DNA from: Opitutia bacterium
GTDB lineage: Bacteria > Verrucomicrobiota > Kiritimatiellia > CAIQIC01 > Lenti-01
NCBI GenBank assembly: GCA_009928955.1
Contig: SABN01000017.1
Span: 1-41,559, forward strand
Direction of reading: 5' to 3'
Length of the DNA stretch: 41,559 nt
Shown here: piece by piece, positions 1 to 41,559 of the stretch
Layout of the letters: each line of letters starts with the position of its first letter
How positions within the stretch are numbered: position 1 is the stretch's first letter
The notes under the pieces: generated by a model
What the model saw: the letters and a program-made list of their open reading frames with translations, nothing else
Told to the model about the DNA's origin: nothing
Databases searched by the model: none
Translations under genes and position numbers: made by a program

Positions 1-30
1 GGGCCTCCTTGCCTGGTTGCAGGAGTCCCG

Positions 31-80
31 TGATGGGGACATTTCTATTGAGTTACAAGGGGACATTTTCAAAGAGTCGC
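31..80. mobile_element. probable terminal remnant of an insertion sequence
   Basis: The 10-mer GGGGACATTT occurs twice as a direct repeat, at 35-44 and 59-68, in an AT-richer stretch just inside the window edge. Closely spaced copies of an AAATGTCCCC-type motif are a style I associate with the ends of IS21/IS481-like elements, where they bind the transposase. No transposase gene is visible, so either the body lies outside the window or this is a solo relic. The family is not certain. The rest of 1-173 holds no gene I can support. Confidence 0.4.
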
Positions 81-173
81 GACATCCGGATCGCGCCGGC
101 CCGCCGCAGGGCCATGTCTCCCTCCTGCGGAAAACGGTTGGGCGCGCCCGGACGCGACCGGAGGATCCAAGCC

Positions 174-1244
174 TTATGGGCTGTCTTGGATCTCTTGCCA
201 GAGCTTCTCGTATTTCGCGGTGCTTTTGCCCAGATCCGCGATCATTTCGAGCTTTTCCGCCATTTCAGGCGGTGGCAGGAGAAGGGGATTCGCGCGGGTT
301 TCCGCAGACAGATATTGATAGCTCACCTCGTTCGGACACAGGAAGCAGATGAATTCGGTGAGCTCCGCCGCCACATGGGGATCGAGGATGAAATTGATGA
401 ACGCGTGCGCCAACTCCACCTGCGAGGCATCGGCCGGGATCACCATGTCGTCGAAGCTCAGCGCGGCCCCCTCCCGCGGCACCGCGATCTGGATGTCGGG
501 ATTCCCCGGCCGGGCTTGCATCAGGTCGCCGCCATATCCATGGACCACCAGGGACGCGCCCGAAGCCAGATCCTCCTTGTACTGCTCGTTGTCGAATCCG
601 GCCAAGTTCTTTTTCCAGCGCAGGACGACCGCCTTGGCCTGCGCCAGTTCCTGGTCGTTGGTGGAATTGAGGCTATACCCCAGGAACTTGAGGGCGGCGC
701 CGATCGTCTCGCGATAGTCGTCGAGCATGCTCATGCGGCCCGCGAGGTCCGCGCGGTCGAGCATGCCCCAGCTGGGCGCGAAACCCTTCACCTGGCTGCC
801 CCGATAGCCCAGGCAGGTGATGCCCATCGCATACGGCACGCTGTGGTCCATTTCTTGGTCGAACGCCATCGCCAGATAGGCCGAATCGATGTTCCGCAGA
901 TTGGGGATCCACCCGGGGTTGAGCTTCCGCAACAGGTCTTGGTCATGCAGGATCTTGACCATGTAGCTGCTGGGAAAGAGCAAGTCGTAGGACCCTCTCT
1001 CGCGAGATTTGAGATGGTCGTACATCGCCTCGTTGGAATCGTAGGTGTCGATGGCGACCGTGCAGTGGTTCTCCCGCTCGAAGCGCTGGATGAGCTCCGG
1101 CTTCACATAGTCCGACCACGTGTAGATGCGCAGCACCGGCTTCTCCCCCGGACTCGCTGGCTCTTCGAGCGGCTTCTCCGCGCATCCACAAGGGATCGCC
1201 AACGCGACGGCGCACGCCGCCACGCGCCACCCGCCGCGCCTCAT
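174..1244 (-). CDS. potD: second PotD-like polyamine-binding lipoprotein
   Basis: This is a 356-residue extracellular solute-binding protein of the spermidine/putrescine (PotD/PotF) family, which captures polyamines outside the inner membrane for the PotABC importer. The N-terminus has a charged start, a hydrophobic stretch and a lipobox-like AIPCGC with a Cys for lipid attachment. The mature part opens with LRIYTWSDYVKPELIQRFE, typical of the family, followed by YDLLFPSSYMV and the C-terminal closed-lobe elements. The ATG at 1244 is chosen because GAGG lies 8 nt upstream; an in-frame upstream ATG (1268) has no ribosome-binding site and would bury the signal peptide. It is a clear paralogue of the neighbour at 1376-2413, colinear throughout. 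A terminator separates the two, so this copy is probably transcribed on its own. Binding specificity (putrescine, spermidine or another amine) cannot be read from sequence. Confidence 0.9.
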   Translation of the reverse strand: MRRGGWRVAACAVALAIPCGCAEKPLEEPASPGEKPVLRIYTWSDYVKPELIQRFERENHCTVAIDTYDSNEAMYDHLKSRERGSYDLLFPSSYMVKILHDQDLLRKLNPGWIPNLRNIDSAYLAMAFDQEMDHSVPYAMGITCLGYRGSQVKGFAPSWGMLDRADLAGRMSMLDDYRETIGAALKFLGYSLNSTNDQELAQAKAVVLRWKKNLAGFDNEQYKEDLASGASLVVHGYGGDLMQARPGNPDIQIAVPREGAALSFDDMVIPADASQVELAHAFINFILDPHVAAELTEFICFLCPNEVSYQYLSAETRANPLLLPPPEMAEKLEMIADLGKSTAKYEKLWQEIQDSP

Positions 1245-1281
1245 CCATGTTGCCTCGGATTTTTCCATGTGCAATCGGTTG

Positions 1282-1310
1282 ATTCTGCCACGGCCCGCGT
1301 CCGGGCGCAA
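1282..1310 (-). promoter_or_regulatory. possible promoter of the second potD
   Basis: On the minus strand TTGCGC (1310-1305) and CAGAAT (1287-1282) are separated by 17 nt, a weak sigma-70-like match. It lies after the terminator of the upstream gene and about 38 nt before the chosen ATG, where an independent promoter would be expected. The consensus match is only moderate. Confidence 0.35.
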
Positions 1311-1320
1311 TAATCATCCT

Positions 1321-1355
1321 TTAACAAAACGGCCCGCCGGCGTTCCGGCGGGCCG
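1321..1355 (-). terminator. intrinsic terminator of the pot operon
   Basis: An 11-bp GC stem (1330-1340 with 1345-1355, loop of 4) is followed on the minus strand by TTTTGTT. It begins 20 nt after the stop of the potD gene at 1376. It should end the potABCD transcript before the second potD copy. Confidence 0.85.
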
Positions 1356-1375
1356 CTGAAGAAATGGGAGGGAAT

Positions 1376-2413
1376 CTACTCCCCGGCCTTGATCTCGTCC
1401 CAGAGCTTCGTGTACTTGACGTTGTTTTCGCCGAGGTCGGCGAGCGTCTCGAGCTTGGCGACGACCTCCGGCGGCGGGAACAGGATCGGATCCGCGCGGG
1501 TCTCCTCGGCCAGCAGCTCATAGCTGGGCCGGTTCGGGCAGAGGAAGTAGATGAACTCGGTCAGCTCGGCGGCCGATTGCGGCTCGAGGATGAAGTTGAT
1601 CATCTGGTGCGCAAGTTCGGGCTGCGGGGCGCCGACGGGGATCACCATGTCGTCGAAGTTGATCTGCGAGCCTTCCTTCGGCACCGCGATCTGGATGTCC
1701 TCGTTCTCCGATTGCACCAGCATCAGGTCGCCGCTGTAGCCGTGGACCAGCAGGAATTCGCCGGACGCCAGGCCGTTCTTGTATTGCTCGTTCTCGAACT
1801 TGGCCAGATTCTTCTTCCAGCCCAGCACGACGGCCTTGGCCTCCGCCAGCTGCTGGTCGTCGAGGGTGTTCAGGCTGTAGCCCAGATATTTGAGGGCCAC
1901 GCCGATCACCTCGCGGTGGTCGTTCAGCATCGTCATGCGGCCCTTGAGGTCCGCGCGGTCCAGCATGGCCCACGTGGGCTCGAAGTCCTTCACCTTGCTG
2001 CCCAGATAGCCCAGGCAGGTGATGGTGACCGTGTAGGGCACGCTGTGGTCCATTCCCTCGTCGAAGGCCAGCTTCATGTAGTCGGGATCGATGTTCGCGC
2101 GGTTGGGGATGAGGTCGAGGTTCAGCTTCTGCAGCATCCCCTGCTCGTTCATGATCTTGACCATGTAGCTGCTGGGAAACAGCAGGTCGTAGCCCGTCGC
2201 CCCGGCCCGCAGCTTGGCGTACATCTCCTCGTTGGAGGCGTAGGTGTCGACCACGACCCGGCAGTGGTTCTCCCGCTCGAACTGCGCGACGAGCTCGGGC
2301 TTGATGTAGTCCGACCACGTGTAGATGTGCAGCGTCGGCTTCTTTTCCGCGCACCCGCACAGGACCGCCACCAGCGCGGCCAGCCCGATCGCCATTCCGA
2401 TTCGCTTCGTCAT
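1376..2413 (-). CDS. potD: PotD, polyamine-binding lipoprotein of the ABC importer
   Basis: A 345-residue periplasmic binding lipoprotein for spermidine/putrescine uptake. The signal sequence ends in the lipobox-like VLCGC, with the Cys about 21 residues in. The mature protein begins LHIYTWSDYIKPELVAQFE and contains YDLLFPSSYMV and NFILEPQSAAELTEF, all family hallmarks. GGAGGAG stands a few bases upstream of the ATG. The gene follows potC by 36 nt and closes the potA-potB-potC-potD operon; a strong terminator follows. Length and organisation match bona fide PotD. It is strongly similar to the protein at 174-1244, so the operon has a duplicated receptor. Confidence 0.93.
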   Translation of the reverse strand: MTKRIGMAIGLAALVAVLCGCAEKKPTLHIYTWSDYIKPELVAQFERENHCRVVVDTYASNEEMYAKLRAGATGYDLLFPSSYMVKIMNEQGMLQKLNLDLIPNRANIDPDYMKLAFDEGMDHSVPYTVTITCLGYLGSKVKDFEPTWAMLDRADLKGRMTMLNDHREVIGVALKYLGYSLNTLDDQQLAEAKAVVLGWKKNLAKFENEQYKNGLASGEFLLVHGYSGDLMLVQSENEDIQIAVPKEGSQINFDDMVIPVGAPQPELAHQMINFILEPQSAAELTEFIYFLCPNRPSYELLAEETRADPILFPPPEVVAKLETLADLGENNVKYTKLWDEIKAGE

Positions 2414-2449
2414 CGTCCGCTCCTCCGGGTTGTTTTTCTTGAAATCGCC

Positions 2450-3232
2450 TCAGGCCGCCTGGCGGCCGCGGTTGGACAGGTATTGGCTGGCGATCACGCA
2501 CAGGAAGGTGATGGCCAGCAGGATGGTCGACAGCGCGTTGATCAGCGGCGGCGCGCCGTACTTGATCATGCTGTAGATCTTGATGGGCAGCGTGGTGGAT
2601 CCGGGCCCGGCCACGAAGAACGAAATGACGAAATCGTCGATCGACAGCGTGAAGGCCAGCAGGCCACCCGCGAGGATGCCGGGCGCCAGCATCGGCAGCA
2701 GCACCTTCCAGAACGTGGTCCACCAGCCCGCCCCGAGGTCCTGCGCGGCCTCGATGATCGAGAAATCGAAGTCCTGCAGGCGCGCCAGCACCGTCATGGC
2801 GACGTAGGACAGGCAGAACGTGACGTGCGCGACGGCGATCGTGGCCAAGCCGAGCTGCACCTTGAGCGCGACGAAGAACAACAGCATGCTCAGGCCCATC
2901 AGGATCTCGGGCAGGACGAGCGGCAGGTAGATCACGCTGTAGTGCAGCTTCTGGAGCTTGCTGCCGGCGAACCGGTGCAGCGCGAACGCCGCCGAGGTGC
3001 CCAGCACCATCGAGACCAGCGTCGCCGCCGCGGCGATGATCAGCGTGTTGGTCAGCGCGTGCCAGATGCTCGGCTCGTCCATCAGGCGGATGTACCACTT
3101 CAGCGACGTGGATTCCCACGAACCGCCGAACCGCGAGGAGTTGAAGGAATTCGCCACCAAGATCACGATCGGGATGTAGAAGAAGGCGATCACCGCCCAG
3201 GTCACGATCAGGGGGAAGCGGCTGGGTCTCAT
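2450..3232 (-). CDS. potC: PotC, polyamine ABC transporter permease
   Basis: A 260-residue inner-membrane permease of the binding-protein-dependent transport family, one of the two channel subunits with PotB. About six hydrophobic segments are visible, starting with VTWAVIAFFYIPIVILVANSF. The cytoplasmic EAA loop, which docks onto the ATPase, reads EAAQDLGAGWWTTFWKVLLP. The short length and single EAA loop are normal for PotC. An AGGAGGGGA ribosome-binding site precedes the ATG, and it lies 4 nt after the potB stop, so translation is probably coupled. Confidence 0.93.
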   Translation of the reverse strand: MRPSRFPLIVTWAVIAFFYIPIVILVANSFNSSRFGGSWESTSLKWYIRLMDEPSIWHALTNTLIIAAAATLVSMVLGTSAAFALHRFAGSKLQKLHYSVIYLPLVLPEILMGLSMLLFFVALKVQLGLATIAVAHVTFCLSYVAMTVLARLQDFDFSIIEAAQDLGAGWWTTFWKVLLPMLAPGILAGGLLAFTLSIDDFVISFFVAGPGSTTLPIKIYSMIKYGAPPLINALSTILLAITFLCVIASQYLSNRGRQAA

Positions 3233-3236
3233 GGCG

Positions 3237-4115
3237 TCAGATCCCCTCCTCGCGCAAGGCGTCCTTCGGGCTTTCCTTGCGGCGCAGCATGGTGATGGCC
3301 ACCATCGGGACCAGTACCGCCACCGTCAGGAGGGCCGACAGGCCCGCCGCGTGCGGCAGGTTGCGGTCCACGAAGGTGCGCTGCGCGATCTTGTTGCCGA
3401 TCATCTCGCTGGTGGGTCCGCCGACGATGTCCGGAATCACGTACGAACCCAGCGACGGGATGAACACCATCAGGAACGCCGTCAGCAGGCCGACCCGGAT
3501 GCCCGGCAGGAAGATCGAGAGGAAAGAGCGCAGCGAAGTCGCGCCCAGGTCCTTGGCGGCCTCGATGAGGCGGAAATCGAATTTCTCCGAAGCCGCGTAG
3601 ATCGGCAGGATGGCGAACGGCAGCTCGGTGTAGACCATCACCAGCAGCACCGCATAGGCGTTGTACAGCAGCGACGTTTCCGGCGAGATCAGGCCGAGGA
3701 AGACCAGCGCGTGCTTGAGCATCCCCTCCGGGTGGAGCAGCACCTTCCAGGCGAAAATGCGGACCAGGAAGCTCGTCCAGAACGGCAGAATCACCAGCAG
3801 CAGCACCATGCGGCGCCGCGACGGGCTCACCTTGGCCATGTAGTATCCCATCGGCGTCGCCAGCAGGATGCACAGCGCCGTGGCCGCCACGCTCAGCCAA
3901 ACCGTCCGCCACACGATCGCCGGATAGTTCGGATTGCCCAGCGTCCGCAGCGTGTCCAGCGTCCAGCCGTCGCCGATGCCCCCGTACGGCGTCGCCGGCT
4001 TGAACATGATCGCGAACACCAGCGCCGTCGGGATCAGGAACAGCGCCAGCAGCCACACGAACGACGGCAGCGTGACGAACCACTCGGAGAGCTTCTTGCG
4101 GCCCTCGGCCTTCAT
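3237..4115 (-). CDS. potB: PotB, polyamine ABC transporter permease
   Basis: A 292-residue inner-membrane permease. It begins MKAEGRKKLSEWF, followed by a first transmembrane helix (FVWLLALFLIPTALVFAIMF) and further helices. The EAA loop reads EAAKDLGATSLRSFLSIFLPG. The ATG at 4115 is chosen because it overlaps the potA stop as ATGA (4115-4112), a classic coupled junction, and because the open frame upstream is low-complexity and antisense-like. Any Shine-Dalgarno sequence is weak, consistent with re-initiation by ribosomes finishing potA. It pairs with PotC to form the translocation pore. Confidence 0.92.
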   Translation of the reverse strand: MKAEGRKKLSEWFVTLPSFVWLLALFLIPTALVFAIMFKPATPYGGIGDGWTLDTLRTLGNPNYPAIVWRTVWLSVAATALCILLATPMGYYMAKVSPSRRRMVLLLVILPFWTSFLVRIFAWKVLLHPEGMLKHALVFLGLISPETSLLYNAYAVLLVMVYTELPFAILPIYAASEKFDFRLIEAAKDLGATSLRSFLSIFLPGIRVGLLTAFLMVFIPSLGSYVIPDIVGGPTSEMIGNKIAQRTFVDRNLPHAAGLSALLTVAVLVPMVAITMLRRKESPKDALREEGI

Positions 4116-5377
4116 CGCGCCGACGCCCCCGCCGGAGACCGGCCCTCCGGATCCGCCAGCCGCGCCAGGATCTGGTTGCCCTCGGTCGTCTCGCCGACCT
4201 CCTCGGGCGGCAGCTGGATGAGGTTCTCGTCCTGTTCGCTGTATTTCTCGAGCATGAACCCGTCGTCCGCATGCCAGCTGATCCAGACTTTTTCCTGCCA
4301 CCGGATCGGCTTTTCATCGAGCAGATAGCGGCTGTGCTGGCGGATCACCGAGATGCGGTAGTCCCCCGTCCGGACCCAATACTTGGTTTGCGAGCCGAGA
4401 TAGATCACATCCTCCACGGTCCCTTCGATGACGTTCAGGTGGGGCGCCGGATCGGGCCGCTCGCGCGAAATGCGGAGCTTCTCCGGCCGGATGCTCAGGA
4501 ACACGTGCTCGCCCTCTTTGATCTGCTTGTCGTTGTAGCATTCCAGGTCGGGGAAGTCCTCGATGCGCAGGCGGCTGTAGTCCTTGTCGACCGCGAGGGA
4601 CAGCAGGCCTTCCAGGATGTCAGCCTTGTCGAGCGGTTCGGCGACGATGCCGTCGAAGAAGTTCGTGTCGCCGATGAACGCGGCGACGAAACTGCTGCGC
4701 GGCGCCTCGTAGATCTCCGCCGGCGTGCCCAACTGCTCGATCTTGCCGAGCTTCATCACCGCGATGCGGTCCGACAGGCTCATGGCCTCGCCCTGGTCGT
4801 GCGTGACGTACAGGAAGGTGATGCCGACCTCGTCGTGGATCAGGTCCAGCTCGATCAGCATCCGCTGGCGCAGCTTCAGGTCCAGCGCCGCCAGCGGCTC
4901 GTCCAGCAGCAGCACCCGCGGCTTGTTCACCAGCGCGCGCGCGATCGCCACGCGCTGCTTCTGCCCGCCCGAGATCTGGTCGGGCTTCTTCCACGCCTGG
5001 TCCTCCATCTGGATCAAGGCCAGCATCTTCGCGACCTCTTCCTTGATTTCCTTCTTCGGACGCTTGGCGACCTTGAGGCCGAAGGCGATGTTGTCCCACA
5101 CCGACAGGTGGGGAAAGAGCGCGTAGCTCTGGAAGATGGTGTTGACCTTGCGCTCGTACGGCGGCAGGTCCGTCACGTCCTCCCCGCCCAGCAGCACGCG
5201 CCCGGTGTCGGGCTGCTCAAAGCCCGCGAGAATGCGCAGCAACGTGGTCTTGCCGCACCCGCTCGGCCCCAGCAGCGAAAAGAACTCCCCCTGCCGGACC
5301 GACAGCGACACGTGATCCACCGCCTTCACCGCGCCGTAGTGCTTGGATACGTCCTCGAATTCCAGAAACTCGCTCAC
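4112..5377 (-). CDS. potA: PotA, polyamine ABC transporter ATP-binding protein
   Basis: A 421-residue ABC ATPase that energises polyamine import. With a GTG start at 5377 the order is: Walker A GPSGCGKTT (residues 37-45), Q-loop Gln83, signature SGGQKQ (136-141), Walker B LLLDEP (156-161), H-loop His193, then a C-terminal TOBE-type regulatory domain. It is longer than typical PotA (about 370) because of an extra 45-residue segment before the TOBE domain and a Glu/Pro-rich tail. The GTG is preferred: GGAGG lies 12 nt upstream and AAAGG closer. The in-frame ATG at 5443 has no ribosome-binding site and sits on the predicted -10 box. It is the first gene of the operon and overlaps potB by 4 nt. 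Confidence 0.92.
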   Translation of the reverse strand: MSEFLEFEDVSKHYGAVKAVDHVSLSVRQGEFFSLLGPSGCGKTTLLRILAGFEQPDTGRVLLGGEDVTDLPPYERKVNTIFQSYALFPHLSVWDNIAFGLKVAKRPKKEIKEEVAKMLALIQMEDQAWKKPDQISGGQKQRVAIARALVNKPRVLLLDEPLAALDLKLRQRMLIELDLIHDEVGITFLYVTHDQGEAMSLSDRIAVMKLGKIEQLGTPAEIYEAPRSSFVAAFIGDTNFFDGIVAEPLDKADILEGLLSLAVDKDYSRLRIEDFPDLECYNDKQIKEGEHVFLSIRPEKLRISRERPDPAPHLNVIEGTVEDVIYLGSQTKYWVRTGDYRISVIRQHSRYLLDEKPIRWQEKVWISWHADDGFMLEKYSEQDENLIQLPPEEVGETTEGNQILARLADPEGRSPAGASAR

Positions 5378-5441
5378 AAGCCTTTGCGTCCTCCATTTTG
5401 AGACACCGGGACCGAACTCTTCCGCCACCTGATTTTTCCGC

Positions 5442-5469
5442 ATTATGAAACACCCCCCCCCCAATTCAA
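5442..5469 (-). promoter_or_regulatory. predicted pot operon promoter with a G10 tract in its spacer
   Basis: On the minus strand TTGAAT (5469-5464) and CATAAT (5447-5442) are 16 nt apart. Ten of the 16 spacer bases are an unbroken G run (C10 at 5453-5462 on the plus strand). Transcription would start near 5435, upstream of the GTG start of potA. The boxes are read by eye and no start site is known. The position of the homopolymer is what makes this site unusual. Confidence 0.5.
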
Positions 5470-5543
5470 TCAAAACTTTCACGCGAGCTTCTTTTCCCCC
5501 TTCCCGCGGGCCGGACCCTCCCGGGGCGCGGAGCGAACGGCGT

Positions 5544-5572
5544 TTGACTTGGCGCGTCCGTTGCGCGATAAA
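5544..5572 (+). promoter_or_regulatory. sigma-70-type promoter of the 5638 gene
   Basis: TTGACT (5544-5549) and GATAAA (5567-5572) are separated by 17 nt, a good vegetative-type match. It lies 65 nt before the ATG at 5638 and is divergent from the pot promoter. Confidence 0.55.
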
Positions 5573-5637
5573 GACAGAGGTCGGGACGGGGCTGGAGGTC
5601 CGGCTCCCGCCCGGCGAACACAACTGGAGTCCCAACC

Positions 5638-6717
5638 ATGAAGAAATCCCTTTGCTCGATCGCCTTGGCCTTGGCCGTCCGGTGCGCCCTGCCGGCCATC
5701 GGCGCGGAGCCCCCCCCTTTGTTCTCCCCGGATCCTCCGGAACCCGGCGCCGCCGCGCTGGCCGAATCCTATCTGCCCCTGCTGGCCGCCGGCCAGTTCG
5801 AGCAGGCGCTGGCCTTGAACGACTTGCGCGGCATGCGCCAGTACCTCCTCGAACGCCGCCTGGCCGATCTCCAATCCAAAAACCCGGAACTGACCGCGCA
5901 AGACGTCGAAACGATGTCGGCCCAGATCCAACTGCACGACCTGAACCCCGCCCGCCTGCAAGACATCCTCCTGCAGGTGATGAAAAGCAGCGGCTATGAG
6001 GGCATGACATGGCAGATCCGGGGGTATGCCCCCGCGCCGGAAGCGCTCGGCGGCCATCTGGTCAGCATCGACGCCCGAACGGCCGCGGGAAAGGAAAAGC
6101 CCATTCTGCTCGGCATCAAAAAGCTCGGCGAACAATGGATGGTGGCGCCGGAGATCATCGAAGAGCTGATGGGGCGCAAATCGGTCGTCCATGTGGTGCC
6201 CGCCGGGCCGCCGCCGGGCGAAGTGGCGGCCACGGTGGACGCGTTCTGGCAAGAGTGGCGGAACGGCGATCTGGACCAGGCCTATGCGCTGTTCGGCGCG
6301 GAATATCGCGCGCGGACATCCTTGCTTTCCTTCCTCCAACAGGCGCAATCGGTCATCGCGAAGATCGGAGCGCCCGCCTCGTGGAAAATCGTGCAAAGCC
6401 GCGAGCTCGCCCCGGCCGTCTTGGGGCTCGGCGTGGACGTCCAAGGTGCGGCGGCGACCTTGCAGACCATCATGGTCTTCCGCAAGATCGGCGAAACCTG
6501 GGTGCTGATGGACAGCCAGTTCCGGCTGGCGCCCGCCGGAGCGGCCCCCGCCGCGCCGTCCGTTCTCCCCCGGTCCCGCCCGGACCTCCGGCCCGACCTG
6601 AAGCCCTCGCTGGAGCCCTTCTCCCCGCCCCCGGCCCCGGCGGAGCCGCCCCCGGCCCCGGCGGCAACCACCGCCCCGGCCCAGCCGGCGGCGCCCGTCG
6701 GCCCCGACGGCCAATGA
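5638..6717 (+). CDS. secreted DUF4019-like protein with Pro/Ala-rich tail
   Basis: A 359-residue exported protein of unknown function. It has an N-terminal signal peptide (positively charged MKKSL, hydrophobic core, cleavage after AIGA). Residues about 35-175 form a mostly helical-looking domain I do not recognise. Residues about 195-285 (FWQEWRNGDLDQAYALFGAEYRAR ... IMVFRKIGETWVLMDSQFR) resemble the DUF4019 / NTF2-like envelope domain. The last 75 residues are a Pro/Ala-rich low-complexity tail. GGAG lies 7 nt before the ATG. It is followed after 56 nt by the glycosyltransferase fusion and could be co-transcribed. The DUF4019 link is by pattern only. Confidence 0.7.
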   Translation: MKKSLCSIALALAVRCALPAIGAEPPPLFSPDPPEPGAAALAESYLPLLAAGQFEQALALNDLRGMRQYLLERRLADLQSKNPELTAQDVETMSAQIQLHDLNPARLQDILLQVMKSSGYEGMTWQIRGYAPAPEALGGHLVSIDARTAAGKEKPILLGIKKLGEQWMVAPEIIEELMGRKSVVHVVPAGPPPGEVAATVDAFWQEWRNGDLDQAYALFGAEYRARTSLLSFLQQAQSVIAKIGAPASWKIVQSRELAPAVLGLGVDVQGAAATLQTIMVFRKIGETWVLMDSQFRLAPAGAAPAAPSVLPRSRPDLRPDLKPSLEPFSPPPAPAEPPPAPAATTAPAQPAAPVGPDGQ

Positions 6718-6773
6718 GACTTGAGTATTTCCGGACGTTCTGACATCTCTTCCCCCAGAAATGGACGCCTGCA

Positions 6774-8279
6774 ATGAGTGAACCGCCTTCCCCCGAAGCC
6801 GTTCGCGAACCGTTTTCCGCCCAGGGAAAGCGGCTGGGCGTCTTTGTCATCTCCTACAACGCCGAATTGCTCATCCAGGAAACCCTGCGGCGCATCCCGG
6901 AAGAGATCTGGCGCGAGGTGGAAGTCGTCTATGTCGTGGACGACTGCAGCATGGACGAAACCACCCGCAAGGCCATGGACTATCCCGATCCGCATGGCAA
7001 GCTGGCCGTGTTCCGCAACCGCGTCAACCGCCGGTATGGCGGCAACCAGAAGTTCGGCTACCAGTACGCCATCGACCGCGGCCTCGACGCCGTGGTCATG
7101 CTCCATGGCGATGGCCAGTACGCGCCGGAAATGCTTCCCGATCTGTTCCGCCCGCTGGTGGACGGCGACGCCGACGTGGTCATCGGCTCGCGCATGATCA
7201 ACCGCCGCGACGCCCTCAAGGGCGGCATGCCGAAGTACAAGTTCGTCGCCAATATTTTCCTCACGTGGATCGAAAACCTCCTCAGCGGCCTGTCGATGTC
7301 CGAGTTCCATTCGGGCTACCGGGGCTACGGCACCCGCTTCCTCCGGCGCGTCCCCCTGTGGGACAACAGCGACGAGTGGCATTTCGACACGCACATCCTG
7401 CTCCAGGCTCGGCAGGCCGGCGCCGCCATCCGCGAACTGCCCATCCCCACGCGCTATGGCGACGAAGTCTGCCACGTCAATGGCATCTCCTATGGCCTCA
7501 ACTGCATCTGCAGCGCCCTGCTGTTCCGCCTGCACCGCTGGGGCCTCATCCGCTTGAACCGCTACGACATCGCCCCGCGCACCCTCGTCGAATCCCACAA
7601 GCTCGACGACCCCTATTCCTCCCACTCCCTCATCCTGCGCCGCCTCCGCCAGATGAAGCTCCAGGGCCACACGGCCCTCGATCTCGGCTTTGGCTGCGCC
7701 GCCATCGCCTCCGCCCTCGCCAAGGAAGGCGTCCTCCTCGACGGCATCGATCGCGACCCGCGCGCCATCGCCGAATCCGGCTCCTTGTTTCGGCGCACGT
7801 TCCCGCACGACCTCGATCACCTCGCGGCCATCCCGCTGGAGGGGAAATACGACATCCTGCTCGCCGCCGACACCCTGCAGTTCCTCGTGGATCCGGCGGA
7901 TGCCCTCTCCCGCCTGAAGAAATACCTCGTCAAAGGCGGCCTGCTCGCCGTGTCCCTGCCCAACGTGGTCAACATCCAGACGCGGTTGCGCATCCTGTTC
8001 GGACGATTCCCCCTCCACCACCGCGGCCTGCTGGAAGAGCAAGCCCTCCACTTCTACACCCTCGACGGCATGCGGCAATTGCTCGTTCGCGCCGGCTGGC
8101 AGGTGGAGGAAACCGATGTCACCTCCTTCCCCCTGACGCTGGTCTTCCCGTTCCTCCGGCGCCGGCGCTGGCGAATTCCCCTGTGGATCTGCCGCGGCGT
8201 CACCCTCCTGTTCAAAGGGCTGTTCGCCTATCAAGGCGTGCTCTTCTGCAAGAACCCCAACGAGGCCGATCTGCTGTAG
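6774..8279 (+). CDS. GT2 glycosyltransferase fused to a SAM methyltransferase
   Basis: A 501-residue two-domain protein. Residues about 20-260 are a family 2 (GT-A) glycosyltransferase: VFVISYN at the start, VDDCS (55-59) for nucleotide-sugar binding, DGQY (113-116) as the metal-binding DXD-like site, and GSRM, HSGYRGYGTRFL and HFDTHILLQA as in dolichol-phosphate-mannose-synthase-like enzymes. Residues about 285-470 are a class I methyltransferase with LDLGFGCAAIASALA (from 302) as the SAM-binding loop and KYLVKGGLLAVSLPN as the post-II strand. A hydrophobic stretch near the C-terminus may touch the membrane. A glycosyl acceptor and its methylation could be handled by one polypeptide. The acceptor is unknown. 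No strong ribosome-binding site is seen. Confidence 0.87.
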   Translation: MSEPPSPEAVREPFSAQGKRLGVFVISYNAELLIQETLRRIPEEIWREVEVVYVVDDCSMDETTRKAMDYPDPHGKLAVFRNRVNRRYGGNQKFGYQYAIDRGLDAVVMLHGDGQYAPEMLPDLFRPLVDGDADVVIGSRMINRRDALKGGMPKYKFVANIFLTWIENLLSGLSMSEFHSGYRGYGTRFLRRVPLWDNSDEWHFDTHILLQARQAGAAIRELPIPTRYGDEVCHVNGISYGLNCICSALLFRLHRWGLIRLNRYDIAPRTLVESHKLDDPYSSHSLILRRLRQMKLQGHTALDLGFGCAAIASALAKEGVLLDGIDRDPRAIAESGSLFRRTFPHDLDHLAAIPLEGKYDILLAADTLQFLVDPADALSRLKKYLVKGGLLAVSLPNVVNIQTRLRILFGRFPLHHRGLLEEQALHFYTLDGMRQLLVRAGWQVEETDVTSFPLTLVFPFLRRRRWRIPLWICRGVTLLFKGLFAYQGVLFCKNPNEADLL

Positions 8280-8298
8280 CCGCGCCCGTCGGGCGCGG
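8280..8298. terminator. hairpin between convergent genes
   Basis: CGCGCCCG/CGGGCGCG (8281-8297, extendable by one pair) forms a compact hairpin between the convergent stops at 8279 and 8309. There is no T tract, so it is a possible bidirectional terminator or a transcript 3' end block. Confidence 0.45.
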
Positions 8299-8308
8299 AC
8301 CGCTCGGC

Positions 8309-8941
8309 CTAGGCCCCCGCCGGCCCGTGAAACGTCGGCTTCACGCCGAAATCCCCCGAGAGGACCTCCTCCAGCTCCGTCAGCGGCAGCCCCACCACGT
8401 TCGTGTAGGATCCCCGGATCTGCCGGATCATATAGGCCGCGCGCCCCTGGATCGCATACGCCCCCGCCTTGTCCATCGGCTCCCCGCTGCGGATGTACGC
8501 CGCGATCTCCTCGTCGGGCAGCTCCTTGAATTCCACGTCCGTCGCGACCGCGAAGGCGCGGACGGCGGGCGCGCCCGTCCGCCCCGGCCCGCGCACGCAG
8601 ACGCCCGTGATGACTTGGTGCGTCTGCCCGCTCAGCGCCCGCAACATGCCGTGCGCATCCGCCTCCGACCGCGGCTTCTCCATGATCCGCCCCCGCAGCA
8701 CCACCACCGTGTCCGCCGCGATCACGACCGATCCTTCGGCCACCCGCCCGGCCACGTCCGCCGCTTTCTCCGCCGCGTTGCGCCGCACGTACTCCGCCGC
8801 GCCCTCGCCCGGACGCGCCTGCTCCTCCGTCGCCGGCGCGACGACCTCGAACTGATATCCCAGCTGATGCAGAAACCCGCGGCGGCGCGGGCTAGCGCTG
8901 GCCAGCACCACCGGCCGGCTCCCGAAACTCGAGTTTTCCAT
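8309..8941 (-). CDS. maf: Maf family nucleoside triphosphate pyrophosphatase
   Basis: A 210-residue Maf/Ham1-superfamily house-cleaning enzyme, predicted to hydrolyse dTTP/UTP or modified NTPs to monophosphates in the cytoplasm. The N-terminal substrate loop LASASPRRRGFL (13-24) is diagnostic. The catalytic-region motifs ADTVV, EKPRS and SGQTHQVITGV are present, as is DKAGAYAIQGRAAYMI near the C-terminus. GGAG lies 7 nt upstream of the ATG. The start lies inside the end of the upstream gene (50-nt overlap), so the two are probably one transcript. Confidence 0.93.
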   Translation of the reverse strand: MENSSFGSRPVVLASASPRRRGFLHQLGYQFEVVAPATEEQARPGEGAAEYVRRNAAEKAADVAGRVAEGSVVIAADTVVVLRGRIMEKPRSEADAHGMLRALSGQTHQVITGVCVRGPGRTGAPAVRAFAVATDVEFKELPDEEIAAYIRSGEPMDKAGAYAIQGRAAYMIRQIRGSYTNVVGLPLTELEEVLSGDFGVKPTFHGPAGA

Positions 8942-10232
8942 GCGTTTTCTCCGATCCTCCGGTGGACCACCGGAAGGTTTTTTCCGTCAAGGCGCCCATG
9001 GCGCCGAATTGCACCGACCGCATCGGCGTCCAGCGGGCGATCGCCGACCGCGGCCGCGCCCGCCGCGCCGCCTTCAGCCAGGCCTCCGTGCCCGCGACCG
9101 ACGTCGCCGCGCCGTCCAGCGCGTAGAGGTTCACCCGCCGCACGCCGCACCCCAGCACCGTTCCCACCGCTTCCTCCAGATCGTAGACGCTCCGCATGCC
9201 TTGCAGAAACCCGTAGAACGTCTCGCCGCCCCCGAACAGCGCCGCCCGCTCCGCGTTTTCGGGAATGGCGTCGTAGTCCCCGATCAGCCCCACGTCCATC
9301 GCCGCCCGCTCCCCGTACAGACGCTTCGCCAGCGCGGCATACCGGTTCACCATCGCCACGTACGACAGCTGGCTGGCCTGGTAGCGGTAGGTGATGAACG
9401 ACAAGACGTCCCACGCCACCCCGCTCACGGGCGCGTTCATCGCGTCTTCCAGCGCCACGTTGCCCCGCGCCTGCGCGTCGAGAAACGTCCGGTTCGCCGC
9501 CCCGTCCACCGCGTAGCCGCGCCTGCGCAGTTCCGCGACCAGCCGGTTGATCGCCGCGACGTCGCGATGGAACTGCCGCGCGTCCAGCTGGTCGCGCAAC
9601 ACCTGCGCCATCTGCCGCGGGCTCTTGGCCATCACTGCCTCGAACAGCTCCCGGCCCAGCAGCGGCGACGGCTCGCAGTCGAACGTGAACGCCCGCACGG
9701 CCAGGTTTTCCTGCTCGAAGAAATCCGCCGCCCGCCGCGCCAGCGCCCGCGTGGACTCCACGCTCGCCTGCCCCACGTACAGATGCTCCTCGTACGGCAG
9801 CAGCAGCCACGCATCCACCCCCACCCCCGCCCGCTCCGCCGCGCGCAGCAGCGGCGCGAAATCGGGATCCGCGAAGCTCTCCCGCTCCACGTGCAGGATC
9901 AGGTCGCAACCATGTTCCGCCAGCGCCGGCAGGTGCGCCGCCACCTCCGCGTACGGCAGAAACTCGCACCAGATCGCCAGCCGCTCGAGCGGCGGATCCA
10001 GAACAGGGGTCAGAACAGGGGTCTGTCCTTGCATTGTCGCAGGTTCCGCCCCCGCCCCCGCCGCCAGGCACAGCGCCGCGGCGCACGCCCCCCATGCGGC
10101 AATCCGCGGCATCACGTTTTCCACGCGGTGGAAAATCGTTTTCCACACCGTGGAAAATCCCCGGAAAAATTTTCCATCGCGTGGAAAAACCGGGCGGCGG
10201 CGCGGAAACAGGATGGAGCGGATCCCTCGCAT
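8892..10232 (-). CDS. secreted protein of unknown function with repeat-encoded N-terminal insert
   Basis: A 446-residue protein. The best start is the ATG at 10232, with AAAGGA 6 nt upstream. The first residues MRGIRSILFPRRRP are followed by about 27 residues encoded by three palindromic repeat units (10117-10188), then MPRIAAWGACAAALCLAAGAGA, a classic signal peptide. An internal ATG at 10112 would start exactly at that signal peptide but has no ribosome-binding site. The mature part has features of a TIM-barrel glycoside-hydrolase-like fold (WCEFLPY, TFDCEPS, VAWDVLSFITYRYQAS, GLIGDY, RVNLYALDGA), but I cannot name a family. The end overlaps maf by 50 nt. Either the signal peptide is functional with an unusual extension, or translation starts internally. 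Confidence 0.6.
   Translation of the reverse strand: MRGIRSILFPRRRPVFPRDGKFFRGFSTVWKTIFHRVENVMPRIAAWGACAAALCLAAGAGAEPATMQGQTPVLTPVLDPPLERLAIWCEFLPYAEVAAHLPALAEHGCDLILHVERESFADPDFAPLLRAAERAGVGVDAWLLLPYEEHLYVGQASVESTRALARRAADFFEQENLAVRAFTFDCEPSPLLGRELFEAVMAKSPRQMAQVLRDQLDARQFHRDVAAINRLVAELRRRGYAVDGAANRTFLDAQARGNVALEDAMNAPVSGVAWDVLSFITYRYQASQLSYVAMVNRYAALAKRLYGERAAMDVGLIGDYDAIPENAERAALFGGGETFYGFLQGMRSVYDLEEAVGTVLGCGVRRVNLYALDGAATSVAGTEAWLKAARRARPRSAIARWTPMRSVQFGAMGALTEKTFRWSTGGSEKTHGKLEFREPAGGAGQR
10117..10188. repeat. three 19-bp palindromic repeat units (TTTTCCAC-NNN-GTGGAAAA)
   Basis: Units lie at 10117-10135 (core GCG), 10139-10157 (core ACC) and 10170-10188 (core CGC, with one arm mismatch, TTTTCCAT). 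Each is an 8+8 bp inverted repeat around three variable bases. The three units are in three different phases relative to the reading frame of the 8892-10232 gene and are translated as FSTVWK-, FHRVEN- and FPRDGK-like peptides. The same repeat recurs at 22096-22293. Confidence 0.9.
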
Positions 10233-10282
10233 GCCCCGTCCTTTAGCATGCCGCGCGCGCGGTGGCCAGCGCGGAGCGCGGT

Positions 10283-11566
10283 TCAGGCCAGCGCGTCGAC
10301 CAGCGAACGATAGGCTTGCCCCACCTTCCGGGGATCGAAGCATTCCGCCGCGCGGGCCAGCCCCGCCTGTCCGATCCGCGCCGCCGCGGCGGGATCCGCC
10401 AGCGCCCGCTCCAGCGCGGCGAGGAACGAGGCCTCGTCGTCCGGCGTGAACAGGAATCCATCCACGCCGTCGCGCACGATCTCGGCGATGCCCGGCAACC
10501 CCGTGGCCACCACGGGCCGCCCCGTCGAAAGGCCGTTGAACAACGCGCTCGGGATGGCTCCGTGGTTGTCCGGCGAATTGCGCCGCGGCACCAGCACCAC
10601 GTCCATGGCGTTCAGCCAGCGGTTCACTTCCTGCTTGGTCGGCAGCCAGCCGGCCATGCGCACCGCGCCCCCGAGCCCGCGCTTCGCGATCTGCCGGCGG
10701 CACCACGTCTCGCCCCCCGCGCCGCCGATGACCACCAGCCGCCAGTCGGGATGTTTCGCCCCCGCCGTCTTCCACCAGTCCAGCAGCTGGTCGTAGCCCT
10801 TCCCGCCCCGGATGATCCCGAAGATCGCGACGTGCTTCATCTTCTCGTCCAGCCCCAGCTCCGCTTTCGTCGGCGCGGGATCCAGCGGCCGGAACATCCC
10901 GGGATTGCGCGGCATGGGGACGATCGAGATGCGCGCCGCGTCCAGCCCCTTCGCCGCCAGCAGCCGCGCGCCGGTCCGGGTGCAGGCCAGCACCCGCGCC
11001 GGGGCCCGGCTCCAGCTCCGCACCTCGCGCCGCTCCATCCGGTCCGCCAGCCACCGGCCCCACCGCCAATGCCCCAGCAGGATGGACCACCACCAGTCGG
11101 CGGTCGGCAGGATCGTTGGAAATCCCAGGCCCGCCACGCGCCCCGGGATGAGCGGCAACATCTCCTGGCAGATGATCACCGCCGGGGCCAGGTCCCGGAT
11201 CGTTTTCAGCAGCCGGCCGACGTGGAGATACCACCGGAGCGTCTTGAGCCATTTGTCGCGCCCGCAGGTCTGGTCCACGGTGAAGGGCACCTCCAGCACG
11301 CGCAGGTTCCGGCGCAATTCCAGGTCGCGCTTCCCCCCGGAAGGTCCCATGCAGATGTAGACCACCTCGTAGGCCGGAGCCAGCGCGTCCACCACCTCCC
11401 GGAGGGCGGGCCACTGGTACGCCTCGATCTCCGGCGGATACCGGTGCAGATAGACCACGCGGGGCTTTTTTCCGCTCAGCCCGCCCGCGCGCTGCCGTTC
11501 CGGCGGGGGAGGGGGCGGCGAACGATCCGGATTCCCCAGCGCCGGATCGGAGCCGGGGGAGGTCAC
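10283..11566 (-). CDS. group 1 glycosyltransferase, tandem copy B
   Basis: A 427-residue GT-B glycosyltransferase, predicted to transfer a sugar from a nucleotide donor to a surface glycan. The N-terminal half starts PRVVYLHRYPPEIEAYQWPALRE. The C-terminal half carries the GT1 features FGIIRGGKGYDQLLDWW, LVVIGGAGGE, GWLPTKQEVNRWLNAMDVVLVP and PSALFNGLSTGRPVVATGLPGIAEIV. A GTG start at 11566 overlaps the stop of the neighbour as GTGA, a 4-nt coupled junction. This adds a Pro-rich 34-residue leader absent from the neighbour. It is a tandem paralogue of 11563-12777, nearly colinear and with many identical blocks, including at the DNA level. Confidence 0.88.
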   Translation of the reverse strand: MTSPGSDPALGNPDRSPPPPPPERQRAGGLSGKKPRVVYLHRYPPEIEAYQWPALREVVDALAPAYEVVYICMGPSGGKRDLELRRNLRVLEVPFTVDQTCGRDKWLKTLRWYLHVGRLLKTIRDLAPAVIICQEMLPLIPGRVAGLGFPTILPTADWWWSILLGHWRWGRWLADRMERREVRSWSRAPARVLACTRTGARLLAAKGLDAARISIVPMPRNPGMFRPLDPAPTKAELGLDEKMKHVAIFGIIRGGKGYDQLLDWWKTAGAKHPDWRLVVIGGAGGETWCRRQIAKRGLGGAVRMAGWLPTKQEVNRWLNAMDVVLVPRRNSPDNHGAIPSALFNGLSTGRPVVATGLPGIAEIVRDGVDGFLFTPDDEASFLAALERALADPAAAARIGQAGLARAAECFDPRKVGQAYRSLVDALA

Positions 11567-12777
11567 GGGCCGACCATCTGGTCGATCAGCGCCCGGTGCG
11601 CCTGCGCCACGTTCCGGGAATCGAAGCATTCCGCCGCGCGGGCCATCCCCGCCCGTCCGATCCGCGCCGCCGCGGCGGGATCCGCCGTCGCCCGCTCCAG
11701 CGCGGCGACGAATGAAGCGCCGTCGTCCGGCGTGAACAGGAAGCCATCCGCGCCGTCGCGCACGATCTCGGCGATGCCCGGCAACCCCGTGGCCACCACG
11801 GGCCGCCCCGTGGAGAGCCCGTTGTAGAGCGCGCTCGGAATGATGCCTTGGTTGTCCGGCGAATTGCGCCGATGCACCAGCACCGCATCCATGGCGTTCA
11901 GCCAGCGGTTCACGTCCTGCTTGGTCGGCAGCCAGCCGACCATGCGCACCGCGCTCTCCAAGCCCCGCTTCGCGATCTGCCGGCGGCACCAGGCCTCCCC
12001 GCCCGCGCCGCCGATGACCACCAGCCGCCAGTCGGCATGCTTCGCCACCGCCGCCTTCCACCAGTCCAGCAGCTGGTCGTAGCCTTTCCCCCCCCGGATG
12101 ATCCCGAAGATCGCAAAGTATTTCAACCGCTCGTCCAGGCCCAGCTCCCGGCGCATCTGGGCGGATTCCAACGGATGGAAGGCCGCCTGGTTCTGCGGCT
12201 CGTTGATCACGGCGATGCGGCCCGCGTCCATCCCCCGCGCCGCCAGCAATCCCGCGGACGCCCGGGTGCACGCCACGATCCGCACCGTCGGCCGGTTCCA
12301 GCTGCGGACTTCGCCCGCCTCCATCCGGTCCGCCAGCCATCGGCCCCACCGCCAATGCCCCAGCAGGATGGACCACCACCAGTCGTTCGTCGCGATGATC
12401 GTCGGCAGGCCCAGCTTCACCACGCGCCCCGGAATGAGCGGCAGCGTCTCCTTGCAAAGGATCAACGCGGGATCCAGCGCGCGGAGCTGCTTCAGCAACC
12501 CGTCCAGATGCCCGTACCACCGGCGGGTCTTGAGCCATTTGTCGCGCCCGTTGGCCTGGTCCACGGTGAACGGCAGCTCGATCACGCGCATGTTCCGGCG
12601 CAATTCCGCGTCCCGCCGGCCGTCGGCCGGACCCATGCAGGCGTAGACCAGCTCGTAGGCCGGCGCCAGCGCGTCCGCCAGCTCCCGGAGCGCGGGCCAT
12701 TGCAGCGCCTCGATCTCCGGCGGATACCGGTGCAGGTAGACCACGATGGGTTTCGGTTGGCTCATTTCCGTCCCCAT
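11563..12777 (-). CDS. group 1 glycosyltransferase, tandem copy A
   Basis: A 404-residue GT-B glycosyltransferase. It has VVYLHRYPPEIEALQWPALREL at the N-terminus, then FGIIRGGKGYDQLLDWW, VVIGGAGGEAWCRRQ, GWLPTKQDVNRWLNAMD and the donor-binding NGLSTGRPVVATGLPGIAEIV. GGAGG lies 9 nt before the ATG at 12777; the in-frame ATG at 12765 is an alternative. The divergent gene starts only 15 nt away at 12792, so the promoters must overlap coding sequence. The downstream copy overlaps its stop by 4 nt. Donor and acceptor are unknown; the setting suggests cell-surface polysaccharide synthesis. Confidence 0.88.
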   Translation of the reverse strand: MGTEMSQPKPIVVYLHRYPPEIEALQWPALRELADALAPAYELVYACMGPADGRRDAELRRNMRVIELPFTVDQANGRDKWLKTRRWYGHLDGLLKQLRALDPALILCKETLPLIPGRVVKLGLPTIIATNDWWWSILLGHWRWGRWLADRMEAGEVRSWNRPTVRIVACTRASAGLLAARGMDAGRIAVINEPQNQAAFHPLESAQMRRELGLDERLKYFAIFGIIRGGKGYDQLLDWWKAAVAKHADWRLVVIGGAGGEAWCRRQIAKRGLESAVRMVGWLPTKQDVNRWLNAMDAVLVHRRNSPDNQGIIPSALYNGLSTGRPVVATGLPGIAEIVRDGADGFLFTPDDGASFVAALERATADPAAAARIGRAGMARAAECFDSRNVAQAHRALIDQMVGP

Positions 12778-12791
12778 GCTACCCTGCCTCC

Positions 12792-13721
12792 ATGAATTTG
12801 ACCAGCGCCCGCATTTGGATCGCCGGCGGCGAAACCCTCGCCGGCGCCGCCCTCGCGGCCGAAGCCCGCCGCCGCGGACTGGCCGCCTCCACCCTCTCCG
12901 CCGCCGAAACCGCCGACTGGGCCGATGCCGCGGCCATCGAAAGCGCCCTCGCCGCCGCCCGCCCCGACCTGGTCTTCGTCGCCGCCGGCGAATCCGGAGG
13001 CATCGCCCTCAACCGCGCCCACCCCGCGCGCCTGCTGGAATCCAACCTGCGCGTCGTCCTGAACGTCCTCGGCGCGGCCGCGCGCCGGCGCGTGCCCCGC
13101 CTCCTCTATCTCGCCAGCTCCTGCTGCTATCCCCGCGACGCCGCGCAGCCCTTGCGCATCGAAAGCCTGATGACCGGCCCCTTCGAACCCACCAACGCCG
13201 CCTATTCCGCCGCGAAGCTCGCCGGGCTCATGGCCTGCGAGGCCGTCCGCCAGGAGCACGGACTGGCTTGGTTCGCCGCGATCCCCTCCACGCTCTACGG
13301 CCCCGAGGACCACTTCGATCCCGAACACGCCCACGTGGCCTCTTCCCTCCTCGTCCGCATGCACGAGGCCAAGCAACGGAACGTCCCGGCCCTCTCCGTC
13401 TGGGGCACCGGCACGCCCCGCCGCGATTTCCTCTTCTCGCGCGATCTCGCCGACGCCGCCTTTTTCCTCGCCGAAAAATACGACGCGGCCTCGGGCCCCA
13501 TCAACGTCGGCCCCGACGCCGACCGGTCCATCGCCGAGGTCGCCGCAACCGTGCAACAGGTCGTCGGCTACCCCGGCGCATTGGAATTCGACGCCTCCCA
13601 GCCCGACGGCGCGCCCCTCAAGCGCCTCGACGCCGCCCCCCTGCGCGCCCTGGGCTGGCGCCCCCGCGTCGACTTCGCCGACGGCCTGCGCGAAACCTAC
13701 GCGGCGTTCCTCCGCCGCTGA
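12792..13721 (+). CDS. GDP-fucose-synthase-like NAD-dependent epimerase/reductase
   Basis: A 309-residue short-chain dehydrogenase of the extended type, closest in pattern to WcaG/Fcl, which converts GDP-4-keto-6-deoxymannose to GDP-fucose. Visible are YLASSCCYP with the catalytic Ser (109/110), the YSAAK pair (Tyr138, Lys142), FAAIPSTLYGPEDHFDPEHAHV and GTGTPRRDFLFSRDLADA, all typical of that subfamily. The dinucleotide loop reads AGGETLAG where AGxxGxxG is expected, so the middle glycine is Thr. The protein is therefore a sugar-nucleotide reductase/epimerase whose exact product is open. No Shine-Dalgarno sequence is visible. It begins the plus-strand sugar block. Confidence 0.85.
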   Translation: MNLTSARIWIAGGETLAGAALAAEARRRGLAASTLSAAETADWADAAAIESALAAARPDLVFVAAGESGGIALNRAHPARLLESNLRVVLNVLGAAARRRVPRLLYLASSCCYPRDAAQPLRIESLMTGPFEPTNAAYSAAKLAGLMACEAVRQEHGLAWFAAIPSTLYGPEDHFDPEHAHVASSLLVRMHEAKQRNVPALSVWGTGTPRRDFLFSRDLADAAFFLAEKYDAASGPINVGPDADRSIAEVAATVQQVVGYPGALEFDASQPDGAPLKRLDAAPLRALGWRPRVDFADGLRETYAAFLRR

Positions 13722-13749
13722 CCGGGAACCAGATCGCCGCACCTTGGCC

Positions 13750-13778
13750 TTGTCGCCCGGCGCCGGTTCCGCTATGTT
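13750..13778 (+). promoter_or_regulatory. sigma-70-type promoter of the methyltransferase gene
   Basis: TTGTCG (13750-13755) and TATGTT (13773-13778) are 17 nt apart. The site is 77 nt before the ATG at 13855 and just after the preceding stop, so the methyltransferase has its own promoter. In the leader, CCTGCC near 13804 can pair with GGCAGG next to the ribosome-binding site. Confidence 0.5.
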
Positions 13779-13854
13779 CCGGGCGCTCGGGATCTTGTGG
13801 CGCCTGCCCCCGTGGTGTGCCCGCAAGGCGTCCCCTCGGCAGGGAGATTCTTCG

Positions 13855-14754
13855 ATGGATTCCAATGAAGCAACGACAATGAACCATTCGGCGGGCCGGA
13901 AATTCTGCAAGCGCATGGCTTCTTCGTTTTGGATGAAGCCCTTCCGGAACGCGCATCTCCAGCACGCGGACGACACCCATCTGCCCGCGCTCCCGAAGAT
14001 GGCCGCCAGCCTCTATTGCATCGTGAACGACTACGGCGAGGGCCTCTTCCCGCCCGTGTTCACGAAGGAAACCCTCTACGCGTCGGAGTCCCACTACATC
14101 CGCGACCAGGTCGAGAGGGTCGAATCCTCCATCCGCTCTCCGTTCTGCGTGCTGGAAGGCCGGCCGTACATGAACCGCCAGAAGATCGCCGACATGGTGA
14201 AATTCTTCGGCATCGTCGACGGCCTGGGCCTCCCGCCGCGCGCCAAGTTCCTGGAGGTGGGCGGCGGCACCGGCTGGCTTTCCGAACTGCTCTGCGTCAA
14301 GGGCTACGACGTGGTGACCACGACCTTGGCGGCCGAAGACGTGGAGGTGGCGCGCCTGCGGTGCGACTCCCTCCGGGCCAAGAAACTGGACACGACGATG
14401 ACCGCTCTGTCCGCCCCGATGGAGCACATCCACGACTTCGTCCAGGCGGAGCTGCCCTTTGACGTCGCCTTCTGCCACGGCGCCTTGCATCACGCCTACT
14501 CCTGGCAAGAAACCATCCAGTCGCTGAAAAAATGCCTCCGCCCCGGCGGGGTTCTGCTCCTCACGGACGAGCCGGCGTGGCACCACACCTTCCTGTGCTA
14601 CCGCTCCGCGAAGATCGAAGGACGCCACGAGGTGGGGTTCTTCAAGAAAACCCTGGTGGATTTCCTGAAGTCCGAATCGTTCCAGATCGTCCAGACCGGA
14701 AGACGCTGGAGCCTGTCCCTGCCGCTGTGGATCGTGGCCCGGCTCGCGCCATGA
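13855..14754 (+). CDS. class I SAM-dependent methyltransferase
   Basis: A 299-residue cytoplasmic methyltransferase. The central Rossmann domain has FLEVGGGTGWLSELL as the SAM-binding loop, then FDVAFCHGALHHAYSWQETIQSLKK and CLRPGGVLLLTDEP as motifs II/III of Methyltransf_11/25-type enzymes. About 120 N-terminal residues precede it and are not recognised. The ATG at 13855 is chosen because GGGAG lies 8 nt upstream; the open frame extends further but without support. It sits between a sugar-nucleotide SDR and a radical SAM gene, so a role in sugar or lipid-sugar methylation is likely but not proven. Confidence 0.85.
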   Translation: MDSNEATTMNHSAGRKFCKRMASSFWMKPFRNAHLQHADDTHLPALPKMAASLYCIVNDYGEGLFPPVFTKETLYASESHYIRDQVERVESSIRSPFCVLEGRPYMNRQKIADMVKFFGIVDGLGLPPRAKFLEVGGGTGWLSELLCVKGYDVVTTTLAAEDVEVARLRCDSLRAKKLDTTMTALSAPMEHIHDFVQAELPFDVAFCHGALHHAYSWQETIQSLKKCLRPGGVLLLTDEPAWHHTFLCYRSAKIEGRHEVGFFKKTLVDFLKSESFQIVQTGRRWSLSLPLWIVARLAP

Positions 14755-14808
14755 GGGCCGCCCGCCGGACCGGAACCCCCGCGGATTCCCGGAAATCCGG
14801 GATTGACC

Positions 14809-14837
14809 TTGCCCGGAACCCGCCTCTGGAGTATGCT
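14809..14837 (+). promoter_or_regulatory. sigma-70-type promoter of the radical SAM / split transketolase operon
   Basis: TTGCCC (14809-14814) and TATGCT (14832-14837) are 17 nt apart, 43 nt before the ATG at 14881. The TATGNT form of the -10 box recurs at several other genes in the window. Confidence 0.5.
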
Positions 14838-14880
14838 TTCCCTTCCTAGTTTGGACGAGGAAGGCGCAGCAAGGAATCTC

Positions 14881-16377
14881 ATGCCGCTGGACATTCTATT
14901 CATCAATCCCGGAAACCAGAAGGCGATCTATCAGGATCTGGCCCGCGAGTTTACCGCCGTGGATCCCCCCGTCTGGGCCTCCCTCCTGGCCGAGTCCATC
15001 CGCCGCAAGGGCCGCTCCGTCCAGATCCACGACATGAACATCGATGGCTGGGACGACGCCATCCGCGACCGCTTGCTGGCGGAAAAACCCCGGCTGATCG
15101 CGGTGCTGGTCTACGGCCACCATCCGTCCGCCTCCACCCAGACCATGCCCGTCGTGCGCCCGCTGCTGCTGGATCTCAAGGCCGCCGCCCCGGACATCCC
15201 CGTCGCCCTCGGCGGCACGCACCCCTCGGCCCTGCCCGAGCAGACGCTCGCCGAGGAGGCCGCCGACTACATCGTCGAAGGCGAAGGCCTCTACACCCTC
15301 CTCGGCCTGATGGACCACCTCGACGGCCAGGACGACTTCGAATCGATTCCGGGCCTCTGGCGCCGGACGCCGGCGGGCGCCGCCCGCACCGCGCCGCCCA
15401 AGCCCATCGAAAACCTCGACGTGGAACTGCCCGGCTACGCCTGGGACCTGCTCCCGCCCCTGCAGAACTACCGCGCCCACAACTGGCAATGCTTCCAGTA
15501 TTTCGAGCAGAGCCGAACGCCTGATTTCACCGATGTGCGCAGCCCCTATGTCTCCCTCTACACCTCCCTCAACTGCCCCCACGACTGCGACTACTGCTGC
15601 ATCCACACCATCTTCGGCAAGCCCGGCATCAAAACCTGGTCCATGGAGACCGTCGCCGGCTGGATCGACACCCTGGTGAAGGTCCACGGCGTCCGCAACA
15701 TCCGCTTCGCCGACGAGCTGTTCATGCTCAGCCGCGCGCGCGTCACCCGCTTCTGCGAACTGCTCGAGCAGCGCGGCTACGACCTCAACATCTGGGTCTA
15801 CGTCCGCATCGACGGCATCTTCGACGACCTCCTGCCGCGCCTCAAGCAGGTGGGCGTCAACTGGGTCTGCCCCGGCATCGAATCCGGCAACGCCGAGGTC
15901 CGCGCGGACGTCCACAAGAACCTCCGCCGCGACGTGGTCTCCACCATCCGCGCCATCCAGGACGCCGGCATCCACATCATCGGCAACTACATGTTCGGCC
16001 TCCCCCACGATACGCTGGAAACCATGCAGCAGACGCTCGACCTGGCCCTCGAACTGAACTGCGAATTCGCCAACTTCTACGCCGTCATGGCCTACCCCGG
16101 CTCCGACCTCTACCGCCGCGCCCGCGCCGCCGGCCTCGTCCCCGACCGCTGGGAGGCCTTCTCCCAGCACGGCTACTGGACCCAGCCCCTCCCCACCGAC
16201 CACCTCTCCGCCGCGCAAGTCCAGGCCTTCCGCGACGACGCCTTCCAGATCTACTTCAAAAATCCCGCCTACCGCGACCGCATCCGGAAGCTTTTCGGCC
16301 AGAAAACTTGCGAACACCTCGACAAGATGGTATCGATCCCCATCAAGCGACGCCTCACAGAAACAGGAACCCCATGA
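14881..16377 (+). CDS. B12-binding-domain radical SAM protein
   Basis: A 498-residue enzyme. Residues 1-150 are a cobalamin-binding-type Rossmann domain (DILFINPG, VYGHHPS, VALGGTHPSALPE, ADYIVEGEG). This is followed by a radical SAM barrel whose [4Fe-4S] cysteines are Cys232, Cys236 and Cys239 (CPHDCDYC). FADELFMLSR and GNYMFGLPHDT are typical later motifs. AAGGA precedes the ATG. The family does radical methylation or rearrangement on unactivated carbons in antibiotics, lipids and sugars. It overlaps the transketolase N subunit by 4 nt (ATGA), which ties the reaction to a sugar substrate. It is a paralogue of the gene at 18372-19847. Confidence 0.9.
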   Translation: MPLDILFINPGNQKAIYQDLAREFTAVDPPVWASLLAESIRRKGRSVQIHDMNIDGWDDAIRDRLLAEKPRLIAVLVYGHHPSASTQTMPVVRPLLLDLKAAAPDIPVALGGTHPSALPEQTLAEEAADYIVEGEGLYTLLGLMDHLDGQDDFESIPGLWRRTPAGAARTAPPKPIENLDVELPGYAWDLLPPLQNYRAHNWQCFQYFEQSRTPDFTDVRSPYVSLYTSLNCPHDCDYCCIHTIFGKPGIKTWSMETVAGWIDTLVKVHGVRNIRFADELFMLSRARVTRFCELLEQRGYDLNIWVYVRIDGIFDDLLPRLKQVGVNWVCPGIESGNAEVRADVHKNLRRDVVSTIRAIQDAGIHIIGNYMFGLPHDTLETMQQTLDLALELNCEFANFYAVMAYPGSDLYRRARAAGLVPDRWEAFSQHGYWTQPLPTDHLSAAQVQAFRDDAFQIYFKNPAYRDRIRKLFGQKTCEHLDKMVSIPIKRRLTETGTP

Positions 16378-17207
16378 ACAACATCGCCTTCCTCGAGAAA
16401 AAAGCCTACGACCTCCGCAAAAAGGTCCTCGACACCTGCATCCGCGCCAAGACCGGCCACGTGACCTCCTCGATGTCCTGCGCCGAGATCATGAGCGTCC
16501 TCTACCACGGCGGCATCCTCCGCTACGACCCCAAGCGCCCCGACTGGGCCGACCGCGACCGCTTCATCCTCAGCAAGGGCCAGGCCAGCCCCATGCTCTA
16601 CGCCGTCCTCGCCGACGCCGGCTTCTTCGACGAAGCCCAGCTCAAGGCCTTCGCCCAGAAGGACGGCCAGTTCGGCGTGCATCTGCAGCAGAGCGTCCCC
16701 GGCGCCGAAATCACCTGCGGCTCCCTCGGCCAAGGCTTCGGGTTCGCCGCCGGCATGGCCCTCGCCGCCAAGATGGACCTCAAGAACCACATGGTCTTCA
16801 CCCTCCTCGGCGACGGCGAAAACCAGGAAGGCTCCATCTGGGAGACGGCGATGTTCGCCTCCCACAACCGCCTCAACAACCTCGTCGCCATCCTCGACCG
16901 CAACTATCAGTGCGTGCTCGACTTCACCGAGAACTTCCTCAGCCTCGAGCCCGTCGACAAGAAGTGGGAAGCCTTCGGATGGAACGTCATCCGCGTGGAA
17001 GGCCAATCCGTCCCCGCGCTGCTCGACGCCCTCCACGGCCTGCGCTCCCGCCGCCGCCCCAACCCCACCATCGTCATCGCCGACACCACCAAGGGCGCCG
17101 GCATCGACTCCATGTCTTGCATCCCGCTGTGGCACGGCGCCGCCCCCGCGGGGGATGCCGCCACCCTGGCCGTCGCCGAACTCGAAAGGAACTCCCCCCA
17201 TGCCTAA
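16374..17207 (+). CDS. transketolase N-terminal subunit
   Basis: A 277-residue thiamine-diphosphate-binding half of a split transketolase. It shows KTGHVTSSMSCAEIMSVLY, SKGQASPMLYAVLA, GSLGQGFGFAAGMALA and the cofactor motif starting GDGEN (146-150), with Asn-Asn at 168-169. The ATG overlaps the stop of the radical SAM gene as ATGA, and the C-terminal subunit begins 8 nt before this gene ends, so all three are co-translated. Split transketolases occur in archaea, in some anaerobes and as accessory copies in polysaccharide or antibiotic loci, where they build or transfer two-carbon units. It probably works as a heterotetramer with the next gene. Confidence 0.92.
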   Translation: MNNIAFLEKKAYDLRKKVLDTCIRAKTGHVTSSMSCAEIMSVLYHGGILRYDPKRPDWADRDRFILSKGQASPMLYAVLADAGFFDEAQLKAFAQKDGQFGVHLQQSVPGAEITCGSLGQGFGFAAGMALAAKMDLKNHMVFTLLGDGENQEGSIWETAMFASHNRLNNLVAILDRNYQCVLDFTENFLSLEPVDKKWEAFGWNVIRVEGQSVPALLDALHGLRSRRRPNPTIVIADTTKGAGIDSMSCIPLWHGAAPAGDAATLAVAELERNSPHA

Positions 17208-18138
17208 TCCCATCAGCCAACGCGATTCTTTCTGGAACAAGATCTACGACATCGCCCGGGAAGACCGGCGCATCGTGATCGTCTCCGCGGACATGGGCGC
17301 GCCCGCCCTCGACCGCATCCGCCGCGACCTGCCCGGGCAGTTCGTCAACGTCGGCATCGCCGAGCAGAACGGCATCCTGGTGGCTTCCGGACTCGCCCGC
17401 GAAGGCAAGCGCCCGTTCTTCTACGCCATCGCGCCCTTCGCCGTTTTCCGGCCCATCGAGCTCACGCGCGTCAACCAATCCATCATGAAGATCCCGATCA
17501 CCATCGTCGGCGTCGGCGCGGGCTTCAGCTACGAGGACTCCGGCCCCACCCACCATCTCCTCGAAGACATCGCCGTCGTGCGCGCCTTCCCCAACCTCAC
17601 CATCCACAGCACCAGCGACGCCACCTTGGCCGCCGCCGTCGCCGAGCAGTCCTGCAATTGGCCGACCGCCAACTACGTCCGCCTCGACCGCCAGGTCCTG
17701 CCCGACGTCCACGCCGGCCAGACGCTCGACTTCAAGGCCGGCTTCGTCTCCCTCCGCCCCGGCAAGCAAGCCCAGCTCGTCGCCACCGGCTACATGGTCC
17801 ACAAGGCCCTCGCGGTCGCCGACCTCCTCAAGGCCGATGGCATCGACCTGGGCGTGATCGACCTGTTCCAGCTGCCCTGCGACGGCGACGCGCTCGTCAA
17901 GCAGATCCAAACCGCCCCGAAGCTCTTCACTCTCGAAGAGCACTTCCTCCCCGGCGGCATGGGCTCGGCCATCCTCGAAATGCTCGCCGACCGCGGCGCG
18001 TCCCTCCCCGTCCGCCGCTTCGGCATGGGCAACCCCGGCACGTACTCCTACGTGTACGGCGGACGCGAAACCATCCACGCCTCCTACGGCCTCTCGACGG
18101 AGCAAATCGCCGCCGACATCCGCAAGGCGCTCAAGTAA
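17200..18138 (+). CDS. transketolase C-terminal subunit
   Basis: A 312-residue pyrimidine-binding and C-terminal half of the split transketolase. It carries the catalytic Glu55 in VNVGIAEQNGI, FYAIAPFAVFRPIELTR, GAGFSYEDSGPTHHLLEDIAV and a C-terminal domain with LFTLEEHFLPGGMGSAI. The E1-beta/DXS-like C-terminal arrangement is normal for split versions. AAAGGA lies 9 nt upstream of the ATG, which is inside the previous gene (8-nt overlap). A strong terminator follows. The substrate is probably a ketose phosphate; a dedicated sugar pathway rather than the pentose phosphate cycle is suggested by the neighbours. Confidence 0.92.
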   Translation: MPNPISQRDSFWNKIYDIAREDRRIVIVSADMGAPALDRIRRDLPGQFVNVGIAEQNGILVASGLAREGKRPFFYAIAPFAVFRPIELTRVNQSIMKIPITIVGVGAGFSYEDSGPTHHLLEDIAVVRAFPNLTIHSTSDATLAAAVAEQSCNWPTANYVRLDRQVLPDVHAGQTLDFKAGFVSLRPGKQAQLVATGYMVHKALAVADLLKADGIDLGVIDLFQLPCDGDALVKQIQTAPKLFTLEEHFLPGGMGSAILEMLADRGASLPVRRFGMGNPGTYSYVYGGRETIHASYGLSTEQIAADIRKALK

Positions 18139-18160
18139 CCGCCGATTCCGCGGCGGACAA

Positions 18161-18197
18161 GGCGCAGGGCCGAAACGCCCTGCGCCGTTTTCTTTCG
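18161..18197 (+). terminator. intrinsic terminator after the split transketolase
   Basis: A perfect 10-bp stem (GGCGCAGGGC at 18161-18170 with 18177-18186, loop CGAAAC) is followed by GTTTTCTTT. It starts 23 nt after the stop codon. Confidence 0.9.
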
Positions 18198-18280
18198 GCT
18201 GCCCCAAAAAAATATTCAGCCCTGGCCGGGATCCCGGTCGACGGGCCGCGCCCGGAAAACCTCCCCGCGCGGACGGCATA

Positions 18281-18348
18281 TGCTATGTTTACAACTACCG
18301 CAGAGTGGCTGTATTTATAAACATAGCCACTCTGCGGTAGTTGTAAAC
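18281..18348. repeat. perfect 24-bp inverted repeat with an alternative inner hairpin
   Basis: Arms 18287-18310 and 18325-18348 are exact reverse complements, with a 14-nt AT-rich loop. A second pairing, GCTATGTTTA (18282-18291) with TAAACATAGC (18318-18327), overlaps the first, so two mutually exclusive folds exist. It lies between convergent genes, beyond a normal terminator, and has no T tract. Its base composition differs from the GC-rich surroundings, which suggests a mobile miniature element or an imported site. Confidence 0.85.
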
Positions 18349-18371
18349 CACGCCCGGCCGGTCCGGTCCGG

Positions 18372-19847
18372 TCAGGGATTCCGCACCAGCTTGTGCTTCA
18401 GGATGCGCAACACGTAGTCGCGCGCGTCGCGCCCGAACGTCTTTTCCAGCATGTCCAGGTAGCGCGGATTCGAGTTGTACTCGATGAACGCGGCGTCCCG
18501 GAAGGCCAGGATCTCCTTCGACGCCAGATATTTCGTCGCCAGCGGCTGCGCATTGGGCGACAACTGCCCGTAGCCGGACCACTCCTTCGGCAACATGCCG
18601 CCGGCCGCCTTGACCTCGTCGTAGAGCTTCGTGCCCGGATACGCCATCGCGCAGTAGAAATTGATCCACTCAAAGTTGAAATCCTTGGCGAAATCCAGCG
18701 TCATCTGCATGGATTCGCGGTCGTCTTCCGGCAGGCCGAAGATGAAGTTCCCCAGGATCCAGATGCCGGCTTCCCGCGTCCATTCGAGCGCGCGCATGAT
18801 GACCTCCGGATTGGAGGGCTTGTCCACCGCGGCCCGGACGCGCTCGTGGGCCGCTTCGATGCCGTAGCAGATCCACCGGATCCCCGCCTTGCGCATTTTC
18901 TTCAGCAGATCGGGATTGCGGACGGATTCCACCCGCGAGTACGCCCAGAAATTGAACTCCATGCCCGACGCGATGATCTTGTCGCACAGCTCCTCGACCA
19001 GATCCTCCCGGATCGTGAACACGTTGTCCAGGATGCGCACGTTGGTCACGCCGTAGACCTTCTTGAGCACTTCCAGCTCCTTCATCACGTAGTCGGGCGA
19101 GTGCGTGCGGAAGTTCGGGCCGCCAGCCACCACGTTCACGCTGCAGAACGTGCAGCCGTAGGGGCAGCCCAGGTTGGTGAAGATCGCGGCGTACGGGCTG
19201 CGGCGGTCGAGCCGGTCGAAGCAATGCCAGTGGTAGGCCCGGTAGTTCGCCGGCGGCATCAGGTCCCACGCCGTCATCGGCAGGGTGTCCACGTTGTGGA
19301 ACATCGGCGCGCGGAAGCTCTCGACGATCATGTCGCCGTAGCGCGCCCAGATGCCCGGGATCTCCCGCTTGGCCACGCGCGCGCCCGGCCCCGCGGCCTT
19401 CAGCTTCTCCACCAGCTTCAGGATCGGATCGTACGGCTCGCCCTGGCAGACGTAGTCCGCCCCCTCGTCCTGCAGCATCCATTTCGGATAGGCCGACGGC
19501 ACCACGCCGTCCATCAGCACCGGCACGCCCGGGGCCGCCGCATGGATCGCCCGCGCCGTCTCCCCCGCCGCCGCCATCTTCGTCACGTCGCCCGAATTCA
19601 CGTGGTCCGTGCTCACCATCACCAGCCGCGGCCGCAGCGCGGCGACTTCCTGCCCGACCCGCTCCGGCGCCCACTCGAGCGCGTCCGCGTCCAGGATCTG
19701 GACCGTGCAGCCCCGCTCGCGCAGATACGCCGCCGTCAGGCCCGACTGCACCGGCGGAATGACGGCCGCGATGTCGACGCCCAGCTCGCCATAGGCGCGC
19801 GCGCGGTTGTTCGGAAATACCAGCAGCAGATCCAAGGCTTCAGACAT
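18372..19847 (-). CDS. B12-binding-domain radical SAM protein, second copy
   Basis: A 491-residue protein. A cobalamin-binding-type domain (LLLVFPNNRARAYGELG, VLMDGVVPSAYPKWML, ADYVCQGEP) is followed by a radical SAM barrel with Cys228, Cys232 and Cys235 (CPYGCTFC) and the later motifs VRILDNVFTIRED and GNFIFGLPEDDRESM. The C-terminal 100 residues match the paralogue at 14881-16377 in layout (NFYCAMAYPGTKLYDE against NFYAVMAYPGSDLYRR). The ATG at 19847 has AAGGAGGAG upstream and lies 8 nt inside the end of the oxidoreductase gene, so the two are one operon. Substrate unknown; a sugar or lipid modification is likely from context. Confidence 0.9.
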   Translation of the reverse strand: MSEALDLLLVFPNNRARAYGELGVDIAAVIPPVQSGLTAAYLRERGCTVQILDADALEWAPERVGQEVAALRPRLVMVSTDHVNSGDVTKMAAAGETARAIHAAAPGVPVLMDGVVPSAYPKWMLQDEGADYVCQGEPYDPILKLVEKLKAAGPGARVAKREIPGIWARYGDMIVESFRAPMFHNVDTLPMTAWDLMPPANYRAYHWHCFDRLDRRSPYAAIFTNLGCPYGCTFCSVNVVAGGPNFRTHSPDYVMKELEVLKKVYGVTNVRILDNVFTIREDLVEELCDKIIASGMEFNFWAYSRVESVRNPDLLKKMRKAGIRWICYGIEAAHERVRAAVDKPSNPEVIMRALEWTREAGIWILGNFIFGLPEDDRESMQMTLDFAKDFNFEWINFYCAMAYPGTKLYDEVKAAGGMLPKEWSGYGQLSPNAQPLATKYLASKEILAFRDAAFIEYNSNPRYLDMLEKTFGRDARDYVLRILKHKLVRNP

Positions 19848-21594
19848 GGGACTCCTCCTTCGCCGCGGCGGCCACGGCGGCTTCATACGTTCCGGCGGCG
19901 CCCGGCTCCGCCGCGCGCAGGTCGACTGGCTTCGCCGGGATGCAGTTGACCGGACAGGCTTTCACGCACACGTCGCAGCGGATGCACAGATCCGGATCGA
20001 TGCACAGCAGGTTGTAATCCTTCGGGCTTGTGGATTCCTCGAACCCCCGCCAGCGGCCCTGCGCGTCGCGGACCACGCCGGCGACCTTCACGATGCACCC
20101 GGGCACCGGGCACGCGATCACGCACATGTCGCAGTAGATGCACCGCCGGTTGTCGATCTCGAACAGATATTGGCATTGGTAGCAGCGCGTCGCCTCGATG
20201 GCCGCCTGGTCCCGCGTGAACCCCGCTTCCACCTCGCCGTCGGGATCGCCCAGGTCCAGCGGCGAAATTGCCATCGGCTGCCGCGGGAGGGCGTCCATCT
20301 CCCGCGTGCGGCCCGTGCCCCGCACCACCGGGCCGATCTCCACTTCGTCGCCGATGCGCCGCGCGCCCATCAAAAACTCGTCCACCCGCCGCGCGCAGCG
20401 CTTCGCATGCCCGATGGCGTCGATCAGCGACGTCGATCCCGTCGCGACGTCGCCGGCGAGGAAGACGGGCCCCTCGGGCGCATCCGGCGCCACCGGCCGG
20501 ACAGGGCGCTGGCCCACCCCCATCAGCACCGCGTCCGCCGCCACCTCGAATTCCGTGCCCGGCACCGGCTCGTACCGCCGGCGGCCCAGTTCGTCCGGCG
20601 CGCCCGGATGCGTCCGCACCAGCCGCACGCGTTGCACCCGCCCCTCGCCGCAAAATTCCAGCGGCATGACGCGGGTCTCGAATTCCACGCCCTCGGCGCG
20701 CAGCGCCGCGACTTCGTCGGCGGTGATGTACATTTCCTCTTCCGACCGCCGATAGTAGATCTGGATGTGCTCCGCCCCCAGCCGGCGCGCCATCCGCGCG
20801 CAATCCACCGCCGTGAAGCCGCCGCCGATCACCACCACGCGCCGCCCCACCGCCGGCTTTTCGCCCCGGTTCACCCGGCGCAAGAACGGCAAGCCATGCG
20901 CCACGCCCGCCAGGCCGACTCCCGGCAGGTCCGGCATCACGGGCTCCTGCACGCCCGTGGCCCACACCACCGCGTCGTGCGATTGCTGCAGCTCCGCCAA
21001 CTCCGGGGCCGTTCCGAGGCGCAACCGAACGCCCAGGGCCAGCACCTGTTCGATCTCGCGTTCGACCACCGCGCGCGGCAGGCGGAAGACCGGAATGCCC
21101 TGCACCATCAGGCCGCCGGGCCGGTCGTCCTGCTCGAACACCTCGACCGCATGCCCCCAGCGCGCCAGTTCGCGCGCGACGGTCAATCCCGCGGGACCGG
21201 CCCCCACCACCGCCACCCGCTTGCCGCTGCCCGGAAACAACCGCTCCAGCACCAGGGGCCCGGCGTCCGCGCGGAAATCCGCCGCCGCGCGCTTGGACGT
21301 GCAGATCGCCACCGGCTCCCCCAGCCCGTCCTTGCCATGGCGGCAGACATCTTCGCACGGCCGCGCGCAGACCCGCCCCAGCACGCCCGGAAACACGTTG
21401 TCCCGCAGGTTGATCCGGTAGGCCCGCTCGTGGTCGCCCGCGGCGATCGCCGCCAGATAGCCCGGGATGTCCGTGCGCGCCGGACACGCGTGCTGGCAGG
21501 GCACGCTCACGCGGATCTGGTCGAAATCGCGGGGGGCCGAGGCTTTCCCCGCCGCCGCCGACAACATCGCATCTTCTATCTTTTTTCTTTCCAT
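19840..21594 (-). CDS. FAD-dependent NAD(P) oxidoreductase with Fe-S domains (GltD/NfnB-like)
   Basis: A 584-residue electron-transfer protein. The N-terminal Fe-S domain has Cys33, Cys37, Cys76, Cys80 and Cys84. A flavin-binding loop VVGAGPAGLTVARELA (from 130) and a NAD(P)-binding loop VVVIGGGFTAVDCARMA follow. The C-terminus holds two [4Fe-4S] ferredoxin motifs (CIYCDMCVIACPVPGC and CIRCDVCVKACPVNC). This is the small-subunit glutamate-synthase/dihydropyrimidine-dehydrogenase architecture plus a ferredoxin tail. No glutamate synthase large subunit is near. Overlap with a radical SAM gene by 8 nt suggests it feeds electrons from NAD(P)H to that enzyme. Start: ATG 21594 (GAG 7 nt upstream, conserved-looking MERKKIED); ATG 21630 is possible and adds 12 residues. 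Confidence 0.88.
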   Translation of the reverse strand: MERKKIEDAMLSAAAGKASAPRDFDQIRVSVPCQHACPARTDIPGYLAAIAAGDHERAYRINLRDNVFPGVLGRVCARPCEDVCRHGKDGLGEPVAICTSKRAAADFRADAGPLVLERLFPGSGKRVAVVGAGPAGLTVARELARWGHAVEVFEQDDRPGGLMVQGIPVFRLPRAVVEREIEQVLALGVRLRLGTAPELAELQQSHDAVVWATGVQEPVMPDLPGVGLAGVAHGLPFLRRVNRGEKPAVGRRVVVIGGGFTAVDCARMARRLGAEHIQIYYRRSEEEMYITADEVAALRAEGVEFETRVMPLEFCGEGRVQRVRLVRTHPGAPDELGRRRYEPVPGTEFEVAADAVLMGVGQRPVRPVAPDAPEGPVFLAGDVATGSTSLIDAIGHAKRCARRVDEFLMGARRIGDEVEIGPVVRGTGRTREMDALPRQPMAISPLDLGDPDGEVEAGFTRDQAAIEATRCYQCQYLFEIDNRRCIYCDMCVIACPVPGCIVKVAGVVRDAQGRWRGFEESTSPKDYNLLCIDPDLCIRCDVCVKACPVNCIPAKPVDLRAAEPGAAGTYEAAVAAAAKEESHV

Positions 21595-21712
21595 GTCGGA
21601 CTCGGTGTCGCGCGGCAGCGGAAACGCCATCGGCGAACCATAGTTTTACAAAATATCATGCGCGTCCGCCCTCTTCAAACAGTTGGTCATAAATAGTTGG
21701 AGCCCCCTCCGT

Positions 21713-21741
21713 TTGACAACCGGCCGCCCGCTTGGCATCCT
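21713..21741 (+). promoter_or_regulatory. predicted promoter giving a leaderless nucleotidyltransferase mRNA
   Basis: TTGACA (21713-21718) and CATCCT (21736-21741) are 17 nt apart. The GTG start at 21748 is only 6 nt past the -10 box, so the transcript would begin at or next to the start codon. No Shine-Dalgarno sequence is present, in agreement with this. Confidence 0.5.
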
Positions 21742-21747
21742 GCCCCC

Positions 21748-22602
21748 GTGATTCCGCAAGCCGTCATCCTGCTCGGGGGCAAAGGCACGCGCCTCGCCGC
21801 GCGCTTCCCCGACCGGCCCAAGGCCCTCGTCCCCGTCGCCGGCCGCCCCTTCCTCGAATGGCAGCTCGACTGGCTGAAGAAGAACGGCGTTTCGAGCGTC
21901 CTGCTCGCCAGCGGCCACCAGGCCGACGTCCTCGCGGCCTATCTCGCCGCGCGCCCCCCCGACGGCCTCGACCTCGTCCTCTCCCGCGAGCCTGCGCCCT
22001 TGGGCACCGGCGGCGCCTTGAAATTCGTCGAGCCCCGCCTCGCCACTGACCCCGTCCTCGTCTTCAACGGCGACTCCCTCACGCCGAACCTCGATTTTTC
22101 CACGGTGTGGAAAATAGCCGAGTGCCGAGCCCAAGCCGACAGGCGCGGGGCGAACGCGAGGTCTATAGCGCCGCGCACCTGCGCGGCGAGCGAGGGAGCA
22201 CCCGCGACCGCAGCGGCAACAGTTTTCCACAGTGTGGAAAAAAACGGCGAAGTTTTCCACGGTGTGGAAAAAAGTTTTCCACAGTGTGGAAAACTTTTCG
22301 TGGCGCCCATCGCGGAAGCCGGCCGCTACGGCACGGTGGAGTCCGACGCCGACGGCTGCGTGACCGCGTTCCGCGAAAAGGCGGAGCGCCGCGCGGGCTT
22401 CGTCAACACGGGCGTCTACCTGCTCCCGCGCGCGCTCATCGCCGCGATCCCGGCCGGGAAACCCGTCTCCATCGAGACGGAGATCTTCCCCGCGCTGGCC
22501 GCGCGGCGGGAACTCGTCGCGCTCCCGGCCCCGCCGCCCCTGCTCGACATGGGCACGCCCGACGGCCTGGCCGCCATGGAAGCGTTCCTGGGCGCCGGTT
22601 GA
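21748..22602 (+). CDS. sugar-phosphate nucleotidyltransferase with an in-frame repeat insertion
   Basis: A 284-residue protein of the NTP_transferase family (HddC/RfbA/ManC-like), which joins a sugar-1-phosphate to an NTP. It begins VIPQAVILLGGKGTRLAARFPDRPKALVPVAGRPFLEWQ and continues with GTGGALKF and FNGDS, the metal/nucleotide site. Directly after FNGDSLTPNLD the normal helix of about 20 residues is replaced by about 66 residues encoded by four palindromic repeats and a GC-rich segment (22096-22293). The fold then resumes at APIAEAGRYGTVESDADG through NTGVYLLPRAL and LLDMGTPDGLAAME. The frame stays open, so the protein may be made, but its activity is doubtful. The start is the GTG at 21748; no ribosome-binding site. 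Confidence 0.82.
   Translation: MIPQAVILLGGKGTRLAARFPDRPKALVPVAGRPFLEWQLDWLKKNGVSSVLLASGHQADVLAAYLAARPPDGLDLVLSREPAPLGTGGALKFVEPRLATDPVLVFNGDSLTPNLDFSTVWKIAECRAQADRRGANARSIAPRTCAASEGAPATAAATVFHSVEKNGEVFHGVEKSFPQCGKLFVAPIAEAGRYGTVESDADGCVTAFREKAERRAGFVNTGVYLLPRALIAAIPAGKPVSIETEIFPALAARRELVALPAPPPLLDMGTPDGLAAMEAFLGAG
22096..22293. repeat. four 19-bp palindromic repeats plus a nested GC hairpin inside a gene
   Basis: TTTTCCAC-NNN-GTGGAAAA units lie at 22096-22114 (GGT), 22223-22241 (AGT), 22253-22271 (GGT) and 22275-22293 (AGT). Between the first and second, 22115-22222 is a separate GC-rich block containing the hairpin CGCCGCGC (22169-22176) / GCGCGGCG (22181-22188). Together the 198 bp are exactly 66 codons and contain no stop in the frame of the nucleotidyltransferase. 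Confidence 0.92.
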
Positions 22603-22624
22603 TCCCCTTTACTCGGGAACAGGT

Positions 22625-23044
22625 TTATTTTTTGGTGGCGGTCCAAGGCACCGCGACGCCGATGTTCGATACGCCCAAATTGGTCATGGTGCCTCGAATG
22701 GTGTTGCCGGTAACGGTTCCCTCATAGTGGTCGGGAAAGGTCGAGTCCATGACGATGCGGTTGCCGTCGACTTCGCCGGTCACGCTATAGGTCTGGCCAT
22801 TGACTTTGTCCAGCATCGAGCCCCGGATCGCTCCGTTGCGGGATACGGTGAGGGTAAAGGTCTGCCTGGAGCCATTTTCGGAGACCCCATCCCAGACCCC
22901 CGAGAGACCGCTGTGGTCGGCGCCATCCCCGCCGCCATCTCCATCCGAGTCGCCTCCGCACCCGGAACCACCGAGACCCAGGACCAAGGCGGCGACAACG
23001 GACAAGAACGCGCGACACAACCAGCGAGCCGGATCTGTATTCAT
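22625..23044 (-). CDS. small secreted lipoprotein, unknown function
   Basis: A 139-residue protein with a signal sequence (FLSVVAALVLGLGGSGC) ending in a Cys suitable for lipid attachment, then a Gly/Asp-rich linker of about 20 residues. The compact remainder (GLSGVWDGVSENGSRQTFTLTVSRNG, GSMLDKVNGQTYSVTGEVDGNRIVMDSTF, YEGTVTGNTIRGTM) looks like a small antiparallel beta-barrel of the lipocalin-like type seen in exported proteins. The ATG at 23044 puts the signal peptide first; a longer frame exists upstream without support. It ends 22 nt from the convergent nucleotidyltransferase. No specific function can be given. Confidence 0.7.
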   Translation of the reverse strand: MNTDPARWLCRAFLSVVAALVLGLGGSGCGGDSDGDGGGDGADHSGLSGVWDGVSENGSRQTFTLTVSRNGAIRGSMLDKVNGQTYSVTGEVDGNRIVMDSTFPDHYEGTVTGNTIRGTMTNLGVSNIGVAVPWTATKK

Positions 23045-23113
23045 GGCATGTTCATCTTTCTGTTTTTGATTGGATCTTCGGAACGGGCAATCAGTGGGAA
23101 TGTGGCGAGCGGA

Positions 23114-23146
23114 GACCCCCATGGCCTTGCGCCATGGGTGAACCAG
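23114..23146. repeat. REP-like hairpin behind the SUMF1 gene, copy 1
   Basis: CCCATGGC (23118-23125), a 5-nt loop and GCCATGGG (23131-23138) form a hairpin starting 20 nt after the stop at 23167. It is a 33-nt sequence matched by 25932-25964 at 27 of 33 positions; four of the six changes are two compensatory base-pair swaps in the stem. Confidence 0.8.
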
Positions 23147-23166
23147 GTTGGAAACAACCCGCGACA

Positions 23167-24294
23167 TCACGGCCCCCGCACGCACCGGAAGCCATTGACG
23201 CTTTCAACCGCGGCCGGCAACACCCAGGTGCGATCCGCGCACCGCACGTGGTTTGCACTGTTTACCAAACAGCCCCCGCGCATGACGCGCCAGGTCCCGT
23301 TGGTCGGCCCGCGCGGATCAATCGCATAGTTCGCTGAATAGGGGGCGTGCCAGTCCCAGCACCATTCCTGTACGTTGCCCGTCATGTCGTGAAGACCATA
23401 GCCATTGGCCGGGAAACTACCCGCCGGACTCGTATCGGTGAGGCGGTAATCCGGATGGTGGCCACGGGTGGGGCTGGTGTCGTAGGGATAGTTGGTCGAT
23501 GAATAATAAGTCGCCCACGCGTGCTGAATGGTGTCCCCGCCCCAAGGAAACAATTTCCGCTGGCGCCCGCCCCGCGCCGCCTTTTCCCATTCGGCCTCCG
23601 TCGGCAACCGATATCCATTGGCGCCCCAGTCCACGTAGTTGTTGTAGATGTTCAAATTCATGTTGCCGCGGTACACGCCGCTGGGTGTGCCGCCGGGCGG
23701 AATCGGATTCTCGTAATAGCAGGGGCGGAGTCCCTCCTTCTGGCTGCGGGCATTGCACCATTTGATGCATTCATACCAATTCAAATATTCGACGGGGTGG
23801 TTGGTGGCCGGGCTCGAGGCCGCCGCCGCGAATACATACCCGTTGGTGACCGCCCAATTCCACACCTCGAGATATTTCCCCCAGGTGACTTCCATTTCAT
23901 CCATCCAGAACCCGCTGATGAAATTGGTGTGCACGGGCGTCTCGATGCCGGCTTGCCCGAGTTCGACGTCGCCGCCGTCGATCCACACCATGCCTCTGGG
24001 CGGCGGGTTCGTGGCCATGACCACGCGGTAGAACATCGGCACCGCCACGCTGAAAGACCGGTTGGTCAGCGCGTCCACCGTGTTCAGCGGCTGGGCGGTG
24101 AACCGATGCCAGGGGCCGGTGGCCGCCGAGGCCCACTCCACGCGATAGATCGCATGGGTGTTGACTACGTTCGTCCACGTCACTTGCCCGTTGCCTTGGA
24201 CCGAGGTGATCACCGCGGTTTGCGCCAAGCTCGCCGTGGCCCAAATCCCGAGAAGCGCCGCCGCTCCCGCCCATCGCCGCGCGTTTTTGCTCAT
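23167..24294 (-). CDS. secreted SUMF1/FGE-domain protein A
   Basis: A 375-residue exported protein. The signal peptide (AAALLGIWATASLAQ) is followed by an 80-residue beta-rich N-terminal domain (ITSVQGNGQVTWTNVVNTHAIYRVEWASA). A formylglycine-generating-enzyme sulfatase-fold domain (about 100-375) follows, with MVWIDGGDVELGQ, FWMDEMEVTWGKY, GYRLPTEAEWEKAARGG, DMTGNVQEWCWD and NGFRCVRGP. The pair of active-site cysteines of true formylglycine-generating enzyme is absent: the region reads VMRGGCLVNSANHVRCADR. It is therefore unlikely to activate sulfatases and is more probably a carbohydrate- or ligand-binding relative. AAGGAG lies 8 nt before the ATG. It is a paralogue of the next minus-strand gene. 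Confidence 0.88.
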   Translation of the reverse strand: MSKNARRWAGAAALLGIWATASLAQTAVITSVQGNGQVTWTNVVNTHAIYRVEWASAATGPWHRFTAQPLNTVDALTNRSFSVAVPMFYRVVMATNPPPRGMVWIDGGDVELGQAGIETPVHTNFISGFWMDEMEVTWGKYLEVWNWAVTNGYVFAAAASSPATNHPVEYLNWYECIKWCNARSQKEGLRPCYYENPIPPGGTPSGVYRGNMNLNIYNNYVDWGANGYRLPTEAEWEKAARGGRQRKLFPWGGDTIQHAWATYYSSTNYPYDTSPTRGHHPDYRLTDTSPAGSFPANGYGLHDMTGNVQEWCWDWHAPYSANYAIDPRGPTNGTWRVMRGGCLVNSANHVRCADRTWVLPAAVESVNGFRCVRGP

Positions 24295-24645
24295 GAATTC
24301 TTCTCCTTGTTGCCAAATCCGATTCTGGATGAAAACCGTTCCCGCCGACTTCTCGCTTGGCTTTTTTCCCCCGACTTGTGCGGCGTCGCCCCGTCAGGGC
24401 GTACTCCGGGGGTGGACGGCACGTGCTCCGCATTCATCGGCGAATCCATGGCGAGGAGCCTGACCACCTGCAACTGGTTGGGCAAGGTCGAAAAGCGGCC
24501 AATGCAAATATTTTACGAGATTTTCACAATCCGGGTCCTCGCTGCCTTCCTGCCTGAACTTCTTCACCCACGTCACATGGGCGTGGGGATCGGGATCGGA
24601 GCCCCCCCCCGGGGGGGCCTTGCCCCGGCAATGATCGCCCGGCCG
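24295..24645. other. 351-nt intergenic region between the two SUMF1 genes
   Basis: No gene is supported here. The part next to 24294 must hold the promoter of SUMF1 gene A, but I see no convincing -35/-10 pair. The part next to 24646 holds the doublet repeat described separately. In between (about 24330-24560) is unremarkable sequence in which short open frames look accidental. Confidence 0.5.
24566..24635. repeat. REP-like doublet element, copy 3 (degenerate)
   Basis: Starts with a hairpin CCCACG (24568-24573) / CGTGGG (24582-24587), passes through GGGATCGGGATCGGAG, and ends in a GC-only second hairpin, 24601-24628, that includes C9G7. The layout matches the element at 25890-25964, and it ends about 10 nt after the stop of SUMF1 gene B. 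The second hairpin has drifted to homopolymers, so this copy is assigned by layout more than by identity. Confidence 0.6.
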
Positions 24646-25788
24646 TTACGGCCCCCGCACGCAACGGAAGCCATTGAGACGAAGAGGTTCGGCCGGGTCG
24701 ACGTTCTTCCGGGCGGCGCACCGCAGGTCGCTCGCCGTGGTCATCGCCGAACCGCCCCGCACCACGCGCGCCGTGCCGGTGTCGGTCCCGCGCGGATCCG
24801 TCGCATAGCCCGCCGCGTACGCCCCGGGCCGATCCCAGCACCATTCCGCCAGATTGCCCGCCATGTCGTACAGGCCATAGCCATTGGCCGGGAAACTCCC
24901 CACGGGGCTCAAGTAGGTTTCTTCGCCCGTTTCATAGTGGGGATGATAGCCCCGCGTCGGGCTGGTGTCGTAGGCCAAGGCATTGGTGCTAAAGTAGTTC
25001 GCCCGCGCGTGCTGGATCGTGTCGCCGCCCCAGGGGAACAACTTCCGCTGCCGCCCGCCCCGCGCCGCCTTTTCCCACTCCGCTTCGGTGGGCAAACGAT
25101 AGCCGGTTCCCGACCAGGTCACCCAGGAATTGCTCATGTTCAAGTTCCCGTAGCGGTAGATCCTGAAAACGGGATGCCCCTCGAAGAGAATGCGTTCGTG
25201 GTACACCGGCTGGAGTTTCTCCATTTCGCTGCGCGCGTTGCACCATTTGGCGGCGTCGTACCAACTGGCGAATGCGGGATGGTTGATGGTCAGACTCCAT
25301 CCGGAGGAGGAGGATCCGAATTCATAGCCGTTGTTCGTGGCCCAGGTGCGCACTTCGGCCCATTTTAGCGGCGTCACCTCCATCGCGTCCATCCAGAACC
25401 CGCTGATGAAATTGGTATGGACCGGGACGGCATCGCCCCCGACGCTGGCCTGCCCCAGTTCCACGTCCCCGCCGTCGATCCAGACCATCCCGGCCGGCGG
25501 CGGATTCGTGGCCATCACCACGCGGTAGAACATGGGCACCGCGACGGTGAACCCGGTGGCGGTGAGACCATCCACCGAGCCGACGTTGGCGAACGTCCGG
25601 TGCCAAGGGCCTTCGGCTTGCGCCGCCCATTCGACGCGATAGAGCGCGTTGGTGTTGACCGCGTTCGTCCAGGTCAGGCGGCCGTTCCCCGGGAACGACG
25701 CGATCGCCGCGCCCTGCCCCGGCGCCACCCCCGCCGACATCCCCAAGACCATCCCGACCACGGCCATCATCCGGCGCTGTCTCTTCAT
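24646..25788 (-). CDS. secreted SUMF1/FGE-domain protein B
   Basis: A 380-residue exported paralogue of the 23167-24294 protein. It has a signal peptide (MMAVVGMVLGMSAGVAPGQG), the same beta-rich N-domain (IASFPGNGRLTWTNAVNTNALYRVEWAA) and an FGE-fold domain with MVWIDGGDVELGQ, FWMDAMEVTPLKW, YRLPTEAEWEKAARGG, YDMAGNLAEWCWD and NGFRCVRGP. The catalytic-loop equivalent reads VVRGGSAMTTASDLRCAAR, again lacking the Cys pair. The ATG at 25788 is chosen because AAGGGA lies 7 nt upstream. The two copies share long blocks around FPWGGDTIQHA and SFPANGYGL, so they arose by tandem duplication. Role unknown; no sulfatase gene is in the window. Confidence 0.88.
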   Translation of the reverse strand: MKRQRRMMAVVGMVLGMSAGVAPGQGAAIASFPGNGRLTWTNAVNTNALYRVEWAAQAEGPWHRTFANVGSVDGLTATGFTVAVPMFYRVVMATNPPPAGMVWIDGGDVELGQASVGGDAVPVHTNFISGFWMDAMEVTPLKWAEVRTWATNNGYEFGSSSSGWSLTINHPAFASWYDAAKWCNARSEMEKLQPVYHERILFEGHPVFRIYRYGNLNMSNSWVTWSGTGYRLPTEAEWEKAARGGRQRKLFPWGGDTIQHARANYFSTNALAYDTSPTRGYHPHYETGEETYLSPVGSFPANGYGLYDMAGNLAEWCWDRPGAYAAGYATDPRGTDTGTARVVRGGSAMTTASDLRCAARKNVDPAEPLRLNGFRCVRGP

Positions 25789-25889
25789 GGCGTCTTCCCT
25801 TATGTCGTTCCCTGCCCGCAAACCCTATGGGGAAACTTTCCGCCTTCCATGTCCGATTGGCGAGCCTTTTCGATCCTCCGACCTCACTT

Positions 25890-25964
25890 ACCCACGCCCC
25901 AAGGGCACGGGGGTTGAGGATCGGGATCGAAGACCCCCACGGGCTTGTCCCGTGGGTGAATCAG
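25890..25964. repeat. REP-like doublet element behind clpB, copy 2
   Basis: Two adjacent hairpins are joined by TTGAGGATCGGGATCGAAGA. The second, CCCACGGG (25936-25943) with CCCGTGGG (25949-25956), is the counterpart of the hairpin at 23118-23138. The element ends 1 nt from the clpB stop codon (25966-25968), so it forms the 3' end of the clpB message or the block just beyond. Confidence 0.8.
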
Positions 25965-25965
25965 T

Positions 25966-28590
<2,625 letters not shown>

Positions 28591-28616
28591 GGGCGCATCC
28601 ATCCTTCCGACCGCCC

Positions 28617-28645
28617 AGCATAGCGCAAGGGGACGGGAATTTCAA
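28617..28645 (-). promoter_or_regulatory. clpB promoter
   Basis: On the minus strand TTGAAA (28645-28640) and TATGCT (28622-28617) are separated by exactly 17 nt, close to the sigma-70 consensus and compatible with the heat-shock sigma -35. The start would be near 28610, about 20 nt before the ATG at 28590. I see no CIRCE inverted repeat. Confidence 0.6.
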
Positions 28646-28688
28646 ATGCGCGCCGGACCGCCCCTTCTTCGATTCCCGAAATGGAAGA

Positions 28689-28718
28689 TTGCGGGAGGGG
28701 ACGCCAACCCGCTATGGT
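28689..28718 (+). promoter_or_regulatory. possible promoter of the hybrid kinase
   Basis: TTGCGG (28689-28694) and TATGGT (28713-28718) with an 18-nt spacer, 49 nt before the GTG start. It is divergent from the clpB promoter with 43 nt between the -35 boxes. Confidence 0.4.
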
Positions 28719-28766
28719 GCGAAGTGGTTCCGCGCCCCGGGGGGCCGGAAGGACACAGGAGATGCC

Positions 28767-31700
28767 GTGAGGAAAAGGTCGACGCTGCTCTCGCCGAAAA
28801 TCCGGGCCCGGACGCATATGGGAGCGCTTCTTCTGGGGGTCTTGCTTGTCGGCGCCTTGTTCGCCGCCTGGTCGATCCGGCGCGAAGACCGGCAAATGCG
28901 CGAAGAGCTGCTCCTGCAGACCCGCCTCTTGGCGCAAACCCTCCCGCTGGATCGATTGAAGACCCTGCGGGGGAATCTCTCCGACGAGCAACGACCGGAA
29001 TACCGCCGGCTCAAGGAGCAGCTCCAAGCGGCCGCGCAGATCAACCCGGCCTGGAAATGGGTCTATCTGATGGGGATCCGGAAAAACGGCGCCGTCTATT
29101 TCCAGATGGATTCCGAGGCCTACGATGCGCCAGACCCCTCCCCGCCCGGCCAGATCTACGACGAGGCCTCGCCGATCCTCCGGGCCGTGTTCGATTCGCG
29201 CATCTCCGCCACCGAAGGCCCGATCCCGGACCGCTGGGGCGTGTGGGTCAGCGCCTTCGTTCCGCTGGTCGATCCCAAAACCGACCAACTGATCACCGTG
29301 GTGGGCATCGACATCGAGGCGGGCCGCTGGCGCGCGCTGGCGGTCCGCGCCGGCCTCGCCCCCGGCCTGTTCACCGCGACGCTGATCGTCATCCTGTCGC
29401 TCGCCTATCTGCTGAGAGGCCGGCAGGAAAAGGCCGGCGGCAAGATCCAGCGCCGCTGGCGGCATCTGGAAGCCTCGTTGGTCACCGCCAGCGGGCTGAC
29501 CTTGACCTTGGCGACGGTCTGGCTCGCCCGCTTGGTCGAGATCCGCTACCAGAAAGAAGCCTTCATCTCGATCGCCCAGATCCGGACCGGGCGCATCCTC
29601 GACGCCTTCCTCACCCTCCGCAACTCGGAACTGGAAGGCCTCGCCCGCTTCATCGAAGGCAGCGAGTTGGTGACGGCCCATGAATTCCGGAACTATGCCC
29701 GGCATCTGATCCGGGTTCCGGAAGTGCTGGCCTGGGCCTGGGTGCCTCTCGTCGAAAGCGGGGAAATAGACGCCTTCGAGCAAGCGGTCCGCGATGCGGG
29801 CTGGCAAGGGGAACCCTACCGGATCTGGGAGACCGATGCGGCCGGAGCCCCGATCCCCGCCACCGCCCGTTCCGTCCACTATCCCATCTATTATGTGAGC
29901 ACGTCCGAATCCCTCGCGCCCTACGGGATCAACCCCGGCCGCGATCTGGGCGCCATCGGCCCCATCCGGACCACCTTGGAATCGGCTTTGCAAACCGGAT
30001 TGATTTCCTCCACCGACGTCCTCCCCTCCCTGCCGGGTTCCTCCCTCCACCGGACGCAGATCCTCGTCTTCCGGCCGATCCACCAGATGGGCAATCGCAA
30101 GGCCTTCTCCGGATTTGCCATGGCGGCGGTGGATCCGGAGATCTTCCTCAAGGCCTTCCTCGGCGAAAATCTGGAGGAAAACCGCTTCGTCTCCCTGGAT
30201 CTGCTGCACCTGCGCGCCGACGCCCCGCCCGAGCCCGTCGCCTCGATCTCCACGCCGGGAATCCCCCGCGATTCACCGTTCCCCCTGGCGGGCCCCTGGA
30301 CCTTTACGCGCCCCATCCTGGCGTTTGGCCGGACCTATGCCGTCGCCATCCGTCCCTCGGCGGAATTCCTCGCCCACTTCTCGTTCCATCTGGCCTGGAT
30401 CGCCCTGCTGGCCGGACTGGCCATCACCTTCGCCAGCGCCCTCGTGATCGCCTTCATCGCGCATCGGCGCGAGGACATGGAGCGGCTGGTGGACGAGCGG
30501 ACCTTCGACCTGGCCAGCAGCATGCGCCGCTACGACCTGCTCGCCCGCCACAGCCGCACCATCACCTGGGAAACCGACGCCGCCGGGCGCTACACCGACG
30601 TCAGCTCCGTCGCGGAAGAAGTCCTCGGCTATTCCCCCCGGGACTTGATCGGGAAAATGCATTTCTACGACCTCCATCCCGAAGAGGGCCGCGCGGCGTT
30701 CAAGCAGGCCGCCTTCGTGGCCTTCGCCCGCCGGCAGCCGCTCCTGGATTTCGTCAATCCCGTGCTCGCGGCCTCGGGCGAGATCGTCTGGGTCTCCACC
30801 AACGGGATGCCCATTCTGAACCCGGACGGAAGCCTGCGCGGCTACCAGGGGACGGACAAGGACATCACCGAGCGCAAGCGCGCCGAGAGCGCCTTGGCCG
30901 CCTTGGCGCGGCAGAACCAAGAGGCGGCGGAGCGCTACAAGACCCTGATCAGCGCCTCGAACACCGGCGCGTGGGAATACCACGACGACACGGCCTACAT
31001 GTGGGCCAGCCCCGAATATTTCGCCATGCTCGGCCGCCAGGCCTCCGACTTCGGCCTCGCCGCCGGAGAGCCCAACATCGAACAAATCTGGCTCGACCTG
31101 ATCCACCCCGACGACAAGGGGCGCTGCCAGGGGAATTTCATCGACTACATGAAGCAGCCCGAGGGCATCTATCAACACGCCTTCCGCATGCGCCACGCCG
31201 ACGGCCACTGGGTGTGGATCCTCTCGCGCGGACGGGTGCTGCGGGACGAGGACGGCCGCCCCACCCCCGTGGTCGTGGGCACCCACATCGACATTTCCGA
31301 GTCCAAGCGCGCCGAGGAATACCGCGAAACGGGCGTGAAGATCCTCCAGCTCCTCAACGAGCCCGAGGACTTGAACGACCTGCTCCAGCGCTTGGTCGCC
31401 ATGCTCAAGGAATCCACCGGCTTCGACGCCGTGGGCATCCGCCTCCAGATGGGCGACGACTTCCCCTATGCGGTCCAGCAGGGCTTCTCCTGCGATTTCG
31501 TGGCCGAGGAAAACGACCTGGCCGCTCGCGATGCGCAGGGCCAGGTGCGCCTGCGCTGCGCCTGCGGCCTCGTCCTGTCCGGCAACACCGATCCGGCCGA
31601 CCCGCTGTTCACCGCCGGCGGCAGTTGCTGGACGAACGACGCCCGCCAATGGCTGGATCTCCCGCCGGCGGGGCGGGAGCCGGATCCGGCGCCCCCCAAT

Positions 31701-34169
31701 CGCTGCGCCCGCGACGGCTATGCCTCCTTGGCGCTGCTGCCCATCCGCGCGCAAAACCGCATCGTCGGCCTCCTCCAGTTCAACGACCGCCGCCAGGATC
31801 GCTTCTCCCTCGAAACCATCCAGATCCTCGAGGGCATCGCCGCCCACGTCGGCGAGGCCCTCCAGCGCAAACGCGCCGAGCAGGACTACCGCACGCTCTT
31901 CCACGAAATGCTCGAAGGCTTCGCCGTCCATGAAATCATCTGCGACGCCCAGGGCCGGCCGGCCGACTATCGCTTCCTGGCCGTGAACCCCACCTTCGAG
32001 CGCATCACCGGCCTGAAGGCCGCGGACATCATCGGCCAGACCGCCCGGGACGTGCTCCCCCAGCTCGAGCCGTATTGGATCGAAACCTACGGGAAGGTGG
32101 CGCTGACCGGCGAACCGGCTTTTTTCCAGAACTATTCCGCCGCCTTGGGGAAACACTTCGAGGTGACGGCCTTCCGGCCCGCCCCCAAGCAGTTCGCCTG
32201 CATCTTCAGCGACGTCACCGAACGCAAGCGCGCCGAAGACGGGCTGCGGGAAAGCCGCCGCCAATACGCCGCGCTCGTGGCCCATCTGCCGGGCATGGCC
32301 TACCGCTGCCGGAACGACCAGTCCTGGACCATGGAGTTCGTCAGCGAGGGCTGCCGCGAACTGACCGGCTACGCCCCCGCCGACCTGGTCGAAAACAAAA
32401 CCATCTCCTTCAACGAACTCATCCGCCCGGCCCATCGCGAGCGCCTCTGGCGGAAATGGCAGCAGGTCCTCGCGGATCACGGCAAGTTCGAGGATGAATA
32501 CGAGCTCACCGCCCGCGATGGCGCCGTCAAATGGGTGTGGGAACAGGGCGAAGGCGTCTATGCCGAGGACGGCCGCCTCCTCGCGCTCGAAGGCTTCATC
32601 GCCGACATCACCCAGCGCAAGCGCGCCGAAACCGAACGGGAGCGGCTGACCCGCGCCATCGAGCAGTCCGGCGAAACGATCGTCATCACCGACGCCGACG
32701 GCACCATCCTCTATGTGAACCCCGCCTTCACCCGGACGAGCGGCTATTCCCGCGAAGAGGCCCTCGGCCAAAATCCGCGCATCCTCCAAAGCGGCGTGCA
32801 GGACCGGGCCTTCTACCGCCAGATGTGGAAAACCCTCGGCGCCGGCGAAACCTGGGAAGGCCAGATCGTCAACCGGCGCAAGGATGGCCGCCTCTATACC
32901 GAGCAGGCCTCCATCTCGCCCGTCCGCGAGGCCGGCGGGCGCATCGTCCATTTCGTGGCCGTCAAGCGCGACATCTCCCAGCAGCTCCTCGACCTGGAGG
33001 AAAAGGAGCAGCTCCAGACCCAGCTGGTCCAGGCGCAGAAGATGGAATCGATCGGCCGCCTCGCCGGCGGCGTGGCGCACGACTTCAACAACATGCTCCA
33101 GGCCATCCTCGGCTATGCCGAAATGGCCCTCGAACAGGTCGCGCCCGGCCAGCCCCTGCATTCCGACCTCGCGGAGATCCAAAAGGCCGCCCGGCGCTCG
33201 TCCTTGCTCACCCGCCAGCTGCAGGTCTTCGCCCGCAAGCAGGCCGTCGTCCTCCAGGTGCTGGATCTCAACGCCGCCGTCGAGAGCATGTCCGGCATGC
33301 TGCGCCGCCTGATCGGCGAGGAAATCGAGCTGGCCTGGAAACCGGGCCCCCACCTCGGGCTCGTCAAAATGGATCCCATCCAGCTCGACCAGATCGTGGC
33401 CAACCTGTGCATCAACGCGCGGGACGCCGTCGGGAAATCCGGCCGCATCGCCATCGAAACCGCCAATGCCCGGATCGACCACCCCACCCACAGCGTCCAT
33501 GGCGACATCGAGGCCGGCGCCTATGTCCTCCTGTCCGTCGCCGATGACGGATGCGGCATGGCGCCGGACGTGCTCGACCACATCTTCGAGCCGTTCTTCA
33601 CCACCAAGCAGACCGGAAAAGGAACCGGCCTGGGACTCGCCACGGTCTATGGCATCGTCAAGCAGAACCACGGCGGCATCCGGGTGCGGAGCGAGCCGGG
33701 CCGGGGCAGCGTCTTCCAGATCTTCCTGCCGCGGTGCGACGGAGAAGAATCCCCCCCCCCCCAACGGCTCGATGAAGACGAGGCCCCCGCCAGCCGCGGC
33801 GGCGAAACCATCTTGCTGGTCGAGGATGAAAACGCCATCCTCCAGGCCGCCCGCCGGATGCTCGAATCCCTGCACTACCGGGTGCTGGCGACCTCCTCGC
33901 CGGACGAAGCGCTCCGGTTGGCCGAGAAACACAAGGACCGGATCCAGCTGCTTCTCACCGATGTCATCATGCCCGGGATGAACGGCCCCGAGCTGGTCCG
34001 CCAGCTGCTGGCCCGCCAGCCCAAGCTCGCCTATCTCTACATGTCCGGCTACACGGCGAACCTGATCGCGGAGCAAGGCGTGCGCGAAGACAGCGTGAAC
34101 TTCATCCAGAAGCCATTTTCAAGGATCGGGCTCGCCCAGAAGGTGCGGGCCGTTCTCGACGGCACATAA
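28767..34169 (+). CDS. giant CHASE/PAS/GAF hybrid sensor histidine kinase
   Basis: An 1800-residue membrane sensor. From the N-terminus: helix (18-37), an extracytoplasmic region, helices near 201-217 and 240-257, a CHASE-like sensor (about 262-475), a helix (540-566), PAS (585-706), PAS (712-848), GAF (855-1035), PAS (1041-1158), PAS (1163-1288), PAS (1292-1408), HisKA with phospho-His1438 in [11 protein letters not shown], HATPase (1535-1656; [31 protein letters not shown]) and a receiver with phospho-Asp1732 ([13 protein letters not shown]). Many PAS units end in DITERKRAE-type linkers. The start is GTG with CAGGAG 5 nt upstream. A run of 12 C (33751-33762) encodes the Ser-Pro-Pro-Pro linker before the receiver. 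No dedicated regulator gene is adjacent. Confidence 0.93.
33751..33762 (+). repeat. C12 homopolymer inside the hybrid kinase gene
   Basis: Twelve consecutive C at 33751-33762 sit in frame in the linker between HATPase and receiver. Gain or loss of bases would remove the receiver domain: one alternative frame stops at about 33775, the other runs on to about 33981 as unrelated sequence. Confidence 0.95.
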
Positions 34170-34186
34170 CCCCGCCCCCCCGGGCT

Positions 34187-34972
34187 TCACATCTTCGCGA
34201 GGGACGGGTTGCGGACGGCCACGCCTTGGCTGGCGAGGTAGGCCTTGACCTGCCGCACCGTGAACGTGCCGAAATGGAACACGCTGGCGGCCAGCAACGT
34301 GCTGGCATGGCCTTCCTTCACCGCTTCCAGAAAGTGGATCAGCTTGCCCGCCCCCCCGCTCGCCACCGTCGGCAGCTTCGTCGCATCCACCAGCCCCCGG
34401 ATCAGCTCCAGGTCGTAGCCCCGCTTGGAGCCATCGCCCAGCTTGCTGGTCGGCAACAGGCCGCCCACGCCCAGATCCGCCATCTTCTTCGCGAACTCGA
34501 TCGCATCCGCGCCCGTCGGCGTGCGCCCGCCATCGACATACACCTCGCGCTGCGACGGCAGCTTCGCGTTGCGGTCCGCGTCGATCGCCACCACGATCAC
34601 CCCGCCCCCGAACCGCTTCACCGCCTCCGCCACGAAGGCCGGATCCCGGAACGCCGCGGAAGAAATGCTGACTTTCTTCGCCCCGGCCTCCAGCGCGGAT
34701 TCCACATCGGACAAATTCCGGATGCCCCCGCCCACCGTCACCGGAATCTGCACGGCCGAGGCCACCTGCCGCACCACCCCGAACACCGTCCGGCGCTTTT
34801 CATGCGTGGCCGTGATGTCCAAAAACCCCAGCTCGTCCGCCCCGGCGGCTTCGTAGGCCGTCGCGCAGGCGACCGGATCGCCCACGTCGATCAAATCCAC
34901 GAAATGGATTCCCTTCACCACGCGCCCGCCGCGGATGTCCAGACATGGCATGATGCTTACGATCTTCTTCAT
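34187..34972 (-). CDS. hisF: HisF-type imidazole glycerol phosphate synthase cyclase subunit
   Basis: A 261-residue (beta-alpha)8 barrel. HisF uses ammonia from HisH to make imidazole glycerol phosphate and AICAR in histidine synthesis. The first catalytic Asp is in MPCLDIRGGRVVKG (Asp12) and the second in VVAIDADR. Phosphate-binding VTVGGGI and VASGGAG are present. The loop usually reading LLTSMDRDGT here reads LLPTSKLGDGS, so one of two aspartates is lost while the glycine-flanked one remains. No other his gene is in the window, and HisF-like proteins also occur in amidation of surface sugars. ATG 34972 is preferred over an upstream frame; AGGA is only 2 nt away. It converges on the kinase gene with 17 nt between. 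Confidence 0.85.
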   Translation of the reverse strand: MKKIVSIMPCLDIRGGRVVKGIHFVDLIDVGDPVACATAYEAAGADELGFLDITATHEKRRTVFGVVRQVASAVQIPVTVGGGIRNLSDVESALEAGAKKVSISSAAFRDPAFVAEAVKRFGGGVIVVAIDADRNAKLPSQREVYVDGGRTPTGADAIEFAKKMADLGVGGLLPTSKLGDGSKRGYDLELIRGLVDATKLPTVASGGAGKLIHFLEAVKEGHASTLLAASVFHFGTFTVRQVKAYLASQGVAVRNPSLAKM

Positions 34973-35009
34973 GGTCCTGCTCTCTTTTGCCCGGGGAGAA
35001 TCAATTTCT

Positions 35010-35038
35010 AACATACTCTGGTTTTCCCCGCCCGTAAA
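35010..35038 (-). promoter_or_regulatory. hisF promoter
   Basis: TTTACG (35038-35033) and TATGTT (35015-35010) on the minus strand are 17 nt apart, about 38 nt upstream of the ATG. The -35 lies in the T tract of the upstream gene's terminator. Confidence 0.45.
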
Positions 35039-35068
35039 AAGAAAATGCCGCAGGGAAAACCCTGCGGC
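35035..35068 (-). terminator. intrinsic terminator of the DUF2934 gene
   Basis: GCCGCAGGG (35047-35055), loop of four A, CCCTGCGGC (35060-35068), followed on the minus strand by ATTTTCTTTTT. It starts about 30 nt after the stop at 35099. Confidence 0.88.
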
Positions 35069-35098
35069 GCTCGCCTTCCCCGGCGGGAAGCAAACGGA

Positions 35099-35359
35099 CT
35101 AGCTCAGGCGATGGCCGACCTCGGCTTCGGCCAAGGACCAGAAATAGGCGCTGTCGCCGTTGAACCCATGGCGCTCGGCGATGAAATAGGCGGCTTGCTC
35201 GATCATCTTGTAGCGCTGCTCCGGGCTGATTTCAGGCTTCTTCTTGGCGGCGGGCTTGGCGGCCGCGACGGCCTTCGGAGCGGCCTTGGCCACCGGCTTC
35301 TGAACGGGCGCGGCTTTTGCCACGGCCTTCTTGGCGGGCGTTTTCTTGACTTCCTTCAT
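35099..35359 (-). CDS. histone-H1-like DUF2934 protein
   Basis: An 86-residue protein in two halves. Residues 1-43 are a Lys/Ala/Pro-rich, very basic tail (MKEVKKTPAKKAVAKAAPVQ and so on), like bacterial histone-H1 homologues that bind DNA non-specifically. Residues about 45-86 (ISPEQRYKMIEQAAYFIAERHGF then SAYFWSLAEAEV) fit the short DUF2934 domain, whose function is not known. AAGGAG lies 7 nt before the ATG. It is a single gene with its own terminator and a long AT-rich upstream region. A role in nucleoid organisation is an inference from the tail. Confidence 0.82.
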   Translation of the reverse strand: MKEVKKTPAKKAVAKAAPVQKPVAKAAPKAVAAAKPAAKKKPEISPEQRYKMIEQAAYFIAERHGFNGDSAYFWSLAEAEVGHRLS

Positions 35360-35714
35360 CTCTTGACTCCTTGCTCCGGGGACGGGACCGAAGCGCTTGT
35401 TTCTACTTTTCCTGCGCCCCACAGCGGGGTGCAAATCTGCGCGAAATGTATTTTACTGGGTGCGGATTGCAAGACCTTTTTCATGCCCCCCCACACTCGG
35501 GAACCCATTGGGAAACAAGCAAGTCGAGCGTATCCTCCGCGCAGACAAGCAGATAGGATATTTGGCAAGATAAATCGTTTTACCCGAAATATTTCATTCC
35601 TTATCAGCATTATCCATATGCCTGGATAGATAATCTGCGCGAATTCCACTTTGACATTTTTTCCACATATAACCCTTTTTTGACAAAATGAAGGGGCCGG
35701 AAGGGGCCGCCGCC
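35360..35714. other. 355-nt AT-rich intergenic region
   Basis: This is the most AT-rich stretch of the window. It holds a possible promoter of the DUF2934 gene on the minus strand (TTGCAA 35472-35467, TACATT 35450-35445, spacer 16). It also has a 12-bp direct repeat AATCTGCGCGAA at 35434-35445 and 35632-35643, and the small palindrome TATCCA-TATGCC-TGGATA near 35611-35628. The T-rich end next to 35715 may serve as the rnc transcript end. No protein gene is supported; a small RNA is possible. Confidence 0.5.
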
Positions 35715-36431
35715 TCAACCGGCGCTGGCGTCCAACCGCTCCAGCGCCTGCCGGGCGGCATTCATTTCGGCTTCGCGCTTGCTGGCGCCCCCTCCTTCGC
35801 CGAGCCGCTCCTCCCCCCGGAACACCGCCACCGTGAAATGCCGCGCATGGGGCGGACCGCTTTCCGCCACCCGCTCGTAGCGCGGACCGTCCTTCCCCGC
35901 CCGCTGCAGGCGCTCCTGCAAGTCCCCCTTGGGATTGTCGTCCCCGCCCGCCTCGACCGCCTCGGCGATCTCGTCGGCGAATTCCTTCTCGAACACCTGC
36001 CGCACCGGCCCGGGCCCCCCATCGAGCCACAGCGCGCCCATCACCGCCTCGAGCGCGTCGGCCAGCAACGCGCCCTTCTCCCGGCCGCCGCCCTGGTCCT
36101 CCCCGCGCCCCAGGCGCAGGAAATCGCCCAGCCCCAGCCGCCGCGCCACGCGCGCCAGCGCCGCCGCGTTCGTCAGGCGGCTGCGCACCTTCGTCAGCGT
36201 CCCCTCCCGCCAATCGCTCCGGTGCGCCACCAGCCACTCGGCCGATATCGCGCCCAAAATCGCGTCGCCCAGGAATTCCAGCCGCTGGTTTTCCATCCCG
36301 TCCGGCGGATTCGTCTCGGCCGCATGCGACCGGTGCGTCAGCGCCGCCGCCAGCAGGCCGGGCCGGCGGAAAACGTGCCCCAGCCGCTCCTCCAGCGCCC
36401 CCAGCTCGGGGGCTTGTTCAGATTCCGCCAT
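35715..36431 (-). CDS. rnc: ribonuclease III
   Basis: A 238-residue double-strand-specific endoribonuclease that processes rRNA precursors and some mRNAs. The signature NQRLEFLGDAIL spans residues 48-59, with metal-binding Glu52 and Asp56. The second acidic pair is in ALLADALEAVMGAL (Asp125, Glu128). A double-stranded-RNA-binding domain occupies about 160-236 (GDLQERLQ, ERLGEGGGASKREAEMNAARQALERL). Length is normal. It lies 15 nt after the recombinase gene in what looks like one minus-strand operon. A weak AAGGCGG site precedes the ATG. Confidence 0.95.
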   Translation of the reverse strand: MAESEQAPELGALEERLGHVFRRPGLLAAALTHRSHAAETNPPDGMENQRLEFLGDAILGAISAEWLVAHRSDWREGTLTKVRSRLTNAAALARVARRLGLGDFLRLGRGEDQGGGREKGALLADALEAVMGALWLDGGPGPVRQVFEKEFADEIAEAVEAGGDDNPKGDLQERLQRAGKDGPRYERVAESGPPHARHFTVAVFRGEERLGEGGGASKREAEMNAARQALERLDASAG

Positions 36432-36446
36432 GGATCGCCGCCTTTC

Positions 36447-37340
36447 TCACGCCCGGGGATGGTATTGATGGTGGACCGCCTGCAGCCGCCCTTGGTCCAC
36501 GTGCGTGTAGATCTGCGTGGTCGAGATGTCCGCGTGCCCGAGCATCTCCTGGATGATCCGCAGCGAGGCGCCGTTGGCCAGCAGATGCGACGCGAACGAA
36601 TGCCGCAGCATGTGCGGCGATATCTCCTGGCGGATGCCCGCCTTCCGCGCATAGGCCCGGATGTGCCGCCACAGCGTGATGCGCGACAGCGGCTGCCCCA
36701 GCCGCGACAGGAACACCGCGCGGCTCCCGCCGCCCCCGCGCGACGCGTACGCGGGCCGGCCCCGCTCCAGCCACGCCTGCACCGCCGCGATCGCCCGCCC
36801 CCCGATCGGCACCACCCGCTCCTTGTCGCCCTTGCCCACGCACCGGACGTACTCCGAATCGAAATGCAGCGACTCCAGCGTCAGCGCCGCCAGCTCGCTC
36901 ACGCGCAGCCCCGTCGCATAGAAGGTCTCCAGGATCGCCCGGTCGCGCAATCCCCGCGCGCTGGCCGCATCGGGCGCCGCCAGCAGCCGCCCCACCTCCT
37001 CGATCGACAGCGTCGGCGGCAGGATCTTCCAGAGCCGCGGCGAGTCCATCGCGTCGGCCACGTTCACCGCCAGCAGCCCCTCCCGCGACAAATGCCGGAA
37101 AAAAACCTTGATGGCCACCAAGCGCCGCGCGAGGCTCGCCGCCGCCAACCCCTTCTGCTTGCCTTCCATCAGGAAATCCAGCAGGTCCCTCCGCTCCACC
37201 TCCTGGATGCCCCCCCGCCCCTTCCGGGACAGGAACGCCAGGAATTCCGACAGGTCGTGCCCGTAGGCCAGGCGCGTGTTCTCGCTCAGCCCGCGCTCCA
37301 GCACCAGGTGGTCCATGAACTGGTCGAGCAGGAAGCGCAT
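36447..37340 (-). CDS. xerD: XerC/XerD-family tyrosine recombinase
   Basis: A 297-residue site-specific recombinase of the Xer type, expected to resolve chromosome dimers at dif. The N-terminal SAM-like core-binding domain (1-100) is followed by the catalytic domain with Arg146 (ATGLRVSEL), Lys170 (GKGDKERVVP), His243 and Arg246 (HMLRHSFASHLL), His269 (LGHADISTTQIYTHV) and the nucleophile Tyr278. All active-site residues are present. The size and N-terminus (MRFLLDQFMDHLVLERGLSENT) are those of chromosomal XerD rather than a phage or integron integrase. The start is at 37340, 16 nt after the aminopeptidase stop; no good ribosome-binding site. Whether it is XerC or XerD cannot be decided by eye. 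Confidence 0.93.
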   Translation of the reverse strand: MRFLLDQFMDHLVLERGLSENTRLAYGHDLSEFLAFLSRKGRGGIQEVERRDLLDFLMEGKQKGLAAASLARRLVAIKVFFRHLSREGLLAVNVADAMDSPRLWKILPPTLSIEEVGRLLAAPDAASARGLRDRAILETFYATGLRVSELAALTLESLHFDSEYVRCVGKGDKERVVPIGGRAIAAVQAWLERGRPAYASRGGGGSRAVFLSRLGQPLSRITLWRHIRAYARKAGIRQEISPHMLRHSFASHLLANGASLRIIQEMLGHADISTTQIYTHVDQGRLQAVHHQYHPRA

Positions 37341-37356
37341 CGCCCGGGCGGTGGCC

Positions 37357-38838
37357 CTATTTCCCTTCGCGCGGCCGCGCGGCCCAGTCCGCCAGCAGGC
37401 GGGCGCCGACCAGCGTGGCCCCCGGCGCGCCATGGGGCTGCGCCGATTCCAGATAGGCCGTCCCCGCGATGTCCAGATGCGCCCACGGAATGCCGGCGGG
37501 CACGAACTGCTTCAGGAACGCGCCGCCCGCGATCGTGCCGGCCGTGCCGTCGCCCATGTTCTTCAGGTCGCTGAACGGCCCCTTGAGCATCTCGTCGTAT
37601 TCCGGCCACAGCGGCAGCTGCCAGAGGCGCTCGCCCGTGGCTTCGCCCGATAGCATCAGCTCCAAGATCAGGCGGTCGTCGTTGCCCATCACCCCCGTCG
37701 CCTCGCGGCCCAGCGCGATCACCACCGCGCCCGTCAACGTCGCGATGTCCACGATCGCCGCCGGCTGCTCCTCCGCCGCGAAGGTCAGCGCGTCGGCCAG
37801 GATCAGGCGCCCTTCCGCGTCGGTGTTCAAGATCTCGATGGTCTTCCCGTTGCGCGCCGTCACGATGTCGCCGGGACGCGCCGCGCCGCCCCCGGGCATG
37901 TTCTCCACCGCCGGGAGGTAGGCGACCACCGGGCGCGGCACCTTCAGCCGCGCGGCCAGCAGCACCGTCGCCAGCGCCGCCATGCCGCCGCTCTTGTCGT
38001 ATTTCATCCATTCCATGTTCTTGCCGGGCTTGAGGCTGATCCCGCCCGAGTCGAACATCACGGCCTTGCCCACCACCACCAGCGGCTTCAGGCCGCGCTT
38101 CCCCGCGTAGGCCAGCCGGATCAGGCACCCCGGCCGCCGGCTGCCCTGCGCCACCGCCAGCAGCGCGCCGCATTTTTCCTTTTTCAGCGCGGCCATGTCC
38201 CACGTGCGGCACGTCAGCCCCGCCGCCCGCGCCAGCTTCTTCGCGCGCGCCGCCAGATCCATCGGCCCCAGCGCGTTGGCCGGTTCGTTCGCCAGATCGC
38301 GCACCTCGCGCAGCGTTTCCCCCTCGATCGCCGCGCGCTTCACCGCTTCCCGCACGCCCCTTCCCGCCAGCGCCGCCCCCGCGAATTCGAACGCGAAGGC
38401 ATGCGCCTTCTTCTTCGCCCGGTACGCCTCGAACGCATACTCGCCCGACAGCAACCCCGCCGCCGCCAGCCCCGCCAACTCCGGCGTCCCCATCGGGAAC
38501 GACGCGGCCGAAGGCCACTCGAACGAGGCCCGCCGCACGATCGCCGCCTTCTCCAGCGCGCGGCCCGCCGCCGCCCACGCCCGCCACCAGCGCGCCGCGT
38601 GGAACTCCGCCTGCTGCCCGATGCCCACCAGCAGCACCGGCGCCGCCACGCCCTGCGGCCACGCCGTGGCCCCCGCCTTGCCCTTGAACTTCTCCGCTTG
38701 GATCCAGCCGTCCAGCGCCTGCCGGTCCGCCGCCGACAGCGAGGACGCCGCCAGCAGCTCCCCGTCCTGCACCAGCGCCACCCGCGCATCCGGCCGTGAC
38801 GGCCGCGCCGCCCACCGGAATTCGATCGCCCTATTCAT
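37357..38838 (-). CDS. pepA: M17 leucyl aminopeptidase
   Basis: A 493-residue cytosolic metallo-aminopeptidase that removes N-terminal residues during peptide turnover. The catalytic domain carries VVGKAVMFDSGGISLKPG (catalytic Lys, metal Asp), the MKYDKSGGMAAL segment and the family signature NTDAEGRLILADAL. IVDIATLTGAVVIALG follows, as expected. The N-terminal domain (1-165) is Ala-rich and divergent, as is usual for the family. It overlaps the upstream HMA-like lipoprotein gene by 8 nt and precedes xerD by 16 nt, suggesting one transcript. The E. coli PepA also assists Xer recombination, so pepA next to xerD is worth noting, but a link here is only suggested. Confidence 0.93.
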   Translation of the reverse strand: MNRAIEFRWAARPSRPDARVALVQDGELLAASSLSAADRQALDGWIQAEKFKGKAGATAWPQGVAAPVLLVGIGQQAEFHAARWWRAWAAAGRALEKAAIVRRASFEWPSAASFPMGTPELAGLAAAGLLSGEYAFEAYRAKKKAHAFAFEFAGAALAGRGVREAVKRAAIEGETLREVRDLANEPANALGPMDLAARAKKLARAAGLTCRTWDMAALKKEKCGALLAVAQGSRRPGCLIRLAYAGKRGLKPLVVVGKAVMFDSGGISLKPGKNMEWMKYDKSGGMAALATVLLAARLKVPRPVVAYLPAVENMPGGGAARPGDIVTARNGKTIEILNTDAEGRLILADALTFAAEEQPAAIVDIATLTGAVVIALGREATGVMGNDDRLILELMLSGEATGERLWQLPLWPEYDEMLKGPFSDLKNMGDGTAGTIAGGAFLKQFVPAGIPWAHLDIAGTAYLESAQPHGAPGATLVGARLLADWAARPREGK

Positions 38839-39178
38839 CGCCGCGCCATTCCGGCGGCAGCTTCGCCCGGGCCTCCTCGTTCGCGGACAGGTCGTTCACG
38901 GCGAATCCCGCGTTCCTCACCGCCACCTCGATGTTCCGCCGCCCCAGCCGCACGTTGTCGTATTTCACCCACGCGGTCCGCTCCGCCAGGTCCATGCGGA
39001 CGTCGAGGATCACCCCGTCGCCCAGCCGGCCGATCGCGCCCTGCACCGCTTGCGCGCTGCCCTCGGTCTTCATCGCGGGGATCTTCAGCTCGATTTCCGA
39101 AACCGTGTTGCGGAAGCAGCCCGCGCCCAGCGCCAGCAGCGCCGCGAGCCCCCATCCTCCCAGTGTTCTCTTGTTCAT
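38831..39178 (-). CDS. small lipoprotein with a cysteine-less HMA-like domain
   Basis: A 115-residue lipoprotein. The signal sequence (WGLAALLALGAGC) ends in a lipobox with Cys near residue 21. The rest follows the heavy-metal-associated (HMA) ferredoxin-like pattern: IELKIPAMKTEGSAQAVQGAIGRLGDGVILDVRMDLAERTAWVKYDN and IEVAVRNAGFAVND. In HMA domains the first loop is GMxCxxC; here it is AMKTEGS, with no cysteine. It is therefore unlikely to bind copper in the usual way. The ATG at 39178 has GGAGG 8 nt upstream. It is the first gene of an apparent operon with pepA, xerD and rnc. Confidence 0.78.
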   Translation of the reverse strand: MNKRTLGGWGLAALLALGAGCFRNTVSEIELKIPAMKTEGSAQAVQGAIGRLGDGVILDVRMDLAERTAWVKYDNVRLGRRNIEVAVRNAGFAVNDLSANEEARAKLPPEWRGDE

Positions 39179-39204
39179 CCTCAACGCCTCCAATTGCTCC
39201 GCAA

Positions 39205-39233
39205 ACTATTCCACCCCGCCGCCGCCCTGTCAA
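39205..39233 (-). promoter_or_regulatory. promoter of the lipoprotein-pepA-xerD-rnc operon
   Basis: A perfect TTGACA (39233-39228) and AATAGT (39210-39205) with a 17-nt spacer on the minus strand, 26 nt before the ATG. The 11-mer TCAACGCCTCC occurs both at the -35 (39230-39240) and at the ribosome-binding site (39181-39191). Confidence 0.6.
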
Positions 39234-39255
39234 CGCCTCCGATGCGGGGCCGGAT

Positions 39256-40698
39256 TCACCGCGCGCCGGCCGCCGCCCCCGATTCCGCCCGGTCCAGCGC
39301 CAGCTGCCGCCCGATCAGTTCCGCCGCCAGCCCCGCGCGCGCCGTCAGCTCCGGATGCGACTCCGCGTCCGCCGCCGCCGCGAAGGCGCGATACCGCTCC
39401 AGCGCCTCCGCGCGCCGCCCCTGCCGCCAGACGGCCAGCGCCAGGTTCAGCCGCGCATTGGGCGCGTCCGGCTCGCGCTCCAGCAGCGCGCGATAGGCCG
39501 CCTCGGCGGCCGCGTACTGCTCCAGATGCATCCATTCGCCCGCTTGCCGGTAGCGGAAATACGTCGCGTGCCCCCGCCGGGCGGCCTGGCCATACAGCGC
39601 CGCCGCGCGGTCGTGCCGCCCCTCCGCGCAGGCCTGCCGCGCCCGCCGCTCCATCTCCGGCGCGTCGTTCGCGCCCAGGCTCTCCCGGTGGAAAAAGCCC
39701 CACCCCAGCAGTCCGGCGACCAGCGCCGCGCCGCAGGCCAGCCCCGCGCGCGCGACGCCCCGCCCATGCGCATCCAGCCAGCGCGCCGGCGGCAGGATCT
39801 TCGCCGGCGCGGACGCATGCGCCGCGCCCGCCGACAGCACCGCCCACGCCGCCGCCTCCGCCGGCGACGCCCCCGCCGGAAGCCCCCACCGCCGCAGCTT
39901 CGCCGCCACCCCATGGTGCGGCGTCGGCCGCAACAGCGCGAAAAACAGGATCCGCGCCCGCGCCGGCCACGCCGCCGGATCCCAATCCGCCACCCGCGGC
40001 CGCAGCCCTTCGGCCATCGCCACCGTGCGCCCCCCCCACGCCAAGGGGAAGAATCCGCACGGCGAAAAATCCGGCTCGCTCGCCCCCCCTTCTTCATATC
40101 GGTGGAACGCGGCGGCCTCTTCGTTCCAGAAATTCTGCTTCAACCATTCGTCCAGTTCGCGTTGCTCCCCCTCCGCCTGGTCCAGCGCCCGCTCGAACCC
40201 CGCCCGCCCTTCCGCCAAGTCGCCGAACGCGGACGCCTCGTTCGACAGCAGCACCGCCAGATCCACCGTGAACCGGCCCGGCGCGTATTCCCCGGGAAAC
40301 AGCGCTTCGTCCGCCGACGGCCACAGCGGCAGGCCCGTCCCCCGCGTGTCGTATCGATCGAACTCGCGCGCCACGCACCGCGCCAGCCCGGGCAGGAGAC
40401 GCTCCAAAAAGGGATCCGGATCCGGCAGCGCCTCCGCCACCCGCGCCGCCCACTGGCAGACCACGGGGCACGCCGGCGCCAGGTTCCCCTCTTCGTCCGC
40501 CGCCGCCACCCACGCCTCGATCAGCCGCGCCGCCACCTCGGGGTCCGCCACGCTCCACGCCGCGATCGCCAGCGGCAGGAATTCCCCCGCCGCCGCCGCG
40601 TCCGTCGGCAGCGCGGCCAGCGCCGCCTTCCCCGCCGGGGAATCCAGCCAGCGCCGCCTCGCCGGATCCTCCCGCCGCTGTTCGGTAATCCCATCCAT
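39256..40698 (-). CDS. membrane protein with TPR repeats
   Basis: A 480-residue protein. The N-terminal 300 residues are Ala/Glu-rich and helical, with no family I recognise (WSVADPEVAARLIEAWV, EFDRYDTRGTGLPLWPSADEALFPGEYA, LAVLLSNEASAFGDL). A single transmembrane helix near residue 325 (ARAGLACGAALVAGLLGWGFF) is followed by three to four TPR motifs (CAEGRHDRAAALYGQAARRG, EQYAAAEAAYRALLEREPDAPNARLNLALAVWRQGRRAEALERY). This would place the TPR part outside the cytoplasm as a protein-interaction scaffold. The ATG at 40698 is 6 nt behind a TATACT box and has no ribosome-binding site, so a leaderless transcript is possible. Confidence 0.75.
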   Translation of the reverse strand: MDGITEQRREDPARRRWLDSPAGKAALAALPTDAAAAGEFLPLAIAAWSVADPEVAARLIEAWVAAADEEGNLAPACPVVCQWAARVAEALPDPDPFLERLLPGLARCVAREFDRYDTRGTGLPLWPSADEALFPGEYAPGRFTVDLAVLLSNEASAFGDLAEGRAGFERALDQAEGEQRELDEWLKQNFWNEEAAAFHRYEEGGASEPDFSPCGFFPLAWGGRTVAMAEGLRPRVADWDPAAWPARARILFFALLRPTPHHGVAAKLRRWGLPAGASPAEAAAWAVLSAGAAHASAPAKILPPARWLDAHGRGVARAGLACGAALVAGLLGWGFFHRESLGANDAPEMERRARQACAEGRHDRAAALYGQAARRGHATYFRYRQAGEWMHLEQYAAAEAAYRALLEREPDAPNARLNLALAVWRQGRRAEALERYRAFAAAADAESHPELTARAGLAAELIGRQLALDRAESGAAAGAR

Positions 40699-41036
40699 CC
40701 CGCCAGTATATCCTCTGGCCCCCCTTCCTCCAGTTTTCTTTTTCCGCCCCGTCCCGCCTGGACGCAAGGCGGTTCTGCGGAGGAAAGGCCAAAACGGATG
40801 CGCCCCTGTTCCTAATCTTAATCCTGATCATCATCCGGCGGTGCCCCTCGCACATTCCCGGGGGCGGGCCAAAGCCGTCCGGGAACTGGAGCGCGATGAG
40901 AATCGCGATTCGGATTTGGATTCAGAATAGAAGGGGGGAATCCCGCAAAACTTCCTTGCGCCCCGTCCCGCCTGCTCGATGCGGCCGGCTGAATTCGTAA
41001 TTGAATCCCCCTCCCCCCGCCGCTACACTTCCGCCC
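40699..41036. other. 338-nt divergent intergenic region
   Basis: No gene is supported here. On the minus strand 40705-40710 reads TATACT, a -10 box only 6 nt from the ATG at 40698, though its -35 is poor. Around 40812-40845 the minus strand reads as a degenerate GAT-rich run (GATGATGATCAGGATTAAGA and onward). A perfect 12-bp palindrome GAATCGCGATTC lies at 40900-40911. Confidence 0.5.
41001..41029 (+). promoter_or_regulatory. promoter of the SH3-domain gene, leaderless arrangement
   Basis: TTGAAT (41001-41006) and TACACT (41024-41029) are exactly 17 nt apart. The ATG at 41037 begins 7 nt after the -10 box, where transcription would normally start, and there is no Shine-Dalgarno sequence. Confidence 0.6.
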
Positions 41037-41559
41037 ATGAAACTCTTTTCCTCCCGTCGCTCCGCCGGCCTCGCGCTGCTCGCGCTGGCGGCCTCTTCCG
41101 CCTCCGCCGAAACGCGGATGCAGGTCGCCGCCCCGGCCGCTTCCGTCTACACCCAGCCCTCCGCCGCCGCCCAGCGGATCGGCCAGGCTTCCTCCGGCGA
41201 AATCCTTTTCGTCGCGCGCTTCGACGGCGAGTGGGCCGCCATCTCCCCGCCCGACCGCCTCTCCGTCTGGCTCAACAAGGACTTCATCGAAGGCAACCGC
41301 GTCATCGCCAAAAGCATCCAGGTCCGCTCCGGCCCCGGCGTCCAATTCGATGTCGTCGGCGTGCTCGAGCGCGGCGCGCCCGTCATGCCCCGCGGCGAAG
41401 AGGGCGACTGGACCCAGATCGCTCCGCCCTCCTCCGTCACCCTGTGGGTCAAGAAGAGCGACCTCTCCGAAGTCCGCGCCCACACCACGCCCATCCGCGA
41501 AGTCGCCACCGCCTTCCGCAACTGGGCCCCGGTCCTGGGAAACCTCGTCGACAATGCCC
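41037..41559 (+). CDS. secreted SH3-domain protein (3' end outside the window)
   Basis: The first 174 codons of an open frame that continues past the window edge. It has a signal peptide (MKLFSSRRSAGLALLALAAS with cleavage near SASA-ET), then two bacterial SH3 (SH3b) repeats. The first is about residues 27-85 (MQVAAPAASVYTQPSAAAQ, then WAAISPPDRLSVWLNKDFIEG). The second is about 88-150 (IQVRSGPGVQFDVVGVLERGAPV, then WVKKSDL). SH3b repeats bind peptidoglycan peptides or act as envelope scaffolds, and are often followed by an enzymatic or structural domain that is not visible here. The plain ATG has no ribosome-binding site but a well-placed promoter. Confidence 0.85.
   Translation, partial: MKLFSSRRSAGLALLALAASSASAETRMQVAAPAASVYTQPSAAAQRIGQASSGEILFVARFDGEWAAISPPDRLSVWLNKDFIEGNRVIAKSIQVRSGPGVQFDVVGVLERGAPVMPRGEEGDWTQIAPPSSVTLWVKKSDLSEVRAHTTPIREVATAFRNWAPVLGNLVDNA

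Follow-up and report, generated by a model that had tools for sequence, protein, structure and literature searches.

In the window (the whole 41,559-nucleotide stretch of DNA analysed here), a gene for a sugar nucleotidyltransferase carries an array of palindromes within its coding sequence (Table 1). The open frame runs from a GTG codon at 21748 to a stop at 22602, and the stretch 22096–22293, in frame throughout, consists of four 19-bp palindromes of the type TTTTCCAC-N3-GTGGAAAA and about 108 bp of other sequence. The palindromes bound the stretch exactly and are spaced at 127, 30, and 22 bp. An earlier note, made from the sequence alone, had reported a palindromic repeat of 198 bp (66 codons) in frame here, and both its coordinates and the open frame are exact. 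The 198-bp stretch is real, but it is one composite form of the repeat. It has 96 partial matches in the window genome, among them one full-length copy (91% identity, C260:19819-20016), which lies in frame within the gene for a YfhO-like membrane protein (a weak Pfam match). This sister copy is read in another reading frame, so what the two genes share is DNA and not a peptide. Filler related to the 108-bp segment is found in the window genome on three contigs only (C260, C46, and C249).

Table 1. Features of the nucleotidyltransferase gene and its palindrome array (positions in the window).
Feature	Position	Strand	Basis
Sugar-1-phosphate nucleotidyltransferase (HddC / GDP-mannose-pyrophosphorylase-like), array host, 284 aa	21748–22602	+	Pfam, NCBIfam, Foldseek
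In-frame palindrome array, 66 codons (residues 117–182)	22096–22293	+	
Palindrome 1, TTTTCCACGGTGTGGAAAA, read as FSTVWK; codon shared with the first palindrome of most orthologues	22096–22114		
Non-palindromic filler between palindromes 1 and 2, 108 bp	22115–22222	+	
Palindrome 2, TTTTCCACAGTGTGGAAAA	22223–22241		
Palindrome 3, TTTTCCACGGTGTGGAAAA, 30 bp after palindrome 2	22253–22271		
Palindrome 4, TTTTCCACAGTGTGGAAAA, 22 bp after palindrome 3	22275–22293		

The protein belongs to the nucleotidyltransferase superfamily: it matches Pfam NTP_transferase (PF00483; 1.4e-16, 61.2 bits against a cut-off of 21.2), and the residues of the GGxGTR...PK and GDS motifs are invariant in our alignment. 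The nearest NCBIfam profiles are mannose-1-phosphate guanylyltransferases and HddC (D-glycero-D-manno-heptose 1-phosphate guanylyltransferase), both with scores below the equivalog cut-offs. Against the HddC equivalog (NF049965, curated cut-off 300 bits), the window protein scores far too low at 97.6 bits, and an array-free orthologue (L040) likewise reaches only 91.9 bits. The best Foldseek match of the predicted model is also HddC (PDB 6jq8 and 5xhw; TM-score by target 0.87–0.89). HddC has the same nucleotidyltransferase signatures, but its segment is about 10 residues shorter than in an array-free orthologue and contains no repeat. Downstream of the enzyme, at window positions 23237–25551, two sets of stretches match each other (72–85% alike) at a distance of about 1.49 kb, which suggests a tandem gene duplication.

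Both flanks of the array are colinear with the family, as the note had said; besides the Pfam match, they are mostly 64–85% identical on both sides in relatives from the same genus and family. In these flanks, dN/dS is 0.14–0.42 (a simple NG86 count on distant pairs), the signature residues are kept, and just 1 of 80 otherwise invariant sites is changed. Because the flanks are under purifying selection, the enzyme is not a fossil, which was the other reading offered with the first description. We take the array-bearing enzyme to be functional and infer its activity from this conservation. The segment from NGDS to YGT has 90 residues in the window gene versus mostly 37–47 in array-free relatives, and it is shorter than in the window gene in the array-free orthologues of G011, G013, G024, G026, G028, G030, G037, and others. 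Array-free orthologues thus lack a segment of similar length, which would have counted against the note. The net gain is roughly 45–50 residues, in frame, and thus the repeat does make new protein sequence without breaking the gene. In the AlphaFold2 model of the window protein, pLDDT is mostly 80–93 in the core and under 50 in the insert, which predicts a disordered loop on a core that keeps its fold. The array strand folds far better than shuffled sequences (z -8.3); any palindrome array must fold, so this does not separate a role in RNA from a role in DNA. A search of six array loci against Rfam identified no known RNA family.

That the palindromes are repeat DNA beyond chance is clear from their number: TTCCANNNNNTGGAA occurs 310 times in the window genome (3.42 Mb) versus 2 times for a reversed control. 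Genomes of the same family have 28–467 copies and those of the order 19–1808, and in roughly half of the remaining class members the count is 0–11, which is near background. (Most of the genomes compared are drafts from metagenomes.) By its named matches, the group belongs with Kiritimatiellae and further Verrucomicrobiota MAGs, and the palindrome strings had no match in the literature that we searched. The palindromes have the form TTCCA-N5-TGGAA, and there are two types. “CAC-type” palindromes (TTCCACNNNNTGGAA; CAC..GTG) are found in most of the window's family, and “CAA-type” palindromes (TTCCAANNNTTGGAA; CAA..TTG) in one of its genera, g6, as well as in the order and class. A common form of the array in the window genome has five palindromes with spacings of 22-31-30-22, for a total of 124 bp. 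Over all loci, the spacings are 22, 30, 31, or 32 bp, with few exceptions, and CAA-type runs in G041 alternate between 31 and 32 (mean 31.5). Relative to multiples of 10.5 bp, the resultant is 0.82 for CAC-type and 0.89 for CAA-type palindromes, with offsets under 0.4 bp. The spacings fit two and three turns of B-DNA, and a period of 10 or 11 bp is nearly as good. Arrays lie at many draft contig ends (for example, L110:1-80 at the start of G012:C11, and in G041 and G054); they probably break assemblies and hence are undercounted. RAYT as the driver of the family found no support among these incomplete drafts: hits to RAYT models do not correlate with the number of palindromes (G010, G041, and G054 have none, yet contain 148, 122, and 17 palindromes), and none of five RAYT genes has a palindrome within 1.5 kb.

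Most arrays lie between genes. In a sample of G001 (796 kb, 92% coding), 23 of 26 arrays with at least two palindromes are intergenic. Two are inside genes (the nucleotidyltransferase and an Opp/Dpp-type permease), and one is in a doubtful N-terminal extension of a TsaB-like gene (by our reading of the start). Two single intragenic palindromes in G001 resemble native coding matches: they encode FHSLE and FQWVE, in what we take, from recognised motifs, to be an RsmH-like protein and a Cas4-Cas1-like protein, respectively. In the window genome, we classified 30 loci with a home-made gene finder, which was retrained after spurious antisense frames gave false genic arrays. Four are clear coding cases, all in frame: the nucleotidyltransferase, the tRNA-modifying enzyme TilS, the permease (whose array site is shared between G000 and G001), and the YfhO-like protein. 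Elsewhere (L022:1482-3044, a DNA-methylase-like gene, and L005/L027), arrays coincide with or adjoin the predicted starts of genes whose actual start codon is ambiguous.

The first description was of a single invasion of one gene. The array is present as described, but the site is recurrent: it is occupied in many genera, with differing numbers and types of palindromes. Orthologues from 11 genomes of the family (G000–G005, G009, G010, G012, G015, and G016) have a CAC-type array immediately behind GDSLxPxL, although in G001 and G005 the first palindrome begins a few bases later than in the others. Among scattered lineages of the order and class, CAA-type arrays of one to five palindromes occupy the same site in G017, G018, G019, G022, G025, G042, G055, and the Spartobacteria-labelled L069. 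There are about a dozen layouts at this site, with spacings that are mostly not multiples of three, and all intact copies keep the frame. Were the frame free to vary, twelve layouts would all be in frame with a chance of about (1/3)^12, which is a rough figure because the layouts are not fully independent. In L048:1060-1857 and L067 (G042), one palindrome at this site is followed by a different, low-complexity repeat, GGACGGAGGACGG, which is also in frame; the site therefore accepts other repeat DNA.

The type of palindrome in coding arrays tracks the genome: CAC-rich genomes have CAC-type arrays and CAA-rich genomes have CAA-type arrays. TilS gives a second example. In the window genome, its N-terminal and C-terminal domains flank a five-palindrome array, and arrays at this conserved site are present in most of the family and absent in the order members examined. 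G011 and G014 contain 459 and 411 CAA-type palindromes and almost none of the CAC type, and their TilS arrays are CAA-type with 22/30/22 spacing; sister genera have the same spacing with CAC-type palindromes. Because type matches genome in two genes, coding copies appear to be renewed from the resident family, presumably by recombination or fresh insertion. Repeated fresh insertion and conversion in place agree equally well with the match. The TilS of the window genome (L006:851-2398) also contains another tandem repeat, unrelated to the palindromes (KGVGVQENHSLR-like units), which lies in frame between the array and the C-terminal domain.

A motif of the native protein may be the reason why arrays recur at this codon. 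In the array-free L066, L072, and L075, GDS is followed by a native helix of the type DFxxLxxxH, and one possible spelling of the peptide F-(Q/H)-x-(L/V)-E, TTC CAN NNN NTG GAA, is the palindrome. Most CAA-type lineages read their first palindrome in just this F-(Q/H)-x-(L/V)-E frame, where it coincides with the native motif DF(Q)xL(E)K. The codons used at the first palindrome are minority ones (TTG is 3–20% of leucine codons and CAA is 11–39% of glutamine codons), so the match is not a plain coincidence of protein sequence. In the AlphaFold2 model of L069, the helix at 114–144 continues through array-coded residues. Thus, the array does follow GDS, as the earlier note had it, but it is not a clean swap for the helix that belongs there: in CAA-type lineages, alignment and model indicate that the helix is kept and extended. 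The G021 peptide DFRALAQAHAVFSRPWK is similar to that of G017, AFQALEKQHAAFSKAWK, although the palindromes of G021 have decayed, which suggests that the peptide became part of the protein. The window's own family reads its first palindrome 2 nt out of the native-motif register, as FSTVWK, a frame for which the native motif offers no explanation.

The account that we favor, and consider probable, is that REP-like arrays live mainly between genes, and that the enzyme site has gained, expanded, contracted, and renewed them while they were kept in frame, with a working enzyme as the result. It starts from what is observed: the repeats, their phasing, the shared codon, the frame, the type match, and purifying selection. 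High-copy arrays, with units two or three helix turns apart, would reside chiefly between genes in this group of Verrucomicrobiota, and a few permissive coding sites would retain them, the post-GDS segment of the nucleotidyltransferase being the most widely shared. Arrays could persist at coding sites because the palindrome is stop-free in every frame and because an array can come to a length divisible by three. Each genome's own repeats would supply the gains, expansions, contractions, and renewals; selection on the enzyme would hold the array in frame; and the product would be a working enzyme with either a disordered loop or a lengthened helix.

A second account, which we consider somewhat unlikely, is that these are ordinary selfish elements of the REP/RPE type that inserted at random and were tolerated, and that a single old insertion, passed down and frequently lost, explains the shared position. 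Intragenic REPs are already known, and the gene tree hints at some inheritance: presence and absence of the array require at least eight changes on it, below the mean of 11.1 from 200 shuffles, though inside their range (7–14). However, array-free lineages lie between array carriers on that tree (which has many weak forks), and the palindrome type follows the genome. Both inheritance and repeated gain and loss may contribute to the pattern.

We also think it unlikely that the array is retained for a role in DNA, in which a dimeric protein would bind the phased palindromes on a single face of the helix (in a nucleoid or regulatory function) and the enzyme would tolerate the consequences. Such a role would suit the clustering of spacings at 22 and 30–32 bp, near multiples of 10.5 bp, as well as the 31/32 alternation in G041, the use of the less common codons TTG and CAA in the first palindrome of several genomes, and the retention of the array by the same gene across a class. 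But 10- or 11-bp periods fit almost equally, the binding protein is only putative, and there is no general need for the array: many class members lack the repeats (2–11 copies), and some array-rich genomes (G011, G013, G024, G026, and G041) have an array-free gene. In a bolder version, which we regard as quite doubtful, the arrays would be helically phased sites for a putative dimeric protein, seeded at the palindrome-like native F-Q/H-x-L/V-E helix codons, so that the gene body became a lasting, genome-synchronised docking site and the protein was reshaped to fit. Finally, a decaying pseudogene or an assembly error is highly improbable, even though the assembly of the window genome is a draft (345 contigs, 7.9% contamination) and arrays break contigs in other drafts (G012), because the enzyme is under purifying selection, the sole apparent frameshift (in G012) proved to be an NN assembly gap and was rejected, the 91% sister copy differs at many bases (so it is not a collapse), and arrays occupy this site in independent assemblies from different studies, in one of them on a 316-kb contig.

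Rickettsia and a few genomes rich in REPs supply the best-known cases of in-frame palindromic insertion, and these have usually been described for single genomes. Under the account that we favor, genomic repeat DNA has become extra protein sequence repeatedly (in the nucleotidyltransferase, TilS, and two membrane proteins), and the genes were not destroyed. Here, a single enzyme site can be traced through a bacterial class, where it holds anything from no palindrome to one, two, or as many as about seven, of two types and in frame throughout. These are natural replicates of the passage from repeat DNA to protein, for the length that is tolerated, for entry into a helix, and for persistence of a peptide after its palindromes decay. 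The helical phasing offers a direct way to search for a putative protein behind the repeats.

Rickettsia palindromic elements (RPEs; Ogata et al. 2000, reviewed in PMC2229807) occur in intergenic DNA as well as in frame within conserved genes, and according to that review an RPE-bearing guanylate kinase is translated and active. The Kiritimatiellia-type palindromes are likewise both intergenic and coding in frame. They differ in description: RPEs are units of 105–146 bp with terminal inverted repeats in Rickettsia (PMC2229807), while here there are 2–7 short palindromes in a variable, phased layout in Verrucomicrobiota, at one codon across many genera and with the palindrome type following the genome. 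The GTAG/CGTC REPs (Di Nocera et al. 2013, PMC3733652) are also small palindromes that are mostly intergenic, with some inside ORFs, where clusters code for up to 82 residues; Opitutus terrae, a relative in the Verrucomicrobia, has the most intragenic GTAG repeats, and recB of two Xanthomonas species has a REP insertion at about the same site (PMC3733652). Reading 22096–22293 by eye, we saw no GTAG or CGTC tags or their complements, and in contrast to those REPs the palindromes here are near-perfect, 15–19 bp long, and spaced two to three helical turns apart, with no RAYT link found. The event is of the same kind as RPEs and intragenic REPs; what is new is that the arrays are phased, that one site is reused class-wide, and that palindrome type matches the genome.

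Follow-up and report, generated by a model that had tools for sequence, protein, structure and literature searches.

The 3' ends of three consecutive genes in the window, which is the whole stretch of 41,559 nucleotides analysed here, carry short hairpins, and the question raised by this locus is whether such elements exist to serve the ends of messenger RNAs or are there for another reason. The sequence-only reading described them as REP-like, under selection for their folded form, and suggested a role at mRNA 3' ends. The genes concerned, identified from their Pfam matches as two SUMF1-like (FGE-sulfatase) genes and clpB, are all on the minus strand, which places the elements downstream of three stop codons in a row, with core-to-stop distances of 28, 58 and 9 nt behind gene A, gene B and clpB, respectively. 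The elements and their neighbours are arranged as follows:

23108..23151, plus strand: REP copy 1, type A, 3' of FGE-sulfatase gene A (covariance model E=1.6e-16; fold), with a GACC foot, stem 23118-23125/23131-23138, loop CTTGC and tail TGAACCAGGTT
23167..24294, minus strand: FGE-sulfatase (SUMF1-like) gene A (Pfam PF03781), a neighbour only
24554..24597, minus strand: REP copy 2, diverged and inverted, 3' of FGE-sulfatase gene B (covariance model E=8e-8, 32.9 bits)
24598..24635, plus strand: candidate degenerate inverted partner of copy 2, G/C-rich with a CCTTG loop remnant in its sequence
24646..25821, minus strand: FGE-sulfatase (SUMF1-like) gene B (Pfam PF03781), a neighbour only
25878..25921, minus strand: REP copy 3, inverted member of the pair behind clpB (covariance model E=1.8e-11)
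25926..25969, plus strand: REP copy 4, direct member of the pair (covariance model E=2.4e-17; ORF list)
25966..28602, minus strand: clpB (Pfam ClpB domains), a neighbour only

The FGE-sulfatase (SUMF1-like) genes at 23167-24294 and 24646-25821 are paralogues in tandem, adjoining clpB. Four copies in the window are recognised by a covariance model built from 31 copies of the family, with E-values of 2e-17 to 8e-8. Pairwise comparison of 23114-23146 with 25932-25964 reproduces exactly what had been reported for the outer hairpins, namely 27 identical positions out of 33 (the differences fall at 9, 12, 17, 18, 21 and 30) and two paired swaps that keep the stem, at 9/21 (T-A to C-G) and 12/18 (C-G to G-C). 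Both outer hairpins are predicted to fold into an 8-bp stem with a CTTGY loop. The third element has to be redrawn as an inverted pair, 25878-25921 (minus) and 25926-25969 (plus), in a BIME/REPIN-like arrangement. The middle element holds up in part: its left portion, 24554-24597 (minus), has broken stem pairing and an altered loop, yet it is still recognisable, and its right half, at about 24598-24635, gave no match to the family covariance model in the window scan. The tail of copy 4 overlaps the clpB stop codon (25966-25968); the termini of known REPs sometimes supply stop codons (PMC3733652). In Rfam, no family reached the gathering threshold in the window, and a single chance-level match fell below it.

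The window copies belong to a 44-nt family, of which 37 copies at E<=1e-5 were detected when the covariance model was run over the 3.4-Mb genome, and the consensus of which reads AGACC, an 8-bp stem, CTTGY, the returning stem and TGAATCAGGT. Selection on the folded form is borne out by covariation, both in the 31 own-genome copies from which the model was built and at homologous genes, where 133 distinct hairpins were compared. Among the 31 copies, 98.8% of the stem cells are paired, five of the eight stem pairs exhibit double-sided changes (28 cells), and the covariation score is 0.375, a value reached by none of 500 shuffles, compared to 0.118 in shuffled alignments; the pairing is destroyed when stem partners are slid out of register. 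About 30 of the 38 copies examined are intergenic by our own gene calls. Inverted pairs occur in the window (25878-25969) as well as in C130, C341, C215, C175 and C3, and arrays are present in G017. The family is accordingly a short palindrome dispersed in intergenic space in many copies, with inverted pairs and arrays, as are REPs and BIMEs/REPINs. The 5' foot tetranucleotide of REPs, GT[AG]G (or CGTC), does not appear in the consensus, which has the foot AGACC.

Two other kinds of repeat were observed alongside this family. A second hairpin family in the genome consists of CTTG-loop inverted pairs that are linked through AGCAAACTTTGC/AGCCAACTTGGC and lack the TGAATCAG tail (L061 1202-1262 in C14; L049, about C141:6810-6868; L056, about C341:27098-27165; L115 in C1; L116 in C175). 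The palindrome TTTTCCAC-NNN-GTGGAAAA is present in seven copies, at 10117-10188 and 22096-22293 of the window, with none expected in shuffles; the cluster at 22096-22293 sits within a nucleotidyltransferase ORF (21748-22602), and the palindrome also appears in L046 at about 9220-9340.

The gene with which the repeats are associated lies outside the window. An intact ORF of the same genome (G000, C116:13852-14640) codes for a protein of 263 aa with a Pfam Y1_Tnp match, and repeat copies are clustered around it on both sides. Further Y1_Tnp genes occur in the same genome on C99, C188, C214, C270, C273 and C332; they were considered as partners, and no repeat copy lies near any of them. Across 28 genomes of the order, the repeats occur in all seven that have a full-length or partial match to the gene, in 3 to 105 copies, and in six of the 21 that have no match, the remaining 15 having none (p=0.0014 for the association); the copies in the six genomes are explicable by gene loss or by incomplete MAGs. 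Full-length homologues in the order are also flanked by such hairpins, and at the homologue in G002 (45% identical) a stem of altered sequence is combined with a loop and flanks that still follow the pattern. The survey was extended to GTDB genomes, which yielded 55 homologous loci, mostly in the PVC superphylum, of which 52 were used to measure the density of hairpins with 8-bp stems and 4-5-nt loops. The density is 3.90/kb within 500 nt of the gene versus 0.19/kb more than 1 kb away; hairpins occur at 43 of the 52 loci, and on both sides of the gene at 33. The distribution of the gene is patchy (20 of 288 genomes of the phylum, with one or two copies each and one in the present genome), such that it does not form the multi-copy, near-identical element of IS200/IS605 type; it is a low-copy Y1/HUH gene flanked by its REPs, as in RAYT/TnpA-REP systems. 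The description of the hairpins as REP-like is thereby upheld and extended to a true REP/transposase association.

The hairpins around the homologues also reveal how far the folded element extends. The feet of relatives read GACC, GCCC, CTCC, CGCG and others. Type A flanks, GACC before the hairpin and TGAATCAG after it, recur among the 133 distinct hairpins, and the remaining combinations include GCCC with AGCGAAAG, CTCC with AAGG, CCCC with AGGG, CGCG with ACGG and GGCG with ACCG. Outside type A, the foot pairs with the bases that follow the first tail base in 79/92, 80/92 and 78/92 hairpins, compared to shuffle means of 46, 43 and 53 for the same three positions, and several pair types are seen; the folded element thus continues beyond the 8-bp stem, with a small internal loop in between. 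The window copies are of type A, in which the foot positions read GA/GA, so that Watson-Crick pairing is impossible; sheared G.A pairs in tandem could be accommodated there. Hairpins of one locus tend to have the outer tail (A-G-N-T-T) in common, and this tail may be considered a candidate cleavage region. At some loci the GTG start of the gene falls inside the repeat tail (TGGGTGAAGAAGGT); an apparent GTG AAG AAG start in the REP tail, or a TGAAGAAG tail variant nearby, is seen in L122 98-118, L159 3929-3949, L171 4742-4762 and L046 at about 5830-5865. A start within the tail could couple expression of the transposase to the hairpin.

The catalytic residues of the protein are divided between its two halves: without exception, the 44 full-length homologues carry Tyr119 and Gln123 in the N-terminal half, and the C-terminal half contains His210 and His212. 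Domain A (residues ~10-145) has kept Tyr119 and Gln123 and lost the HUH motif. Its profile aligns with IS200-type TnpAs over nearly the full length, Tyr helix included; the DHxH of the TnpAs falls where the HUH has been lost, and their catalytic Tyr motif falls on Tyr119. Domain B (~150-263) has kept the HUH histidines 210/212 and ends before the Tyr helix; its alignment to TnpAs covers their HUH part, and the Tyr helix of those TnpAs forms a separate alignment with domain A. In an AF2 model of the whole protein (pLDDT 88.8, pTM 0.87, with modest confidence in the Tyr helix, pLDDT ~67), the predicted fold of domain A matches TnpA 2ec2 (VIA-align Z 11.6, 101 residues, rmsd 2.8) and that of domain B matches TnpA 2xm3 (Z 9.3, 111 residues, rmsd 2.4; unrelated ferredoxin-like folds ranked below the TnpA chains and were disregarded). 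The Y1 TnpA fold and catalytic residues of the IS200/IS605 family are present, with the residues split between the halves. Domain B contains further tyrosines invariant in the 44 homologues, Y248 and Y255, which could in principle act.

In IS608 TnpA the active site is assembled in trans, the Tyr on the C-terminal helix alpha-D being combined with the HUH of the partner monomer (PMC5934647), and the Gln located four residues after the Tyr in TnpA is the third metal ligand (PMC6006769). The fused protein retains exactly one such set of Tyr/Gln and HUH and looks like a fused TnpA dimer with a single composite active site. The RAYT order, HUH followed by Tyr in one core domain, is not seen, since Tyr119 precedes H210/H212 in 44/44 homologues; nor is the Y---NP motif of RAYT class 2 (as defined in PMC6006769), the motif here being an invariant Y119xxxQ123. 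None of the 12 subclasses in the published scheme accommodates the fused family (PMC6006769). That classification admitted only proteins having HuH and Tyr inside one complete core domain (PMC6006769), and the family could therefore have been missed by design. A literature search among open-licence papers turned up no account of Y1 transposases that are tandem or have a split site.

The 3' flank of clpB was compared among six congeneric species. The sequence behind the gene is unrelated in five of the genomes and includes half a copy in the sixth. A clean pair of empty and filled sites was sought at these orthologous flanks and none was found; five species have flanks too diverged for this, and only the difference in presence and absence is recorded. 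As an observation in its own right, inverted repeats GGGGTCAGCCCTTAA...TTAAGGGCTGACCCC lie downstream of clpB in two congeners (L207 and L206), and their ends fit GGGG[AT][CG]A[CG], the consensus of TIR-associated tyrosine transposases (PMC6006769).

The location of the copies bears on the suggested role at transcript ends. Positional statistics were obtained from the stretches around 38 copies with a home-made codon-usage gene caller, for which starts are approximate and stops exact, and the set comprises the 30 intergenic copies for which a gene was called to the left and to the right. The bias downstream of stops is evident: 23 of the 30 lie within 100 nt of a stop versus 42% expected for random intergenic placement (p=1e-4), as do 16 of 21 independent sites once copies are collapsed (p=0.0014). 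A single copy of the 30 lies between divergent genes, versus 22% expected, and 18 of the 23 copies in tandem gaps are closer to the stop than to the next start. REPs of other bacteria can, in addition, stabilise mRNA (PMC6006769), and these facts together speak for hairpins that are terminators or RNA stabilisers under selection at mRNA 3' ends. Yet the orientation of the tandem-gap copies relative to the upstream gene is mixed (13 same, 10 opposite), terminator prediction called no terminator at the hairpins, and the T-tract that follows the hairpin of an intrinsic terminator is missing from a consensus without a T-run. The same kind of hairpin, moreover, flanks the transposase gene at the 43 of 52 distant loci noted above, and none of the six congeneric species has an intact copy behind clpB. 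The stop-proximal bias is itself general for REPs, the known families of which lie mostly between unidirectional or convergent genes, near 3' ends (PMC3733652), and the 3'-proximal distribution is consistent with insertions being tolerated at a distance from promoters. As the reason for the existence of the elements, a role at mRNA 3' ends is thus unsupported, and we regard it as unlikely, although a secondary effect on transcript ends, as a by-product, is possible. The association with a transposase explains the hairpins better than does an mRNA-end signal.

Two further explanations concern the gene rather than the position of its repeats. The C116 gene and its hairpins might form a conventional IS200/IS605 insertion sequence, the dispersed hairpins being remnants of IS ends or derived MITEs; the nearest solved relatives of both domains are indeed IS200/IS605 TnpAs, and Y---Q is the motif of class 1 TnpAs (PMC6006769). 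Such an origin is nevertheless improbable in view of one or two gene copies per genome against tens of hairpins, the REP-like organisation in inverted pairs and tandem arrays, and the fact that no tnpB was noticed, by incidental reading, near the C116 gene. The protein may instead be a catalytically dead or domesticated binder which uses the REPs as sites for another role, given that domain A lacks the HUH and domain B the Tyr helix, leaving each half inactive alone. Neutral decay, however, would not keep a complete one-site set of residues invariant in 44/44 homologues across several phyla, and this reading appears unlikely.

The hairpins are thus very probably REP elements recognised, and probably spread, by a fused TnpA-type transposase, the single-copy chromosomal gene of which has repeats of the family on either side. 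Binding would be to the 8-bp CTTGY hairpin with its foot, as single-stranded DNA, and Tyr119 would cut in or beside the conserved tail, for example on the single-stranded lagging-strand template, domains A and B together forming, once, the kind of composite site that an IS608-type TnpA dimer assembles twice in trans. Such activity would once have spread the repeats through the genome, and the copies would persist mainly behind stop codons because insertions do least harm there. It is also likely, with somewhat less assurance, that the family represents an unclassified HUH/Y1 branch spanning Kiritimatiellota, Verrucomicrobiota, Lentisphaerae and Planctomycetes, and that this branch arose by fusion of an IS200-type TnpA dimer into one chain with a single trans-type site, Tyr/Gln coming from one half and HUH from the other, its lineage-specific, co-evolving REPs being read through loop, stem and covarying foot as folded single-stranded DNA.

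An isolated sighting of hairpins thereby leads to a REP/transposase system in a superphylum where REPs have been little studied. Its transposase is an undescribed "two-in-one" single-strand DNA transposase and provides a natural means to examine the workings of Y1 transposases. If it is indeed a single-chain enzyme with one composite site, it would reveal if one cut site suffices for REP processing or two are required, and in what relation dimeric IS transposases stand to monomeric RAYTs. The combinations of foot, stem, loop and tail across ~45 loci provide ready data on recognition and on the choice of cleavage site.

Among known systems, the REPtrons of E. coli, Stenotrophomonas and Marinomonas (REP with TnpA-REP/RAYT) share with the present one short intergenic palindromes that are stop-proximal and form inverted pairs, and tens to about a hundred repeats which flank a low-copy Y1 transposase gene and are matched to it in type. 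Membership in the REP/RAYT group holds for this association, and ends with it: in place of one domain containing HUH and Tyr and a Y---NP motif, the protein has two fused Y1 domains, a split site and Y---Q, and its repeats, lacking GT[AG]G, have the foot GACC or a covarying NNCC/NNCG and a conserved 3' tail, TGAATCAG..T. The IS200/IS605 TnpAs of IS608 and ISDra2 resemble the protein in the fold of both domains and in the combination of the alpha-D Tyr and Gln with HUH in trans, as across the dimer interface (PMC5934647). They differ in being symmetric two-site dimers encoded by multi-copy IS, whereas the fused protein is a single chain with one possible site and its gene is not a multi-copy IS. 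TnpA-Y1 class 3 of Planctomycetes and Acidobacteria (PMC6006769) also has Q in the Y motif, atypical REP-like structures without GTAG, and PVC members; yet its proteins consist of a single core of ~178 aa with NHVH followed by Tyr, and its foot is CnGA, in contrast to the ~260 aa of the present protein, in which the Tyr precedes the HUH.
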